Assembly: GCA_903826575.1 (NCBI GenBank)
Contig: CAIKEU010000024.1
Location: forward strand, 1-58,747
Reading direction: 5' to 3'
Origin: an uncultured bacterium
Lineage (GTDB): Bacteria > Actinomycetota > Actinomycetes > S36-B12 > CAIYMF01
Length of the DNA stretch: 58,747 nucleotides
In this document: positions 1-58,747 of the stretch, one piece after another
Numbering within the stretch: position 1 is the stretch's first letter
Layout: every line of letters starts with the position of its first letter
Notes under the pieces: model-generated
What the model saw: the letters and a program-made list of their open reading frames with translations, nothing else
Told to the model about the DNA's origin: nothing
Databases searched by the model: none
Position numbers and translations under genes: made by a program

Positions 1-2762
1 AGGTCTTCGCGTACAACGGCAACGGCGCGACTGCCGTTAGGTAGAACGATCGTCAGGCGTGAGCCTGGCGTCGACAGGTTCTTCGGCACTTGGGCTAATG
101 CGACCGAACGGCGCAAGGTTGGCGACATCCGGCTCGAGGTAACCCGGCCAACGATCTCGTTGTTACCGCGAACGATCTGACTTGCCTCTGGTGGAACCAG
201 AGCCGGGTCGACCGTCTCGATCGCGACGAGGTGAGGATAGTCACCATCACGGGCTTCCTGCCATGCAAGTTCCTGCTTACCAGCGAAGTCCTCCTTCGCC
301 TGCTTGATCAGCGGACCAAGACCCGCAGAGTGGGCCTGGGTAAGACCGTCAGTGTCCTGTCCGACGATCAAGTGACCCTTTTCAAGGCGCAGGATGCGCT
401 GGGCTTCGATGCCGAATGCAGAGATGCCGAGATCTTGTCCGTTGTCGATCAACGTTTCCCAGACGTGCAGGGCGTACGACGCGGGAACATGGATTTCGTA
501 GGAAAGCTCGCCGGTAAAGCCGATACGCCAGACGACGCAGTTGTCGACGCCGGTAACGACACCTTCGCGCACCTTCATGTATGGGAACGCCTCGGGATCA
601 AGGTCGATGTCTGTGATGCGCGACAAAAGCTCACGTGAGTTTGGACCCGCAATGTTGATACTGGCCATTCCCGTCGTGATCGGGGTGATGAGGACCTGCC
701 AGTCGGGATGAACCGTCTGCAGCCACATCTCCATCCACTCCCAGACGGTGGCTGCTCCAGATGACGTCACCGTCATGAGGTAGCGATCTTCGCCCAGGCG
801 AGCGGTGACACCATCGTCAAGAACGACGCCGTCCTCGGCACACATGACTCCGTAGCGCACGGAGCCGATCTGCAGGTTGTCCCACTGATTCGTGTAGACG
901 AGATTGAGCAGCTTCACTGCGTCAGGGCCCTGAATATCGAACTTGCCCAGTGGTGTGACGTCGATGATGCCGACGTTGGTACGCACGTTGAGGGCTTCGG
1001 CCTGCGGATCGCCATAGTGCTCAGGGCGAATCCACTGACCAGCGATCAGTGGCTCAACACCGTGCGCTTCATGCCAACCCTGAAGAGGTGACACGCGCGT
1101 CGGCTCGAATGAGCGACCAGCAAGAGCACCGAGGCTGATCGGTGCGTAAGGCGGACGCCATACCGTCGTTCCCGTCGACTGGAAGTCGCGGTTCGTGGCC
1201 TCAGCTAGGACGGCCATCGTGTTGATCATCTCGTACTTACCCTGGGCGGGGCCCATGGCCGAGGTGGTGAAGCGCTTGGCGAGCTCAGAAGAGTCGTAGC
1301 CCTCCTTGGCTGCAGAAACGACGTCCTTGTTCTTGACATCCTCGGAGAAGTCGACGAAGCCAACGGTGCTGCTCTGGAACAGTGCCGGGTGCGGGTCGCG
1401 ACCGAGATCTGGGATCTCGACCGGTGCTGCACCAGCCGCGCGACGTGCGGCCTCTGCACCAACGGCACGACCATGCTCGATCAGTTGCTCGGTGGTGCCA
1501 TCGCCGACGATTCCACCAGTTGCCATGACGGTGTCGGGTAGGTCGTCGGCTGGGCTGAATCGTGCAGCAGTGGGATCCCAGACCGGACGATCGCCAGCCA
1601 TGTTCAGCAGGCTCGTGGGTGTCGTCCAACCAGTCGCAGTCACGAGGAGATCGGCCTGCACTTTGGAACCGTTACCGAGTTCAACTCCGGCCACGTGTCC
1701 GCGACCGAGTGCGCGACGAATCGTCTCACCCTTACGGGCGTCGACGACGTGAGCGATCGTCACACCTGACTGCGTCAGGCGCTCGATCGCAGCGTCACCC
1801 GATGAGTTGGCGGTGAACACAACTGCAGAGGTTCCCGGCTTGACGGCATGTAGACCCGTCAAGCGAAGGGCTGCAGTTGAAAGCATGACGCCCGGAAGGT
1901 CGTTGCCCTCGAAGACGAATGGTCGCTCGATCAAACCAGCGGCAACAACGAGCGTTCCGACGCGCGCCTTGATCATGCGCTCCTTCGACCACACACCGCT
2001 GCGCTGGATAACGCCGACCCAGTTGTCGTCGTAACGACCTGAGACGACGGAGTCGGTAAGGACCTCGACGTTCTCAAGTGCGGCAACCTCTGCACGAAGG
2101 GTGGCCAAGTGGGCAAGTTCGGCGGGGCCGCCAAAACGCAGGTGGCCGCCGATCGCGTACTCTTCCTCAACCAACATTACAGATGCACCGGCGCGGCCAG
2201 CTTCGATCGCGGCGGCGATACCGGCGGGGCCGGCACCGACGACGAGAACGTCTGGGTGCGCGTAGCGCTTATCGAAAATCTCGTGCGGAGTACCGATTGC
2301 TGGTGGCTTACCACCAGGGGCGAAGGTTGACAGCACCTTCTGGTAGGCCGGCCACAGCGGCTGGGGCTTAATGAAGGTCTTGTAGTAGAAGCCTGGGCCA
2401 AGGAATCGCCCGACCGCCTGATTAGCGCTGCGAACGTCATACTTTAGCGACGGCCATGCATTCTGGGCCTGAACTACATCGCCATCTTTGACGAGGCGAT
2501 GTGCGCCGCGAACGTTCGGCTCATTGCCAACCTGGAACGAACAGTTGGGATCAAAGAACGTCGCCGTCATGACACCGCGTGGGCGGTGGTACTTGAACGA
2601 ACGCGACATGAGTTGCTCGCCGTTAGCCATGAGGGCCGACACGATCGTGTCGCCGGCGAAGCCAGACACCGCTGTGCCGTTCCACGTGAAGTTGACCTTC
2701 GTGGACCGGTCGATGACCTCACCTGGTTGTGGCGATAGACGCCAGTTACCTGCCGCGCTCAT
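1..2762 (-). CDS. mgdC: N-methylglutamate dehydrogenase / heterotetrameric sarcosine oxidase alpha subunit, partial (C-terminus beyond window)
   Basis: The large FAD/NAD-binding subunit of a SoxBDAG-type enzyme that oxidises an N-methyl amino acid. About 920 residues are visible; the last few dozen lie left of base 1. Residues 20-105 form the N-terminal ferredoxin-like domain with the family motif KYHRPRG (57-63). A Rossmann dinucleotide motif (DVLVVGAGPAGIAAA) starts near residue 171. A GcvT-like aminomethyltransferase region carrying NIAGPNSRELLSRI is read around bases 610-660. The ATG overlaps the soxD stop by 4 bp (ATGA). Because mgsABC and gmaS lie just upstream, N-methylglutamate is the more likely substrate than sarcosine; that is inference from context. 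A gamma subunit (soxG/mgdD) would be expected beyond the window edge. Confidence 0.9.
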   Translation of the reverse strand, partial: MSAAGNWRLSPQPGEVIDRSTKVNFTWNGTAVSGFAGDTIVSALMANGEQLMSRSFKYHRPRGVMTATFFDPNCSFQVGNEPNVRGAHRLVKDGDVVQAQNAWPSLKYDVRSANQAVGRFLGPGFYYKTFIKPQPLWPAYQKVLSTFAPGGKPPAIGTPHEIFDKRYAHPDVLVVGAGPAGIAAAIEAGRAGASVMLVEEEYAIGGHLRFGGPAELAHLATLRAEVAALENVEVLTDSVVSGRYDDNWVGVIQRSGVWSKERMIKARVGTLVVAAGLIERPFVFEGNDLPGVMLSTAALRLTGLHAVKPGTSAVVFTANSSGDAAIERLTQSGVTIAHVVDARKGETIRRALGRGHVAGVELGNGSKVQADLLVTATGWTTPTSLLNMAGDRPVWDPTAARFSPADDLPDTVMATGGIVGDGTTEQLIEHGRAVGAEAARRAAGAAPVEIPDLGRDPHPALFQSSTVGFVDFSEDVKNKDVVSAAKEGYDSSELAKRFTTSAMGPAQGKYEMINTMAVLAEATNRDFQSTGTTVWRPPYAPISLGALAGRSFEPTRVSPLQGWHEAHGVEPLIAGQWIRPEHYGDPQAEALNVRTNVGIIDVTPLGKFDIQGPDAVKLLNLVYTNQWDNLQIGSVRYGVMCAEDGVVLDDGVTARLGEDRYLMTVTSSGAATVWEWMEMWLQTVHPDWQVLITPITTGMASINIAGPNSRELLSRITDIDLDPEAFPYMKVREGVVTGVDNCVVWRIGFTGELSYEIHVPASYALHVWETLIDNGQDLGISAFGIEAQRILRLEKGHLIVGQDTDGLTQAHSAGLGPLIKQAKEDFAGKQELAWQEARDGDYPHLVAIETVDPALVPPEASQIVRGNNEIVGRVTSSRMSPTLRRSVALAQVPKNLSTPGSRLTIVLPNGSRAVAVVRED

Positions 2763-3043
2763 GCGCCACTCTCCTCGGTGTGTGCTGGGCCCTGACCAAA
2801 TGGTGCGATCCAGCGGAATTCATTGGTGACGGTGTTGCGCTCAGCAGAAAAGAACTTGCGGCAACCCGAACCATGGAACCAGGTCTCGCGCGTCCAGCCC
2901 ATCGGGTTGTCGTGGACATAGAGGTAGTAGCGCCACTCGGCGGGATCCGTCGTCGCTACTGGGCGCTTGTGACCAGCTTCGCCCGCATGGCGAAACTCGG
3001 TGCTATTACGTGGCCCGCAGTGGGGGCAATCGATGATTATCAA
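2759..3043 (-). CDS. mgdB: N-methylglutamate dehydrogenase / sarcosine oxidase delta subunit
   Basis: A 94-residue zinc-binding small subunit of the heterotetrameric sarcosine oxidase family. The sequence opens MIIIDCPHCGPRN, and Cys6, Cys9, His57 and Cys61 (in FHGSGC) match the spacing of the family's structural zinc site. The WRYYLYVHDNP stretch (37-47) is also typical of SoxD. It starts 12 bp after the soxB stop and its TGA overlaps the ATG of the alpha subunit, so translation is probably coupled. It has no catalytic role of its own in the known family. Confidence 0.93.
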   Translation of the reverse strand: MIIIDCPHCGPRNSTEFRHAGEAGHKRPVATTDPAEWRYYLYVHDNPMGWTRETWFHGSGCRKFFSAERNTVTNEFRWIAPFGQGPAHTEESGA

Positions 3044-3055
3044 CGTGACTCCGAA

Positions 3056-4360
3056 TCAGTGACCGACTGAGGCTGCACCCTTTTCGCCGACGAGACGTCC
3101 GTCGGCGAAGCGGTCCAGCGAGAAGGCGGAGATAAGTTCAGGGGTCTTACCAGTAGCGACAAGTTGCGCCATCGTTTCGCCGGAAACCGGACCGGCCTTG
3201 TAGCCGTACGTTCCCCAGCCGACATCCACGACGAAGCCCTCGACCGGCGTGAAGCCCATGATTGGGGAGTAGTCCGGCGTCATATCGCAAAGGCCGGCCC
3301 ACTGACGGAGCAGTTTGAGCGAGCCGATCGATGGAATGAGTTCAAGGATGTGCGTCGCGAGACCCTCGGTGAACTCAAGTGATCCGCGCATCGAGTACGA
3401 CGGGTACGGATCGACACTGGCACCGAAGACAAGCTCGCCTCGGTCGGTCTGACTGACGTACACGTGCAGCGAACCAGACACGATAACGGCGGGAAGGAAG
3501 ACCTTGACGGGCTCGGTAACTGCAGCCTGAAGTGGATGCGTGATGAGCGGCATTTTGACGCCGACCATGTCGGAGATGGTGCTGGCCCAACCTGCGGTGG
3601 CGCTCACAACCATGTTCGTTGAGATGTGGCCACGGCTGGTGTTAACGCCAGTGACCTTGCCCTCCTTGGTCTCAATACTGAGAACCTCGGTCTGCTGGTG
3701 GATCTCGACACCCATGTGATCCGCACCGCGTGCGTAACCCCAGTTAACGGCGTCGTGACGAATGATGCCGCCGGGTGGGTGGTAGAGCGCGCCGAGGATC
3801 GGGTAGCGAGTGTTCTTCGATACGTCGAGGTAAGGCACGATCTTGCCGACCTCTTCGGCGTCGATGACTGAGGAGTTGATGCCCTGAAGCTTGTTGACCT
3901 CAGCACGCCAGGCCATCGTGCGCATGGACGCATCGTTGTGAGCCAAGGTGAGGTGGCCGCGCTGACTGAACATGACGTTGTAGTTCAGGTCAGCGGCTAG
4001 GCCCTCGTAGAGCTTCACGGAACGGTCATAGAACCGCACACCCTCGGGGGTGAGGTAGTTCGAACGAATGATCGCGGTGTTACGGCCGGAGCCACCGCCA
4101 CCCATGTACGCCTTGTCAAGAACGGCGACATTGGTAATGCCGTGGTTCTTCGCCAAGTAGTAGGCGCACGCCAAGCCGTGCACGCCGGCGCCAATGATGA
4201 CGACGTCGTACGACTTCTTGAGATCGTGCTGGGTGAACGTCCGCGGCCAGTCTTCGTGCGTGACTCCACGCTTGAAGATGTCGAAGGCCGAGTAACGGGC
4301 CGGACGACCGGACGTGGGCTTCTTCGCCGAGGCTGACGAACTACCTAGAGCCATTGCCAT
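3056..4360 (-). CDS. mgdA: N-methylglutamate dehydrogenase / sarcosine oxidase beta subunit
   Basis: A 434-residue DAO-family flavoprotein, the catalytic beta subunit. The FAD-binding Rossmann motif is DVVIIGAGVHGLACA (52-66). His202 in RHDAVNWGYA corresponds to the histidine that carries the covalent FMN in heterotetrameric sarcosine oxidases. The order beta-delta-alpha after the synthase genes matches mgdABC of the N-methylglutamate pathway, where the enzyme releases formaldehyde (or methylene-tetrahydrofolate) from N-methylglutamate. The start overlaps the 3' end of the upstream regulator by 20 bp. A second ATG two codons downstream is an equally possible start. Sarcosine oxidase is the alternative reading. 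Confidence 0.92.
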   Translation of the reverse strand: MAMALGSSSASAKKPTSGRPARYSAFDIFKRGVTHEDWPRTFTQHDLKKSYDVVIIGAGVHGLACAYYLAKNHGITNVAVLDKAYMGGGGSGRNTAIIRSNYLTPEGVRFYDRSVKLYEGLAADLNYNVMFSQRGHLTLAHNDASMRTMAWRAEVNKLQGINSSVIDAEEVGKIVPYLDVSKNTRYPILGALYHPPGGIIRHDAVNWGYARGADHMGVEIHQQTEVLSIETKEGKVTGVNTSRGHISTNMVVSATAGWASTISDMVGVKMPLITHPLQAAVTEPVKVFLPAVIVSGSLHVYVSQTDRGELVFGASVDPYPSYSMRGSLEFTEGLATHILELIPSIGSLKLLRQWAGLCDMTPDYSPIMGFTPVEGFVVDVGWGTYGYKAGPVSGETMAQLVATGKTPELISAFSLDRFADGRLVGEKGAASVGH

Positions 4361-4970
4361 ATGCCTTCACTGAGAGGAACTGAACGGGCATGGTGATCAA
4401 CGTGCGAGGGCCGTGCGGGGCTTCACCGTCAAATTGCAACGAGTCGCCAGGTTCGAGCAGATAGGTGGAGCCACCGACTCCGTACTGCATCTCTCCACTA
4501 ATCATGAACAAAAATTCAGTTCCCGCATGTTGGTAAAGCGGGAAGACCTCGGTTCGCTCGAGGAGAGTGACCAGCATCGGCTCCATAATGTGATGAGGAC
4601 CACGTGTAGCGCCGAGGAGTTGGTAGAGATGACCGGCTTCGCTTCGCGGACTGAGTTCTAGTCCGCGACCAGCTTTCACCAGCAAAACATCGGTCTCTTC
4701 GTCCAGCCCGCGGAAGAACGCGGTCAATGGAGCATCGAGCGCATTAGCGAGACGGACAAGTGTGGAAAGGCTTGGGGTGGTCTGTCCATTTTCGATCTTG
4801 GACAGCATCCCCTTGCTCATCTGCGTCTCGTCGGCGAGCTTGGCTAGTGACCAACCGCGACGGGTCCGCAGCTCACGCAACTGAGTCGCCAAGACGCGCT
4901 CGACCGCCTTCTCCAATGAAGGCTGGCCGGGCACCTCCGGCGACTCAGTTGTGCGAGCAAGAGCAGTCAT
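4341..4970 (-). CDS. XRE-family transcriptional regulator with C-terminal cupin domain
   Basis: A 209-residue regulator. An XRE helix-turn-helix spans about residues 28-82 (LRELRTRRGWSLAKLADETQ, then KIENGQTTPSLSTL), followed by a cupin_2 domain from about 135 to the end. The start at 4970 is preferred because it lies 10 bp after the mgsC stop; a longer frame to 5114 would run into mgsC. It sits inside the operon between the synthase (mgsABC) and dehydrogenase (mgdAB) genes and overlaps mgdA, so it probably senses a pathway metabolite through the cupin and controls this locus. The 44-bp palindrome at 7997-8040 is a candidate target. Its ligand and sign of action cannot be read from sequence. 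Confidence 0.9.
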   Translation of the reverse strand: MTALARTTESPEVPGQPSLEKAVERVLATQLRELRTRRGWSLAKLADETQMSKGMLSKIENGQTTPSLSTLVRLANALDAPLTAFFRGLDEETDVLLVKAGRGLELSPRSEAGHLYQLLGATRGPHHIMEPMLVTLLERTEVFPLYQHAGTEFLFMISGEMQYGVGGSTYLLEPGDSLQFDGEAPHGPRTLITMPVQFLSVKAYGNGSR

Positions 4971-4980
4971 AGCAGTGGGT

Positions 4981-6330
4981 TCACAGCCCCGTTCCGGGGA
5001 TCCACGTCGTACCTGCCAGCGGAACCTTCGCCATGGCGGCGGCTTCGATGGTGAGTGCGACGAGGTCCTCGGGCTCGAGGTGATGAACGTCGTTCTTGCC
5101 ACAGGCGCGGGCAAGAGTGGTGAGCTCCATCGTGAGGGCCTTGAGGTAGTTCGTCATGCGACGTGCTGCCTCATCCGGGTCCAGACGATCCATGAGCTCT
5201 GGTGTCTGCGTCGTGATACCGACGGGGCAAGCGCCCGTCTGGCATTCGTGGCAGTAACCAGGTGCCGTACCGAGTGCGTGGTAATCGGCGGTGACGTTAA
5301 CCTTGACGCCATCCTTCTCGTAGAACGGTGAGTTACATCCGAGTGCGATCAGCGAGGCGACACCGATTGATACTGCGTCGGCTCCGAGGGCAATTGCCTT
5401 GGCGATGTCTGCACCGGTACGGATACCGCCGGAGACGATCAGCTGCACCTTGCCCACCATGCCTACGTCGCGAATCGCTTCTGCTGCAAGGCGAACCGCT
5501 GGCAGGGTTGGGATGCCGGTGTGCTCGATGAACACATCCTGAGTAGCACCGGTACCGCCCTGCATACCGTCTACGACGACAACATCTGCGCCGGCAGCGA
5601 TGGCAAGCTTCACGTCGTTGTAGGTACGCGTTGCACCACACTTGACGTAGATCGGGGTTTCCCAGTTGGTGGCTTCGCGAAGCTCAGCGATCTTGATCGT
5701 GAGATCGTCGGGACCGGTCCAGTCTGGGTGACGTGATGCGGAGCGCTGATCGACACCCGCGGGGAGCGTACGCATGCTCGCAACGCGCTCGCTGACCTTC
5801 TGGCCCAGAAGCATTCCGCCGCCACCGGGCTTTGCGCCCTGACCGACGACGACCTCGATCGCATCCGCGGCGCGGACGTGCTCGGGACGGAAGCCGTAGC
5901 GGGATGGGAGGCACTGGTACACGAGGTACTTAGACGCGCGACGCTCTTCTTCGGTCATTCCACCGTCACCGGTGGTCGTTGAGGTGCCGACATTCGTGGC
6001 AGCCCGGCCGAGTGCATCCTTGGCATGTGCTGAGAGCGAGCCGAAGCTCATACCCGCGATAGTGATCGGGATGTCGAGCTCTAGCGGCTTTGATGCGAAT
6101 CGCGTGCCGAGAACCGTCTTGGTTTCACAGCGCTCGCGGTAACCCTCAAGTGGGTAGCGCGAGACGGAGGCGGTGATGAAGCTGAGGTCATCGAAATTGG
6201 GAACCTTGCGCTTTGCACCCCAACCGCGAATTTCGTAACGCCCCGTGCTGGCCATGGTTTGAACCATGGAAATCATGTCTTGAGGGAACGTGGCGCTCTC
6301 TCGCAACGCGGGATTGTCCTGGTGAGTCAT
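4981..6330 (-). CDS. mgsC: FMN-binding glutamate synthase-like protein, N-methylglutamate synthase subunit C
   Basis: A 449-residue protein equivalent to the FMN/Fe-S catalytic domain of glutamate synthase. Characteristic stretches are the GMSFGSLSAHAKDALGRAA region, PGGGGMLLGQKVS, and a run near bases 5400-5600 reading VVVDGMQGGTGATQ and SGGIRTGADIAKAIALGADA. A cysteine cluster (YCHECQTGACPVGITTQ) near bases 5220-5270 is in the position of the glutamate synthase Fe-S ligands. In the N-methylglutamate pathway this subunit makes N-methylglutamate from methylamine equivalents. Its ATG overlaps the mgsB stop by one base (TGATG). GlxD of rhizobia is the closest alternative label. Confidence 0.9.
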   Translation of the reverse strand: MTHQDNPALRESATFPQDMISMVQTMASTGRYEIRGWGAKRKVPNFDDLSFITASVSRYPLEGYRERCETKTVLGTRFASKPLELDIPITIAGMSFGSLSAHAKDALGRAATNVGTSTTTGDGGMTEEERRASKYLVYQCLPSRYGFRPEHVRAADAIEVVVGQGAKPGGGGMLLGQKVSERVASMRTLPAGVDQRSASRHPDWTGPDDLTIKIAELREATNWETPIYVKCGATRTYNDVKLAIAAGADVVVVDGMQGGTGATQDVFIEHTGIPTLPAVRLAAEAIRDVGMVGKVQLIVSGGIRTGADIAKAIALGADAVSIGVASLIALGCNSPFYEKDGVKVNVTADYHALGTAPGYCHECQTGACPVGITTQTPELMDRLDPDEAARRMTNYLKALTMELTTLARACGKNDVHHLEPEDLVALTIEAAAMAKVPLAGTTWIPGTGL

Positions 6331-7025
6331 CAGTACCTCTGGTTCTTAAGGGCGTCGAAGTTGTACAGCTGCTTGGCCGAGGCCACCTTGGTGACGTTTT
6401 CCGGGTTGATGTGATCAAAGCCGGACTTTTCAACGAGGTCGCGAATCTTGGCCACGTCAGCCTCGGTGAGGTCTTCCGTGCGAGCATCTGCGCCAAGTGA
6501 GCGAACCTTGCCGCCGACGTAGACGACTGCTTCGTAGAGCGAGTCGCCGAGCGATTCGCCCGCGTTACCGCCGATGAGCAGCGTGCCGGCCTGAGCCATG
6601 AACGCACTCATGTGGCCGCAATCCCCAGCAACCGCAAGCGTGCCACCCTTGAAGGAGATGGCCGCACGCGACGATACGTCGCCGCTGACGATGATCAGAC
6701 CACCATGTGCTGTCGCACCGGCGGCACTTGATGAGTTGCCGTTCACGCGGATCGTGCCACTCATCAGGTTTTCACCAAGGCCTGGGCCCGGGCTGCCGTT
6801 GACGGTGATATCCGGACCGTCGCAGAGTCCACCGAGGTAGTAACCGGTGCTGCCTTCCACGGTGATGTGGATCTTGTTCGTCAGACCAACGGCGAGGTTG
6901 TGCGCGCCGCGGATCTGCGTGAGTGTGGCCGAAGATCCGTCTGGGAGGGCACGAAGTGCGCGATTGACCTCGGTTACGCCCATTTCATGAACGTCGAGGG
7001 TGATTGATTCTGTCGTTGCAGTCAT
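6330..7025 (-). CDS. mgsB: GXGXG domain protein, N-methylglutamate synthase subunit B
   Basis: A 231-residue protein corresponding to the C-terminal GXGXG beta-helix domain of glutamate synthase alpha subunit. The repeated glycine pattern is clear (GSTGYYLGGLCDGPDITVNG, then SAAGATAHGGLIIVSGDVSS). In the synthase complex this domain is structural and links the amidotransferase to the FMN domain. Start at 7025 (MTATTES) is preferred; an upstream in-frame ATG at 7106 lies inside mgsA. It begins 4 bases after the mgsA stop and is coupled to mgsC by a one-base overlap. Confidence 0.9.
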   Translation of the reverse strand: MTATTESITLDVHEMGVTEVNRALRALPDGSSATLTQIRGAHNLAVGLTNKIHITVEGSTGYYLGGLCDGPDITVNGSPGPGLGENLMSGTIRVNGNSSSAAGATAHGGLIIVSGDVSSRAAISFKGGTLAVAGDCGHMSAFMAQAGTLLIGGNAGESLGDSLYEAVVYVGGKVRSLGADARTEDLTEADVAKIRDLVEKSGFDHINPENVTKVASAKQLYNFDALKNQRY

Positions 7026-7029
7026 TTCG

Positions 7030-7926
7030 TTACACCGTCCACGTGTGGATTTCTTCGGGCTGTGGTTCGAAAACGCGTGCGTTCTCGATGCCCGGCAGGC
7101 CTGCAAGTGCGTGATATTCGCTCGCTACTGCGACGTACTGGTCGGTCTCGGCAACCACCATCGGCTTACACGCGAACGCGTCGCGTACGACGGAGAATGC
7201 GTTCTGGGTGCTGACGACCAGGGTGAAGAAGCCGTCAAACTCCTTGAGTACGTGGCGCATTGCGTCTTCGAGAGTGTCGCCCTCAGCCATCCGCCAGCCG
7301 ATGTACTGGGCACAAACCTCGGTGTCGTTCTCGGTGATGCAGTTGATGCCAGCGTCAGCTAGCTGGCGGCGGATCGTGGCGTGGTTCGAGAACGACCCGT
7401 TATGCACTAGGGCGAGGTCTGGGCGGGGTGAGAACGGGTGGGCGCCATCGATCGTGACAGCCGACTCGGTCGCCATGCGGGTGTGGCCTAGGGCCATGTA
7501 GCCGGTGACCTTGCTGACGTCGTAGCGATCGCAGATGTCGCCGGGAAGGCCGACGTCCTTGATCAAGCTCATCGCGTGACCTTCGCCGACGACGATGATC
7601 TGCTCGCCACTGGCTGCTAGGGCGGCGTGAACCGCAGCAACGGGCGCTGATGTCGTAAGGAAGGCGACATGGCCGTTGATCTCGATTGAGGCGCTGGCTC
7701 CTGTTGCGGCTTCGACCTCTGACTTGACGGCATCCCAATTCGCGTGGGGGTTGTCCGTACGAAGTGAGTAGCGGGTTGCATCTGCTGCGACGCCGCGGTC
7801 GTAAATGGCTAAACCTGCCGAGTCCGGACCGCGAGCGGTCATTTCCTCCAGCATCGTGCTGAAGTACTGGCCGATTTCGCCCTCAAGGGCTGGATCACGC
7901 ACCAGTATCCCGACGATTCCGCACAT
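7030..7926 (-). CDS. mgsA: class II glutamine amidotransferase, N-methylglutamate synthase subunit A
   Basis: A 298-residue class II (Ntn-type) glutamine amidotransferase. The start is fixed at 7926 because Met is followed directly by Cys (MCGIVGILV), the N-terminal nucleophile exposed after methionine removal; an ATG seven codons upstream would bury it. A GGGAG ribosome site precedes the start by 8 bases. LVHNGSFSNHATIRRQL and ENDTEVCAQYIGWRM match the family fold. It is the first gene of the minus-strand operon mgsABC-regulator-mgdABC. In the pathway the group is thought to act on gamma-glutamylmethylamide as the amide donor, which fits the divergent gmaS. Confidence 0.91.
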   Translation of the reverse strand: MCGIVGILVRDPALEGEIGQYFSTMLEEMTARGPDSAGLAIYDRGVAADATRYSLRTDNPHANWDAVKSEVEAATGASASIEINGHVAFLTTSAPVAAVHAALAASGEQIIVVGEGHAMSLIKDVGLPGDICDRYDVSKVTGYMALGHTRMATESAVTIDGAHPFSPRPDLALVHNGSFSNHATIRRQLADAGINCITENDTEVCAQYIGWRMAEGDTLEDAMRHVLKEFDGFFTLVVSTQNAFSVVRDAFACKPMVVAETDQYVAVASEYHALAGLPGIENARVFEPQPEEIHTWTV

Positions 7927-7996
7927 GGGCGATACTCCCGTCTGCAAAGATCTTGTAGCTGTACCGCCTGAATCCCGTTCCGAGACGTCAGGCGAT

Positions 7997-8040
7997 GGGG
8001 TTGACCAACAGTATGACGTGAACTACTGCTGGTCAACCCC
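7997..8040. promoter_or_regulatory. 44-bp interrupted palindrome between mgsA and gmaS
   Basis: Arms GGGGTTGACCAACAG (7997-8011) and CTGCTGGTCAACCCC (8026-8040) pair at 14 of 15 positions around a 14-base centre. It lies in the divergent intergenic region, 71 bp before mgsA and 105 bp before gmaS. It could be an operator shared by both units or an RNA hairpin in the 5' leader of one of them. No T-run follows either side, so a terminator is less likely. Confidence 0.6.
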
Positions 8041-8144
8041 TTGATTTCTGGCGCCGCTTGCGGTTTCGTAGCGACACCACATGTTCACTTCAGGTGGACG
8101 AGCCGACATAACGCCGGCGGTCGCAAAACAGTAGGGAGTTTTCT

Positions 8145-9500
8145 GTGACTGACAGCCGTGAAGAGCTTCGCAAGCGTGCGGAAGCCGACGGAATTGAGTT
8201 CTTCTTCGCCATGTTTGTAGATATGCATGGCAAGCCCTGCGCCAAGCTCGTTCCGGCGTCCAGCTTCGACATGTTGATGGATGGTGGCGCAGGTTTCGCA
8301 GGTTTCGCAGCTGGTCCGATGGGTCAGAACCCATCCGACCCAGACCTTTCAGCCGTTCCAGACCCGGCCTCGTACACGGTCGTACCGTGGGAGCCAGGTC
8401 TGGCTGTCCTCCAGTGCGACATCCATGTTGACGGTGAGCCCTGGGCCTACTCGCCACGCGTCATCCTCAAGCGTCAGTTGGAAAAGCTGTCCGCTCGTGG
8501 CATCACCGCGATGGCAGGCTTTGAAGCTGAGTACATGCTCGTCGACAAGGATGAGAACGGAAAGCTCGTCATCGCTGATCCGCTCGATACGGCTCAGTCA
8601 CCTTGCTACGACGTGAAGGCACTGAGCCGTTCACTGGAATTCTTGAAGACGACGTCGCGTTACATGAACCAGCTGGGCTGGGAGAACTACGCGAATGATC
8701 ACGAGGATGCAAACGGACAGTTCGAGCAGAACTGGAAGTACGCAGATGCACTCACCTCTGCCGATCGCCTCATCTTCTTCCGCTACATGGTTCACGTGCT
8801 TGCACAGCGCGAAGGAATGTTCGCAACCTTCATGCCAAAGCCGTTCTCGAACCTGACCGGTAATGGTCTGCACATCCATACGTCGCTATGGGAGGGCGAT
8901 AAGCCTCTCTTCGTCGCAGAGGGCGAAGACCCACGGGGACTTGGGATTTCGGAGATGGCGTACAACTACATCGGCGGAATTCTCGAGCATGCACGGGCCG
9001 CTGTTGCAGTCACCTGTCCGACGGTTAACTCGTACAAGCGCATGGGTGTTGGCGCTCCGACGTCCGGTGCAACGTGGGCGCCTGCTTACGTTTCATACGG
9101 TGGCAACAACCGCACACAGATGCTGCGTATCCCTGAAGGTAACCGCGTTGAGCATCGTGGAACGGATGGTTCGGCTAATCCTTATCTCGCACTGGTTGCC
9201 GTTCTAGCATCCGGCATGGATGGCATCGATCGCAAGGTAGATCCAGGTGCTCCGAATACCGACAATCTCTACACGTTGTCGCAGGCAGAAATCGCTGAGC
9301 GCGGTATCAAGTCAATGCCAGCAACGCTGGCTGAGGCTGCGGGCAACTTGGCGCAGGACGATCTGCTCCGTGAGGCTTTCGGTGTTGGTCGCGGTGAGGA
9401 TTACCTCGACTACTTCGTAAAGACGAAGCAGGAAGAGTTCCGTGCTTACCACTCACAGGTCAGCGAGTGGGAAATCAACAAGTACCTCACGCTGTACTAA
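8145..9500 (+). CDS. gmaS: glutamine synthetase-family ligase, probable gamma-glutamylmethylamide synthetase
   Basis: A 451-residue glutamine synthetase fold enzyme of the GlnT/GmaS branch. It condenses glutamate with an amine, here probably methylamine, using ATP. Family motifs: MFVDMHGKPCAKLVP near residues 23-40, GFEAEYMLVD, GNGLHIHTSLW near residue 240, GGNNRTQMLRIPEG and EHRGTDGSANPYLALVAV. The GTG start at 8145 follows AGGGAG (8133-8138) by 6 bases. It is divergent from mgsABC-mgdABC; the set gmaS, mgsABC and mgdABC is the diagnostic gene content of the N-methylglutamate pathway. Plain glutamine synthetase III or another gamma-glutamylamine synthetase is the alternative. Confidence 0.88.
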   Translation: MTDSREELRKRAEADGIEFFFAMFVDMHGKPCAKLVPASSFDMLMDGGAGFAGFAAGPMGQNPSDPDLSAVPDPASYTVVPWEPGLAVLQCDIHVDGEPWAYSPRVILKRQLEKLSARGITAMAGFEAEYMLVDKDENGKLVIADPLDTAQSPCYDVKALSRSLEFLKTTSRYMNQLGWENYANDHEDANGQFEQNWKYADALTSADRLIFFRYMVHVLAQREGMFATFMPKPFSNLTGNGLHIHTSLWEGDKPLFVAEGEDPRGLGISEMAYNYIGGILEHARAAVAVTCPTVNSYKRMGVGAPTSGATWAPAYVSYGGNNRTQMLRIPEGNRVEHRGTDGSANPYLALVAVLASGMDGIDRKVDPGAPNTDNLYTLSQAEIAERGIKSMPATLAEAAGNLAQDDLLREAFGVGRGEDYLDYFVKTKQEEFRAYHSQVSEWEINKYLTLY

Positions 9501-9511
9501 ATCGAATCTCT

Positions 9512-9568
9512 AACGGCGAAAGCCGAGAGCTCGTTGCTTAGGCACCGACGCTCTCGGCTTTCGCCGTT
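9512..9568. terminator. perfect 19-bp hairpin, bidirectional terminator
   Basis: Arms 9512-9530 and 9550-9568 are exact reverse complements (AACGGCGAAAGCCGAGAGC) with a 19-base loop. The hairpin lies between the convergent ends of gmaS (stop 9500) and the PLP decarboxylase gene (stop 9575), so it can serve both. Confidence 0.85.
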
Positions 9569-9574
9569 CAGGAG

Positions 9575-10954
9575 TTAGTGCACGGGCCAGTCGGCGATTT
9601 CATCCAGGATCTGGGTGACGGTAGTGGCATCAGTGCGCGGGTTGACGAATGCTAACCGCAGTACGGTGCGACCCTCCCATTTCGTTGGGATGCACAGGAT
9701 TCGGCCATTTTGCGATTGTGTACTTGACCACGCTTGGTAGTCATCATCTGACCAACCCGGGACCTCAAAGAGAACGATGCTTAACATCGGCTCGGCCACT
9801 AATGACAGATGGTTCGACCCGTTGATGTAGTCGGCGACTTGGCGCGCATTCGTTAGCGAAATCTCGACGGCCGTCGAGTACTTCTTCGTTCCGTGAGTTG
9901 CCAGACTGAACCAGAAGGGCAACCCGCGCGCACGTCGAGACAATTGAATTGCCAAGTCCGATGGGTTGGTTTGTTCCCGGTCGACGTTGTCGAGATAGTG
10001 CGCCGTTTGCGAGTGGGCATTCTTGGCAAGTTGGGTGTCGCGATACAGGAGCGCGCAACTGTCGTAGGGAGCGAAAAGCCATTTGTGCGGATCGACGATG
10101 AAACTATTCGCGTTCTCGATACCTGAAAACAGATGGCGAACACTAGGTGCGGCGAGCGCCGCGCCTCCGTAGGCGCCGTCGACGTGAAGCCAGATGTCAA
10201 GTTCTACACAGGCCTTTGAAAGAGATGCCAGGTCATCGACGATTCCCGCGTTTGTGCTTCCTGCACTTGCTACGACGGCGAACAGACCAGGCCGGGCAGC
10301 CAGGGCATCTGCGAGACCCTGACCGGTTAGTCGGCCGTCGTTGCTCGTCGGCAGTTCGATGACATCAACGTCGAGAACCCTTGCTGCCGAACGGATTGAA
10401 GAGTGTGCACTAGCCGCGCATGCGATGGCCCAGCCACCTTGCGGACGTTCGCCGAGACGATTCCACGCATGTGTGCGGGCGGCGTGAAGTGCAGAAAGAT
10501 TTCCAGACGTTCCGCCGGCGACAAAGGTTCCACCTGCGGTCGTCGGCCAACCAAGAAGTTCGCGAATCCATCCAAGTGCCTCGTTCTCCGCATGGATCGC
10601 ACCCGCACCTGATTCCCAATATCCGGCGAAAACGTTGGCTGCGCTGGCAGCGATATCAAAGGCGATGGCCGCCTGCGTTGGCGCGTTGGGAATGTACGCA
10701 AGATTGAGTGGGTCAGCTTGGGCGCGCGTCGCTGGAGCCAGGACTCGGTCGAAAACATCGAGTGCGGATTCTGCGCCGATACCATCCCCGGTGATCGTCG
10801 TGCCGGCTTCAAGCCGAAGTATGTCCGCTCGCTGGGCAGTTGAGTGCGGATCGGGTTGCCTTGTCAGGCGATCCGTCGCCCAAGACAGGACCCGGGCGGC
10901 AATATCGATCTCGTCACCCCACACGGAAGTGTCCCTTGGCTGAGGTTGATCCAC
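9575..10954 (-). CDS. pyridoxal-phosphate-dependent decarboxylase (group II amino acid decarboxylase family)
   Basis: About 459 residues of the group II decarboxylase family (aromatic amino acid, glutamate, diaminobutyrate decarboxylases). The PLP lysine lies in FIVDPHKWLFAPYDSCALLYRD near residue 290; GGTFVAGGTSGNLSALHAAR and HVDGAYGGAAL are the other typical stretches. The GTG start at 10954 (VDQPQPRD) is chosen because it lies 29 bases after the IclR stop; an ATG at 11029 would overlap that gene and give a basic, unconserved leader. It is the last gene of the long minus-strand cluster and ends at a strong hairpin. The substrate cannot be told from sequence. Confidence 0.85.
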   Translation of the reverse strand: MDQPQPRDTSVWGDEIDIAARVLSWATDRLTRQPDPHSTAQRADILRLEAGTTITGDGIGAESALDVFDRVLAPATRAQADPLNLAYIPNAPTQAAIAFDIAASAANVFAGYWESGAGAIHAENEALGWIRELLGWPTTAGGTFVAGGTSGNLSALHAARTHAWNRLGERPQGGWAIACAASAHSSIRSAARVLDVDVIELPTSNDGRLTGQGLADALAARPGLFAVVASAGSTNAGIVDDLASLSKACVELDIWLHVDGAYGGAALAAPSVRHLFSGIENANSFIVDPHKWLFAPYDSCALLYRDTQLAKNAHSQTAHYLDNVDREQTNPSDLAIQLSRRARGLPFWFSLATHGTKKYSTAVEISLTNARQVADYINGSNHLSLVAEPMLSIVLFEVPGWSDDDYQAWSSTQSQNGRILCIPTKWEGRTVLRLAFVNPRTDATTVTQILDEIADWPVH

Positions 10955-10983
10955 ATGCAGAACCCTAGCGTTTGGGTGTCTAC

Positions 10984-11775
10984 CTAGGCGGGTAGTGCGC
11001 CAGCCCAAGCGGTAGCTTCCTTGACGCATTCGATCAAAGCAGAGCTCAGCCGCTCTTCTTCTCCTGTGAACCGTTGAGTGGGAACCGGGATGCTCACGGC
11101 TAGCACGTCGCCGTAGATGGATGGCAGGACGGCACCGACAGCGCAGATTCCGGGTGAGTGTTCTTCGTTGTCAATGGATACGCCATTGCGGATGATTTCG
11201 GCCAACTCGCGCCGAAGATTTCGCACCGAGGTAATGGTGTTGACAGTGAACTTCTCCAGGGGACTGGACAACGCAATGTCGAGGCTGGCCGGATCCATTG
11301 ACGCGAGCATCGCCTTGCCATTCGCACAGGCGTGCAACGGGAATGAATCCCCGACTGCACTCACCGCGCGAAGACGATGATCGGAGACGACCTGATCGAG
11401 GAAAACGGCACGTCCGTTTTCCAATATTGAGAGGTCGACGGTTTCGTTTACCTGACGCGAAAGTGACTCAAGAAATGGGCGTAACTCATTGAGAACACTT
11501 CGACGGGCCGACATCGACATCGCGATGATTTCCGGACCGAGTCGGTACGGCCCGCGCGGCCCGAGCGCACTCACGTAACCGAGCTCCTCAAGAGCTAGGA
11601 GCAGGCGGCTCACGGTCGAGCGAGGAAGATTCACCTTCTCGCCGATCTCCGTTTGGCTGAGCCCACCGGGCTGCCCCTGCAGGCTGCTGAGAATGTCAGC
11701 TGTCCTGCTAAGCACTTGAATGCTCGATCTCTCACGATTGGTCGGTTCCATGATGTCCAAGAATTCTTTGGTCAA
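10984..11775 (-). CDS. IclR-family transcriptional regulator
   Basis: A 263-residue regulator with an N-terminal winged helix (SIQVLSRTADILSSL, then GLSQTEIGEKVNLPRSTVSRLLLALEELGYV) and a C-terminal effector domain (LRAVSAVGDSFPLHACANGKAMLASM). It follows the beta-keto acid cleavage enzyme by one base, so it appears to be co-transcribed with the genes it may control. The frame starts at a TTG (11775); an ATG at 11751 is an alternative. Paired operator-like sites at 15552-15587 and 21338-21373 are candidate targets, by inference from position only. Confidence 0.9.
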   Translation of the reverse strand: MTKEFLDIMEPTNRERSSIQVLSRTADILSSLQGQPGGLSQTEIGEKVNLPRSTVSRLLLALEELGYVSALGPRGPYRLGPEIIAMSMSARRSVLNELRPFLESLSRQVNETVDLSILENGRAVFLDQVVSDHRLRAVSAVGDSFPLHACANGKAMLASMDPASLDIALSSPLEKFTVNTITSVRNLRRELAEIIRNGVSIDNEEHSPGICAVGAVLPSIYGDVLAVSIPVPTQRFTGEEERLSSALIECVKEATAWAGALPA

Positions 11776-11776
11776 T

Positions 11777-12592
11777 CTAGTGCTGTGGCAGGGCGAGGAT
11801 CTGCTCGGCCTGTTCAGGGCTCGCGATTGAAAGATCGAGGTCGACCGCTAACTGAACGGCACGGGAGACAAGCGGCGTATTGCCCTGTGCTAGTTCACCT
11901 TTGCGTAGGTAGAGCGTGTCTTCGAGGCCTGCGCGGGCATTGCCGCCGAGTGCTAGGCCGATGGCAGTCAGTTCTAGGCTTGAACGGCCGATAGCGATGA
12001 CCTGCCAGATGGCCTCCGGTGGCAGGCGCTTGACCATAGTGATCAGGTTGTCAGGGGTAGCGGCCATGCCACCACGAACTCCAAGCACGAGCGAGAACTG
12101 CAGCGGCTCAGCGAGTAGGCCTTCCTCCCACAGTCGGATGCAGGCGTCGAGATGGCCGGTGTCGTACACCTCGAGCTCTGGCTTTACGTCTAACTCGCGC
12201 ATCCGTGCCGCCAGCCGACGCACTCCAATCGGTGGGTTGCGGAATTCACCTTCGCCGAAACTCATCGTGCATGGGTTGAGCGTGGCCATCCGTGGCCGTA
12301 GCTCGACCAACTTTTCGCGATCTTCGAATTCGACGGAAAGCCCGACACCGGTAGACACCTGAATCAAGATCGGGCAACGTTCTTCGATCAGATCCATGGT
12401 GCGCTTAGCGATGTCGAGGCTTGCCGTCGGCTTCTCGTTCTCGTCGCGGAAGTGAAGGTGTGCCACGGATGCACCTTCGAGGTAGGCCGCGTGCACGGCT
12501 TCGGCAATCTCAAGCGGCTGTGTCGGCAGCGAGGGATTATCGGCTGTGGACGCAATTGGCCCCGTTGGTGCGACCGTGATGATGACACTCAT
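11777..12592 (-). CDS. beta-keto acid cleavage enzyme (BKACE, DUF849 family)
   Basis: A 271-residue TIM-barrel protein of the 3-keto-5-aminohexanoate cleavage enzyme family. Family members use Zn and acetyl-CoA to convert a beta-keto acid to acetoacetate plus a new acyl-CoA. The zinc pair is visible as His45 and His47 in VAHLHFRDE, and the LEVYDTGHL and LVLGVRGGMAATPDNL segments are typical. Its ATG overlaps the cupin stop by one base (TAATG). Next to a 3-hydroxyacyl-CoA dehydrogenase-like enzyme and an SDR it could cleave the keto acid they form. The substrate is unknown. Confidence 0.9.
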   Translation of the reverse strand: MSVIITVAPTGPIASTADNPSLPTQPLEIAEAVHAAYLEGASVAHLHFRDENEKPTASLDIAKRTMDLIEERCPILIQVSTGVGLSVEFEDREKLVELRPRMATLNPCTMSFGEGEFRNPPIGVRRLAARMRELDVKPELEVYDTGHLDACIRLWEEGLLAEPLQFSLVLGVRGGMAATPDNLITMVKRLPPEAIWQVIAIGRSSLELTAIGLALGGNARAGLEDTLYLRKGELAQGNTPLVSRAVQLAVDLDLSIASPEQAEQILALPQH

Positions 12593-12939
12593 TAGGCATC
12601 CTTGAGCGTGGCGATCGTGACCAGCATGGTGGTCGGTGAATCTGATCGATTCACCGCAGAACGAACCTCACCCTGATTGAGGTGAAGGGAGTCGTACTTA
12701 CCGATCACGTATTCGGTGCCCTCGACGGTAACGACGAGTTCGCCATCCAGAACGACATAGACCGACTCGGTGCGAGCCGGTGCTGCGTCAATCGTGGCAC
12801 CGGGTGGGTAGACCGAAAGGCCTACCCACATCGCGTCGGTGTCACTTGCATCCATACCTTGTAGGCGCCGGGTATCCACGTTGTTGTGGAACGGTGCCTC
12901 GTAAGAGATTGCGTCGGTGAAACGGCGAAAGTCTGGCAT
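12592..12939 (-). CDS. small single-domain cupin protein
   Basis: A 115-residue cupin_2 protein: one beta-barrel domain with a PARTESVYVVLDGELVVTVEGTEYVIGKYDSLHLNQGE core. The usual metal-binding histidines of motif 1 are largely absent, which speaks against a classical dioxygenase and for a binding or isomerase-like role. It lies 3 bases after the cyclase stop and overlaps the BKACE start, so it belongs to the same operon. Function unknown. Confidence 0.8.
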   Translation of the reverse strand: MPDFRRFTDAISYEAPFHNNVDTRRLQGMDASDTDAMWVGLSVYPPGATIDAAPARTESVYVVLDGELVVTVEGTEYVIGKYDSLHLNQGEVRSAVNRSDSPTTMLVTIATLKDA

Positions 12940-12942
12940 GAC

Positions 12943-13770
12943 TCAGCCCTGACCGTTTTCGAGACGGTATTCACCCGTTGGGTCGACGATGGCAACGAGA
13001 CGAACGATGCAGCCGTCGCCACCAACCCAGCGCCACGGGAATGCAGCGAAGGTGACGCGCTTGCCGGTGACCTTGTCCAAGTCGCCGCCGACATTCTCGA
13101 ATCCGTAGATGCCCTTGCTCAGAATCGCACGGTGGCACGGTTCCCACTCTGGGAAGTCGTCTAGGACCTTACGTCCGGTCTCTGCTTCGTATTCGGCCAC
13201 TGCCCAGGGCAGGAGGCCGCCGGTCGCTTCGGATGGGCCGTGCGGACCGATTGCCGTTGCTAGCGGGTGATCGAGGGCCTGGGTATCTGTACCAACAGCC
13301 TTGACGCCCTTGGCAGCGAACCATTCGCCAGCTTCCTTGTAGAAACCGGGGGAGTACGCGTAGTACTCGGCGCTATCGGCGTACTTGTGGTGCCAGCCGG
13401 TGTTCACGATGACGATGTCGCCCTCGCGAATTTCTGGGCTTGCCTTCTCTAGATCTTCAGCGGTAACCACACCCCACTTGTTCTTCGGGATTGAGACAAC
13501 AACGCCAGTCCCAAAGAAGTTGTGCAGCGGAATTTCGTGGAGCAACGGAGTGCCCTCAATGACGTGACCAGGTGCGTCAATGTGCGTACCTGAGTGCATG
13601 ACGGTGGTGATCTTCTGGGTCAGGACGCGGCTCTTGGCCATGCCGTGTAGACGCTCGATCTTCACGTCCTCGAAGTACGGCCATGCCGGTACTCCGTGCC
13701 CCCACGGGTGTGAGAGGTCGTAGAACTCGAGGTTTGCTTCCTTGGGGCTAACGGGCCATGACCAGGTCAT
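12943..13770 (-). CDS. cyclase-family protein (kynurenine formamidase-like metal hydrolase)
   Basis: A 275-residue protein of the cyclase/kynurenine formamidase fold. The metal-binding motif HSGTHIDAPGH is at residues 59-69 (His59, His63, Asp65, His69), with GTDTQALDHPLA further on. Family members hydrolyse formamides, isatin or lactone-like substrates. It opens the group cyclase-cupin-BKACE-IclR after a 53-bp gap, with AGGA 7 bases before the ATG. At 275 residues it is longer than KynB (about 210) and closer to the large-cyclase branch, so kynurenine formamidase itself is unlikely. Confidence 0.85.
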   Translation of the reverse strand: MTWSWPVSPKEANLEFYDLSHPWGHGVPAWPYFEDVKIERLHGMAKSRVLTQKITTVMHSGTHIDAPGHVIEGTPLLHEIPLHNFFGTGVVVSIPKNKWGVVTAEDLEKASPEIREGDIVIVNTGWHHKYADSAEYYAYSPGFYKEAGEWFAAKGVKAVGTDTQALDHPLATAIGPHGPSEATGGLLPWAVAEYEAETGRKVLDDFPEWEPCHRAILSKGIYGFENVGGDLDKVTGKRVTFAAFPWRWVGGDGCIVRLVAIVDPTGEYRLENGQG

Positions 13771-13823
13771 CGTTGGTTCCTTTCATTGGACGAGCGTGCA
13801 TTGTTGGTTGAGACGTCATCGGG

Positions 13824-14732
13824 TTAATGCGCTAGTTGGCTCTTTACGTGTGCTGCGAGATCGGTCGCGGCCTGCTCGCGTCGGCCTGCTGGCCACGTGA
13901 GGAATCCTTGGCCCGACTTAGCTCCAAGCGAGCCGGCGTCAATCAAGGCGGTCAGGATGGGATTGGCGGCATCGTCAGTGTTAAGACTCGGAAGCACGGC
14001 ATCGTGGATGGCGCGGGTGAGATCGAGCCCTACGTAGTCTGCTGTCTCGATCGGTCCCATCTGCGCGAGTCGAAGCCCAATTGTGTTGCGGCACACGAGA
14101 TCCACGGTTTCCGCGTCGCAAACTCCGTCCGCCACAAGCGCGATGGCCTCCCGCCACAGTGCATGTTGTAGACGGTTGCCAACGAAACCCGCCACGTCCT
14201 TCTCGACGCGGACGGTTAGCTTCCCGAAGTTCTCGAGTAGGGAGAACGTGCGGTCCATCGTTTCGGTAGATGTTTGTTCCCCGCGGATAACCTCAACGAT
14301 CGGAATCAGATCCGGCGGATTCCACCAGTGCGTTCCAACGACGCGTTCCGGGTTCGTTGCGCGGGCTGCAACCTGAGTGATGGGAAGTACTGAGGTATTG
14401 CTGGCGAGGATCGCGGTTGTCGAATAGGTGCTGAGCTCCTCGAAGAGAGCCTGCTTGACGGTGAGGTCTTCGACGACAGCTTCGGTGACGTAGTCGGAAT
14501 TCGCCACGGCGTCGCGCAGGTCTGATCCAGCGCGAACGACTCCCGCATCTTGATGTGCCGAGGCCATGAGGTTTGCAGTGTCGACAGCCTCGGCGAGTAC
14601 GGACGAGTTCGCATCGTAAAGAACTACGTCGAGACCACCGCTTGCAAGGACGCCGGCGATACGGCGTCCCATCAAGCCCGCCCCGATGACTCCGGCGCGG
14701 TTGATCCCGAGAGATTGAGCGTGAGCTAACAC
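13824..14732 (-). CDS. 3-hydroxyacyl-CoA dehydrogenase family protein
   Basis: A 302-residue NAD-dependent dehydrogenase with an N-terminal Rossmann motif (AGVIGAGLMGRRIAGVLASGG, 13-33) and the C-terminal 6-phosphogluconate/3HCDH helical domain. The catalytic motif VVGTHWWNPPDLIPIVEVI carries the His, and GFVGNRLQHALWREA is the domain-junction motif. The length fits single-domain members such as L-carnitine dehydrogenase or 3-hydroxybutyryl-CoA dehydrogenase. It starts with GTG overlapping the upstream SDR by 7 bp. With BKACE nearby, oxidation of a free beta-hydroxy acid is an attractive role but is inferred. Confidence 0.88.
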   Translation of the reverse strand: MLAHAQSLGINRAGVIGAGLMGRRIAGVLASGGLDVVLYDANSSVLAEAVDTANLMASAHQDAGVVRAGSDLRDAVANSDYVTEAVVEDLTVKQALFEELSTYSTTAILASNTSVLPITQVAARATNPERVVGTHWWNPPDLIPIVEVIRGEQTSTETMDRTFSLLENFGKLTVRVEKDVAGFVGNRLQHALWREAIALVADGVCDAETVDLVCRNTIGLRLAQMGPIETADYVGLDLTRAIHDAVLPSLNTDDAANPILTALIDAGSLGAKSGQGFLTWPAGRREQAATDLAAHVKSQLAH

Positions 14733-15520
14733 GCGGTGTATCCACCGTCGAGGTAGAGAACCTGGCCGGTAAGGAACGACGATGCATCGCTCAGCAAGTA
14801 GATGAGTGCACCGATGAAATCGTCCGGCTCGGCGAGACGCTTCAGCGGGATACGGCTAAGCATCGCCTCGCGGGTTGCGCGGCCTTTTTCGTCGTCTGCG
14901 TACATCCACGCTGTGAGCTCGGAGCGGAATACGGTCGGGGCGATTGCGTTAACGCGAATCTGCGCGCCTCCCCATTCGGCGGCCAAGGTCTTCGCGAGCA
15001 GATCCACAGCGGCCTTGGACGGGCAGTAGGCGCTGTAGCCAGCGGGGTGGCCCAACTTTCCGCGCGTGGACGAAACGAGGATCACACTGCCACCGCGATC
15101 CTGTTCAAGCATGACTCGTCCCGCAGCTTGGGCCATCAACCAAGACCCGCGAACGTTCGCATCCATGACAGCGTCAAAATCCTCGACAGGCATGTCCTTG
15201 ATCAGGCCGACCTTATTCATCCCAGATGCGACGAGTAGTCCGTCGATACCGCCGAATGCATCGACGGCGGCGGCTGCGATTGCGGCCGCATCGTCGGGAG
15301 TTTGTGGACGCCGGGCGACCATGACCGCGTTGTCACCGACGATGCTCGAATGCATCTCGGTTAATGCAGATTCGTTGCCTGCCGCCATCGTCACGTTGGC
15401 ACCAGCAGATGCCAGTGCGAGGGCGGCAACACTTCCCATTGCCCCGGTTGCACCGGTGACGACGATCGACTTGCCCGCCACAGAAAAGCGAGCAAGTGGA
15501 TCAGTTGACGAGGATTCCAT
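14726..15520 (-). CDS. short-chain dehydrogenase/reductase (SDR)
   Basis: A classical SDR of 264 residues. NAD(P) motif TGATGAMGSVAAL is near residue 20, the NAG-type strand is replaced by ASGMN, and the catalytic Ser and Y-x3-K (YCPSK) follow in LVSSTRGKLGHPAGYSAYCPSKAA. DGGYTAC ends the protein. Start at ATG 15520 is preferred, with AGGT 7 bases upstream, over a GTG at 15529. It heads a transcription unit: a pair of operator-like palindromes lies 32-67 bp upstream. The proteins resemble gluconate 5-dehydrogenase-type reductases; substrate unknown. Confidence 0.9.
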   Translation of the reverse strand: MESSSTDPLARFSVAGKSIVVTGATGAMGSVAALALASAGANVTMAAGNESALTEMHSSIVGDNAVMVARRPQTPDDAAAIAAAAVDAFGGIDGLLVASGMNKVGLIKDMPVEDFDAVMDANVRGSWLMAQAAGRVMLEQDRGGSVILVSSTRGKLGHPAGYSAYCPSKAAVDLLAKTLAAEWGGAQIRVNAIAPTVFRSELTAWMYADDEKGRATREAMLSRIPLKRLAEPDDFIGALIYLLSDASSFLTGQVLYLDGGYTAC

Positions 15521-15551
15521 AGGTGACACCTCTCGAGTATTCGTTAGTTCA

Positions 15552-15587
15552 TCCTACTAGGTAGGAATTTCATCCCGCTAGACGGGA
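15552..15587. promoter_or_regulatory. paired 15-bp operator-like palindromes upstream of the SDR gene
   Basis: TCCTACTAGGTAGGA (15552-15566) and TCCCGCTAGACGGGA (15573-15587) are near-perfect palindromes of the same form, TCC-YRC-TAG-R-Y-R-GGA, whose centres are 21 bp apart, two helical turns. They lie between the dioxygenase stop and the SDR start. A matching pair occurs before the ABC transporter gene at 21338-21373. Confidence 0.65.
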
Positions 15588-15599
15588 TGCACAACGATT

Positions 15600-16439
15600 T
15601 TAAGAGTCTGCTCGGAGTGCGAAATCCATGGCACAGACGAGCTCGCCATCCGCATCGGGAAGGAAGCTGCGAATCAGTGAGCCCTTGACCCCGAAGACAG
15701 TGTCCGAATCAAGGTAAGCGCTCTCAGCGTCGAACACGTGGGTCGTGGTGCCGACGAAACCTGGTGCGGACACCTTCACGTGGAGGTGTGCCGCGCGGAA
15801 TGGATGCCGATTGGTGTCCCGCAGCAACTGGCCGACCGGTCCGTCATCGGGGATGGGGTACGGCTGCGGACGGACCGTTCGGAACTCATACGTTCCATCA
15901 GCCTGGCTGCGGAAGATCCCACGCAGATTCGTTGCTGGCTGGACGTCTGGTTGCTGGACGGCATAAAACCCGTTTGCCGAGTTCTGCCAAATGTCTAGCA
16001 TGGCGCCCGCAATCGGGTTCCCTGCCACGTCGGTGACAGTGCCGCGAACGATTGTCTGCTCGCCACCATCATCAAACTCCACCATTGAGGCACCAAAGGC
16101 ACGTTCGGGTGAGTTCGGAACGTAGAAGGGGCCGAGAATTGTGGGTTCGGTAGCGCCGGGTACGTCACCGGCATGGTTGATCAGATCGACGAGTGATGAC
16201 AGGCCGAGTGTGTCCGACAACAGGATGAACTCCTGACGTACGTCATCACACTTCTGCCCGGTCGCAGTGAGGAACGCAATCCCCTGCATCCACTCTTCGT
16301 CGGTGATCGATACCTCAACGGCGAATGCATGCAGGTGGCGAACAAGTGACTGCATGACTTCGCGTAGTCGCGGGTTCGGTGTGCCATCAAGGCGATCGAC
16401 GACCTCGGCTGTGAGTTGCTCTGCAGACATGGGTTCCAT
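15600..16439 (-). CDS. intradiol ring-cleavage dioxygenase, probable hydroxyquinol 1,2-dioxygenase
   Basis: A 279-residue intradiol dioxygenase with the N-terminal helical dimerisation domain (about 1-100) and the beta-sandwich catalytic domain. The four non-haem Fe(III) ligands are visible: Tyr159 (NGFY), Tyr194 (PQPYPIPDDG), His218 and His220 (RHPFRAAHLHV). With a maleylacetate reductase in the same cluster, cleavage of hydroxyquinol to maleylacetate is the likely reaction; catechol 1,2-dioxygenase is the alternative. It follows livM; AGGAG in the livM stop region is separated from the ATG by ten bases that include a run of eight A. It ends 80 bp before the SDR start. Confidence 0.88.
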   Translation of the reverse strand: MEPMSAEQLTAEVVDRLDGTPNPRLREVMQSLVRHLHAFAVEVSITDEEWMQGIAFLTATGQKCDDVRQEFILLSDTLGLSSLVDLINHAGDVPGATEPTILGPFYVPNSPERAFGASMVEFDDGGEQTIVRGTVTDVAGNPIAGAMLDIWQNSANGFYAVQQPDVQPATNLRGIFRSQADGTYEFRTVRPQPYPIPDDGPVGQLLRDTNRHPFRAAHLHVKVSAPGFVGTTTHVFDAESAYLDSDTVFGVKGSLIRSFLPDADGELVCAMDFALRADS

Positions 16440-16451
16440 TTTTTTTGGCTC

Positions 16452-17513
16452 CTAAACAGCGTTGTCTTGAGTTGCGACAGCCGGTGGCGTTGCGGGATTC
16501 GTCATGAGGCGATAACCCGTCGGGAACAGGCTGATGCGTCCCCGTCCTGAAATCAGACCCCACAAACCTTGAGGAAGGAACAGGACCATGAGGATCGCCA
16601 CGATTCCTAAGATGACCAGGTACCAGGCGCCAAGGTCAATGAGGAAATGTTCGAGTGCGAAGTAAACGAGGGCACCAAGAATTGGACCTTCGATTGTGCC
16701 GATTCCTCCGATGACAACGATGAACAGCATTGTTGCGGTGAGCTGTACGGAGAAGACGCTGTCAGGCTGCACTCGCAGAGTGTTCTCGGCGAGAAGGGCC
16801 CCGGCAAGTCCGCAGCCCATTGCGGCGACGACCCAAATAATGCGCTTACCTCGGGTGACATTCACACCGAGGGTTGCTGCTGCCGTGGGGTCATCGCGTA
16901 GAGCCGTGAAGCCGGTTCCGAGCCGTGAGCGCATGAGTAGGTAGGTCACTGCGACGGCTATGACGACCGAGGCCAAGCCCATCCAGTAAACCGTTGCAAT
17001 GCGTAGAGCCGGTTTGTAGCCACTGAAGGCAGTCAATGAAATACCAGATCCTGCGCCGAGGGTCTGAATCTGCGTTGTGACGAGTTTGATCACCTCAGCG
17101 ATGACCCAGGTGCCGATCGCGAAGTACCCACCAGACAGCCGGAAAGCCAAGAAGGACACCAGATAGCCAATCACGCCTGCGATGACGAGCGCCGCGGGTA
17201 TAGCAGCAACTGGACCGATGCCTATTTGATCGGCCGCGTAAACGACGCCGTAGGCGCCGACACCGATGAACGCTTGTTGACCGATCGACACCATGCCGGC
17301 GTAACCCGCGAGCAGGTTCCACATCGTTCCCATGATGATGTAGATGAACAGAGTGACGAGGTTTTGCTGATTGCCTTTAGTCAGGAACGCGAACGGGCCA
17401 ATGGCCAATGCGATGACGACCACTATTGACACCGCAAGAGCGATGTTCGAGGCCGTTGTTGAGCGTCGAACTTTCACGCTGCTCACAATGCTGCCAACTG
17501 ATGACATCGTCAT
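16452..17513 (-). CDS. livM: branched-chain amino acid-type ABC transporter permease LivM
   Basis: A 353-residue inner-membrane permease of the LivM family with about ten hydrophobic segments; the segment GTMWNLLAGYAGMVSIGQQAFIGVGAYGVVYAA and the cytoplasmic loop ALRDDPTAAATLGVNVTRGKRI are family hallmarks. Its ATG overlaps the livH stop (ATGA). Placed between hydroquinone-pathway genes and a ring-cleavage dioxygenase, the transporter probably imports an aromatic acid or related compound rather than leucine. That substrate assignment is inference. Confidence 0.93.
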   Translation of the reverse strand: MTMSSVGSIVSSVKVRRSTTASNIALAVSIVVVIALAIGPFAFLTKGNQQNLVTLFIYIIMGTMWNLLAGYAGMVSIGQQAFIGVGAYGVVYAADQIGIGPVAAIPAALVIAGVIGYLVSFLAFRLSGGYFAIGTWVIAEVIKLVTTQIQTLGAGSGISLTAFSGYKPALRIATVYWMGLASVVIAVAVTYLLMRSRLGTGFTALRDDPTAAATLGVNVTRGKRIIWVVAAMGCGLAGALLAENTLRVQPDSVFSVQLTATMLFIVVIGGIGTIEGPILGALVYFALEHFLIDLGAWYLVILGIVAILMVLFLPQGLWGLISGRGRISLFPTGYRLMTNPATPPAVATQDNAV

Positions 17514-18379
17514 CCGTTCACCACCTTCGGGAAGAGTCCGGTAGGTCGGAATGCCAGCACTAAGAGAAAGACGATGTGTCCGAGGAGGACGCCGGACGAT
17601 GGGAATGCCTGCGCACCAACCACTTGCGCCACTCCGAGGATTATTCCGCCCCAGAGCGTTCCCCAGAGGGAACCGAGGCCGCCGATGATCACCGCTTCGA
17701 AAGCGAAGATGAGGGTGACATCACCGAATGTCGGATTGAACTGCGTACGCACTCCGAGGAACACGCCCGCCAACCCAACCAAGCCGACGGCGATAGCCGT
17801 TGCCAATGCATAGATGTGTCGGTGATCGATCCCCATGAGCTGGGCGGCTTCACGATCGTCGCTCGTAGCCCGCATGGCCCGTCCAGTTGTTGTCTTCGCG
17901 AGATACAACTGGAGGGCAGCAATCACGAACACACCAACGACGAACGTGATCAGCGGGAAAACGCCGACGGCAATGTCCGGCGTGATCTGAATGCTGGCAC
18001 CAGCAAGTGAGCCGACATCGATACTTTGATTGTCAGCAGTGAAGAGTTCGAGCATCAAGTTCTGCAGAATCACAGCAAGTCCGAAGGTCACCAGAATCGG
18101 TGCTAATGCTTGACGATTGAGTGCGGTGTTGAGCAACGTACGCTGCAATACCCAACCGACCAGAGCCATAACAGGTACGACGATAAGCAGGGTCGCAAAT
18201 GGCGGAATGCCTGTCTTGTTGACCAAGACCATGCCCATGTATGCGGCGACGATCGCTAAAGCTCCGTGCGCGAGGTTCACCAACCGCATGACGCCGAACA
18301 TCAGCGATAGGCCGGCGGCCAACAGGGCATAGAGCCCACCGAGGATTACCCCTTGCACTATTGCGTTTGCCCACTGCAT
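17510..18379 (-). CDS. livH: branched-chain amino acid-type ABC transporter permease LivH
   Basis: A 289-residue permease of the LivH family. It begins MQWANAIVQGVILGGLYALLAAGLSLMFGVMRLVNLAHGAL, the standard N-terminus, and carries the EAA-like loop TSDDREAAQLMGIDHRHIYALA. The ATG at 18379 is preferred over the adjacent GTG, with GGGGTG 5 bases upstream. It lies between livF (10 bases upstream) and livM (4-bp overlap). Confidence 0.93.
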   Translation of the reverse strand: MQWANAIVQGVILGGLYALLAAGLSLMFGVMRLVNLAHGALAIVAAYMGMVLVNKTGIPPFATLLIVVPVMALVGWVLQRTLLNTALNRQALAPILVTFGLAVILQNLMLELFTADNQSIDVGSLAGASIQITPDIAVGVFPLITFVVGVFVIAALQLYLAKTTTGRAMRATSDDREAAQLMGIDHRHIYALATAIAVGLVGLAGVFLGVRTQFNPTFGDVTLIFAFEAVIIGGLGSLWGTLWGGIILGVAQVVGAQAFPSSGVLLGHIVFLLVLAFRPTGLFPKVVNG

Positions 18380-18389
18380 CACGTCACCC

Positions 18390-19088
18390 CTAGATGCCGA
18401 AGAAGGCGGACGCGATGCGTTCGCGGCTGAGTTCGGACGGTTTGCCTTCCAAGACCGTTCGCCCGTCGAGAAGACACTGAACTCGGTCAGAGACTTTCAT
18501 TGCTTGGTTCACGTCCTGCTCTACGACGAGGACAGTTGTCCCCTGCTCGACGATCGCTGGGAGAGCCGAGTAGATCTGCTCGACAACTACTGGGGCTAGG
18601 CCTAGTGAAACTTCATCGAGCAACAGGATCCGCGGATTACTCATGAGTGCACGGGCGATCGCGGCGGCCTGCTGCTCACCGCCGGAAGCGTTGGTGCCCA
18701 GTCGATTTTTGCGGTCCGCTAAGAGCGGGAAGGTGTCGTAGAGGGTTGCGAGATTCCAATGGCCCGATCGTTTTGAGTGTGCGCCGACAAGCAGGTTCTC
18801 TTCGAGCGTGAGGCTCGGAAAGATGCGTCGTCCCTCAGGGGTTAGCGCGATGCCAAGTGGAACCCGACGATGAGGTGGTACATCGTTGATGCGTTCGCCA
18901 TTGAAGCGAATCTCTCCGGTGGCGGGACTGCACAACCCGGCGATTGACTTCAGAAGGGTGCTCTTGCCTGCACCATTGGCGCCAATGACGGCAAGTGTTT
19001 GGCCCTCTTCGATGGTGAGGGAAAGCCCGAAGATAGCCTGCACGTCACCGTAAAAGACATCGATGTTCTCGACTTCAAGCAGTGGCAT
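18390..19088 (-). CDS. livF: ABC transporter ATP-binding protein LivF
   Basis: A 232-residue ATPase. Walker A is GANGAGKST near residue 36, the signature is NASGGEQQAAAIARALM and Walker B is PRILLLDEVSLGLAP, the LivF form. Its ATG overlaps the livG stop by one base (TAATG). Signature LSGGQ is replaced by ASGGEQ, which is common in this subfamily. It pairs with LivG to power the LivHM channel. Confidence 0.93.
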   Translation of the reverse strand: MPLLEVENIDVFYGDVQAIFGLSLTIEEGQTLAVIGANGAGKSTLLKSIAGLCSPATGEIRFNGERINDVPPHRRVPLGIALTPEGRRIFPSLTLEENLLVGAHSKRSGHWNLATLYDTFPLLADRKNRLGTNASGGEQQAAAIARALMSNPRILLLDEVSLGLAPVVVEQIYSALPAIVEQGTTVLVVEQDVNQAMKVSDRVQCLLDGRTVLEGKPSELSRERIASAFFGI

Positions 19089-19834
19089 TAGACGTCTCCG
19101 TCCATATCGAAAGTCTTACCGAGGTAGACCTCGATCACTTCCTGGCTCTTAAGTACCTCGTGCGGATCACCGATAGCTAGGACGCGGCCTTCGGCCATGC
19201 ACATCAGGCGGTCCACCACGGAGACAAGGGCGTGGACGATGTGCTCGATCCACACGACGGTCACGCCAGCTGATCTGAGCTGCGTGATGGTTTCGACAAG
19301 GGGCGGAATCTCACGTTCGGTCAGACCGCCAGCGATCTCGTCAAGCAAGATTAATTTTGGTTGCGTGGCTAGGGCGCGCGCCAATTCCAAGCGCTTGCGA
19401 TCAAGGAGCCGCAATTGACCGGCGGGCTTTTCCGAAAGGTGCAAAAGCCCGCTCACTTCGAGGGCTTCATACGCCCGTTCGTACCCGGCCTGACCGCGGA
19501 CGCCACCTGCGAAACTCGAACCGACGTATACGTTTTCGAAGACTGTCATGTCGGTGAAGGGCCGTGGGATTTGGAATGACCGGCCGATACCGGCCTTCGC
19601 GCGTTCGGCGGACGCCATCTTTGTGATGTCTCGCCCGTCGAAAATCATTGAGCCTTGATCGACGGGGACTACCCCGCCGATCAGATTGAGCAGAGTGCTT
19701 TTGCCAGCCCCGTTAGGACCGACGATTCCAAGTGCTTCACCGGCGATAACCTCAAAATTGATGTCGTTCGCGGTGACAACACTGCCGAACTTCTTGTGCA
19801 GACCACTCACCGTCAAGAGAGGTGCCATGGTCAT
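19088..19834 (-). CDS. livG: ABC transporter ATP-binding protein LivG
   Basis: A 248-residue ATPase with Walker A GPNGAGKST, the LivG-type insertion GRSFQIPRPFTDMTVFENVYVG and Walker B LILLDEIAGGLTE. The signature region reads AGQLRLLDRKRLELARAL, diverging from LSGGQ at LRLLD. Start at 19834 is supported by GGAG 7 bases upstream; an ATG at 19909 would lie inside the hairpin region. It is separated from the binding-protein gene by a stem-loop. Confidence 0.92.
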   Translation of the reverse strand: MTMAPLLTVSGLHKKFGSVVTANDINFEVIAGEALGIVGPNGAGKSTLLNLIGGVVPVDQGSMIFDGRDITKMASAERAKAGIGRSFQIPRPFTDMTVFENVYVGSSFAGGVRGQAGYERAYEALEVSGLLHLSEKPAGQLRLLDRKRLELARALATQPKLILLDEIAGGLTEREIPPLVETITQLRSAGVTVVWIEHIVHALVSVVDRLMCMAEGRVLAIGDPHEVLKSQEVIEVYLGKTFDMDGDV

Positions 19835-19857
19835 AAATTTACTCCGAATCATGATGA

Positions 19858-19895
19858 TCTGAACCGGGCCGCCGCAATTGGCAGCCCGGTTCAGA
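19858..19895 (-). promoter_or_regulatory. intercistronic stem-loop between binding protein and livG
   Basis: Arms 19858-19869 and 19884-19895 are perfect 12-bp complements (TCTGAACCGGGC) with a 14-base loop. No T-run follows on the minus strand, so it is probably not a full terminator. Such hairpins after a binding-protein gene usually raise its expression over the downstream permease genes by mRNA stabilisation or partial termination. Confidence 0.6.
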
Positions 19896-19931
19896 TACGT
19901 GTCAATCAACTATCACGTGCTTACCGAGCAA

Positions 19932-21269
19932 TTACGGAAGTGCTTCTTCCTTGCCACCGAGTGGGATGTTGAGTCCCTCTGAGGTCGCGACTGCGTTGGA
20001 GGTGAGCACCAACTCGTACTTGTGTGCGCCACCGTTGGTGAGCCTCCACTGTCCGCCAGCAAGAGGAGTCTTGGCGACGTTAGGTGTTGGGCTGGTTGGG
20101 CCGGCAGTCGGACTCCACTGAACGTGGCCAACGATGGTATCCGTTGACAATGTGCTGAGGGTCTTTACCAAGTTGGCCTTGTCAGTGGAACCACTGGTGG
20201 TTAGAGCGTTTGCAGCAACCTCGAAGAGGGCTTCGACGTAGCCGATTGGCTGCGTCCACTGCTTACCGGTTGTGGTCTCGTACTGGTCGCAGAGCTGCTT
20301 AGGCGTGATACCCGTGAGCGAACTCTTGGTCGGCCATGATGGGTGCCACCACACCTCGGTGGAAAGGTTGTTACCAAGGTCGCCGAGTGCGTCGACGCTG
20401 CTCGGGAAGAGCAGGGCCTTACCAACGCTTGCGATCTTCGGGTTGTAACCCTGCTGCTTTGCCTGCTTCCAGAAGGTGGTGAAGTCCGGAGGGATGGGGA
20501 CGCCGGTGAGGATCTCATCATTGTTCTGCTTGAACGACGAGATCTGCGCGCTGAAGTCCTGAGTACCGTTCGGGTACAGAGGTGGGAAGTTGATGGTGTA
20601 GCCATTCGCGCCCACCATCGTCGGAAGGTTGCCACTCCACGCCTGACCGTCTGGGTCATTCGGGAACAAGCCACCAACCTTCTTGTTGGTAGGCACCTGG
20701 CCCCAGAAGTCCTGGAAGGTGGCCGCTACATCCTCAAGGCCCCAGAAGAAGTGGTACGTCCACTTGAAGGTGCTCTTGATTCCGTCCTTGCCGCGCAGAA
20801 CGTATGGCTGCCACGGTGCATTGTCCGTGATACACGGAGTGTTGTTTGCTTCACACGCATCAGCGACGGGGTTCACGATATCCGGCGTGCCGGCGGCCAT
20901 GACAATGTCGACGCCGTCGTTGTTGATCAAATCGGCCGCAGCCTGACCAGCCTTGGCTGAATCGCTCTGTGCATCCTTGACGATGATGTCAACGCCGTAG
21001 GACTTGCCACCGATCATGAGGGGATTCTTGGAGAAGTAATCCTTCATGTAATTGATGACGAACGTATCGCTCTCACCGAAGGGTGCCAATGGCCCCGTCT
21101 GAGGCGAGACGAAGCCAATCTTGACAGTGCCGGCGACTGCGCCAGACGCTGATCCGCCACTAGCAGATGGCGTGGTGTTGTTATTGATACTGCCACCGCT
21201 ACAGGCGGTGAGTCCCAACGTGACCGCGCCGAGTGCGGCAGCGATCTGGGTTTTCCTCCCGAACTTCAT
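19932..21269 (-). CDS. ABC transporter substrate-binding lipoprotein (LivK/aromatic-uptake type)
   Basis: A 445-residue periplasmic-binding-type lipoprotein (Peripla_BP_6). The start at 21269 follows AGGAG by 5 bases; the first residues form a lipoprotein signal ending in the lipobox LTAC with Cys near residue 23. The mature part opens with a Ser/Gly/Asn-rich linker, then GTVKIGFVSPQTGPLAPFGESD. It precedes livGFHM. Paired operator-like sites lie 69-104 bp upstream, so this gene seems to start its own transcript within the longer cluster. The ligand is not known; an aromatic or a hydroxy-acid derivative fits the neighbours. Confidence 0.9.
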   Translation of the reverse strand: MKFGRKTQIAAALGAVTLGLTACSGGSINNNTTPSASGGSASGAVAGTVKIGFVSPQTGPLAPFGESDTFVINYMKDYFSKNPLMIGGKSYGVDIIVKDAQSDSAKAGQAAADLINNDGVDIVMAAGTPDIVNPVADACEANNTPCITDNAPWQPYVLRGKDGIKSTFKWTYHFFWGLEDVAATFQDFWGQVPTNKKVGGLFPNDPDGQAWSGNLPTMVGANGYTINFPPLYPNGTQDFSAQISSFKQNNDEILTGVPIPPDFTTFWKQAKQQGYNPKIASVGKALLFPSSVDALGDLGNNLSTEVWWHPSWPTKSSLTGITPKQLCDQYETTTGKQWTQPIGYVEALFEVAANALTTSGSTDKANLVKTLSTLSTDTIVGHVQWSPTAGPTSPTPNVAKTPLAGGQWRLTNGGAHKYELVLTSNAVATSEGLNIPLGGKEEALP

Positions 21270-21337
21270 TCGTTCTCCTTCGTAGTCACTCACCGATGGC
21301 CGGTTGACCTCGATGCGGCGGGCCTAAATCTAATACT

Positions 21338-21373
21338 TCTCACTCTATGGGACAGATTTCCCGCAAAACGGGA
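21338..21373. promoter_or_regulatory. paired operator-like sites upstream of the ABC transporter
   Basis: TCCCGCAAAACGGGA (21359-21373) is a near-perfect palindrome of the type seen at 15573-15587. Exactly 21 bp away (centre to centre) lies TCTCACTCTATGGGA (21338-21352), which fits the four-site consensus at 12 of 15 positions. The pair sits upstream of the binding-protein gene, just past the maleylacetate reductase stop. Confidence 0.6.
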
Positions 21374-21381
21374 TCAAACTG

Positions 21382-22500
21382 TTATGAAACCGTCCCTTCT
21401 ATAGGACGTGGGGGCACTCCGTGCCAGGCATCGGCGAGCAATTGCTCGATCGCGGCTTGATCTACCGGGCGAGGGTTCACCATGCCGGCGGCCACCACCG
21501 CCCGAGCTGCTTCGGGGATATCTGCTTCGGAGAGGCCGATATCTGCCAGATTCGTGGGTGCGCCGATGCTGCGTTCTAACTGCCAGATACCGGTTGCTGG
21601 ATCTGGGGTGTCGATCCCAGCAGCCTGAAGTGCCCGCTGAGCTCGTGCCAACGATGTAGCGGCGTGCTGTGCGTTGTAGGCGACTGCGTACGGAAGTACG
21701 GCGGAGTGAACGCCAGCATGGGGTAGGTCGTAGTTGCCACCGACGACGTGGCAGATCTTGTGGTGAATACCCATGCCTGCCGTCCCGAGAGTCCAACCGG
21801 CGAGCCACGCTCCATAGAGAGCAAGAGATCGGGCCTCCAGATCTGACGGGTTAGCAACAACCGCGGGTAGTGCAGTGGCGAGCGCTCGAATTCCTTCTTC
21901 AGCCACAAGGGCCGTTATGGGCGACGCACCGGGCGCGTACAACCCTTCGACGAGGTGAGCCATGGCATTCATGCCACTTGCCGCGGAAATCTCGGCGGGG
22001 AGGGTGAGTGTGAGTTCGGGGTCGTAAATGACGACCTTTGGCCGGACCCGCTCGTCACGTCCGACGTTCTTCACCCCGTCTTCGGTCAGACCCCAAATTG
22101 CCGTCATCTCAGAGCCTGCGTACGTCGTGGGAACGGCGAGTATCGGCAGGCCGGTTCCCAGAGCAATCGCTTTAGCCGCACCGGTTGATGAGCCGCCGCC
22201 GACGCAGAGCACCAGATCAGCGTTTGATTCGGTTGCCGATCTGGCCGCGGCCGTCGCTACCTCGACGGGAACGTGCATGACGACGTCACCGAAGCGACCA
22301 GCGACTCGGTTGCCAAGATCTGCGGCGATGCGATCGGCGAACTGAGCCTCAGGGCCACCGGCAACGATGAGCACCCTGCTGGCGCCGAGGCGATCTACCT
22401 CACTCGACACGTCTGCGATTCGACCAGCCCCAAAGACCACGCGCATGGGTTGGCCCTCATGGACGAAGCCTGAGAGTACGTTGTCGAAGTCGTTGATCAT
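21382..22500 (-). CDS. maleylacetate reductase (iron-containing alcohol dehydrogenase family)
   Basis: A 372-residue member of the Fe-ADH superfamily, maleylacetate reductase branch. The nucleotide-binding stretch GGGSSTGAAKAIAL and the motif AVPTTYAGSEMTAIWGLTE are typical of this branch; the metal-ligand histidines are partly retained (MAHLVEG, GIHHKICHVVGG). It reduces maleylacetate to 3-oxoadipate, the step after hydroxyquinol cleavage or after oxidation of 4-hydroxymuconic semialdehyde. In the hap pathway of pseudomonads this is HapF. Its ATG overlaps the CoA-transferase stop (ATGA). Confidence 0.9.
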   Translation of the reverse strand: MINDFDNVLSGFVHEGQPMRVVFGAGRIADVSSEVDRLGASRVLIVAGGPEAQFADRIAADLGNRVAGRFGDVVMHVPVEVATAAARSATESNADLVLCVGGGSSTGAAKAIALGTGLPILAVPTTYAGSEMTAIWGLTEDGVKNVGRDERVRPKVVIYDPELTLTLPAEISAASGMNAMAHLVEGLYAPGASPITALVAEEGIRALATALPAVVANPSDLEARSLALYGAWLAGWTLGTAGMGIHHKICHVVGGNYDLPHAGVHSAVLPYAVAYNAQHAATSLARAQRALQAAGIDTPDPATGIWQLERSIGAPTNLADIGLSEADIPEAARAVVAAGMVNPRPVDQAAIEQLLADAWHGVPPRPIEGTVS

Positions 22501-23273
22501 CGGGCACTCACTCGTCGCAATGCTTCGATCTCGGTGAGTGTCGGAGGGGTTGTCTCTTCTAGATCGTCAGCGATCTTGAGTGGCCAACCTGTTGCAGCGG
22601 TGGCTTCTTCAATAGTGCGACCGGGATGCAGTGACACCAAGGTGAGTTCGTCGGTTACTGGATCAGGTCGCAGGACGCCGATGTCGGTGATGACGATTGC
22701 CGGCCCGTTGCCTGCTCGGCCGAGAGTTGCCCGCGAACCGTTGCCTTCATGGTGGCCAACGGTTGTTACATAGTCGAGTTTGTCGACGAACGAGCGCGCG
22801 CTTTGGCGAAGTACGAGCATCGTTCGCTTTGACGCCAAAGCAATCTCCGGTGCTCCACCGGCACCGGGTAGGCGAACTTTCGGGTGTTCGTAATCACCAA
22901 TGACAGTGGTGTTCAGGTTTCCATGGCGATCGAGCTGTGCGGCGCCGAGGAATCCGACGTCGATGCGGCCGGGCTGGAGCCAGTAAGCAAAAATCTCGGG
23001 CACGCTTACGACGGCAAGCGCTGTTTCGGCCAACTCGCCATCACCGATGGATAACGGGGTCTTCGTGGGTTTGGTGTCGATCGTTCCCGATTCGTAGATG
23101 AGTACGACGTCCGGTGCGTGGGTCTGGCGGGCCAAATTGGCTGCTGTGCTTGGGATTCCGATACCAACGAAGACCACGTCACCATTGTTTAACTCACGGG
23201 CGGCCACAATCGTCATCAACTCGTCTGCGGTGTAGTCGGATGTCGCTGAAGCATCCACGGTTTCGGCAGTCAC
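22497..23273 (-). CDS. 3-oxoadipate CoA-transferase, beta subunit
   Basis: A 258-residue class I CoA-transferase B subunit. The catalytic glutamate lies in LIYESGTIDTKP (YESGT), and GFLGAAQLDRHGNLNTTVIGDYEHP is the family signature. Together with the alpha subunit it moves CoA from succinyl-CoA to 3-oxoadipate. It follows the alpha subunit by 4 bases and overlaps maleylacetate reductase. The type is the long CatJ-like form rather than PcaJ. Confidence 0.88.
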   Translation of the reverse strand: MTAETVDASATSDYTADELMTIVAARELNNGDVVFVGIGIPSTAANLARQTHAPDVVLIYESGTIDTKPTKTPLSIGDGELAETALAVVSVPEIFAYWLQPGRIDVGFLGAAQLDRHGNLNTTVIGDYEHPKVRLPGAGGAPEIALASKRTMLVLRQSARSFVDKLDYVTTVGHHEGNGSRATLGRAGNGPAIVITDIGVLRPDPVTDELTLVSLHPGRTIEEATAATGWPLKIADDLEETTPPTLTEIEALRRVSAR

Positions 23274-23277
23274 CTTC

Positions 23278-24132
23278 TTACACCTCCGCCAACGTCGGTT
23301 CGACCATGGCGAGATGCTCGGAAAAGTCGGACGTATTCATGATGTGGGTTTGAATCCACTGGCTGAATACGTCGCGATCTCGACTGATCTCATCCCAAGC
23401 CCGGTAGTACGCGTTATCGCGGTCGTAATATCCATGTGCATAGCTTGGGTGGGCGCCGCGGGGGACCACCGCAACCGCCGAAACAACCCAGTGAGGAAGT
23501 ACGACGCGCACGCTCGGGTCGAACTCGTCAACGACCTCTTCGACCGTGACAATGGATCGTCGGGAGGCAAGAATTGCCTCCTTCTGCACTCCGAGAATCC
23601 CCCAAAAGCCAACATTTCCATGGCGATCCGCCTGCTGAGCATGAATCACGCCGACATCGGGATTCAGCGCGGACACCGCGGCAAGGGATTCGCCCGTGAA
23701 CGGGCAGGTGATGCGACGAACGTTGTCCGTGTACTTGGTCAGATCCGTGCCAACGTAACCGCGCAGTGTGCCGAATGGCAGTCCACTCGCCCCCGCTGAA
23801 TAGCGAACTGACATTCCTGCATGGCTGTGCTCGTCGAGCTCCAGACTGCGTGGATAGGCAAGGTCAACGGCCTCGCGGAAGCGATGTAGTGAACCCACAC
23901 CAGGATTCCCACCCCAGGAGAAGACGAGTTCCCGTGCGCAGCCGGCACCTATGAGTTGGTCGTAGATGACGTCAGGGGTCATCCGCACAAGTCGTAGATC
24001 ACGGCGCTGCTGACGAATGATTTCGTGGCCCGCAGCGAACGGAATGAGATGGGTGAATCCCTCCATAGCCACGGTGTCGCCGTCGTGGACGTTCAGTGCG
24101 ACGGCATCCGCGAGCGTCATGATGTTCTTCAT
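23278..24132 (-). CDS. 3-oxoadipate CoA-transferase, alpha subunit
   Basis: A 284-residue class I CoA-transferase A subunit, the long CatI-like form (PcaI is nearer 230). Landmarks are the N-terminal TLADAVALNVHDGDTVAMEGF, GGNPGVGSLHRFREAV and NPDVGVIHAQQADRHGNVGFWG. It starts 2 bases after the aldehyde dehydrogenase stop. The product, 3-oxoadipyl-CoA, would be cleaved by the thiolase at 30298-31491. Confidence 0.88.
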   Translation of the reverse strand: MKNIMTLADAVALNVHDGDTVAMEGFTHLIPFAAGHEIIRQQRRDLRLVRMTPDVIYDQLIGAGCARELVFSWGGNPGVGSLHRFREAVDLAYPRSLELDEHSHAGMSVRYSAGASGLPFGTLRGYVGTDLTKYTDNVRRITCPFTGESLAAVSALNPDVGVIHAQQADRHGNVGFWGILGVQKEAILASRRSIVTVEEVVDEFDPSVRVVLPHWVVSAVAVVPRGAHPSYAHGYYDRDNAYYRAWDEISRDRDVFSQWIQTHIMNTSDFSEHLAMVEPTLAEV

Positions 24133-24134
24133 GC

Positions 24135-25601
24135 TCAGCCCCTTGGGTAGAACGGTGGGATTTCAGCATCGACGTTCACCCAGATCGACTTTGCCTCGGT
24201 GTATTCGTGCATAGCTTCAAAGCCCATCTCGCGGCCGTAACCCGACGAACCCATGCCACCAAACGGTGAACCTGGGTGTACGCGCTTGTATGAATTGATC
24301 CAGACCATTCCCGCGTTCATATCGCGCGCCATGCGGTGAGCGCGGCTGAGGTCGTTAGTCCACAGCCCGCCACCCAAGCCGAAATCAACATCGTTCGCGA
24401 TACCAAGGGCTTCTTCGTCCGTGCTGAACGTCTGCACAGTCATGAAGGGACCGAAGACCTCCTCGCACGTAACGCGGCTCTTCGGACGGGCGCGAATTAC
24501 GGTTGGTTCGACATAGCATCCATCGGCAAGTGCGGGATCTGCTGGTGTCTTACCGCCGGTCAAGATTTCGCCACCCTCATCGGTGGCGACCTGTACGTAG
24601 GACAGCACACGTTCGCGGTGCATCGGCGAGGTGAGCGGTCCCATTTCTGTGGCGGGATCCTTTGGATCCCCAACGCGGATTGACGCCGTCAGTGCGAGGA
24701 ATTTTTCGAGGAATTCATCAGCGACGGATTCGTGCACAATCAGGCGACTGGCGGCGATGCATGCTTGACCCTGATTGTGGAAGATGCCAAAGGCTGTGCC
24801 ACCAACAGCTTTTGCGATGTTTGCGTCGGCGAACACGATGTTCGCGCCCTTGCCACCGAGTTCGAGATGGACGCGCGTGCCATTGACGGCAGCCTGGCCG
24901 GCGATCATGCGTCCGACCGGCGTCGAACCGGTGAACGAGATCTTTGCAACGTCCGGGTGACCGACGAGGCGAGCGCCGGCGCTTTGGCCGTAGCCGGGGA
25001 GGATGTTGATGACACCGGGTGGGAAGCCAACCTCAGCGGCAAGTTCAGCCACGCGCAGCGCAGTGAGCGGAGTGAGCTCTGAAGGCTTCATCACGATGCA
25101 GTTACCTGCGGCGAGGGCCGGTGCCATCTTCCAGCTGACGAACATGATTGGGAAGTTCCATGGAACGATCGAACCAACGACGCCTAGGGGCTCGCGGACC
25201 ACGTAGTCCAAAAAGCCACGGTCTACGGGGATTACCGACCCAAGAAACTTGTCGGCCATGCCCCCGAAGTAGCGGAATTGGCCAGCCGTGCGTGGGACAT
25301 CGAGGCCGCGGGTATCGCGTAACGGATGTCCAGTGTCGCGAGTTTCTAAGAGTGCGAGTTCCTCGGCGTTTTCTTCGATTGCGTCCGCGAGTTTGAGGAG
25401 CAAGCGCCCACGATCACTCGCGGACGTCGACTTCCACTGCGGATAGGCGCGCTTCGCGGCGGCGACCGCTCGATCGATATCAATGTCGGTAGCCTCGGCG
25501 ACAGTGGCAAGCAGACTCATGTCATGCGGATCGAATACGTCAATTGTGCGTCCTTCGGCACCATCAACAAATTCGCCGTCAATGAATAACTGGGTTCGCA
25601 T
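24135..25601 (-). CDS. hapE: NAD-dependent aldehyde dehydrogenase, probable 4-hydroxymuconic semialdehyde dehydrogenase
   Basis: A 488-residue aldehyde dehydrogenase. Glu of LELGGKGANIVF and the nucleophilic Cys of NQGQACIAASR are present, with the NAD-site FTGSTPVGR. In the hap order hydroquinone dioxygenase-ALDH-maleylacetate reductase this enzyme oxidises 4-hydroxymuconic semialdehyde to maleylacetate, so that role is assigned by context. The start at 25601 (MRTQLFIDGEFVDG) matches the family N-terminus; the frame stays open to an ATG at 25676, but that would place a repeat and half of a hairpin in the coding region. Confidence 0.85.
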   Translation of the reverse strand: MRTQLFIDGEFVDGAEGRTIDVFDPHDMSLLATVAEATDIDIDRAVAAAKRAYPQWKSTSASDRGRLLLKLADAIEENAEELALLETRDTGHPLRDTRGLDVPRTAGQFRYFGGMADKFLGSVIPVDRGFLDYVVREPLGVVGSIVPWNFPIMFVSWKMAPALAAGNCIVMKPSELTPLTALRVAELAAEVGFPPGVINILPGYGQSAGARLVGHPDVAKISFTGSTPVGRMIAGQAAVNGTRVHLELGGKGANIVFADANIAKAVGGTAFGIFHNQGQACIAASRLIVHESVADEFLEKFLALTASIRVGDPKDPATEMGPLTSPMHRERVLSYVQVATDEGGEILTGGKTPADPALADGCYVEPTVIRARPKSRVTCEEVFGPFMTVQTFSTDEEALGIANDVDFGLGGGLWTNDLSRAHRMARDMNAGMVWINSYKRVHPGSPFGGMGSSGYGREMGFEAMHEYTEAKSIWVNVDAEIPPFYPRG

Positions 25602-25614
25602 GGTGATCCGCTCG

Positions 25615-25665
25615 ATGCTGGCTCGAAGAGCCGAAGTGTCAATGCTGGCTCGATGAGCCAGAGTG
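25615..25665. repeat. tandem 24-bp imperfect repeat (27-bp period) upstream of the aldehyde dehydrogenase
   Basis: Units at 25615-25638 and 25642-25665 agree at 21 of 24 positions, and each contains a GGCTC-GAW-GAGCC hairpin. The period is nine codons, so in the frame of the downstream gene both encode RASI-type peptides. It could be leader sequence with two small hairpins or an in-frame duplication if translation starts at 25676. Confidence 0.6.
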
Positions 25666-25673
25666 GAAAGGTT

Positions 25674-25709
25674 CATTCACGGCCCGCCAATCGCGATGGG
25701 CCGTGAATG
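25674..25709 (-). terminator. 12-bp perfect stem-loop between hapD and the aldehyde dehydrogenase
   Basis: Arms 25674-25685 and 25698-25709 are exact complements (CATTCACGGCCC) around a 12-base loop. The hairpin lies after the hapD stop (25753) and before the preferred ALDH start. It lacks a T-run, so it may be a processing or attenuation element that sets the ratio of dioxygenase to later enzymes. Confidence 0.55.
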
Positions 25710-25752
25710 TCGCTCGTCTGTTGAGATTTCCTGACGTGCCTGGCTACATCGT

Positions 25753-26739
25753 CTAGAAATCAGCCGGGTAGGTCGGTGCCTGACCACTTGCGATGAGGTC
25801 TGCGAGGTTCGGGTCGCCGTTCTCCCACACCAGAAGCATTGAGCGCTTCGGTGAGTAGCCCTGGTGACGAATATCGGCTGGCATTGCGCACACGTCGCCG
25901 GCCTTCATCACAACTCGCGAGCGCATCGTGCCGGTGTCGCGATCTTCAACTTCCCAACTGATCTCATCAGAGAGCTGGATGAACCATTCGACACGGTCGT
26001 TGCCATGAATGATCGGAAGGATGTACTCCTCCGTCGTTGGGCAGAAAAGCGAGTCTTTGCAGACGCTCACGACTGACGGATTCCACGTGACCTGTGAACG
26101 CGCCAAGTAGTTGAACAGATTGAAGCCGGCAAGCTGGCCTTCGAAGCCAGGCTCTGCCTCGACCAATGGCTCGTCCTGCGGAACGTCGAGGAACATACGG
26201 TTCAGCGGGTGACCGTTCTCATCGTTACGCAGCTCTTCGTCACCGGGCAGGTTGACCATGCGGGTGGCGGCAACTCGGCGGCGTGTGATGGCGTCAACGT
26301 TCGAGCCGTTCTTAACACCGAAGGCCGGACCGGTTTCATGCGGCGATGCGAAAGGATCGAAGGTCTGATTCGTCCAGTCCTCGAGGATTGCCTTGAACTG
26401 TTCGCGAATGATCGGGGTGTCGATGTTTTCGCTGTAGTCCAACTCGGCCTTGCGGTACGAGTCGTTGTAGCGGCCGGCGAACAAATCGACTGTGCCGTAG
26501 TGGTTCATCGTTCCGAACACACCGTCAAAGTTGACGATGCCGTAGAAGAAGTCCCATGCAATGTCGCGCTGCATTGCGCGCAGGAATGCGTCGACGCTCA
26601 TGATGTGGCTGCCGGTAGGCCAGCTGATGTAAGCGAAGTACTCATCGCGGCGGAAACTGAACTGGCCCAGGGTGAATCCGCGGTAGCCCTCGGCGTTGGG
26701 CTCAGTGCTGCTGGTTGGCGTGCCTGCTTCGATACTCAT
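25753..26739 (-). CDS. hapD: hydroquinone 1,2-dioxygenase, large subunit
   Basis: A 328-residue protein matching the large catalytic subunit of two-component hydroquinone dioxygenases (HapD/PnpD, about 330-340 aa). His245, Asn247, Glu251 and His292 show the same spacing (H-x-N-x3-E, then His 41 residues on) as the Fe(II) ligands I recall for the PnpCD enzyme. Other conserved stretches are WDFFYGIVNFDGVFGTMNHYG, CPTTEEYILP and IRHQGYSPKRSMLLVWEN. It cleaves hydroquinone to 4-hydroxymuconic semialdehyde. It starts 13 bases after the small-subunit stop; the ALDH and maleylacetate reductase of the pathway follow. Confidence 0.88.
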   Translation of the reverse strand: MSIEAGTPTSSTEPNAEGYRGFTLGQFSFRRDEYFAYISWPTGSHIMSVDAFLRAMQRDIAWDFFYGIVNFDGVFGTMNHYGTVDLFAGRYNDSYRKAELDYSENIDTPIIREQFKAILEDWTNQTFDPFASPHETGPAFGVKNGSNVDAITRRRVAATRMVNLPGDEELRNDENGHPLNRMFLDVPQDEPLVEAEPGFEGQLAGFNLFNYLARSQVTWNPSVVSVCKDSLFCPTTEEYILPIIHGNDRVEWFIQLSDEISWEVEDRDTGTMRSRVVMKAGDVCAMPADIRHQGYSPKRSMLLVWENGDPNLADLIASGQAPTYPADF

Positions 26740-26752
26740 TGTTTTGCCCCTC

Positions 26753-27283
26753 TCAGACTGTCTGGCAGATCTCGGCCCAGCGGAACTTGGTGTCCGCTCC
26801 GGCGATGGTTTGAATCATGACAACCGATGGCCTGCTGGCCGTCATGCGGTACGCGGAGTTCGCGGGCAAAAGCGCCTGGTGTCCGAAGTTGAGTACGACG
26901 CGTCCCATGCGTTGGCCGTCTGGATCTGCGGCGAGGGCAACGGAACCTTCGACTGATTCATCGACCGGTGCGCCGTGCGTGAAGAATTCGATTTCGACCT
27001 CGCCGTCTAGTGAAACTGCGAACTGGTCGTGTGAAGCCGTGCGCCAACCGCTCTGACCTTCGGCGCGAACTACCTCAAGGACGTACTGCATGTTCTTGCC
27101 GACGGCGACCTGTTCCCACGGCTTGCTGATACTGGCCACTTCGTACATGTTCGAGAATGCGTAGTGGCGCGGGTCGTCGTTGATGAGTTCAACCCCGCCT
27201 TTGGAAAAGTCTTCAAGCGAGGCAAAGACGGTCTTGTACGAAGCCGCTTCGACTGCACCCGAAGCGTTGGTAGCTCCAGCCAC
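26753..27283 (-). CDS. hapC: hydroquinone 1,2-dioxygenase, small subunit
   Basis: A 176-residue cupin-like protein matching HapC/PnpC. Conserved stretches include AFSNMYEVASISKPWEQVAVGKNMQYVLEVVRAEG, SHDQFAVSLDGEVEIEF and GHQALLPANSAYRMTASRP. The GTG at 27283 is taken as start because AGGAGG lies 4 bases upstream; an ATG at 27313 lies before that site. It is the first gene of the hap operon, divergent from an IclR regulator, with an IclR-type palindrome in the shared upstream region. Confidence 0.87.
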   Translation of the reverse strand: MAGATNASGAVEAASYKTVFASLEDFSKGGVELINDDPRHYAFSNMYEVASISKPWEQVAVGKNMQYVLEVVRAEGQSGWRTASHDQFAVSLDGEVEIEFFTHGAPVDESVEGSVALAADPDGQRMGRVVLNFGHQALLPANSAYRMTASRPSVVMIQTIAGADTKFRWAEICQTV

Positions 27284-27332
27284 GAGTCCTCCTCTTATCC
27301 CATGAACCGCCATCGGCGGTGTGTGCGCTATG

Positions 27333-27346
27333 CGAACACAAGTTCG
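27333..27346. promoter_or_regulatory. candidate IclR operator in the hapC/iclR divergent region
   Basis: CGAAC-ACAA-GTTCG is a perfect 5-bp palindrome with a 4-base centre, 50 bp upstream of hapC. The GTTCG/CGAAC half-site resembles those of PcaR/PcaU/PobR-type IclR regulators. A second short palindrome, CACACGTGTG, lies at 27447-27456 close to the regulator start. Confidence 0.5.
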
Positions 27347-27469
27347 GATTGTGAACCATATTCCATACCTAGGGACCGCCTACGTCAAGGTTTTCGGTGG
27401 TAATTCGTAGGTTTTGTTCGCTCTGAGACCATATGTACGGATGGCGCACACGTGTGATAGGTGTATGTC

Positions 27470-28255
27470 ATGGCAGTTTCCGCCGAGCGATCCTCGGACT
27501 TCGTCCAGTCGCTCGATCGCGGCTTGGCCGTGATTCGCGCATTCTCGGTCGAAAAGCCGCGACTGACCCTTTCTGATGTTGCCCGCGAGACCGGCCTAAC
27601 TCGAGCTGCCGCCCGTCGATTCCTGCTGACCCTGCAAGAGTTGGGGTACGTCGGCAGTGACGGGCGACAGTTCTATCTGCGGCCCCGGGTTCTTGAGCTC
27701 GGGTTCGCCTATCTGTCATCGGCAACGGTCACTGCCGTTGTGCAGGATCACCTCGAGCGGCTAGCCGATCACCTACATGAGTCGTGTAGTGCCTCGGTGT
27801 TCGATTCGCCTGACATCGTCTACGTCGCTCGCGCAGCCACCAACAGGATCATGACGATCAACCTTGCGCTTGGCGCCCGTTTGCCTGCCTACTGCACATC
27901 GATGGGTCGCGTGCTCCTAGCTGCACTGGACGACGCGGCGCTCGATGAGTTTCTCGAGATGAACGAGTTGGTTCCATTCTCAGATCGAAGCAACACTGAT
28001 CCAGCTTTTGTTCGAGCCGAGGTTAATAAGGCGCGCGCCCAAGGGTGGGCTCTTCAAGATCAGGACCTAGAAGTAGGTGTGCGCTCGGTGGCGGTCCCCG
28101 TTCATGGAGCTGATGGCCAAGTAGTAGCCGCCATCAACGTCAGCGCACATGCAGCACGAGTTCCGATCACGACCCTGACCGGGCCGTTCCTGCAAGCGTT
28201 GCAGTCGACGGCGCTGTTGATTGATAAGGACCTGATGCACGGCTCGTTCGCGTAA
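27470..28255 (+). CDS. IclR-family regulator of the PcaR/PobR type
   Basis: A 261-residue regulator divergent from hapCD. The helix-turn-helix is LTLSDVARETGLTRAAARRFLLTLQELGYV (about 35-64), preceded by the family start FVQSLDRGLAVIRAF; the effector domain has the INLALGARLPAYCTSMGRVLLAAL signature of the beta-ketoadipate-pathway branch. The ATG at 27470 has AGG 6 bases upstream and is preferred over the GTG at 27461. It is the probable pathway-specific activator or repressor of the hap operon, responding to hydroquinone or a later intermediate such as 3-oxoadipate. Confidence 0.92.
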   Translation: MAVSAERSSDFVQSLDRGLAVIRAFSVEKPRLTLSDVARETGLTRAAARRFLLTLQELGYVGSDGRQFYLRPRVLELGFAYLSSATVTAVVQDHLERLADHLHESCSASVFDSPDIVYVARAATNRIMTINLALGARLPAYCTSMGRVLLAALDDAALDEFLEMNELVPFSDRSNTDPAFVRAEVNKARAQGWALQDQDLEVGVRSVAVPVHGADGQVVAAINVSAHAARVPITTLTGPFLQALQSTALLIDKDLMHGSFA

Positions 28256-28265
28256 ACGGATTTCG

Positions 28266-28868
28266 CTACGAATCCTCGCCCGACTTCAAACGTTGGTGCA
28301 GCACAACAGTTGGACCAACGACGAGTGCTTTGACCTGGGCGAGTAGATCAGAGATGTCGTAGTCATCGGCCAGCGTGACCCAAAGTTCTTGGGCACCTGC
28401 ATCAGCGAGAGCTATGACCTGATCCTGTGCTTGCTCGAACGTGCCGAACACGCCGCTTACTTGGGGGTGAGCGTCGCCGACGAAGCGGCTATCACGCGAA
28501 GCGCGGGCGACGGCTTCGTTCATCGTTCGTCCAATGGACACTGGCAACGAAACGCATAGTGGGCGGGGATCAAGAGCCTGATCCAGCTGTGCTCGTCTTG
28601 CGTGAATTTGAACAAGGTCGGATGTGGTGACGACGAGTTCGTCGGCCGGATCTTCGACCAGAACAGTTGCCTTGTCTGTTACGGCGGCACGTAACTGCTC
28701 GAGAAGAGCGGGCAGACCTGGATCTGCAGACAACTGGTGTGGAACGACGACGGTCGTGTAGCCAATCCTGCTCGCAAGGACCGCCATGAGTACCTGCTGT
28801 GCCGACTCGTGATCGGGGTGTAGAACAATTCCGAGATCGAGCAGTGTTTGACTGTCTTGCATCCCCAT
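28266..28868 (-). CDS. short luciferase-like (LLM) family protein, uncertain
   Basis: A 200-residue protein whose C-terminal half resembles flavin/F420-dependent luciferase-like proteins: RDSRFVGDAHPQVSGVFGTFEQAQDQVIALADAGAQELWVTLADDYD is arranged like the RF..G..FGTPEQV....EAGA.EL region of that family. At 200 residues it is shorter than the usual 280-340, so the barrel would be incomplete. GGAGG lies 7 bases before the ATG, which supports a real gene. It converges with the IclR gene and is divergent from the vWA gene only 15 bp away. Function unknown. Confidence 0.55.
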   Translation of the reverse strand: MGMQDSQTLLDLGIVLHPDHESAQQVLMAVLASRIGYTTVVVPHQLSADPGLPALLEQLRAAVTDKATVLVEDPADELVVTTSDLVQIHARRAQLDQALDPRPLCVSLPVSIGRTMNEAVARASRDSRFVGDAHPQVSGVFGTFEQAQDQVIALADAGAQELWVTLADDYDISDLLAQVKALVVGPTVVLHQRLKSGEDS

Positions 28869-28883
28869 GTCGATACCTCCACC

Positions 28884-30293
28884 ATGAGCGTAGTTAGTTC
28901 AATCAGTGCGGACCCTAGAGGGAATGTGGTTACGACGTCCAACGGTACGGATACGCAACTCGATGCGGTGGCCCAGGCCGTAGTCGCCTCGGTTGTTGCG
29001 ACCACAAACCGGCTCCGGGCCAGCGGCGTCTCTGTATCAACGGGGGAAGTACTCGATGCCATGCGCGCACTCACCTGCGTTGACATCGAATCCCGTGCGC
29101 AGGTGCGAATTGCCCTTCGTTCGGCGTTGGTTAAGGATGCCAGCAAGTTCGGCGACTTTGACCGAGTCTTTGACGAGATCTATCCACGCGCTCAGATCCA
29201 GCGGCCAGATGCGATCGCCGAAGGTACACCGCCGGACTCTGCCCCTGATGCCGGCGAGCTCGTACGGGCGCTGCAAGAGGGCGATCTCGAGCAGGTGCGG
29301 CACCTGCTTGACCCGGCTGTTGATGCGTACTCCGGTGTCGAAGCGGCGCGCTCGGTGGAACATCACACTCAGCGAGTCCTGCGTCGGATGGACTTGGCCG
29401 AGATCTATCGCCGGTATCTGACTGCCGATGAGGAACGTTCGGAGTTTGATCGCGCGCTCGCTGGCAGTGAGGCGCAGCGGGTGATGGATCAAATGCGTGA
29501 CTTGATCGAGCGCATGGTGGCTGAACGGCTACCTCCGGCAAGTCATCAACCTGTTAACTCGGATCTTGCCGAGATTGATTTACTTCATGCCAATCCCGAG
29601 GAACTGATCAAGTTGAGGCAGGCGTTACGGCCACTTGCTCGCCAACTTGCCGCACGCCTCGGTCAGCGAAAGAGGCGAGGCGCAGGTTCGCTCGACATGC
29701 GTCGAACTATTCGTGCATCTATTGGAACCGGTGGTGTTCCGGTCGCACCGGCGCTGCGTCGACGACGTCCGACCCGGCCGGATCTCGTTGTGCTGTGTGA
29801 TCTTTCGGGATCTACTGCAGAGTTCGCGCCATTCATTTTGGCTCTGCTTCAGGCCGTTCATCAGGAGTTCTCGCGAGTGCGATCCTTCGTCTTTGTAGAC
29901 GGAATCGTTGAGATCACCAAGCTGTTGGACTCGAGTCCAGGTGTGATCGATCCTCGGCATCTGCTTGATCGGCGGGGCCTGGTGGCCGGCGATGGCCGTA
30001 GCGACTATCAGCGGGCTTTCCGCACTTTCCTTGGTACGTGGCCAGATTCAGTTACGGCGCGCACGACCGTTCTCATTGTTGGAGATGCTCGGTCTCATGA
30101 TCGTGAGCCCGCGTTGTCGGAAGTGGCTGAACTTTCTCGCACCTCACGGCGGCTTTTCTGGTTCAACCCAGAGCCCGCCGAGCAGTGGGATACGGACGAT
30201 TCCCGCTGTTCTGACTACGCAAACCTATGCAACGCAGTCTTTGAGGTGGGAACTCTTCGTCAATTGGTGGAGAGCGTTGCGGCAATCGCCTAG
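28884..30293 (+). CDS. vWA domain-containing protein (CoxE-like)
   Basis: About 469 residues. The N-terminal two thirds are helical; a von Willebrand A domain begins near residue 305 with the MIDAS-like DLSGS (VVLCDLSGSTAEFAPF), as in the CoxE family. CoxE-type proteins work with MoxR/CoxD AAA ATPases as metal-cofactor or complex-assembly chaperones; such an ATPase is encoded at 31488-32381 on the other strand. The start is uncertain: ATG 28884 has no clear ribosome site, ATG 28848 lies inside the divergent gene, and a GTG near 28925 has AGGG close by. It ends 4 bases from the convergent thiolase stop. Confidence 0.82.
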   Translation: MSVVSSISADPRGNVVTTSNGTDTQLDAVAQAVVASVVATTNRLRASGVSVSTGEVLDAMRALTCVDIESRAQVRIALRSALVKDASKFGDFDRVFDEIYPRAQIQRPDAIAEGTPPDSAPDAGELVRALQEGDLEQVRHLLDPAVDAYSGVEAARSVEHHTQRVLRRMDLAEIYRRYLTADEERSEFDRALAGSEAQRVMDQMRDLIERMVAERLPPASHQPVNSDLAEIDLLHANPEELIKLRQALRPLARQLAARLGQRKRRGAGSLDMRRTIRASIGTGGVPVAPALRRRRPTRPDLVVLCDLSGSTAEFAPFILALLQAVHQEFSRVRSFVFVDGIVEITKLLDSSPGVIDPRHLLDRRGLVAGDGRSDYQRAFRTFLGTWPDSVTARTTVLIVGDARSHDREPALSEVAELSRTSRRLFWFNPEPAEQWDTDDSRCSDYANLCNAVFEVGTLRQLVESVAAIA

Positions 30294-30297
30294 AGGA

Positions 30298-31491
30298 TTA
30301 ACTAACGCGCTCTACAAGCATGGCCGCGCCCTGACCTACGCCGATGCACAGGGATGCGATTCCGAAGCGCCCGCCGTTACGTTCCAGCCTGCTCATCAAG
30401 GTGATCAGCAGACGCGAACCACTTGATCCGAGCGGATGCCCAAGTGCGATCGCGCCACCGTCGGCGTTAAGCCGGTCTCGGGAGATCCCGAGGCGACGTT
30501 CGCAAGCGATCGCCTGAGCGGCAAATGCTTCGTTAATCTCGATCGCATCGATATCGGATATCTGCAATCCGGTGCGCGCCAGCAACTTCTCAATCGCTGG
30601 CACGGGGCCGAGACCGAAAAGGCTTGGCGCGACGCCGGCCACAGCGCTGGCTACGAACCGCACGCGTGGCGTGATCCCTTGTGCAGCAAGCGATTCTGCT
30701 GACCCAACAACCAGTGCGGACGCACCGTCACTGAGGGGTGAAGCGTTGCCTGCAGTGACGATCCCGTCTGCGCTGAACACAGGCTTGAGCGACGCCAACT
30801 TCTCGATTGTTGTTTCGCGCACGGTTTCGTCGCGAGTTACAGCCTCGCCCTTGAGGGGTTGAACTGCGACGATGTCGCGATCGAAAACTCCGCGCGCCCA
30901 GGCATCGGCCGCTCGTGCCTGTGACAGGGCTGCGAATTCGTCGGCATCGCCGCGCGTGATGCCATCGAGTCGCGCCAATTTTTCCGTGCAGTCGCCCAGG
31001 CTCAACGTGGCGTCGCCACCGTCGAGTGCTGTCATCTTTGGGTTCACCAAGCGCCAACCAAGAGCGGTGTCGACGCTCTGCTCCGGCTTGGCCCAGGCCT
31101 GCGATGGTTTGGGTGTGACCCATGGAGCGCGGGTCATGGATTCAGCACCGCCGGCAATGATCAGGTGCGCGTCGCCAGCAGCAACAGCCTGAGCAGCTGA
31201 TGCAACTGCCTGCAGGCCGCTGGCACAAAGCCGGTTGACCGTGTACCCGGGAACCGAATCAGGAAGGCCAGCAAGTAAGGCTGCCATCCGCGCCACGTTT
31301 CTGTTGTCTTCTCCGGCTTGGTTAGCCGCGCCGAGAATCACGTCGTCTACGGCAATTGGGTCGATCGCATGACGACGAACCACCTCGCCGACGACAAGTG
31401 CGGCGAGATCATCGACACGTACGGTTGCCAGCGCGCCTGCATAGCGGCCGACAGGGGTTCGTACTCCACCGGCGAGGAAGACATCGGTCAT
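30298..31491 (-). CDS. pcaF: thiolase, probable 3-oxoadipyl-CoA thiolase
   Basis: A 397-residue thiolase II. The acyl-enzyme Cys is Cys89 (NRLCASGLQA); ADGGAIALGHPLGSSGSR and CIGVGQGAA carry the other active-site His and Cys. The segment VILGAANQAGEDNRNVARMAALLAGLP is characteristic of 3-oxoadipyl-CoA thiolases. It would finish the hydroquinone route by cleaving 3-oxoadipyl-CoA to succinyl-CoA and acetyl-CoA. Its ATG overlaps the stop of the AAA ATPase gene (ATGA). Confidence 0.88.
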   Translation of the reverse strand: MTDVFLAGGVRTPVGRYAGALATVRVDDLAALVVGEVVRRHAIDPIAVDDVILGAANQAGEDNRNVARMAALLAGLPDSVPGYTVNRLCASGLQAVASAAQAVAAGDAHLIIAGGAESMTRAPWVTPKPSQAWAKPEQSVDTALGWRLVNPKMTALDGGDATLSLGDCTEKLARLDGITRGDADEFAALSQARAADAWARGVFDRDIVAVQPLKGEAVTRDETVRETTIEKLASLKPVFSADGIVTAGNASPLSDGASALVVGSAESLAAQGITPRVRFVASAVAGVAPSLFGLGPVPAIEKLLARTGLQISDIDAIEINEAFAAQAIACERRLGISRDRLNADGGAIALGHPLGSSGSRLLITLMSRLERNGGRFGIASLCIGVGQGAAMLVERVS

Positions 31492-32381
31492 TGGGTGCTC
31501 GCCTTAGGGAGGTGTAGTTGGACTCGTACCCGTTCCATGTCGTTGTGATGCTTAACCACGACACCCAGCGTTCGATCGAGAGCGGCGGCGTCAACCTGTG
31601 GGATGCCAAGGGCCAGAAGTGATCGCGTCCAGTCGATGGTCTCGGCCACGCTCGGTGGCTTACGAAGGTTCAAGTCGCGCATGCCGCGAATCGCATTCAC
31701 GACAGAATCTGCGAGTTCCTGCGTCGCTCCAGGCACGCGCGCCATCACGATTGCTCGTTCGCGCTCGGCACTCGGGTAGCCGATGTAGTGGTAGAGACAC
31801 CGGCGCCTGAGGGCTTCGGATAATTCGCGAGTCGCGTTCGTCGTCAGCACGACGAACGGACGACGGACGGCGGTAATGGTGCCGAGCTCGGGGATCGTCA
31901 CTTGGAAGTCACTCAGGACCTCAAGTAGTAGGCCCTCGATCTCTACGTCAGCCTTGTCGGTTTCATCGATGAGAAGCACTGTCGGTGTCTCGCGCTGGAT
32001 TGCGGTAAGGAGTGGACGGGCTAGAAGGAATTCCTCGCTGAAGATGTTGTTGCGCTGTTGATCCCAATCAGAATCCTCATCGCCGCTACGACCTGCCGAT
32101 TGAATGCGCAGCAGTTGTTTGCGGTAGTTCCACTCGTAGAGTGCACGTGCCTCGTCGATACCTTCGTAGCACTGAAGTCGCACAATGTCCGCGCCGGTCG
32201 CCTGCGCAACTGCATTGGCCAACTGAGTCTTGCCAGTGCCCGCCGGACCTTCAAGCAGCAACGGCTTGCTAAGGGAGTCAGCTAAATACGTGACTGTCGC
32301 CAGATCGGGATCGGTGAGGTAACCCGTTGCAGCGAGGCGCGTTGCGGCGTCATCTGCAGACGCGAAGAGGGTATCGGCCAT
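31488..32381 (-). CDS. MoxR/CoxD-family AAA+ ATPase
   Basis: A 297-residue AAA+ ATPase. Walker A is EGPAGTGKTQLA near residue 44, Walker B is VLLIDETDKADVE, and the sensor segment is PFVVLTTNATRELSEALRRRCLYHYIGYP, the CoxD version of MoxR. It lies between two thiolase genes and overlaps the downstream one. Its usual partner, a vWA protein, is the convergent gene at 28884-30293. Carbon monoxide dehydrogenase genes, the classic neighbours of CoxDE, are not in the window. Confidence 0.9.
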   Translation of the reverse strand: MADTLFASADDAATRLAATGYLTDPDLATVTYLADSLSKPLLLEGPAGTGKTQLANAVAQATGADIVRLQCYEGIDEARALYEWNYRKQLLRIQSAGRSGDEDSDWDQQRNNIFSEEFLLARPLLTAIQRETPTVLLIDETDKADVEIEGLLLEVLSDFQVTIPELGTITAVRRPFVVLTTNATRELSEALRRRCLYHYIGYPSAERERAIVMARVPGATQELADSVVNAIRGMRDLNLRKPPSVAETIDWTRSLLALGIPQVDAAALDRTLGVVVKHHNDMERVRVQLHLPKASTQ

Positions 32382-32387
32382 GAAGGT

Positions 32388-33566
32388 TTACGCCGGAACT
32401 CGGATGATGAGTCCGTCGCCCTGACCGCCGCCACCGCACAGAGCAGCCGCGCCAACACCACCGCCACGACGATGAAGCTCATTGGCCAACGTGAGCACGA
32501 CGCGCGTGCCGCTCATGCCAACAGGATGGCCTAGTGCGATGGCGCCACCGTTGACGTTGACGCGGTTATCGCTCACGCCCAGAGTTTGCATCGATCCCAA
32601 TGCCACACCGGCGAATGCTTCGTTAATCTCGATCAAATCCAGATCAGCGACGGAGAGCGAACCCTCGCGGCGCAGTGCGTCGTTGATGGCATTAGCTGGC
32701 TGGTTGATCAGCGAGGTGTCGGGGCCGGCGACGGTGCCATAAGACACGATCTCGGCGATCCACGTGAGGCCAAGCGCTTGGGCCTTGTCCTTGCTCATCA
32801 CGACGACGGCAGCTGCACCATCGCTTAGCTGCGATGCGTTTCCGGGAGTAATGGACCCGTCCTTGTCGAACGCGGGGCGCAAGCCACTCAGGCTCTCCGT
32901 CGTTGTGCCGGGACGCACACCTTCATCAATGTCTAGGGCGAGGTTTCCCTTGCGGTCCATGACAGGAACGATCTCTTCGGCCAACGCGCCGTTCTTGGTG
33001 GCGCTGGCTGCGCGCTCGTGTGATTGGGCTGCGAATGCGTCCTGCATTTCTCGGGTGAACCCGAATTCCTTTTGGTGGCGCTCAGTTGCGGCACCCATCG
33101 ACAAGCCTTCGAACGCACAGATCAGACCATCTTGGTCAAGGGCGTCCACGAACTTGCCGGGGCCGTACTTGGTGCCTTTGCGTGAGCCGAGCACCTCGTG
33201 TGGAGCGTTCGTCATCGACTCGCAGCCGCCGGCAACGACGACGTCGTAGTAGCCGAGCCGGATCATTTGGTCGGCCTGCCCGATTGCGGTAAGCCCAGAT
33301 AGACACAACTTGTTGATCGTCGTCGCAGGGACGCTGAAGCCAAGGCCAGCAGCCACAGAGGCCTGGCGTGCGGCGTTCGGCCCAACTCCTGCCTGAATGA
33401 CGTTGCCAAACAGAACCGCCTCGACCATGTCTGGTCCGACGCCCGACTTCTCGAGGGCTCCTCGAATTGCTAACCCACCAAGTTCAGGAGCGGTGAAGCC
33501 GCTGAGTGCTCCGAGAAGGCGACCGATGGGCGTGCGTGCGCCCGAAATGATCACTGAGGTCGTCAC
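32388..33566 (-). CDS. acetyl-CoA C-acetyltransferase (thiolase)
   Basis: A 392-residue thiolase. Catalytic Cys88 lies in INKLCLSGLTAIGQ; EINEAFAGVAL, NVNGGAIALGHPVGMSGTR and CGGGGQGDGLII carry the remaining active-site residues. The KLCLSG variant is usual in acetoacetyl-CoA thiolases. It could cleave acetoacetyl-CoA derived from the acetoacetate made by BKACE. The GTG start at 33566 has GGAG 6 bases upstream. It is the first gene of the thiolase-ATPase-thiolase operon. Confidence 0.9.
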   Translation of the reverse strand: MTTSVIISGARTPIGRLLGALSGFTAPELGGLAIRGALEKSGVGPDMVEAVLFGNVIQAGVGPNAARQASVAAGLGFSVPATTINKLCLSGLTAIGQADQMIRLGYYDVVVAGGCESMTNAPHEVLGSRKGTKYGPGKFVDALDQDGLICAFEGLSMGAATERHQKEFGFTREMQDAFAAQSHERAASATKNGALAEEIVPVMDRKGNLALDIDEGVRPGTTTESLSGLRPAFDKDGSITPGNASQLSDGAAAVVVMSKDKAQALGLTWIAEIVSYGTVAGPDTSLINQPANAINDALRREGSLSVADLDLIEINEAFAGVALGSMQTLGVSDNRVNVNGGAIALGHPVGMSGTRVVLTLANELHRRGGGVGAAALCGGGGQGDGLIIRVPA

Positions 33567-33706
33567 CGTGTACTCCTAAAGTCGTGTCGTTACGACGTGC
33601 GGGCCTTCGCACAAATCTATGGGACGGTAAACAGGTTGTCGACCACGGCAATGTTCGCATCGCGTACGTCCGTGTGAGAGTCACGGTCTATGAAAGACTG
33701 CCACGC

Positions 33707-34858
33707 ATGAGCAGCGTTGACTTTGACGTATCCGATGAGCAGATGCGTGCAACGGGTTTGATCAAGTGGAATTTCCAGCCTGCGGAGGTTTTGCCTGCAT
33801 GGGTTGCGGAAATGGATTGCAAGCCATGTCCTCCTGTTCACGAAGCGATCCGCATGGCAGTCGCGCGTGGAACCTTTGGCTACGCGCAGTTCGACAGTGT
33901 GAATGGCTTGCCGGAGGCGACGGCACGGTTCGTCTACGACCGATTCGGCCAGACCATCGACCCCAGCATGGTGATTGGCTGTGCCGATGTGATGGCCGGT
34001 GTTGGTTTGGCTCTTGAGCATCTCTGCGAGCCGGGGGCGGTGGTTGTGCCAACACCTGCGTACCCGCCATTCCTCGGGATTGTGCCACTGCTCCGATTCG
34101 AGATGAAGACGGTCGACTGCGTCGTCAACAACGGTCGTTACGAGCTTGACCTTGCTGGGATTGAGTCGGCGCTCGCCGCTGGTGCTCGCACGGTATTGCT
34201 GTGCCAACCGCATAATCCATTGGGACGAATGTTCAGTGTCGAAGAGCTTGAAGGATTACGTGACGTTGTCCTGAAACATGGCGCTCGCGTGATCAGCGAT
34301 GAAATTCATGCCCCCATCACTCTTGCTGGTATGACGCATGTTCCGTATGCGTCCATTGCGGGCACGGCTGATCACGTCACCACAATTGTTGCTGCATCGA
34401 AGGCTTTCAACATTCCTGGTCTCAAGTGCGCGCAGGTGATCGCAGGCAACGAAGCCGATCGCGACAAACTTCGATCACTTCACTACGTCGCAAATCATGG
34501 AGTGACGCCGCTCGGTATCGCAGCAACAGTGGCCGCCTACACCTGGGGTGGACCGTGGCTAGACAGTTTGCTGATGCACCTCGATGAACAGCTCGCCCTA
34601 ACGTCGGAACTGTTGGCGCAGCGGTTACCGCAGATCTCGTGGATCCCGCCGGAGGCGACGTACCTCGGATGGCTCGATGTTCGCGGCACAGGGATCGCGG
34701 ATCCTGCAGCCGCGGCACGTGCGGGTGGGGTTGAGCTGAGCATTGGCGCGGACTTTGGTGCTGATTACGCAGGTTTCGCACGACTTAATTTCGCGACGTC
34801 GCCTGAGCGACTTGAGCGAGTGATTGACCGCCTTGCTGTTGCATGGGGGAGTGCGTGA
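33707..34858 (+). CDS. PatB/MalY-type PLP-dependent aminotransferase or C-S lyase
   Basis: A 383-residue fold-type I PLP enzyme of the MalY/PatB group (cystathionine beta-lyase-like). The N-terminal motif WNFQPAEVLPAWVAEMDCKPCPPV is characteristic; the PLP lysine is in IVAASKAFNIPGLKCA, and LCQPHNPLGRMFSVEEL is the cofactor-binding loop. The start at 33707 gives the family-length protein; an ATG at 33584 would add a basic leader that overlaps the divergent promoter region. Its TGA overlaps the GTG of the next gene. Confidence 0.88.
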   Translation: MSSVDFDVSDEQMRATGLIKWNFQPAEVLPAWVAEMDCKPCPPVHEAIRMAVARGTFGYAQFDSVNGLPEATARFVYDRFGQTIDPSMVIGCADVMAGVGLALEHLCEPGAVVVPTPAYPPFLGIVPLLRFEMKTVDCVVNNGRYELDLAGIESALAAGARTVLLCQPHNPLGRMFSVEELEGLRDVVLKHGARVISDEIHAPITLAGMTHVPYASIAGTADHVTTIVAASKAFNIPGLKCAQVIAGNEADRDKLRSLHYVANHGVTPLGIAATVAAYTWGGPWLDSLLMHLDEQLALTSELLAQRLPQISWIPPEATYLGWLDVRGTGIADPAAAARAGGVELSIGADFGADYAGFARLNFATSPERLERVIDRLAVAWGSA

Positions 34859-35763
34859 CGACCGCACACGTTGTTGTGGTGGGTTCGATCAACGTTGATT
34901 TAGTGGCACTCGTCGATCACATCCCAGCCCCTGGTGAGAGTGTCCTTGGTAATCGATTCATGCGCGCCCATGGTGGTAAAGCGGGTAACGCCGCCGCGGC
35001 ATTGGGGCGACTCGGAATTCACACGACCATTGTTGGATGCATCGGCGCAGATGAGTTCGGCGCCGATAGTCGTGCGGGCTTGGCGGCTGCCGGCGTTGAT
35101 GTTTCGCGACTATTAGTGCACGAAACTGCGAGCACAGGTGTTGCGTTGATTTTCGTTGATCCGCATGGTGAAAACGTGGTCGGCTCGGTGTCTGGTGCGA
35201 ACTTCGAACTTTCGCCCGATCTCTTAGAGACGCAATTCAACGCGATCGAAGAAGAGCCGACTGCGCTGATGATCAACCTTGAAGTCCCCATGCCCACCGT
35301 GACCCGAGCGGTTGAACTCGCCCACGCCCGAGGTTGGATTGTGGTGATGAACCCCGCCCCATCGCGGAGCCTGCCCGACGAGTTGCTGGCCAAGATTGAC
35401 GTACTCACCCCTAACTCCGGTGAAGTTGAGGCTATTCATGTCGGCGGGATTGATGGTGTTCTGGCGACCGGATGTGGAGCAGTAGTCATCACTCGTGGAG
35501 CGCAGGGTGCGCGCATTCATCGTGCTGGCGTACCGGTCGTCGACGTACCGGCTTTTGACGTTGACGTTGTTGACACCACAGGTGCGGGTGATGCATTTAG
35601 TGCCGCACTCACTGGCTGGCTAGCGACGGGCGCTTCGCTAGAGGAGTCGGTGACCGTGGCCGCCGCCGCTGGTGCGATCACCGTTCAGGCAGCAGGTGCA
35701 CGGAACGAACAGCTTTCGGCCGCGGCCGTGGCAGCATTACGGGAAGCTGCTCGGCCACAATAA
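34855..35763 (+). CDS. PfkB/ribokinase-family sugar kinase
   Basis: A 302-residue PfkB kinase. The N-terminal motif is VVVGSINVDLVALVDHIPAPGESVLG and HGGKAGNAAAALGRLG; the C-terminal catalytic motif DTTGAGDAFSAAL holds the base Asp. The GTG start at 34855 overlaps the upstream stop (GTGA), with GGGGGAG 5 bases upstream, and is preferred over ATG 34843. Members phosphorylate ribose, nucleosides or other sugars. It is co-transcribed with the PatB-type gene for reasons not evident from sequence. Confidence 0.88.
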   Translation: MTTAHVVVVGSINVDLVALVDHIPAPGESVLGNRFMRAHGGKAGNAAAALGRLGIHTTIVGCIGADEFGADSRAGLAAAGVDVSRLLVHETASTGVALIFVDPHGENVVGSVSGANFELSPDLLETQFNAIEEEPTALMINLEVPMPTVTRAVELAHARGWIVVMNPAPSRSLPDELLAKIDVLTPNSGEVEAIHVGGIDGVLATGCGAVVITRGAQGARIHRAGVPVVDVPAFDVDVVDTTGAGDAFSAALTGWLATGASLEESVTVAAAAGAITVQAAGARNEQLSAAAVAALREAARPQ

Positions 35764-35798
35764 CTGTGCCGGCCTCACCCATCGGACGACGTAGGCCG

Positions 35799-36782
35799 TT
35801 ACGGGATGAGTGCTAGGCGTCCCACTGTTGTGCCGTTTGCTAACTCCTGCATCGCTGCGGGCCACGTATCGAAGCTATGACGTTGACTTACTAGAGGCGT
35901 GATCTGGCCGCTATTGGCCAGCGAGGTCAACTCGTCCATGCAGGCGCCGACGGCTGCCGGATCCTCGGAACGGTATAAACCCCAGTGCAATCCAAGGATT
36001 GAGTAGTTCTTCACCAGTGCGTGATTGAGTGCAACGGATTGGATCTCACCGCTGGTGAATCCAACGATGACGATGCGTCCCTCGAAGGCAATGCACTTGG
36101 TTGACTTGCGATATGTCTCGCCGCCAACTGGGTCAAAGATGACGTCCGCGCCACGTCCACCAGTTGCCTCTTTAACGATCGCGACGAAGTCTTCAGTTGA
36201 ACGATTCACCACGATGTCGGCGCCGAGTGCGGCAGCCGTCTCTCGCTTGGGCTCACTGCCGACGACGGCGATCACGTTCGCGCCAGCAGCCTTTCCGAGC
36301 TCGATCGCCGCTGTGCCGACCCCACCAGCTGCTGCATGGACTAGCAGTGTTTCGCCCGGTTGTATGTGTGCGCGGCGATGCAGGGCGAACCAGCCAGTTT
36401 GGTATCCGACTAAGAGGGCCGCGGCTTGGGCATCGTCTAGTGAGGTAGGGGCGGGGTAAATCTGACTTGCCGGCATGATTGCGACTTCAGCAAAGGAACC
36501 AAAGGGCAATTCCGTACCGCCAACAACGCGCTGACCGATGAGCTCGTTAGACACACCTTCGCCCACCGCGATCACGTCCCCGCAGGCCTCAACGCCTGGA
36601 ACGAAAGGCAATTCAGGCCGTACCTGATACAGCCCTCGGCACATCAGAACGTCAGGAAAGTTGGCTGCGGCCGCACGTACCCGCACTGCTACTTCGCCCG
36701 GCCCAGGTAGTGGCGCAGCAATCTCGACCAAGGTCAGTGCGTCGATCGGTTCGCCCAGGGTTGTGACCTGAAGTGCTTTCAC
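35799..36782 (-). CDS. NADPH:quinone oxidoreductase-like MDR protein
   Basis: A 327-residue zinc-free medium-chain reductase of the quinone oxidoreductase (zeta-crystallin) branch. The GroES-like N-terminal domain has ANFPDVLMCRGLYQVRPELPFVPGVEACG; the cofactor motif is HAAAGGVGTAAIELGKAAGA. Zinc-binding cysteines are absent. It is convergent with the PfkB gene. The fold would suit reduction of quinones from aromatic catabolism, but no specific substrate can be named. Confidence 0.88.
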   Translation of the reverse strand: MKALQVTTLGEPIDALTLVEIAAPLPGPGEVAVRVRAAAANFPDVLMCRGLYQVRPELPFVPGVEACGDVIAVGEGVSNELIGQRVVGGTELPFGSFAEVAIMPASQIYPAPTSLDDAQAAALLVGYQTGWFALHRRAHIQPGETLLVHAAAGGVGTAAIELGKAAGANVIAVVGSEPKRETAAALGADIVVNRSTEDFVAIVKEATGGRGADVIFDPVGGETYRKSTKCIAFEGRIVIVGFTSGEIQSVALNHALVKNYSILGLHWGLYRSEDPAAVGACMDELTSLANSGQITPLVSQRHSFDTWPAAMQELANGTTVGRLALIP

Positions 36783-36832
36783 CGCGTTACCTCACTCGTT
36801 GTCAGCGACATACTCCCACGTGCATGCACAGC

Positions 36833-38056
36833 CTAGGGCTGTTCAACGATGTCGTGGCCGAGCGGTGCTACGGGGGCCGGTCGCGGAACTTTGCCTTGGC
36901 GGTAGATCAGGAACGCCATCAAAAGCGCAACGCTTGCCAGGAGACCAAAGGCCGCCTGATCGCCGATCGCCTGAGTTGAAAGCCCACCGAGCGTAGGGCC
37001 AAGGAGACCTGAGATTGACCAGATGATGTTGGCCAGTGCCGACATGACGCCGACGGTGACGGCGCCTCGCTCGACTGCCAGCAGCCCGAACGGGAACGAC
37101 AATGCGGCGGTAACTCCGCTCGCGATCGTCGCTCCGGCTAGGAAGATCATCGCCGCAGTAGATCCAATGAAGATCATGGGAATCGCGGTGCATATCGCTA
37201 AGCCAGCCATCGCTGTGGCCACGATTCGCGCCTTGCGCCACTGCTCGGCTTTGCGCGACACGAAGGCACTCGTCGACACGAAACACAATGATGCGATGGA
37301 AAAGATGACGCCGATCTGTGCCTCGTTGTAGCCGTGAGCCGCAAGTCGCAGTGGCACTAGGAAGTCAGCCGTCATCCATACAACCGCAGCACCGATCGTG
37401 ATGAGCATCATGGTGCTGAGATCAGGATCGGAATGGGTGGCGCGTAGAAGCTCACGCGTAGGTGGTGCCACCTCTTTCTTAACTCCCGTGCCCGAGTCGT
37501 CGAGGACCAGGAGTATCAGCAGCACTAGTAGGACTGCGCTAAGACCAATAAAGGGGGCCTCGAGATTGAAACTGTGTGCGACTGTGCCGGCATAAGCGGG
37601 GCCGAAGATTCCGCCGAGGCCGGCGATCACTGTTGACCCGGAGAGAACTCGTGCGCTCTGATCCCCGGCGGCGTCTGCCAACCATGCGATGAGCGCTACC
37701 CAGAGGACGCCGAAGCCAAGTCCGAAGATGAATCGAGCGAGGATGATTGTGGCGTAGTTTGGCGCTATCGACTGTCCGGCCAGGCCGACGATCATCAGGG
37801 CCAGTGACGCGTGAGTTAGATGCCGGGGAGTTACTCGGTTCGTCATGAAGCCGGCCGGTAGCGAGGCAAGCAAGATACCCAAACTTGCAACGGCCAACAT
37901 CATGCTGCCCTGTGAGGCCGTGAGGTTGTACGTATCGATGTACGTTGGAATCAGAGGTGCCACGCCCTGCCAAGCGATCTCTCCAACGAGAAGTGCGATG
38001 TACAGCAGGACGATCACTCGTATGCGCACGATCGTCAGTATGCCGCACAGCACCAT
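36833..38056 (-). CDS. major facilitator superfamily transporter
   Basis: A protein of up to 407 residues with about twelve hydrophobic segments and the MFS inter-helix motif between segments 2 and 3 in the form PAGFMTNRVTPRHL. The first in-frame codons are GTG-rich, so the exact start is uncertain (38056 or a GTG about nine codons in). It is divergent from the class III aminotransferase across a 105-bp region. Substrate unknown. Confidence 0.85.
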   Translation of the reverse strand: MVLCGILTIVRIRVIVLLYIALLVGEIAWQGVAPLIPTYIDTYNLTASQGSMMLAVASLGILLASLPAGFMTNRVTPRHLTHASLALMIVGLAGQSIAPNYATIILARFIFGLGFGVLWVALIAWLADAAGDQSARVLSGSTVIAGLGGIFGPAYAGTVAHSFNLEAPFIGLSAVLLVLLILLVLDDSGTGVKKEVAPPTRELLRATHSDPDLSTMMLITIGAAVVWMTADFLVPLRLAAHGYNEAQIGVIFSIASLCFVSTSAFVSRKAEQWRKARIVATAMAGLAICTAIPMIFIGSTAAMIFLAGATIASGVTAALSFPFGLLAVERGAVTVGVMSALANIIWSISGLLGPTLGGLSTQAIGDQAAFGLLASVALLMAFLIYRQGKVPRPAPVAPLGHDIVEQP

Positions 38057-38161
38057 GATCGATGTGCCGGGACATCTGCTATCGACTGATAGTTTTGATC
38101 ACAGGCGATCGCGGATTGTTGTGCGTGGCCGTTACATGATCGATTGTGAGGAGAGGTTCCG

Positions 38162-39562
38162 ATGTCGACCACCGAGTATCCGCATGTGGATGCGGCGATC
38201 ATTGATCGAGCGCGAGTGATCTTGGCGCAGGAGCTCGAAGAATTCCGCCGCCGCACCCCGAACTCGATTGCCTGGCTGGAAGGCGCCCAGAGCGTCATGC
38301 CCGGTGGTGTACCCATGGCGTGGATGCGTTCTCTGTATCGACATGTGCCGGTGGTGGCTGTGCGCGGTTCGGGGTCAACTTTCGAGGATCTCGACGGCAA
38401 CACATTCATCGATTTCAACGCCTGCGATCTGGCGATGCCGGCCGGGTTTGCTGCGGCACCGATTGTTCATGCAATAACTGCGCAAGCGCAGTTGGGTAAC
38501 CACTTCTTGTTGCCAACCATCGATGCAGTAGAGGTGTGCCGACTCTTGACGGAGCGGTTTGCCTTGCCGCAGTGGCAGTTCACGCTGTCCGCTAGCGGGG
38601 CCAACATGGATGCATTACGAATCGCCCGCGTGGCCACCGGACGTTCGACCGTCCTGCTGTTTGATGGCAAGTACCACGGCCATCTCGACCAAACGCTGTG
38701 GTCGCGCTCGGATGATGGATCGGTGGATGCCGATTTAATGGGACTTGATCCCACGAGTGCGCAGTCGTCGGATGTCATTGCCTACAACGATGTTGCTGCA
38801 CTCAGATCTCGTCTTGCCAAGGGTGATGTTGCAGCGGTTCTGGTGGAGTCCGTTCTCACGAACTGCGGACTAGTGACACCAACTCCTGAATTCGTCGAAG
38901 CATTAAACACGCAGGTGCGCGCAGCGGGAGCACTTTTGATCGTGGATGAGACCCACGTTCAGTTCGCTGTTCATGGAGGCGGAACGGCAGTGTTTGGCTA
39001 CAAGCCCGACATGTTAACCGGCGGTAAAGGAATCGGCGGTGGTGTACCGATCGGCGTGATTGGTATGACCGATGAGGTTGCCGCCGTTGTGTCGAACAAT
39101 CGGGATGAAGACCCAGGTCTGGTTGAGACGGGTGATTCACATGGATTGGCCGTCGGCGGAACCCTTTATGCAAACGCGCTCTCACTTGCTGCTGCGCGTG
39201 CGGGCCTCGCTGAGATATTCACGGCGGAGGCATCAGCGCGCGTTGATGAACTTGGTGCCCAGTTGCAGAAGGGGCTGCAATCACATGTGGACCGCGTCGG
39301 GTTGCCGTGGACGATCGATCGGCTAGGTGGACGCATTCAATGGCGGCTGACACCCGAAATGCCGCTAAACGGTGAAGAGAGTTACCGATCAATCGTCCTA
39401 CCACTGATCGATGCCCGGAAGGTGTTCCTTCTGAACCGCGGCCTTTGGGATTCGATCGCAACAGCTGGACCGTCAGTGTCCTATGCGATCACACAGGACG
39501 ATGTTGATGCGTACATCACTGCGGCCGGCGAATTCCTCGACGCCTTAACTGCCTTAGATTGA
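38162..39562 (+). CDS. class III aminotransferase related to glutamate-1-semialdehyde aminomutase
   Basis: A 466-residue fold-type I PLP enzyme of the HemL-like class III group. The PLP lysine lies in DMLTGGKGIGGGVPIGVIG, the Asp of LLIVDETHVQF binds the ring nitrogen, and FDGKYHGHLDQTLW is the cofactor stacking region. A GAGGAGAGG ribosome site precedes the ATG. Length and the N-terminal helical extension differ from true HemL (about 430 aa), and there are no haem genes nearby, so a catabolic transaminase is more likely. Confidence 0.85.
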   Translation: MSTTEYPHVDAAIIDRARVILAQELEEFRRRTPNSIAWLEGAQSVMPGGVPMAWMRSLYRHVPVVAVRGSGSTFEDLDGNTFIDFNACDLAMPAGFAAAPIVHAITAQAQLGNHFLLPTIDAVEVCRLLTERFALPQWQFTLSASGANMDALRIARVATGRSTVLLFDGKYHGHLDQTLWSRSDDGSVDADLMGLDPTSAQSSDVIAYNDVAALRSRLAKGDVAAVLVESVLTNCGLVTPTPEFVEALNTQVRAAGALLIVDETHVQFAVHGGGTAVFGYKPDMLTGGKGIGGGVPIGVIGMTDEVAAVVSNNRDEDPGLVETGDSHGLAVGGTLYANALSLAAARAGLAEIFTAEASARVDELGAQLQKGLQSHVDRVGLPWTIDRLGGRIQWRLTPEMPLNGEESYRSIVLPLIDARKVFLLNRGLWDSIATAGPSVSYAITQDDVDAYITAAGEFLDALTALD

Positions 39563-39568
39563 CCGAAG

Positions 39569-40003
39569 TTAGTCGACGCGGAAGAGATTCAACGTCACGG
39601 TGCCACCCTCGCGCAACCCGGTAGATACGTAGAGATTGTGATTGAGTGCCGTGCGATGGCTTTCGGCGGCGAAGACAATGGACGTGCGGAAGTGTGGCGG
39701 TGCATCTGCGCCGTCACGCATCGCGCGAACACCGATAGAACGCAACGTCATGACGTCGCCCTCTTCGAGCTCAATCGTGTACTCGGCAGTGATCGTGACG
39801 CTGCCATCGTCGTGCACTGCCTGCCAGTCGGCACCGCCGGGAAGTACTGTGCCAGTGCCGATTTCGCCCTCGAGGGTGCCGCCAAGAATGGCAATCATGC
39901 GTCGTCGGCCCAACGGTGATGCACCAAGCTCAACCGGCGCAGCGACGTTGACGCGCAACTGACCAACGGGGGTCAGTGACGGCTCGCTGGGTGGAGTGGT
40001 CAT
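39569..40003 (-). CDS. DUF3237-family protein
   Basis: A 144-residue single-domain protein of the DUF3237 family, recognised by GQLRVNVAAPVELGASPLGRRRMIAILGGTLEG, GTVLPGGADWQAVHDDGSVTITAEYTIE and the ending LNHNLYVSTG. The family is a small beta-barrel of unknown biochemical role often found near oxygenases. Start at 40003 overlaps the monooxygenase stop (ATGA). It is the third gene of a DUF3237-monooxygenase-DUF3237 unit. Confidence 0.82.
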   Translation of the reverse strand: MTTPPSEPSLTPVGQLRVNVAAPVELGASPLGRRRMIAILGGTLEGEIGTGTVLPGGADWQAVHDDGSVTITAEYTIELEEGDVMTLRSIGVRAMRDGADAPPHFRTSIVFAAESHRTALNHNLYVSTGLREGGTVTLNLFRVD

Positions 40004-41265
40004 GACACGCCGGCTGTGGAGATATGTGCCGACCAAGACGGCTGGCTATTCAAGATTGATGGATCGAAGCCGGCGACTCGCTTGTAGTTCGCGGCAACTT
40101 CCTCGAGCTCGGCAGGGGACACGACGTCATGGATATCTGCGAAACCCTCAGGGGCTCGTTCGCGGGCGATCTGCATCACGCGCTCAGGCCCCATCGCGCG
40201 GTTGAGTTTTTGCAATTCGCGAGTCTTCGGCAGGCGCTCGTTTTGATAGAACTCAAGTGCCTGATCGACGGGCATGGTGGCCAAGGCGTAGGCCAGGACA
40301 CGGGTGTCAATGATCGCTTGGGAGGAGCCGTTGGAGCCGACGGGGTACGTGGGATGTGCGGCATCACCGAGGAGAACGACTCGTCCACGGATCCATGACT
40401 CAAGTGGTGGCCGATCGACCATCGGATATTCGTAGACAGCTTCGGCTGATTCAATCAAAGCGGGAATATCGAGCCACTCGTAATTCCATTCAGCGAAGGC
40501 CGGTGCGAAGACTGAGCGGTCGATTGCCTTGTTCCAGTCGAAGTTCGAGCCATCCGCGCCTGACAGGTCTTTTTCCGCGACCCAGTTGATGAGCTGCGTT
40601 CCATCGGCGGCCGCGTCCTCAATGGGGTAAACGACGAAACGGATTTCGCGATCACCGGCCATGACCATCGATTTCCCGCTGAGGAATGGCTTGGCTCGGC
40701 TCACTGCTCGCCACAGAATCAGGCCGTTCCACTGGGGCGGTCCTTCGTCTGGGAACCATTCGGCGCGAATCGCGGACTTGATGCCATCCGCGGCGATGAT
40801 CAGATCAGCGGTCTCGGTGATGCGCTCGTCCCCGCGTTGGTAGGTGAGTTCGGCTACATCACCGTTCGTCGTCGACGACAGCACGCGACAACCGGTGCGG
40901 ATTGCGTTGGCCCCGAGGCGTTCCTTCACAGCGTCGAGCAGAAGCATTTGGAGTCGGCCGCGATGAATCGAATATTGCGGGTAATTGTAGCCGGCTGCGA
41001 TACCGCGTGGTTCGTTCCAGATCTTCTGGCCTTGACGGTTCACATACGTCAGGTCGGAGGTTGCGACGCCAGTAGCGGCTAGTTGCTCACCGAGACCGAG
41101 TTCGGTGAGTTCGCGGACTGCATGCGGAAGGACGTTGATACCTACTCCGAGTGGTCGAATCTCCGACACGGACTCAAGAAGTGTGACGTCCGTGATACCT
41201 GCGGCATGCAGACTTAGCGCTGCGGTAGCGCCACCGATTCCTGCACCGACGATGAGAACGCGCAC
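40000..41265 (-). CDS. FAD-dependent group A monooxygenase
   Basis: A 421-residue flavoprotein hydroxylase. The FAD Rossmann motif VLIVGAGIGGATAALSLHAAG is at residues 3-23, the DG motif is DLIIAADGIKSAIRAEWF and the GD motif is GRVVLLGDAAHPTYPVGSNGSSQAIIDTR. Such enzymes hydroxylate aromatic or related rings with NAD(P)H and O2. The end of the gene overlaps the start of one DUF3237 gene, and another lies 58 bp upstream. It could feed a hydroxylated aromatic into the neighbouring ring-cleavage route, but the substrate is unknown. Confidence 0.9.
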   Translation of the reverse strand: MRVLIVGAGIGGATAALSLHAAGITDVTLLESVSEIRPLGVGINVLPHAVRELTELGLGEQLAATGVATSDLTYVNRQGQKIWNEPRGIAAGYNYPQYSIHRGRLQMLLLDAVKERLGANAIRTGCRVLSSTTNGDVAELTYQRGDERITETADLIIAADGIKSAIRAEWFPDEGPPQWNGLILWRAVSRAKPFLSGKSMVMAGDREIRFVVYPIEDAAADGTQLINWVAEKDLSGADGSNFDWNKAIDRSVFAPAFAEWNYEWLDIPALIESAEAVYEYPMVDRPPLESWIRGRVVLLGDAAHPTYPVGSNGSSQAIIDTRVLAYALATMPVDQALEFYQNERLPKTRELQKLNRAMGPERVMQIARERAPEGFADIHDVVSPAELEEVAANYKRVAGFDPSILNSQPSWSAHISTAGVS

Positions 41266-41323
41266 AGTTACTTCCCTGCTTCCAAGTGGTTGTAGATCTT
41301 GACTTTAGCCGACCGCCACGCGA

Positions 41324-41800
41324 CTACTTCAGGGCGTAGAACCTGATGCAGACCTGGCCCGAATCCTCGCGGGCCATTCCGATGAATACCGTCTGCGTCA
41401 GCCAGCGGTAGGTTTCTGAATCGGTGGTGAACACAGGACTGGTTCGGTAGTAATACTCACGTTCGTCGACAGATTCGCCAGCGTCCAAACGCGCGGTGAC
41501 TTCGGGGCTCGCGCGCCAGAAGCCGCGGTTGTCGATGCCAATGGTCGCCCCGTCATCAGTCTTGATGCTGTAGCGCGCGTCGAGGGTGATGATGCCGTCG
41601 CGATCTACGTACCAGTCGCCACCACCGGCAAGCACGACACCGTTCGCGTGTGGTCCCGAAACCGTTCCCCCCGTGATGGCAACGAATGAGGTGACTTCAT
41701 GATTCGTCGGCCCGCCAATGCGCACAGGTGGATCGACGCTCACCCGAACCTCGAATACGAACTCAAGTTCAGGATCGGGCAGATTGGGATCGACAGTCAC
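41324..41800 (-). CDS. DUF3237-family protein (second copy)
   Basis: A 158-residue DUF3237 protein, distantly similar to the one at 39569-40003: LEFVFEVRVSVDPPVRIGG, VTSFVAITGGTVSGPHANGVVLAGGGDWYVDRDGIITLDARYSIKTDDG, and SETYRWLTQTVFIGMARE. The GTG at 41800 has GGAGA 4 bases upstream. It is the first gene of the unit with the flavin monooxygenase. The two copies differ by an insertion (RLDAGESVDEREYYY) here. Confidence 0.82.
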   Translation of the reverse strand: MTVDPNLPDPELEFVFEVRVSVDPPVRIGGPTNHEVTSFVAITGGTVSGPHANGVVLAGGGDWYVDRDGIITLDARYSIKTDDGATIGIDNRGFWRASPEVTARLDAGESVDEREYYYRTSPVFTTDSETYRWLTQTVFIGMAREDSGQVCIRFYALK

Positions 41801-42003
41801 TGACTCTCCTGTTGGTCGAGGATGCCCAGTTTGTAGAGCTGGCCCCAAGGCTAGCGAGTACGACGCACCAGCCAGCAGGCGAGAGAGAAAATAGACTGGG
41901 AAGGATGGATCGCAGCCTTCCAGTTTGATCTGTTAAGAACTGAGCGAGCACGTTCCCCTGGATGCGATGGCATACGATCTAACCTGCGCGGTTAGACCAT
42001 CCC

Positions 42004-42076
42004 GCCCTAGTAGCTCAGGGGATAGAGCATCGGTTTCCTAAACCGTGTGTCGCAGGTTCGATTCCTGCCTAGGGCA
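42004..42076 (+). tRNA. tRNA-Arg (anticodon CCT)
   Basis: A 73-nt cloverleaf: acceptor GCCCTAG / CTAGGGC, D-arm GCTC-AGGGGATA-GAGC, anticodon loop TTCCTAA with anticodon CCT, and T-arm GCAGG-TTCGATT-CCTGC. CCA is not encoded. A TACGAT -10-like element lies at 41973-41978. Its 3' half is duplicated at 44489-44534, which marks it as an integration target. Confidence 0.96.
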
Positions 42077-42078
42077 CT
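42033..42078 (+). repeat. 46-bp direct repeat, left copy (att-like, inside tRNA-Arg)
   Basis: The 46 bases from the anticodon stem through 2 bases past the tRNA 3' end are identical to 44489-44534. A perfect repeat of a tRNA 3' end flanking a short insert is the classic footprint of tyrosine-recombinase integration. Confidence 0.85.
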
Positions 42079-42161
42079 TGCTCGTCACTCATGTTGATCG
42101 CGGATCAGTTCCGTGGCTACCTGATGCTGCATGGCGCTCAGCGAAATCACAGGTGAAGCAT

Positions 42162-43043
42162 ATGTCTCCCAAATTTCAACCTGTCAGGCTTGGAGCCATG
42201 ACTAATGTCACGACGAATGCCGTGACTGTGCCCTCTGGTTCCCGCTACCTAGCCAACAAGGTGCCGGAAGTCACGATCTTCTTCTGGATTATCAAGATCT
42301 TGTGCACGACAGTGGGTGAGACGTTCGCCGACTTCTTGAACACCAACCTGAATCTTGGGCTCACGAACACAACGTATGTGATCGGGGCGATTCTCATTGC
42401 GGTTCTCGGGGTGCAGTTCTACGTCAAGCGCTACATTCCCACGATCTACTGGCTCGCGGTTGTTCTGGTGAGCATCGTGGGTACCCTCATCACCGACAAC
42501 CTCACAGATAATTTGGGTGTCAGTCTGGAAACGACGACCCTCGTGTTCGCGGTCGTCCTCGCTCTTGTCTTCGCCGCGTGGTACGCCAGCGAACGCACAC
42601 TCTCGATTCATTCGATCGTGACGCCTCGTCGCGAAGCGTTCTACTGGCTGGCAATTCTCTTTACCTTCGCTCTCGGCACGGCAGCCGGTGACCTGGTGTC
42701 GGAGAAGTTCAACCTTGGCTACTTCGTCGCAACTGCGATCTTCGCTGGCTTGATCGCCGTGATTGCGGTTGCGTGGAAGATGGGACTCAACGAAGTTCTT
42801 TCGTTCTGGGCCATCTACATCCTGACGCGTCCGCTGGGCGCGTCAATCGGTGATTCACTAGCCCAGTCCAAGGATGACGGCGGCTTGGGCCTCGGAACAG
42901 TCACGACGAGTTTCATTTTCCTCGGTGCAATTCTTGCTCTCGTCATTTACCTCACGTCAACTCGCGTCGACGTCACAGAGAATGTCCTTAATGACGGGGA
43001 AATCAATGCGACTCTCGACAGTGGAGACCTCGAAAAGCACTAA
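42162..43043 (+). CDS. multi-pass membrane protein with four internal repeats (COG4705-like)
   Basis: A 293-residue integral membrane protein. Four copies of [FY]W-x9-G-x4-D occur with Trp at residues 42, 97, 162 and 216 and Asp 15 residues later each time, all in hydrophobic segments. This resembles the uncharacterised COG4705 membrane protein family. Start ATG 42162 is chosen for AGGTG upstream; ATG 42198 is possible, and a frame that opens at 42045 would begin inside the tRNA. It lies within the repeat-bracketed islet and is followed by a paralogue 18 bases downstream. Confidence 0.8.
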   Translation: MSPKFQPVRLGAMTNVTTNAVTVPSGSRYLANKVPEVTIFFWIIKILCTTVGETFADFLNTNLNLGLTNTTYVIGAILIAVLGVQFYVKRYIPTIYWLAVVLVSIVGTLITDNLTDNLGVSLETTTLVFAVVLALVFAAWYASERTLSIHSIVTPRREAFYWLAILFTFALGTAAGDLVSEKFNLGYFVATAIFAGLIAVIAVAWKMGLNEVLSFWAIYILTRPLGASIGDSLAQSKDDGGLGLGTVTTSFIFLGAILALVIYLTSTRVDVTENVLNDGEINATLDSGDLEKH

Positions 43044-43061
43044 AGCGAAAGGTCTCTGAAC

Positions 43062-43844
43062 ATGGCGTTTGACATACGGCAAACTTCCGATGCGAGCGTG
43101 GGACACGGACTTAGCAAGGTACCTGAAGTTACGGCCCTGTTCTGGGTCATCAAGATCCTGACTACCGGTATGGGCGAAACGACATCTGACTTCTTCGCAC
43201 ACACGATCGGTCCGATAGTCGCGGTGGGTCTCGGGGGTGTCGGTCTGCTGGTGGCACTGGTGCTTCAGTTCAGAACCGATCGCTACCGGCCATGGCAGTA
43301 CTGGTCGTGCGTGGTGATGGTCAGCGTCTTCGGCACGATGGCTGCCGACGTGATTCACGTGGGCCTTGGTGTCCCGTATGTCGTTAGCTCCATTGCGTTT
43401 TCGATCGCTCTGGCCGTGATCTTTGCGGTGTGGTTTCGAAGCGAAGGCACTTTGTCGATTCACAGCATCACTAATCCGCGACGTGAACTGTTTTATTGGG
43501 CGACGGTGCTGGCCACTTTCGCGCTGGGCACGGCAGTTGGAGATATGACGGCTACGACGTTCCACTGGGGTTACTTCTTCTCCGGTGTCGTCTTCGCCTT
43601 TCTCATCTGCATTCCCGCGCTTGCCTACGCGCGGTTCGGGCTGAACGCGATTGTTGCCTTTTGGTCGGCCTACATTCTGACTCGTCCACTTGGTGCTTCG
43701 TTCGCGGACTGGATTGCAGTGCCGCCGTCACGTGGTGGTCTCAACTGGGGCACCGGCCTCATTAGCTTGGTACTGCTCGTGGTCATCATCGTGCTTGTCG
43801 GATATCTTTCGCGGACGCATGCTGACGACCCACATCGTTCTTGA
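43062..43844 (+). CDS. multi-pass membrane protein, tandem paralogue of the preceding gene
   Basis: A 260-residue protein with the same four [FY]W-x9-G-x4-D repeats (for example LFWVIKILTTGMGETTSDFF and AFWSAYILTRPLGASFADWI) and the shared cytoplasmic loop SEGTLSIHSITNPRREL. It lacks the N-terminal extension of its neighbour. The pair probably arose by duplication and may form a hetero-oligomer. Function unknown; transport is a guess from topology alone. Confidence 0.8.
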   Translation: MAFDIRQTSDASVGHGLSKVPEVTALFWVIKILTTGMGETTSDFFAHTIGPIVAVGLGGVGLLVALVLQFRTDRYRPWQYWSCVVMVSVFGTMAADVIHVGLGVPYVVSSIAFSIALAVIFAVWFRSEGTLSIHSITNPRRELFYWATVLATFALGTAVGDMTATTFHWGYFFSGVVFAFLICIPALAYARFGLNAIVAFWSAYILTRPLGASFADWIAVPPSRGGLNWGTGLISLVLLVVIIVLVGYLSRTHADDPHRS

Positions 43845-43855
43845 CGACCTAACGA

Positions 43856-44386
43856 TTACTGCTCGACCTTGCGTGACTCGGCAACTGCGTCAGTGCAGAG
43901 TTGCTGGACGTGCACGATGTCTACGTCGAGTTTCTGCGCGAGATGAACGATCCAAATCAACGATTGCAGATTCGATTCGAAGTCGACTTCCGCCCGAACC
44001 TCTGATCGTGATGCCTGACGGTTCTGGCTCACCATCACGAACGTCGACAGGAAGATTGCTTCCAGGCTCACGATCATGGTGAGAAGGCCGAACGGATATT
44101 TATCGAACATCAAACCAGCGCCAATAAGACCGACGTTGAGGGCGATCCAAATGGCGAACCACAGTCCGTGTAGGTAGACGAAATTCAGCGACCCAGCGAA
44201 GTTCGTAACCTTGTCTGCAACCTCATCTTGGGCTTTTCGCATACTGTCCCAGCGGGACTTTTCACTTGCCACTGACCAGTGCGCAAGGTCGAAGATTTTG
44301 CCGTCTTCATGTCCATCGAGTTTGTCGATGACTTGGCAGGCGGGGCAGGTGAGTGGTGAATGCGGAGTTTGCTCTGAATCGCTCAT
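43856..44386 (-). CDS. DUF1003-family membrane protein
   Basis: A 176-residue protein. A CPAC motif near the N-terminus (LTCPACQVIDKLDG) is followed by SVASEKSRWDSMRKAQDEVADKVTNFAGS, two transmembrane segments (LHGLWFAIWIALNVGLIGAGLMFDKYPFGLLTMIVSLEAIFLSTFVMVSQNRQ) and a soluble C-terminal helix, the DUF1003 layout. Start 44386 (MSDSEQTP) is preferred over 44413. It converges with the COG4705-like pair. A decayed second copy lies beyond the right repeat. Confidence 0.85.
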   Translation of the reverse strand: MSDSEQTPHSPLTCPACQVIDKLDGHEDGKIFDLAHWSVASEKSRWDSMRKAQDEVADKVTNFAGSLNFVYLHGLWFAIWIALNVGLIGAGLMFDKYPFGLLTMIVSLEAIFLSTFVMVSQNRQASRSEVRAEVDFESNLQSLIWIVHLAQKLDVDIVHVQQLCTDAVAESRKVEQ

Positions 44387-44488
44387 GATCCGAAGATACG
44401 ACCAAATGATCACCGACGAGGCTAAGCAAACCGTCGAGAAACCTATGAATCGCCTGACGAACTGCAGGTCCCAAAGGGGACCCTAGGA

Positions 44489-44534
44489 GTTTCCTAAACC
44501 GTGTGTCGCAGGTTCGATTCCTGCCTAGGGCACT
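44489..44534 (+). repeat. 46-bp direct repeat, right copy (att-like)
   Basis: An exact copy of 42033-42078, starting in the anticodon loop region and lacking the 5' half of the tRNA, so it is not a second tRNA gene. The two repeats are offset by 2456 bp and bracket the two membrane protein genes and the DUF1003 gene. Confidence 0.85.
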
Positions 44535-44597
44535 CGAACGTGAGTCGGCTTTCGTGTGCGTCAATACAAGCCGGGGACGACGGTGGCGTCACGGTTG

Positions 44598-44935
44598 CTA
44601 CTGCTCAACCTTGTCTGACTCCGCGACGGCATCTGAGCACAACTTCTGAACGTGCATGATGTCGACATCCAGTTTCTGTGCAAGGTGCACGATCCAGATG
44701 AGGGACTGAAGGTTCGATCTAAATAGACGAAGTTGAGTGATCCGCAAAGTTTGTCACTTTGTCGGCCACTTCATCTTGAGCCTTGCGCATACTCGCCCAG
44801 CGGGATTTCTCACTGGCCACAGACCAGTGTTGAAGATCGAAGATCTTTCCATCTTCGTGCCCGTCAAGTTTGTCGATCACCTGACAGGTCGGACAGGTCA
44901 GTGGTGAGTGCGGGGTGTTTGCATCTGCGGTCAGG
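44598..44935 (-). pseudogene. decayed DUF1003 gene copy
   Basis: Both ends of the intact DUF1003 gene at 43856-44386 are recognisable here: 44598-44720 matches its 3' end and 44720-44935 its 5' end, at clearly lower than perfect identity. About 190 bp in the middle, which encode the transmembrane segments, are missing. The original ATG position reads CTG. The remnant therefore cannot make a membrane protein. It lies just outside the right 46-bp repeat, which suggests two related elements accreted at this tRNA and the outer one decayed. Confidence 0.8.
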
Positions 44936-44953
44936 ATGCGACGATACGACGGA

Positions 44954-45235
44954 CTAGGCGACGGAATCTAACCGTCGCACCTTTGGAATGCCGCCAGCGC
45001 GTTCGTCAAACAAGTCTCGCGCGGTTTGCATGGCAAGCCATGCGCGCGCGGTACCAACGCCCGCTGCTTCAAGGCGTATCGCAAGGTTCGGCGATAGACG
45101 TGCGTGCTCGTTGATGACTCGGCTCAAGGTCACGCGAGAGATACCGAGTCTCTCAGCTGCTTCATTTACAGATAGCCCGAGCTCACCAAGTACGTCTTCC
45201 CGCAGGATGGCGCCAGGGTGTACAGGATGCTTAAT
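44954..45235 (-). CDS. HigA-like XRE antitoxin, no standard start codon
   Basis: A 93-codon frame of the HigA antidote family: the N-terminal KHPVHPGAILREDVL, the helix-turn-helix LSVNEAAERLGISRVTLSRVIN and the C-terminal LSPNLAIRLEAAGVGTARAWLAMQ are clear. No ATG, GTG or TTG lies in frame ahead of the domain; the expected start position is ATT (45235), 9 bases after AGGGAGG (45245-45251). Either ATT is used or the start has been lost. A TTGACA / GATTAT promoter lies just upstream. No HigB toxin gene is present on either side, so it is an orphan. Confidence 0.7.
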   Translation of the reverse strand: MKHPVHPGAILREDVLGELGLSVNEAAERLGISRVTLSRVINEHARLSPNLAIRLEAAGVGTARAWLAMQTARDLFDERAGGIPKVRRLDSVA

Positions 45236-45264
45236 AGTTTCGTACCTCCCTAGTGGTAGCCCTG

Positions 45265-45293
45265 ATAATCGACCAGTTCAACATTTGTGTCAA
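45265..45293 (-). promoter_or_regulatory. sigma-70-type promoter of the HigA-like gene
   Basis: TTGACA (45293-45288) and GATTAT (45270-45265) are separated by 17 bases on the minus strand, followed by AGGGAGG at 45251-45245. The perfect -35 box and standard spacing support it. Confidence 0.6.
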
Positions 45294-45308
45294 CGGTGTT
45301 GGGTTTGT

Positions 45309-46088
45309 TCAGAGTGCCAGGCCGCTGTCTACGTGATTCTGGATCTTGCGCATTCCACGAAGCCACCGGTCTGGATCGGTGGCGCGGTATGAGAAGTAGT
45401 CCTTCACTTGTGGGTGTGGCAGAACCAGAAAGCGTCCATCGTCCATGGCTTCTATCAGCGCATTGGCAACGGCGTCGGGATCAAGGACGGGATCGAGATC
45501 TAGGACGGCACGTAGCGGGCCGCTGTCTTGATACATGGGGGTGTTAACCGCCAGCGGACAGATGGCGTGCACGTTGATGCCACGAATTCCGTACGTCGCC
45601 GATAACCATTCGGCGAATGCCACAGCGCCGTGCTTCGTGACTGAGTAGGGCGCATCGCCCAGCATCGTGAGAAGCCCTGCGGCCGATGCGGTGACGACGA
45701 AGCGGCCCTCGCCTCGCTCAAGCCAGTCAGGGACGAGTCGTCGAGCGGCCCGGACATGAGCCATCACATTCACATCCCATGACCGAGCCCAGTCGTCTTC
45801 GCTCGCATCAAGACCATGGGTGGTTCCTACGCCTGCGTTTGCTACGTACAGGTCTATGCGACCGAGCTCGGCGATAGCGGCAGTGATGAGTGCCTCAACA
45901 CCCGCCTCGCTGGCCGCATCACCGCTGATCGCTACCGCACCGATTTCTGCAGCGCTCGCCTCGGCGGCTGCAACATCGAGATCGTTGACGACGACGCGAA
46001 CTCCATCAGCTGCCAAGCGCGATGCAATGGCGCGGCCTATGCCGCTACCTGCGCCGGTGACGACGGCTGTTGATCCGGAAAGCTCCAC
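45309..46088 (-). CDS. short-chain dehydrogenase/reductase (SDR)
   Basis: A 259-residue classical SDR: TGAGSGIGRAIASRLA near residue 11, NAGVG, and the catalytic S...Y-x3-K in VVTASAAGLLTMLGDAPYSVTKHGAV. The protein ends in a longer tail (KDYFSYRATDPDRWLRGMRKIQNHV) often seen in SDRs of unknown specificity. GTG start. It follows the MttB-family gene by 28 bases on the same strand, so it is probably co-transcribed with it. Confidence 0.88.
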   Translation of the reverse strand: MELSGSTAVVTGAGSGIGRAIASRLAADGVRVVVNDLDVAAAEASAAEIGAVAISGDAASEAGVEALITAAIAELGRIDLYVANAGVGTTHGLDASEDDWARSWDVNVMAHVRAARRLVPDWLERGEGRFVVTASAAGLLTMLGDAPYSVTKHGAVAFAEWLSATYGIRGINVHAICPLAVNTPMYQDSGPLRAVLDLDPVLDPDAVANALIEAMDDGRFLVLPHPQVKDYFSYRATDPDRWLRGMRKIQNHVDSGLAL

Positions 46089-46116
46089 GCCCCAACCGTA
46101 GCGCCGTTAGCCACTG

Positions 46117-47568
46117 TCAGGCTTCGAGGATCGCAGTCTGACGATCGACGTACTCACGAAGCTCTGCGTCGATTCCGTCGTCGATACCCGGATCTACATA
46201 GGAGTCAAGAAGCTTGCGCCATAGACCGGTGGCTACCTCGTCGGCGGTGGGGGAGCCCTGCTTGACCCAGTTCGGATATGCCATCGATCGGAACGACGGA
46301 CTCATGAACACCTCGTCACGGAATCGCGCGAGAGTGTGGTCATGGGCGAGGAAGAGCCCGCCCGGTCCGACCTCAGCAATCGTATCGAAGGCCAGTGAGT
46401 CATCGTCAACAACGAGGCCGGCGCGCAGCCGCTCGAACATTGCGATGATTTCAAGGTCGATGACGAACTTTTCATACGAGGCGACGAGCCCGCCTTCGAG
46501 CCAGCCGGCCGAGTGAACGACGAGATCGCACCCGGCTAGATACGTTGCCCACATTGACATCGTTGTTTCGACGGCCGCCTGTGCGTCAAGAGCAATAGCC
46601 GAACACAAGCCGCCACCACCACGCAGTGGTAGGCCGTAGCGAGCAGCAATCTGTGCACCGGCCAGAGTCGTCAGTACCGACTCGGGCATTCCCAACGATG
46701 GACCGCCGGAGCGCATATCAACTCCGTTGAAGAAGCAACCCAGGATGCACGGAGTCCCAGGACGCACGAGCTGTGCCATCGCCACGCCAGCAAGGGTTTC
46801 CGCGACGAGCAGTGACAATCCAGCCGCCAATGTGACGGGTGCCGATGCTCCAGCGAGAAGGAATGGCGTAATAGCCACCGGTTGATTGAATTCAGCACAG
46901 GCAACCAACGTGTCAACCATCAACCCGTCCCACACAAGCGGTGAGTTCGGGTTCACGATGCTGAGAGTCATTGGAGACTCGATGAGTTTGTCGACGCCAC
47001 CGGCCACGATCGACGCAAGAGTGAAACCATCTCGCGCTTTCGGTCCAGCCGTCCCGTAGATCAGCAGCGGCCGATCGGTGTAACGCAGGATCGAGTAGTC
47101 CATCTCCAGGTGCCGGCTTTGATACCCAAGATCCTGTGCCTCGACGACTCCGCTCTGGACGAGCGGTAGGACGTTAGACGCATGCGTCATCTTCACAAGT
47201 TCGATGTGATCGGCGAGCGACCCATCGCGCCGTCCGCGCTCGCGATCGTGAGCGAATGGGGGCCCACCAACAGGAGTGTGCACGAGGCTGCCATTACCGA
47301 GGATGAATGCGCGTTCCGGATTGCGTCCAGTCACAGTGACAGTCGATGGTGCGAGCGCGAGCTGAGCCATGATGAATTCGGGATCCCAGCGCACCCGGGT
47401 TCCATCAATCGACTGGCCGGCCGATGCGAGCCTAGCGATCATCGCATCGTCGTGAACCTCGGTGCCCACCTCACTCAGGATGCGCATTGCCTGGGCGTGG
47501 ATGCGATCGAGGTCGTCGTCTGACAGCGGTGCCAACTCCAGTGCAGAGTGATTGCTACGCGCGTTCAC
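46117..47568 (-). CDS. trimethylamine methyltransferase (MttB) superfamily protein, non-pyrrolysine
   Basis: A 483-residue TIM-barrel protein of the MttB family. The frame is open throughout with no internal TAG, so it belongs to the non-pyrrolysine branch that includes glycine betaine and other quaternary-amine methyltransferases. Recognisable stretches are RILSEVGTEVHDD near residue 31, GRNPERAFILGNG and a long glycine-rich central part. Such enzymes pass a methyl group to a corrinoid protein, which is not encoded in the window. The GTG start has GGAGG 4 bases upstream. It is divergent from a dimethylglycine-dehydrogenase-like gene across a 32-bp palindrome. Confidence 0.85.
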   Translation of the reverse strand: MNARSNHSALELAPLSDDDLDRIHAQAMRILSEVGTEVHDDAMIARLASAGQSIDGTRVRWDPEFIMAQLALAPSTVTVTGRNPERAFILGNGSLVHTPVGGPPFAHDRERGRRDGSLADHIELVKMTHASNVLPLVQSGVVEAQDLGYQSRHLEMDYSILRYTDRPLLIYGTAGPKARDGFTLASIVAGGVDKLIESPMTLSIVNPNSPLVWDGLMVDTLVACAEFNQPVAITPFLLAGASAPVTLAAGLSLLVAETLAGVAMAQLVRPGTPCILGCFFNGVDMRSGGPSLGMPESVLTTLAGAQIAARYGLPLRGGGGLCSAIALDAQAAVETTMSMWATYLAGCDLVVHSAGWLEGGLVASYEKFVIDLEIIAMFERLRAGLVVDDDSLAFDTIAEVGPGGLFLAHDHTLARFRDEVFMSPSFRSMAYPNWVKQGSPTADEVATGLWRKLLDSYVDPGIDDGIDAELREYVDRQTAILEA

Positions 47569-47608
47569 GAGACCTCCGGGGGTGGGGCATGGCAGGATGC
47601 CGGTACGA

Positions 47609-47640
47609 ACTTCTTACTGACTGATGAGTCAGTAAGAAGT
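47609..47640. promoter_or_regulatory. 32-bp palindrome in the MttB / DMGDH-like divergent region
   Basis: Arms 47609-47622 and 47627-47640 (ACTTCTTACTGACT and its exact complement) flank a 4-base centre, GATG. Perfect 14-bp symmetry midway between divergent starts (41 bp and 45 bp away) points to a dimeric repressor operator, TetR-like in size. No matching regulator is adjacent. Confidence 0.7.
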
Positions 47641-47684
47641 CGACCGTATCAGGCATTCCGGCCGCAAGTGATTGGAATTCAATC

Positions 47685-50108
47685 GTGACTTCCTCGTACC
47701 GCGTTGTGATCATCGGTGGCGGCATCGTCGGATCCAGCCTGCTCTACCACCTCACCCTGCGCGGCTGGACGGACGTCGCGATCATCGAACGGGCCGAGCT
47801 CACTGCTGGTTCGAGTTGGCATGCCGCGGGTGGATTCCATGCGATCAACAGCGATACGCATATCGCCGCATTGCAGAAGTACACGATCAGTCTTTACCCG
47901 CAGGTTGAGGCCGAAAGCGGTGTCAACGTGGGGTTGAAGATGACCGGCGGCATCGAACTGGCCAGTACGCCCGAGCGGATGCAGTGGTTGCGTGCCGAAC
48001 TTGAATGGCACGCGATGATGGGCACCGAAGGGGCGCGCCTGGTCGATGTCGACGAAATCGTCAACCTCGTTCCCATCGTGAATCCCGACGGTTTGGTCGG
48101 CGGACTTTACGATCCGCATGAGGGCAATCTCGATCCCAACGGTGCGACGCACGCATATGCGGGTGCGGCACGTAAGCGCGGTGCCGACGTCATCTTGCAC
48201 AATCGCGTCCTCGCGATTCGTCGGGCGCCGAATGGTCACTGGATTCTTGAAACTGAGCAGGGCGAGATCGAAGCCGAGCACATCGTTAACGCAGCTGGAC
48301 TGTGGGCGCGCAAGGTTGGCCACATGGTGGGGGTCGATCACCCGGTCACGCCGATGATGCATCACTATCTCGTCACCGAAACAGTTCCTGAGGTAGCGGC
48401 GATCAAGGGCATCATGCCTGCCGTTACCGATCTCGAAGGCTTCACCTACCTGCAGCGCGAGCAAGATGGTGTCGTCCTCGGCGTTTACGAACAAAATCCG
48501 AAGCACTGGAAAACCCAAGGTGCTGATTGGGATTTCGGGATGGTGCTCCTTCCCGAAGAGATCGATCGCATCGCCCCGGAATTGGCGATTGGCTTCGCGC
48601 GCTTTCCCGCATTGGAACGTGCCGGTATCAGGCGCTGGGTCAATGGTGCGTTCACCTTTACCCCGGATGGGAATCCGCTCGTTGGCCCGGTTCGCGGTCG
48701 TCCCAATTACTGGGCGGCCTGCGGAGTCATGGCTGGCTATTCCCAATGTGCGGCAATCGGTTTGGCGCTATCGAACTGGATCATCGACGGTGATCCAGGT
48801 GACGACATCTTCGCGATGGATGTTGCCCGCTTCGGCCCCTACGCGTCTGACGACGACTATCTCAAGGCTACGACGGGTCAGTTCTACGCTCGCCGATTTG
48901 TGATTGCCTACCCGAACGAATTCCTGCCAGCCGGCCGTCCGCTGAAGAAGACGCCGGCTTACGACGAACTCGCTGCCGATGGCGCGGTATTCAATGCGAC
49001 GTGGGGGTTGGAAGTACCCCAGTACTTCGCAACCGATGACGGCTTCGAAGAGATTCCGTCGCTTCATCGATCCAACGCCTTTGACTTTGTAACTCAGGAA
49101 GTTGAAGCGGTTCGGACGGCAGTCGGTGCCTACGAGACCGGTGTTTACGCCCGTTACGAGGTGAGCGGCCCAGATGCATATGCCTGGCTAAATAACATTG
49201 TTGCGTCGCGCATCCCTGAGGTTGGCCGCATTCGCTTAGCCACGATGCTTCACCACAAGGGCACACTGAAGGGCGATCTCACGATTAGCCGACTTGCAGA
49301 CGATCGTTTCTGGCTGGTGGGTTCGTACTACTTACAGGAATGGCATCAGCGTTGGTTCGAGCAAAACCTGACGTCAGAAACCTCGGGCGTCACGATCACC
49401 AATCTCACCGATCAGTGGCTCGGATTCGCTCTGTCGGGGCCCAACTCCCGTGAACTCGTCAGCCGCATCACGACTGAGGATGTGAGTGATGCGTCGATTC
49501 CCTTCATGTCAGTGCGCACTATCGATCTTGGATTTACCGACGCCGTTGTGGGCCGACTGTCACTCACCGGTGAGCTCGGCTACGAAATCACAGTCCCTGC
49601 AGAACACCACCGCGAACTGTGGCTCGCACTCAAAGCGGCCGGTGCTGATCTCGGCCTGCGTCCCATCGGCGATCGCGCGATCGACAGCCTGCGGCTGGAG
49701 AAGGCGTACGGAATTTGGTCGACGGAGTTCACTCAGGCGTACACCCCGGGCATGTCAGGCCTCGATCGTTTCATCGCATTCGACAAGGGTGAGTTCATCG
49801 GCCGTGAGGCGGCTCTGGCGGAACGTGAGACTGGTCCCAAGCAGCGGCTCGTCTTGCTCGAGGTCGAGGCTGATCGCGCAGATGCCATGGGGGATGAGCC
49901 CGTGTGGCACAACGGTGAGGTCGTGGGCTTCGTTACGTCGGGGTCATACGGCCATCACGTGAAGAAGAGCTTGGCACTTGCCTACATCAACAACGACCTC
50001 GTCGGGACAAATCCAGAGCTACACGTTTCAGTCATTGGCGAACGTCGGCCGGCTCGAGTCTTGCCTGAGGTTCCATACGATCCGACGGGCTCACATCTGC
50101 GCGGCTAA
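47685..50108 (+). CDS. dimethylglycine/sarcosine dehydrogenase-like FAD oxidoreductase with GcvT domain
   Basis: An 807-residue two-domain flavoprotein. The N-terminal DAO domain opens YRVVIIGGGIVGSSLLYHL, and His46 in SSWHAAGG is at the position of the covalent-FAD histidine of dimethylglycine and sarcosine dehydrogenases. The C-terminal half is a GcvT-type tetrahydrofolate-binding domain (ALSGPNSRELVSRI, TGELGYEITVPAEHH, SLRLEKAYGIW). It removes an N-methyl group and passes it as methylene to folate. Start is GTG. With the divergent MttB gene it forms an N-methyl compound module. The exact substrate is not fixed by sequence. Confidence 0.9.
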   Translation: MTSSYRVVIIGGGIVGSSLLYHLTLRGWTDVAIIERAELTAGSSWHAAGGFHAINSDTHIAALQKYTISLYPQVEAESGVNVGLKMTGGIELASTPERMQWLRAELEWHAMMGTEGARLVDVDEIVNLVPIVNPDGLVGGLYDPHEGNLDPNGATHAYAGAARKRGADVILHNRVLAIRRAPNGHWILETEQGEIEAEHIVNAAGLWARKVGHMVGVDHPVTPMMHHYLVTETVPEVAAIKGIMPAVTDLEGFTYLQREQDGVVLGVYEQNPKHWKTQGADWDFGMVLLPEEIDRIAPELAIGFARFPALERAGIRRWVNGAFTFTPDGNPLVGPVRGRPNYWAACGVMAGYSQCAAIGLALSNWIIDGDPGDDIFAMDVARFGPYASDDDYLKATTGQFYARRFVIAYPNEFLPAGRPLKKTPAYDELAADGAVFNATWGLEVPQYFATDDGFEEIPSLHRSNAFDFVTQEVEAVRTAVGAYETGVYARYEVSGPDAYAWLNNIVASRIPEVGRIRLATMLHHKGTLKGDLTISRLADDRFWLVGSYYLQEWHQRWFEQNLTSETSGVTITNLTDQWLGFALSGPNSRELVSRITTEDVSDASIPFMSVRTIDLGFTDAVVGRLSLTGELGYEITVPAEHHRELWLALKAAGADLGLRPIGDRAIDSLRLEKAYGIWSTEFTQAYTPGMSGLDRFIAFDKGEFIGREAALAERETGPKQRLVLLEVEADRADAMGDEPVWHNGEVVGFVTSGSYGHHVKKSLALAYINNDLVGTNPELHVSVIGERRPARVLPEVPYDPTGSHLRG

Positions 50109-50133
50109 GCGAACGCAACGCTCGCAGGACGTA

Positions 50134-50179
50134 ACGACGCCGACTGAACCTCCCCCCGGATTAGTTCAGTCGGCGTCGT
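50134..50179. terminator. perfect 16-bp hairpin, bidirectional terminator
   Basis: Arms 50134-50149 and 50164-50179 (ACGACGCCGACTGAAC and its complement) with a 14-base loop lie between the convergent ends of the DMGDH-like and cytochrome genes; CTTCTT follows on the plus strand. Confidence 0.85.
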
Positions 50180-50211
50180 CTTCTTACTTGAGTGCGCCGG
50201 GCTGTGTCAGG

Positions 50212-51204
50212 TCAGCGCCGGCCGTACTCGCGGTAGTAGTCCTTCCACACCAGTCGCGATACGGGGATCCACTTCGGAACCGATCGCAGGCCTGGGATAA
50301 ACGGTACGAACACGAAGATCAGAACAACGACCATCATGATTGCGAAGATGATTGCGTCCGCATTGTCTGTAAGAGTTTGCGCAAACGTGTTGTTCGGATC
50401 TGTATTGTTGAAGGCTGGTAGCTGATACCAGAACGAGAATGGTGCGAGCCACATCTGACCTGGCCATGAGCCGGCCTCGTTCACCATGCCCCAGGTATTG
50501 CCCTGAAGGTTGTCGGTTGTTGCAATGTCGTCCATGTACGAACCGTCACCCATCAGCAACATCTGCTTGGTTTGATCGGTTGAGAAGAACTGGCCCTGCA
50601 TGATTGCGCCGTCGTATGCGCCCGTCTTAGCCATGTCCACAACTGCCTGTGCCAGAACGGAAGTTGGGCCGTAATCACCGGTTGGGACCTTCGCGGGATC
50701 TCCGTTGGCGCCAGCCGCATCGTTTAATGCTGTGTCGTAGTTACTCGCCCACTGCGTTTGCTGCTCTGGAGTAGCCGCATTCCACTGATCAACGGCAGCC
50801 TTGACGTCAGCCGACATCGTTTGTGATTCGAGTGGCTTAATCACGAAGTCCTGCGATGCGTTGATGGGGTGTGTGACGCCCATCCACTTCTGCATTGCGA
50901 TCGGCCCAACGCTGAGGCCCTCGGAGTTGTTGTTGTAAGGCGGGCCGTAGTTGTACGTGTCGCTCGTTCCGGCCAGCTCAGCGACCATCGTGGTGTACAT
51001 GCTGTCTGGTGAACTCTGCGCCCAACTCTTGAACGTCAACTGCTTGTCATCAGGTGAACTGAAAATGGCCGCCAGTGCCGCAACCAGTACGGTCACAATC
51101 ACCAGGGCGATGGCACCTTCTTTGAAGATGTCGTAGTGACGCGTTGGCCCATCCCATGGACGAGAGTCGAGATCCTGTGTTGGCGCGTGACGGAGACTCA
51201 TCAT
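50212..51204 (-). CDS. membrane subunit paired with cytochrome b, large extracytoplasmic domain
   Basis: A 330-residue protein. One hydrophobic segment (EGAIALVIVTVLVAALAAIF, about 29-48) is followed by about 230 mostly soluble residues rich in Asn, Asp and Tyr, then a second segment (AIIFAIMMVVVLIFVFVPFIPGL) and a basic tail. No CxxCH or Cys pair is seen, so it carries no c-type haem or Rieske cluster. It stands where the C-terminal half of cytochrome b (subunit IV) would be expected but shows no clear match to it. Start 51204 has GGAGGT 6 bases upstream and overlaps the cytochrome b stop (ATGA). A reading frame that continues upstream to 51801 is a shadow of cytochrome b. Confidence 0.8.
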   Translation of the reverse strand: MMSLRHAPTQDLDSRPWDGPTRHYDIFKEGAIALVIVTVLVAALAAIFSSPDDKQLTFKSWAQSSPDSMYTTMVAELAGTSDTYNYGPPYNNNSEGLSVGPIAMQKWMGVTHPINASQDFVIKPLESQTMSADVKAAVDQWNAATPEQQTQWASNYDTALNDAAGANGDPAKVPTGDYGPTSVLAQAVVDMAKTGAYDGAIMQGQFFSTDQTKQMLLMGDGSYMDDIATTDNLQGNTWGMVNEAGSWPGQMWLAPFSFWYQLPAFNNTDPNNTFAQTLTDNADAIIFAIMMVVVLIFVFVPFIPGLRSVPKWIPVSRLVWKDYYREYGRR

Positions 51205-51884
51205 GACGCCACCTCCGTAATGGCAACAGTGTGAGCGTGATCGATTGCTTCTGCCGGTGGAACAACTCCGCGATAGCGCACCAGTAGGACGTGCATCACC
51301 ACGATCACTCCGACGCAGAGTGGAAGGAGCGCAACGTGCATGAGCACCATCTGACCGAAGTCGGTCACGTTGATCAGGGCACCCATCCCCACGGAATTGA
51401 GAACATCCTTGGATTCGAATGCAATCCACTGGGAGTTGAAGTTCGTCTGGATCAGATAGCCGGTGAATGCGGTGGCGATCGACATGATCATCGCGATCGC
51501 GCCAGTAATCCACGTCATTGCGCGGCGTCCACGCCAGGCCGACATCCAGAACTTGCCCCACAGGTGGACTGTCATGAACAGGAAGAACATTTGCACGGAC
51601 CAGAAGTGCAGGCTGTTCATGTAATGACCGAAGCTGGATGTGTGCCACCACTGCACGCCACCGATGGTTAGAACGATGCCGGTGACGATGATGACGATGA
51701 GCGAAACGATAGTGAGCATTCCGAATACGTAGATCCACGACGAGACGTACTTTGGCTGGGTCTCCGGAAGCATCTTCTCCGGTGGAAGCTCGCGCATCCA
51801 AAGGGCGCGGATCTTCCCGGTCCAGGTGGTGGGTTCCTCTGGCGATGGTGCCGCGTCAACGCGAGGCAGGTCGGTGGTCGTCAC
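51201..51884 (-). CDS. cytochrome b N-terminal domain protein, b6-like
   Basis: A 227-residue four-helix dihaem cytochrome b core. His93 and His107 (HFWSVQMFFLFMTVH) and His183 and His198 (HVALLPLCVGVIVVMH) are the four haem ligands. The second pair is separated by 14 residues, the spacing of cytochrome b6; mitochondrial-type cytochrome b has 13. It should oxidise or reduce quinol within a membrane complex. Starts with GTG that overlaps the stop of the 51-aa gene (GTGA). No Rieske protein or cytochrome c gene is in the window. Confidence 0.9.
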   Translation of the reverse strand: MTTTDLPRVDAAPSPEEPTTWTGKIRALWMRELPPEKMLPETQPKYVSSWIYVFGMLTIVSLIVIIVTGIVLTIGGVQWWHTSSFGHYMNSLHFWSVQMFFLFMTVHLWGKFWMSAWRGRRAMTWITGAIAMIMSIATAFTGYLIQTNFNSQWIAFESKDVLNSVGMGALINVTDFGQMVLMHVALLPLCVGVIVVMHVLLVRYRGVVPPAEAIDHAHTVAITEVAS

Positions 51885-52036
51885 TTGTGCTCACCGCCCT
51901 TGGGAAAGGGTAGGAGGAGTGCGCCGACAAAAAGCAGCACAAGAATTGCAAAGAGAATCAGGTTTGGTGCGGAGATAGACCAGATTCCCCAGGTGAAATA
52001 ATCGGCTGGATGGTCCAGCGCTGCGATCCCAATCAT
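51881..52036 (-). CDS. 51-residue single-span membrane protein of the cytochrome b operon
   Basis: A small protein beginning MIGIAALDHPADYFTWG, with one transmembrane segment (NLILFAILVLLFVGALLLPF, about 25-44) and a charged end KGGEHK. GGAGG lies 5 bases before the ATG and the stop overlaps the cytochrome b GTG (GTGA), so it is the first gene of the operon. It is probably a small accessory subunit of the cytochrome b complex. Confidence 0.8.
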   Translation of the reverse strand: MIGIAALDHPADYFTWGIWSISAPNLILFAILVLLFVGALLLPFPKGGEHK

Positions 52037-52373
52037 GAGGTCCTCCCTCGGGCCGCGAAGTTAGCCGTGGGAACTGCTGCATCTGACAAGTCCTGACATG
52101 CAGTTCTTTTCTGGCTCTTGAAAATCAAGATACGCTCTTTAAAGCCTCTGTAAACACCTAGATCATTCACAAATAGTGAGAAAGCGGTCACACAAGGTAA
52201 GCCAAACCTACGATTACTTAGGGCAGCCTGCGCTTGGTGTGGTTGCCATTTCATGTCGTATCCGCAGCGGTAATCGACTGGAATCATTAACGAATGAGTG
52301 TTTGTTGCACAATCTAAAACGCTAGCAATTGCATTCGGCTGATCAATCTCAAGTCCGGTGTTACGGTTTGATC
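52037..52373. promoter_or_regulatory. AT-richer intergenic region with an IdeR/DtxR-like box
   Basis: This 337-bp divergent region has no supported gene and is visibly richer in A+T than its surroundings. At 52193-52211 the sequence agrees with the 19-bp DtxR/IdeR iron-box consensus at 13 of 19 positions (AGGT-n-AG-n-C-n-AACCTA). It is 157 bp upstream of the 51-aa gene, so iron-dependent control of the cytochrome operon is possible but weakly supported. Confidence 0.35.
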
Positions 52374-53006
52374 ATGGATGGGGCCGTACTGCTGGATTTA
52401 GACAGAACACTGGTTGATCTGCAGTCGTACACCGATTACGACCAGGCCTGGCAGGCCGTTCAACCGCATGTCCCATCGGACCTCATTCTTGATATGCCTG
52501 AGACGGGCTGGTCGTCAGCGACGCGCGCGTGCATGGGCGTCCTTGCCGCACTCCCAGATGGCGAACTGTGGTGGACGATCAGCGGCATCATCGCCGGATA
52601 TGAAAATGCAGCCATCGCGCATTCCGTCGCGATGCCCGGTGCACATGCCTTCGCCTACAGCCTGCGCACGTCCGCCCGAGCGGTGGTGACGCTACTTCCG
52701 GAAGATGTCGCGCGGGATGTTCTCGTCCAGCACCAAATGGATATTCCGGTGGTGATTGGTCGCGACCCGCGGATCCGTCCTAAGCCTTCGGGCGACGGCC
52801 TTCGTCGTGCTCTTGAGCTGCTGGACAAGCCAGCCCAAGATGCCGTCATGATTGGGGACAGCACGTGGGATGCCGCGGCAGCCGCCGATGCGGGAGTTAA
52901 ATTCATCGGTGTGCACAGTCCATTGAACGAGTTCTCAGGGCAATTTCCCGACGTTACGGTTCATGACTCACTCGCTGAGGTCTTCGTCGCGCTTTATCGC
53001 CCCTGA
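52374..53006 (+). CDS. HAD-superfamily hydrolase
   Basis: A 210-residue haloacid dehalogenase-like phosphatase. Motif I is LLDLDRTLVDLQS (DLDRT, with nucleophile Asp and acid-base Asp) near residue 7, and motif IV is VMIGDSTWDAAAAADAGVKFIGV. An all-helical C1 cap lies between. The ATG at 52374 places motif I at the usual distance from the N-terminus. Substrate unknown; phosphoglycolate-phosphatase-like enzymes have this size. Confidence 0.85.
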   Translation: MDGAVLLDLDRTLVDLQSYTDYDQAWQAVQPHVPSDLILDMPETGWSSATRACMGVLAALPDGELWWTISGIIAGYENAAIAHSVAMPGAHAFAYSLRTSARAVVTLLPEDVARDVLVQHQMDIPVVIGRDPRIRPKPSGDGLRRALELLDKPAQDAVMIGDSTWDAAAAADAGVKFIGVHSPLNEFSGQFPDVTVHDSLAEVFVALYRP

Positions 53007-53023
53007 GCTCTTCGCGCTCTTGG

Positions 53024-53506
53024 TTAGCGTTCTTCCGGATCTGAGATATCGGCGACGGTTGCGTTAACAGCGTCAAACAGTGCCAGCGGTGCGACGCCGA
53101 TTGCCACATCATGTGCGCCGCTTCCCAACGTGATTTCGCTGCGGTCAGCGAGGCAGGCATCGGCGATCACTGGCCATGGACGTGAGGTGCCAATAGGAGT
53201 GATAGTTCCTCGTTTGAAGCCGGTGGCGTCGAAGGCCTCATCAGCCGGTGGCATCGACATCCGTGAAACCCCAAGTACTGAGCGCAGTTTGGGCCAGGAA
53301 AGCGAACGTCCGCCGGGGATCAACGCGATCACGTAGTCGTCGTCACCTCGCCGAACCACGAGTGACTTCACCACGTCGATGATGTCGACCCCTCGAGCGA
53401 CGGCAGCTTCAGCAAGTGAGGTGACCGGCTCTCGATGGACGATCACGCGGTACTCAAGGCCGTTTTCGTCAAGCGCTGCGGTGACATCGGGATGAGGTTC
53501 GGTCAT
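53024..53506 (-). CDS. YbaK/EbsC-type aminoacyl-tRNA deacylase
   Basis: A 160-residue YbaK/ProX-fold protein that probably hydrolyses mischarged tRNA. Motifs: YRVIVHREPVTSLAEAAVARG, DVVKSLVVRRGDDDYVIALIPGGRSL with the catalytic-site Lys, and GTITPIGTSRPWPVIAD. Start 53506 (MTEPHPDV) is preferred; the frame extends to an ATG at 53584 without support. It converges with the HAD gene. Confidence 0.85.
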   Translation of the reverse strand: MTEPHPDVTAALDENGLEYRVIVHREPVTSLAEAAVARGVDIIDVVKSLVVRRGDDDYVIALIPGGRSLSWPKLRSVLGVSRMSMPPADEAFDATGFKRGTITPIGTSRPWPVIADACLADRSEITLGSGAHDVAIGVAPLALFDAVNATVADISDPEER

Positions 53507-53540
53507 ACCTAGATCCAAGCACGAACGTCCATTAAGCGGC

Positions 53541-53729
53541 ATGTCACGGCATGTGCTGGCCAGGCTCGTCGTGATGGAAAGCACATCATCTGTGGCTCAA
53601 GTGGACGCGAAGTCATCATCGCGGATGCTGGTTGACCCTGTTGAAACTGAATGGACGTTCGGATTAGTTCGCGTCTGCGATGGACACGACCCGGAAGGTA
53701 ACGTCGTCCAATTCCGCCAGGCGACCTAA
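53541..53729 (+). pseudogene. possible C-terminal remnant of a VOC/glyoxalase-family gene
   Basis: The last 30 codons of this short open frame read VETEWTFGLVRVCDGHDPEGNVVQFRQAT, which has the DPEGNVVQF ending of VOC-fold proteins. No upstream part of the ~120-residue domain is present and the start lacks a ribosome site, so it is probably a fragment left by deletion. A chance resemblance is possible. Confidence 0.4.
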
Positions 53730-53739
53730 CAAGTACTGG

Positions 53740-54837
53740 TTAGCCCCACCAGAAAGCGGACGCGATCGCGCAATACAGGGCTACGAGGACCGCGCCCTCG
53801 AACCAGGTTGATTCGCCGTCAATGACCACGAAGAAGGCAACTATCGCTGACATTACGAGAGCTGCGATCAGCATCGGCGAAAGAACGAGGGTGAACCCGG
53901 CCGCTCCGACAAGTGGTGCGACAAGCACCACCAGCGGGGCGATAGTCATCGCCACCTGTACGGGCGACTGAAGGACGACCTGTACCCCGTAGTCAGGTTG
54001 ATTCCTGCGCATCAGCTGAATGCCAACGACATTCTCGACTGCATTACCGGCGATAGCGACGATGACCAGACCAGCAAATGCTTGAGAGATACCAAGGGTT
54101 TCGATTGCTGGCGTCAGTGCGTCAACGAACCACTCTGAGACGAATGCCGCGCCCACTGCCGCGGCGCCCAACATGCCGATAGCCACCTGGAGTGGCCATT
54201 CGCCGGTGTGAGTAGCTTCGCGTATTTGTTCGCCGACGCCAGCGTCTGCTGCGATCGGGGAGGTGGCTTCGGTGTCCGAAGTTTTGCGCAGTGTGGCTGG
54301 GAGGGACAAGGCGAATAGGGCAAGCAGCACGATCGAGATAATCACCGAAAGTTCGCGCTCGTGACCTTCTGCCGGGGTATGCAATGCCGCTGTTAAGGCA
54401 GGAATCGCAAGGATGAAGACGGCGAGCACGAGCATCAAGCCGAGGCTGCGACTTTGCTCACCGGAGAACTTCTGCTTGCCATGTTTGAGGCCACCTGCGA
54501 GGAAAGCCAGACCAAGTACCAGCAGGACGTTGGCAAGAATTGAACCGACGATCGTCGAACGGACAACATCGTCGAGACCAGCTTTGAGGCTGAAGATAAT
54601 GACGAACAGCTCGGGTAGATTTCCAAGCGCGCTTTGCAAAATGCCGGTGGCTGCGGGGCCGAGCCGGTCACCGAGCGCTTCGACGCTTCGCCCGACAAGT
54701 GATGCCATCACGGCCAGGGCTGCACCTGCCACCACGAAACGCAGCACCGGGTTGGCGCCCATGACGTAAAGGGCTCCGGCGGCAATTGTCAGCGCGGCAG
54801 TGAGGGCGAAGAGTTTCTTATCGCGGCTTGAAAACAC
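53740..54837 (-). CDS. calcium/cation antiporter (CaCA family, Cax-type)
   Basis: A 365-residue exchanger with about ten membrane spans in two homologous halves. The alpha repeats are SALGNLPELFVIIFSLKAG (near 70) and AIAGNAVENVVGIQLM (near 250), each with the GNxxE ion-binding motif. Between them is an acidic cytoplasmic loop (TSDTEATSPIAADAG). It exports Ca2+ or another cation in exchange for H+. Confidence 0.9.
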   Translation of the reverse strand: MFSSRDKKLFALTAALTIAAGALYVMGANPVLRFVVAGAALAVMASLVGRSVEALGDRLGPAATGILQSALGNLPELFVIIFSLKAGLDDVVRSTIVGSILANVLLVLGLAFLAGGLKHGKQKFSGEQSRSLGLMLVLAVFILAIPALTAALHTPAEGHERELSVIISIVLLALFALSLPATLRKTSDTEATSPIAADAGVGEQIREATHTGEWPLQVAIGMLGAAAVGAAFVSEWFVDALTPAIETLGISQAFAGLVIVAIAGNAVENVVGIQLMRRNQPDYGVQVVLQSPVQVAMTIAPLVVLVAPLVGAAGFTLVLSPMLIAALVMSAIVAFFVVIDGESTWFEGAVLVALYCAIASAFWWG

Positions 54838-54864
54838 AGCCCAACTCTGGCAGGACAGTGGCCT

Positions 54865-55818
54865 CTATGCCATACGGGTGCTGTCAGTGTTGCCGCTTTC
54901 AGCTGCGCTTTCATGGGCTTCGGAGGGCATGCATGTGTCGATCGCTACGAGAGCGAGCGCGAGGGCTGTCATCACGCGTTGCCGCAACGGTGCGCTCGCG
55001 TCCATTAGTTCGCGTTGGCGGCGTACATACTCTGCGCGTCCGGCTGGAGTTTCAATCGCGATCGGTTCGTAGCCAAGGTCGAGTAGGTCGTAGGGGGCTG
55101 CCTGCATGTCTAGGGTGCGGGCCTCGCGGGCCAGTTCGAAGCAGTCAGCCACCAGGTCACTTCCGACAAGGGCGACGTACTTCTCGGACCACTTGTAGAG
55201 GTCCATGGTCGCGTGCAGACATCCGGGCTGGTCGAACTCAGGTTGGGCAGTGCGGCTTAACTCAAACTCGTTCTTCGGCACAGCCTCGGGGGTGAAGAAG
55301 CGGTACGCGTCGAAGTGCGTGCATCGCAGGCCGATATCGTCCACGGTAGATCGGATTTCTGACGGAGTGAGCCGTAATGGCCACGACTCATGGCGGACTT
55401 CCTCCTGGGTCGATCCGTACACCATCGCCCACTCGTGTAAGCCGAAACAACCTGTGCGAGCGGGCCTTTGCGCGCTTGTGCGAACAAGTCCCTCAACCCA
55501 CGCGAGACCGTCGCGGCGGTTGATGAACTGTGACGCGTCGACGGTCATCGCCTCTACGCCATCGATTGCGGCCATCCGGTAGTACCTATCGCTCACGTAC
55601 GCCTGTGCATCCACAAGGGCGAATCCAAGGCCTGGGTGCCATTGACGGAATTGGCGTGGGCGAGTCGGGTAGTACTCAAAGAGAAAGTCATCCACGGGGT
55701 GCTTTTCTCCCACCCTGGAACGGCTGACCCGTCCCTGCGTCCACGCATCAACGCGTGAAGCGTGGGCCATCGCCCGTTTGGCCCACATGGTCTTGTCCAA
55801 GACCGTTAGGTGGCTCAT
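54865..55818 (-). CDS. conserved actinobacterial protein annotated as 3-methyladenine DNA glycosylase
   Basis: A 317-residue protein matching a conserved actinobacterial family usually labelled 3-methyladenine DNA glycosylase. Recognised by HPVDDFLFEYYPTRPRQFRQWHPGLGFAL, GCFGLHEWAMVYG, LRCTHFDAYRFFTPEA and QPGCLHATMDLYKWSEKY. I see no helix-hairpin-helix or other glycosylase motif, so the label should be treated as inherited. Start 55818 (MSHLTVLDK) fits the family better than 55845. Confidence 0.7.
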   Translation of the reverse strand: MSHLTVLDKTMWAKRAMAHASRVDAWTQGRVSRSRVGEKHPVDDFLFEYYPTRPRQFRQWHPGLGFALVDAQAYVSDRYYRMAAIDGVEAMTVDASQFINRRDGLAWVEGLVRTSAQRPARTGCFGLHEWAMVYGSTQEEVRHESWPLRLTPSEIRSTVDDIGLRCTHFDAYRFFTPEAVPKNEFELSRTAQPEFDQPGCLHATMDLYKWSEKYVALVGSDLVADCFELAREARTLDMQAAPYDLLDLGYEPIAIETPAGRAEYVRRQRELMDASAPLRQRVMTALALALVAIDTCMPSEAHESAAESGNTDSTRMA

Positions 55819-55920
55819 GCTCGTCACAGAGCCATTGTGTCGCATGACGGCGCGCCAAATTGTTACGCAGAGTAGTTGTCGGGTAATGTGCGTCTACTTG
55901 TACGACGCACGTGGACAGCA

Positions 55921-55956
55921 AAAGGCCGGCCATCACCTTCCGGGTGGCCGGCCTTT
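55921..55956 (-). terminator. intrinsic terminator of the class III aminotransferase gene
   Basis: Arms 55921-55932 and 55945-55956 (AAAGGCCGGCCA and its complement) with a 12-base loop lie 21 bp past the aminotransferase stop; on the minus strand the stem runs into TTTT. Confidence 0.85.
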
Positions 55957-55976
55957 GTCATGCGTGTGCGATCGTC

Positions 55977-57446
55977 TTATGAAGGACGACCCGCTTTGAT
56001 GGTGTCTTCGACGTGAATTAGTGCAGCAGTGATGATGTCCAGGATCTCGTTGATGAGCGCCATGTCGGCGATCAGCGGAGGTGAGAGCTGGATGACCGGC
56101 TGGTCGCGGTCGTCGAGACGACAGAGCAAGCCACGGCGAGCCATTTCATCGGACAACACCGTGCGTAGAACCCAATCGGCTTCTTCTTCGGTGAAAGGCT
56201 CGTTCGTTTCCTTGTCCTTGACCAGTTCGATGGCCCAGAAGTGTCCCGCTCCGCGCACGTCACCGATGAACGGCAACGAACGCATGTCATCAAGGCGCGC
56301 TCCGATGAGAACCTCGTTGGCGAGAACGTTCTCCATGATGTTCTCGCGTTCGATGATCTCAAGGACCTTGAGGCCAATCGCCGTCGACAACGGATGACCA
56401 CTCCAGGTATTCCCGTGGGTGAACATCGTCTTGCCGGAGGTGAATGGCTCAGCGGTCTTCTCATTGAGAATTACGCCACCCAGAGGTGCGTGGCCAGCCG
56501 TGACGCCCTTGGCGAACGTGATCATGTCAGGTACGACGTCGAAGCGCTGTGAGGCAAACCAGTGGCCAACGCGGCCGAATCCGGTGATGACCTCGTCAGC
56601 CACGAGCAGGATTCCGTACTTATCGCAGATGTCACGAAGTCCCTGCCAGTATCCCTTTGGCGGCATGATCGAGCCACCCGAGTTCTGGACGGGCTCGGCG
56701 ATCAACATAGCGACCGTCGATGGCCCGGTGAACTCCAACACTGTCTCGATCTCTTCGAGGAGATACGCAGTGAGCGCCTCTTCGTCGTGGCCGAGGTGGT
56801 GACGGAAGGCGTACGTCGGTGAGACGTGATGTGTTGGTACTGCTAGCGGTTCGAACTTCTCGCGCGCGAATGCATAGCCCGTGAAGCTCATCGCACCCAT
56901 CGTTGTGCCGTGGTAGGCGTAGCGACGTGCGATTGCCTTGGTGCGCTGTGGTTCACCGTTCGCCCAATGCCATTCTCGGGCAAGCTTCCACGCTGACTCG
57001 ACAGCCTCACTGCCTGAGTTCGTGAAGAAGACATGCTCCATACCTTCGGGTGCCTTGGACGCAATCTTCTCGGCGAGTTTGATTGCCGATGGGTGGGCCA
57101 CGGTCCAGGTGGGGGTGTAGACGAGTTCGCTCAACTGCTGCTTCGCGACCTCACCTACCTCTTCACCGAAAGAGTGCCCGAGGTTGGTGCAGAACAGTCC
57201 TGACAGACCGTCGATGAACTTACGTCCATCGGCATCGTAGATGTAGCAGCCTTCGCCACGGACGAAGACAGGAACATCGGATTCGGCGTACCGACCCATG
57301 TTCGTGAAATTCAACAACAAATGTTCGCGGAGGTTCCGCTGTAGGCCCGCCTTATCGAGGGCGGCCTCGGCATTCAGATCAACTGAATGCTGGAGCGACA
57401 AAGAATCGCTCACAGGTGGAGCTCCGGTGGTGTGCGTGGCCGTCAT
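55977..57446 (-). CDS. class III (omega) aminotransferase
   Basis: A 489-residue PLP-dependent aminotransferase. The PLP lysine lies in PDMITFAKGVTAGHAPLGGVIL, the Asp motif is GILLVADEVITGFGRVG and the phosphate-binding region is FTNSGSEAVESAWKLAREW. Length and N-terminal layout fit putrescine/omega-amino-acid transaminases acting on amines, often with pyruvate as acceptor. Start 57446 has GAGGGA 5 bases upstream. An operator-like palindrome of the adjacent TetR regulator lies 48-71 bp upstream, so this gene is a likely target. Confidence 0.9.
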   Translation of the reverse strand: MTATHTTGAPPVSDSLSLQHSVDLNAEAALDKAGLQRNLREHLLLNFTNMGRYAESDVPVFVRGEGCYIYDADGRKFIDGLSGLFCTNLGHSFGEEVGEVAKQQLSELVYTPTWTVAHPSAIKLAEKIASKAPEGMEHVFFTNSGSEAVESAWKLAREWHWANGEPQRTKAIARRYAYHGTTMGAMSFTGYAFAREKFEPLAVPTHHVSPTYAFRHHLGHDEEALTAYLLEEIETVLEFTGPSTVAMLIAEPVQNSGGSIMPPKGYWQGLRDICDKYGILLVADEVITGFGRVGHWFASQRFDVVPDMITFAKGVTAGHAPLGGVILNEKTAEPFTSGKTMFTHGNTWSGHPLSTAIGLKVLEIIERENIMENVLANEVLIGARLDDMRSLPFIGDVRGAGHFWAIELVKDKETNEPFTEEEADWVLRTVLSDEMARRGLLCRLDDRDQPVIQLSPPLIADMALINEILDIITAALIHVEDTIKAGRPS

Positions 57447-57493
57447 GGCCATCCCTCGCATCCATCGCCGGATTTTGGACCGTAATCCAAAAA

Positions 57494-57517
57494 CATCCTG
57501 AACACTCGTTCAGGATG
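57494..57517. promoter_or_regulatory. TetR-type operator upstream of the aminotransferase
   Basis: CATCCTGAAC (57494-57503) and GTTCAGGATG (57508-57517) are exact complements with a 4-base centre. The core ATCCTGA-N6-GTTCAGGAT recurs at 58315-58336 upstream of the TetR gene. Confidence 0.75.
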
Positions 57518-57596
57518 CTGTTCAGCGTACGACGGACCCCATGGGGGCTGTCAAGGCACCACGGGGTTGATCTTGGGTGGTGTTGCGAAAGGATTC

Positions 57597-58283
57597 TTAG
57601 GGTGCGGTGCCGGATTTCCGGCTGCGGGACGCAGTTATCGGGGTGACGGTCGATATGGGCTCGAGGAGAAGTTGGGGGGCCACACGCAGTTCGATTGCCG
57701 CAGCTTCAAGCCAAAGGCGGTTCATTTCTTCGTCAGGTACATCCATATCGGCCAGCGCGGCTTGCACAGCGAGGCCGTCCATCAGTGCCGCCAACCGGAG
57801 CGCGGCTGCCTGAGGGTCTTCGCAGGTAAATACCCCCTCAGTGATGCCGGCAGTGATGAGTTCTGTGAGCGTGTGCCGCCAGCGCGCATCAACGGCTCGA
57901 CGCATCGCACGCGCTCCTCCGTCTCGTAGCGCGCGAACCCACACCTCCATGTAGAGGGCCCACGTTCCGACCGCTGGCCCACCGACTGAGGCGTAGTAAC
58001 TCAAAATCCGAAGCTGTTCGATAGCGCCAGCGTTGGGCGGTGTAGCAGCCGAGACGTTGTGGTAGAAATCGTCCTCGACGGAGCCGAGGGCTTCGGCCAG
58101 CGCTCCATCGAGGGTCTTGAAGTGATAGACCACGAGTGCGGGTGAGGTGCCAGCGACGGCGGCGATATCTGCAATGCGAGTGCCGGCAAAGCCTTTGTCT
58201 TCGAGAACCTCAATAGCGGCCGCGAGAATACGCCGGCGACGCTCTTGCGGATCTTTGGCCGCAAGTTGAGACCGTCCTGACAT
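57597..58283 (-). CDS. TetR-family transcriptional regulator
   Basis: A 228-residue regulator. The helix-turn-helix is RRRRILAAAIEVLEDKGFAGTRIADIAAVAGTSPALVVYHFKT (15-57), followed by a BetI-like C-terminal domain (WALYMEVWVRALRDGG). Two copies of one palindrome, before its own gene and before the aminotransferase gene, suggest it represses both. The divergent acyl-CoA dehydrogenase gene shares its upstream region and may belong to the regulon. Confidence 0.92.
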   Translation of the reverse strand: MSGRSQLAAKDPQERRRRILAAAIEVLEDKGFAGTRIADIAAVAGTSPALVVYHFKTLDGALAEALGSVEDDFYHNVSAATPPNAGAIEQLRILSYYASVGGPAVGTWALYMEVWVRALRDGGARAMRRAVDARWRHTLTELITAGITEGVFTCEDPQAAALRLAALMDGLAVQAALADMDVPDEEMNRLWLEAAAIELRVAPQLLLEPISTVTPITASRSRKSGTAP

Positions 58284-58314
58284 TCAAACTCCGATGACAT
58301 CCGAGGTGGACAGA

Positions 58315-58336
58315 ATCCTGACTGATCGTTCAGGAT
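58315..58336. promoter_or_regulatory. TetR-type operator, second copy, in the tetR / acyl-CoA dehydrogenase region
   Basis: ATCCTGA-CTGATC-GTTCAGGAT matches the core and the 6-base spacing of 57494-57517. It is 32 bp upstream of the TetR start, as expected for autoregulation. A lone half-site, ATCCTGAC, lies at about 58388. Confidence 0.72.
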
Positions 58337-58451
58337 CGGGTGTGACGGTGAAGCTTCTGCCCCGCCGTCTGGTGTAACTACGCACCATCCTGACGTATGA
58401 CGCACGTGTGAGCGTACGTTGGGCCGCCCCGCCTCTGCACAAGGACCTGCT

Positions 58452-58747
58452 GTGGACTTCACCACCCAAGAACTAGACCTCGCTCGCCGTGCTCGTGAGT
58501 TCGTCGAGACGTGGTGCATCCCCTACGAAGTTCAGGCCGAGCTCGCTGGTGGCGGCTTATCCGCTGACATCGTTGCCAACCTTCGTGCTGCGGCGATTGA
58601 AGCTGGACTCCAGGGTGGCTTGCATCGGCAAGAGCATGGTGGCAACTCGTGGTCGCATGTCGAGTGGATGTTGGTGGAGGAGCAGTTCGGTCGCTCGACT
58701 AATGCGATCTCTTGGTACGTCCCGAATGCATACAACGTTTGGCGCGC
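58452..58747 (+). CDS. acyl-CoA dehydrogenase, N-terminal part (cut by window end)
   Basis: The first 98 codons of an acyl-CoA dehydrogenase-family gene: VDFTTQELDLARRAREFVETWCIPYEVQ is the N-terminal helix, then GLQGGLHRQEHGGNSWSHVEWMLVEEQFGRST leads into the middle domain. GTG start with AAGGA 6 bases upstream. It is divergent from tetR. The catalytic glutamate lies beyond the window, so substrate class cannot be judged. Confidence 0.8.
   Translation, partial: MDFTTQELDLARRAREFVETWCIPYEVQAELAGGGLSADIVANLRAAAIEAGLQGGLHRQEHGGNSWSHVEWMLVEEQFGRSTNAISWYVPNAYNVWR

Follow-up and report, generated by a model that had tools for sequence, protein, structure and literature searches.

Three overlapping genes that look like an undescribed membrane electron-transfer complex in many actinobacteria

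The locus considered here lies on an actinobacterial contig of 58,747 nucleotides, which was analysed over its whole length and is referred to below as the window. The initial annotation had called three genes in this region, and all three are present on the minus strand, in the order small subunit, cytochrome, and large subunit (Table 1); the gene that it had taken to open the operon, encoding a 51-aa protein with a single span, does come first, reading from 52036 to 51881. Both junctions are 4-nt translational overlaps: at the first, GTGA (reading AAGTGACG), the stop codon of the small gene falls within the GTG start of the cytochrome gene, and at the second, ATGA (reading TCATGATG), the cytochrome stop falls within the ATG of the large gene. 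Because both junctions overlap, the three genes are likely translated as one operon; sites of the GGAGG type precede the small gene and the large gene. Between this operon and a convergent 807-aa gene lies a perfect inverted repeat that is a likely candidate for a bidirectional terminator (it was read from the letters by eye, its loop being too long for the hairpin scan).

Table 1. Features of the three-gene locus, with window coordinates and the basis for each assignment.
Feature	Position	Strand	Basis
Small subunit of 51 aa with a single transmembrane span	51881..52036	-	Hydropathy; homologue directly upstream of cytochrome b in 49/50 distinct loci; fused ahead of cytochrome b in L065 and L066
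Cytochrome b6-like subunit of 227 aa, predicted to be dihaem with four helices; starts at GTG	51201..51884	-	PF13631 and PF00033 above cut-off; 4-nt overlap with both neighbours
His93, predicted haem ligand, pairs with His183	51606..51608	-	Invariant in 15 relatives; aligned with cytochrome b6
His107, predicted haem ligand, pairs with His198	51564..51566	-	Invariant in 15 relatives; aligned with cytochrome b6
His183, predicted haem ligand	51336..51338	-	Invariant in 15 relatives; PDB b6 alignment
His198, predicted haem ligand	51291..51293	-	Invariant in 15 relatives; PDB b6 alignment
Large subunit of 330 aa with two spans, without a match among Pfam, NCBIfam or PDB families	50212..51204	-	Profile and sequence searches; hydropathy; family alignments
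First span, residues 30-48 of large subunit; cytoplasmic motif Y24-D25-x-x-K28-E29 before it	51061..51117	-	Hydropathy; no variation at D25 or E29 among 51 sequences
Extracytoplasmic domain, residues 49-284 of large subunit; invariant E243, P248-G249, W252, Y260	50353..51060	-	Hydropathy; 51-sequence alignment
Second span, residues 285-303 of large subunit, then P-F-I-P-G	50296..50352	-	Family alignment; hydropathy
16-bp perfect inverted repeat with 14-nt loop, ACGACGCCGACTGAAC / GTTCAGTCGGCGTCGT	50135..50180	.	Read directly from sequence

The same gene set recurs well beyond this contig. Among 394 genomes sampled from the class, 37 encode the large protein and 35 encode a cytochrome of the triad type, all of the latter being within the former; the two of the 37 that carry no such cytochrome (G064 and G131) have mere fragments of the large gene. 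A further sample of 396 genomes from the phylum contains the large protein in 11, including members of families from other classes, and no match was found in the plasmids or viral contigs searched. At every locus whose neighbourhood was read, in the class and phylum samples alike, the cytochrome gene adjoins the large gene, and 49 of 50 distinct loci have a homologue of the small protein upstream of it (the resemblance being weak in three, L027, L079 and L136). Co-occurrence across the Actinomycetota, which the initial annotation had raised as a way of checking the unit, is nearly perfect, and fusions of all three genes exist: both copies in one genome (G069) are a single small-cytochrome-large reading frame (L065, 629 aa; L066, 641 aa), and the cytochrome and large subunit share one frame in G087 (L046) and in G133 (L078). 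The order of the parts in these fusions is compatible with every junction lying on the cytoplasmic side of the membrane. Pairwise distances for the cytochrome and the large protein correlate with r = 0.81 over 49 loci, a figure that shared ancestry alone could produce. Because 50 distinct loci keep it, the gene set is conserved far beyond chance, and it is well supported that the three genes make up one obligate three-part unit.

The middle gene product (P0002) is recognizably a cytochrome b. In Pfam profile searches it exceeds the cut-offs of PF13631 (44 bits against 27) and PF00033 (37.1 bits against 27.2), and its best sequence match in the PDB is chloroplast cytochrome b6 (E 3e-10). All four predicted haem-ligand histidines are invariant in 15 relatives, with 13 residues between H93 and H107 and 14 between H183 and H198, the latter bearing out the b6-type spacing originally read from this sequence. 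Equally invariant in these relatives are the glycine pairs G55/G69 and G128/G142 of helices A and C, spaced by 14 as in cytochrome b. Comparison with b6, QcrB, and bovine cytochrome b shows that the helix-B arginines are lost (b6 R83 becomes N90 and b6 R103 becomes G110; both lie near the haem propionates in bc1 and b6f structures), and that the LPW of the cd region is replaced by IQT; the haem-c cysteine C35 of b6 corresponds to V53, and the cytoplasmic-side arginine is kept (b6 R207 is R203 here). Spinach b6 and bovine sequences served as references, and that of b6 agrees with the PDB alignment. A low-confidence structural model of the cytochrome (pLDDT 55) has cytochrome b6 or cytochrome b in all of its 14 best Foldseek rows, at E 0.007 or worse, and reaches a VIA Z of 11 to b6, but de novo helical bundles reach 10-12. 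In a tree, all 50 triad cytochromes group in a single clade (SH-aLRT 100), well away from five bc/b6f cytochromes; we are unsure where this clade would be placed within the superfamily, the outgroup branches being long.

The large subunit had been described as an unrecognised protein with one span, about 230 extracytoplasmic residues, and a final span, and both parts of that description hold. Hydropathy puts about 236 residues between the two spans, and profile and sequence searches with the 330-aa protein match no Pfam, NCBIfam or PDB family, with nothing above noise in these collections, whether the query was the single sequence or a profile of 15 or 40 members. An AlphaFold2 model built from five family sequences has a pLDDT of 45, and the Foldseek rows obtained with it are noise. 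In the family, 22 residues are invariant across 51 aligned sequences, including D25 and E29 on the cytoplasmic side and E243, P248-G249, W252, and Y260 in the extracytoplasmic domain. The 330-aa protein contains no cysteine at all, and its extracytoplasmic domain has no cysteine or histidine that is conserved across the family, which makes a c haem, an iron-sulfur cluster, or a type-1 copper site there unlikely. In the 51-aa small subunit, hydropathy places the span at about residues 26-44, and the protein is probably oriented with its N-terminus outside and its C-terminus (KGGEHK) inside. The end of this span, LLLPFPKG (window 51881-51960), resembles the end of the second span of the large subunit, VFVPFIPG (50296-50352), and a common origin of the two is possible.

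Several known systems share parts of this arrangement. In the b6f complex (PetB/PetD), as in the triad, cytochrome b is split: a separate gene, some 215-230 aa long, encodes a dihaem subunit of four helices (both predicted for the triad), the gene for a membrane partner comes next, and single-span small subunits also occur. The triad, however, is without a Rieske protein, cytochrome f, the c-haem cysteine, Arg83, Arg103, and PEWY, and whereas subunit IV of b6f has 160 aa and three spans, the partner in the triad has two spans and a 236-residue domain. Actinobacterial QcrB, part of the bcc-aa3 supercomplex, belongs to the same superfamily and is separately encoded in the same genome as the triad; its single chain carries a fused C-terminal domain and PDWY, and its gene shares an operon with those for QcrC and QcrA, whereas the triad cytochromes fall in another clade and score far below the cut-off of the NCBIfam model bc1_QcrB_actin (NF050120; 21.3 bits against 500). 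The best NCBIfam match of the triad cytochrome is ExtP (NF040969; E 1.3e-14), also below cut-off (54.6 bits against 290). ExtP, from the selenite/tellurite ext cluster of Geobacter, is likewise a lone b6-type cytochrome, which we take from its family name to be placed with electron export rather than with a b6f complex; unlike in that system, no multihaem cytochromes occur near the triad within the window. A search of open-access papers yielded nothing on a Rieske-less cytochrome b or on the triad, which is weak evidence of absence.

Respiration and photosynthesis have cytochrome b complexes as their shared core, and the known ones all need a Rieske iron-sulfur protein to split the electrons of quinol. 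The initial annotation had remarked that no Rieske protein or cytochrome c is encoded near the operon, and this extends to the whole 58.7-kb window, in which no frame of at least 70 codons contains a CxxCH or Rieske motif. Across loci, no shared neighbour gene encodes a c-type cytochrome (c1, cc or f), and no Rieske gene is conserved beside the unit. The motif was seen beside one locus only, in a gene (L072:6113-7696, in G144) that fuses a DoxD/DoxX membrane domain to a Rieske domain and lies close to, and convergent with, the triad. Rieske proteins are encoded elsewhere: the host genome has a complete QcrCAB, with QcrA adjoining QcrB on contig 106, as well as a Tat-type lipoprotein Rieske on contig 1, and some Rieske protein is present in every unit-bearing genome tested, so the unit might borrow one. 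An unassigned small periplasmic Rieske protein is, however, absent from three genomes with the unit. G250 has no Rieske of the small size class; in G620 (97% complete) the Rieske search returns only QcrA and a 118-aa ferredoxin-type protein beside Suf-like genes; and in G505 (97% complete, with two copies of the unit) the sole Rieske gene sits immediately before a bc gene that itself carries PVWY and CxxCH. As these three genomes have no spare small Rieske, a dedicated one is not part of the unit. The operon in question in G505 (L152, on contig 15) is of the bc type, with a Rieske gene and, after it, a single gene in which cytochrome b, a PVWY-bearing subunit IV part, and a CxxCH domain are united. 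No haem-copper oxidase (COX1) was detected in G505 or in G498, which argues against a tie between the unit and aerobic cytochrome oxidases.

Gene neighbourhoods say little about a substrate: over about 30 loci, no shared neighbour gene pointing to one was found beyond near relatives. The flanking genes of the window, for the 807-aa FAD protein and a 483-aa protein, are shared in synteny among close relatives; a homologue of the 807-aa FAD gene also lies near the unit in L071. In unrelated genomes, genes of a stress or hypoxia type are found near the triad, namely those for Hsp20 (L057), Usp (L065), a NarL-type regulator with a GAF kinase (L072), and several Usp-like proteins (L135). Such neighbours hint that the triad is regulated under low oxygen; a search for a DosR-like hypoxia box upstream of the unit found none.

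On balance, we favour a reading in which the unit would work without a Rieske protein as a transmembrane electron conduit, linking a (mena)quinone site at the cytoplasmic face with an extracytoplasmic partner. The cytochrome b, with four predicted helices, would hold two stacked b haems, the two-span large subunit would cover the extracytoplasmic face, its domain replacing the site where a Rieske protein would dock, and the one-span small protein would act as an accessory subunit; electrons would pass between the N-side (mena)quinone site and the partner outside. Two stacked haems across the membrane would imply transmembrane electron transfer, and the combination of conserved N-side features with a remodelled, capped P-side suggests that the quinone site lies inside and that a partner of another kind lies outside. 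The initial annotation had suggested a possible distinct quinone-linked complex, and this is borne out in part: the three-subunit unit is supported, and quinone reactivity we infer from kinship and from a few conserved residues of the cytoplasmic side, namely R203, which corresponds to b6 R207, and K28/E29, which may resemble the K/D of bc1; the direction of electron flow and the identity of the partner are likewise points that we infer. Whether the triad amounts to a class of its own seems to us evenly balanced: it would be a Rieske-less and c-haem-less dihaem cytochrome b with a cap subunit of unknown fold, with a patchy distribution that covers several Actinomycetota classes and reaches lineages in which no haem-copper oxidase is detectable, and would carry out an undescribed transmembrane electron transfer.

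The foremost alternative, which we nonetheless consider unlikely, is a divergent quinol oxidase of the bc/b6f type, in which the large protein would be a subunit IV enlarged by about 190 residues inserted after helix E and ahead of the Qo motif, and a Rieske protein from elsewhere (QcrA or the Tat lipoprotein) would complete a normal Q cycle. With hhalign, the second span of the large protein and its PFIPG fall on helix F and the PF of subunit IV (P 0.009-0.036), and the first span falls on helix E, with Y-x-I-F-K-E over the bc1 Qi motif Y-x-x-x-K-D (of the reference sequences, that of Nostoc subunit IV was checked against PDB 2zt9). However, when columns were permuted within hydrophobic and polar blocks, 84 of 200 shuffles scored as high for helix E and 18 of 200 for helix F (of these, 19 and 6, respectively, kept the same diagonal), and kinship of the large protein with subunit IV or the C-terminal half of cytochrome b is suggestive only. 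PF00032 was not among the families weakly matched by the large-protein sets A1 and A5, although its model also missed QcrB in these genomes. If the kinship were true, the extracytoplasmic domain would be the insertion of about 190 residues, placed before a degenerate Qo helix, and would cap the Rieske docking surface. Also against this reading, no P-x-W-Y of the PEWY type is conserved in the large subunit (51 sequences), the candidate being an S-x-W-Y without the proline and the acid, in which W259 is present in 45 of 51 sequences and position 258 holds F, L, V, M, I or S, never D or E; the region can be aligned in two ways, through PGQxW or SxWY, and neither gives PEWY. As for the Rieske protein itself, all 37 class genomes with the unit match the Tat lipoprotein (E<=1e-10), compared with 273 of 357 without it (no p-value was put on these counts because the genomes are related), but Rieske proteins are nearly universal and hence unspecific, and in the small-genome family f28, where they were classed by ORF length, 8 of the 9 genomes with the unit and 13 of the 19 without it encode a small Rieske. 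The Tat lipoprotein was accordingly set aside as the missing partner, being present in most unit-free genomes as well, with per-genome counts in f28 that do not tell the two groups apart. The sole Rieske of G505, adjoining a separate bc gene, and the lack of a cytochrome c in the unit weigh in the same direction.

Two other readings rank lower. It is rather improbable, in our estimate, that the unit is an electrogenic quinol:quinone oxidoreductase, in which a P-side quinone site in the large subunit would pass both electrons through the two haems to an N-side quinone with no protein partner. Such an enzyme would suit two haem sites that span the membrane, a P-side domain without a metal site, and a unit that stands alone in very different neighbourhoods, in aerobes as well as where no COX1 is detectable, but a P-side domain of 236 residues is large for a mere quinone pocket, and the quinone-binding residues are putative at most. 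More doubtful still, to the point of being very improbable, is a haem-based redox sensor, or a scaffold for assembly or haem handling, that does not conserve energy; the Hsp20, Usp, and NarL-type regulator and GAF kinase genes beside some unrelated loci would accord with this, whereas most loci have no stress or signalling neighbours, no box for a shared hypoxia regulator turned up upstream, and the complex contains no signalling domain. Our ranking therefore favours electron transfer to an extracytoplasmic partner, followed by a Q cycle with a borrowed Rieske, a partnerless quinol:quinone enzyme, and lastly a sensor or scaffold.

If the unit is indeed a Rieske-less conduit to an extracytoplasmic partner, then a stable cytochrome b complex of this kind, retained by streamlined genomes of small size and by others in which no haem-copper oxidase is detectable, would show that the dihaem core has a further use. 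Such a complex would provide an extra respiratory module for abundant aquatic actinobacteria and a first functional hypothesis for three protein families.

Some further observations were made in passing. At three loci of family f90 (L129, L133, and L134), the triad lies near genes that resemble, by sequence appearance, those for haem A synthase and protohaem farnesyltransferase. Within the window, 42045-43043 and 43062-43844 encode two tandem, mutually similar membrane proteins of the same cluster, which are also found in relatives. Finally, the frames at L160:2003-3257 (in G492), made up of GSPPPARGA, ITPACAGST, and DHPRLRGEH repeats, look like a translated CRISPR array.
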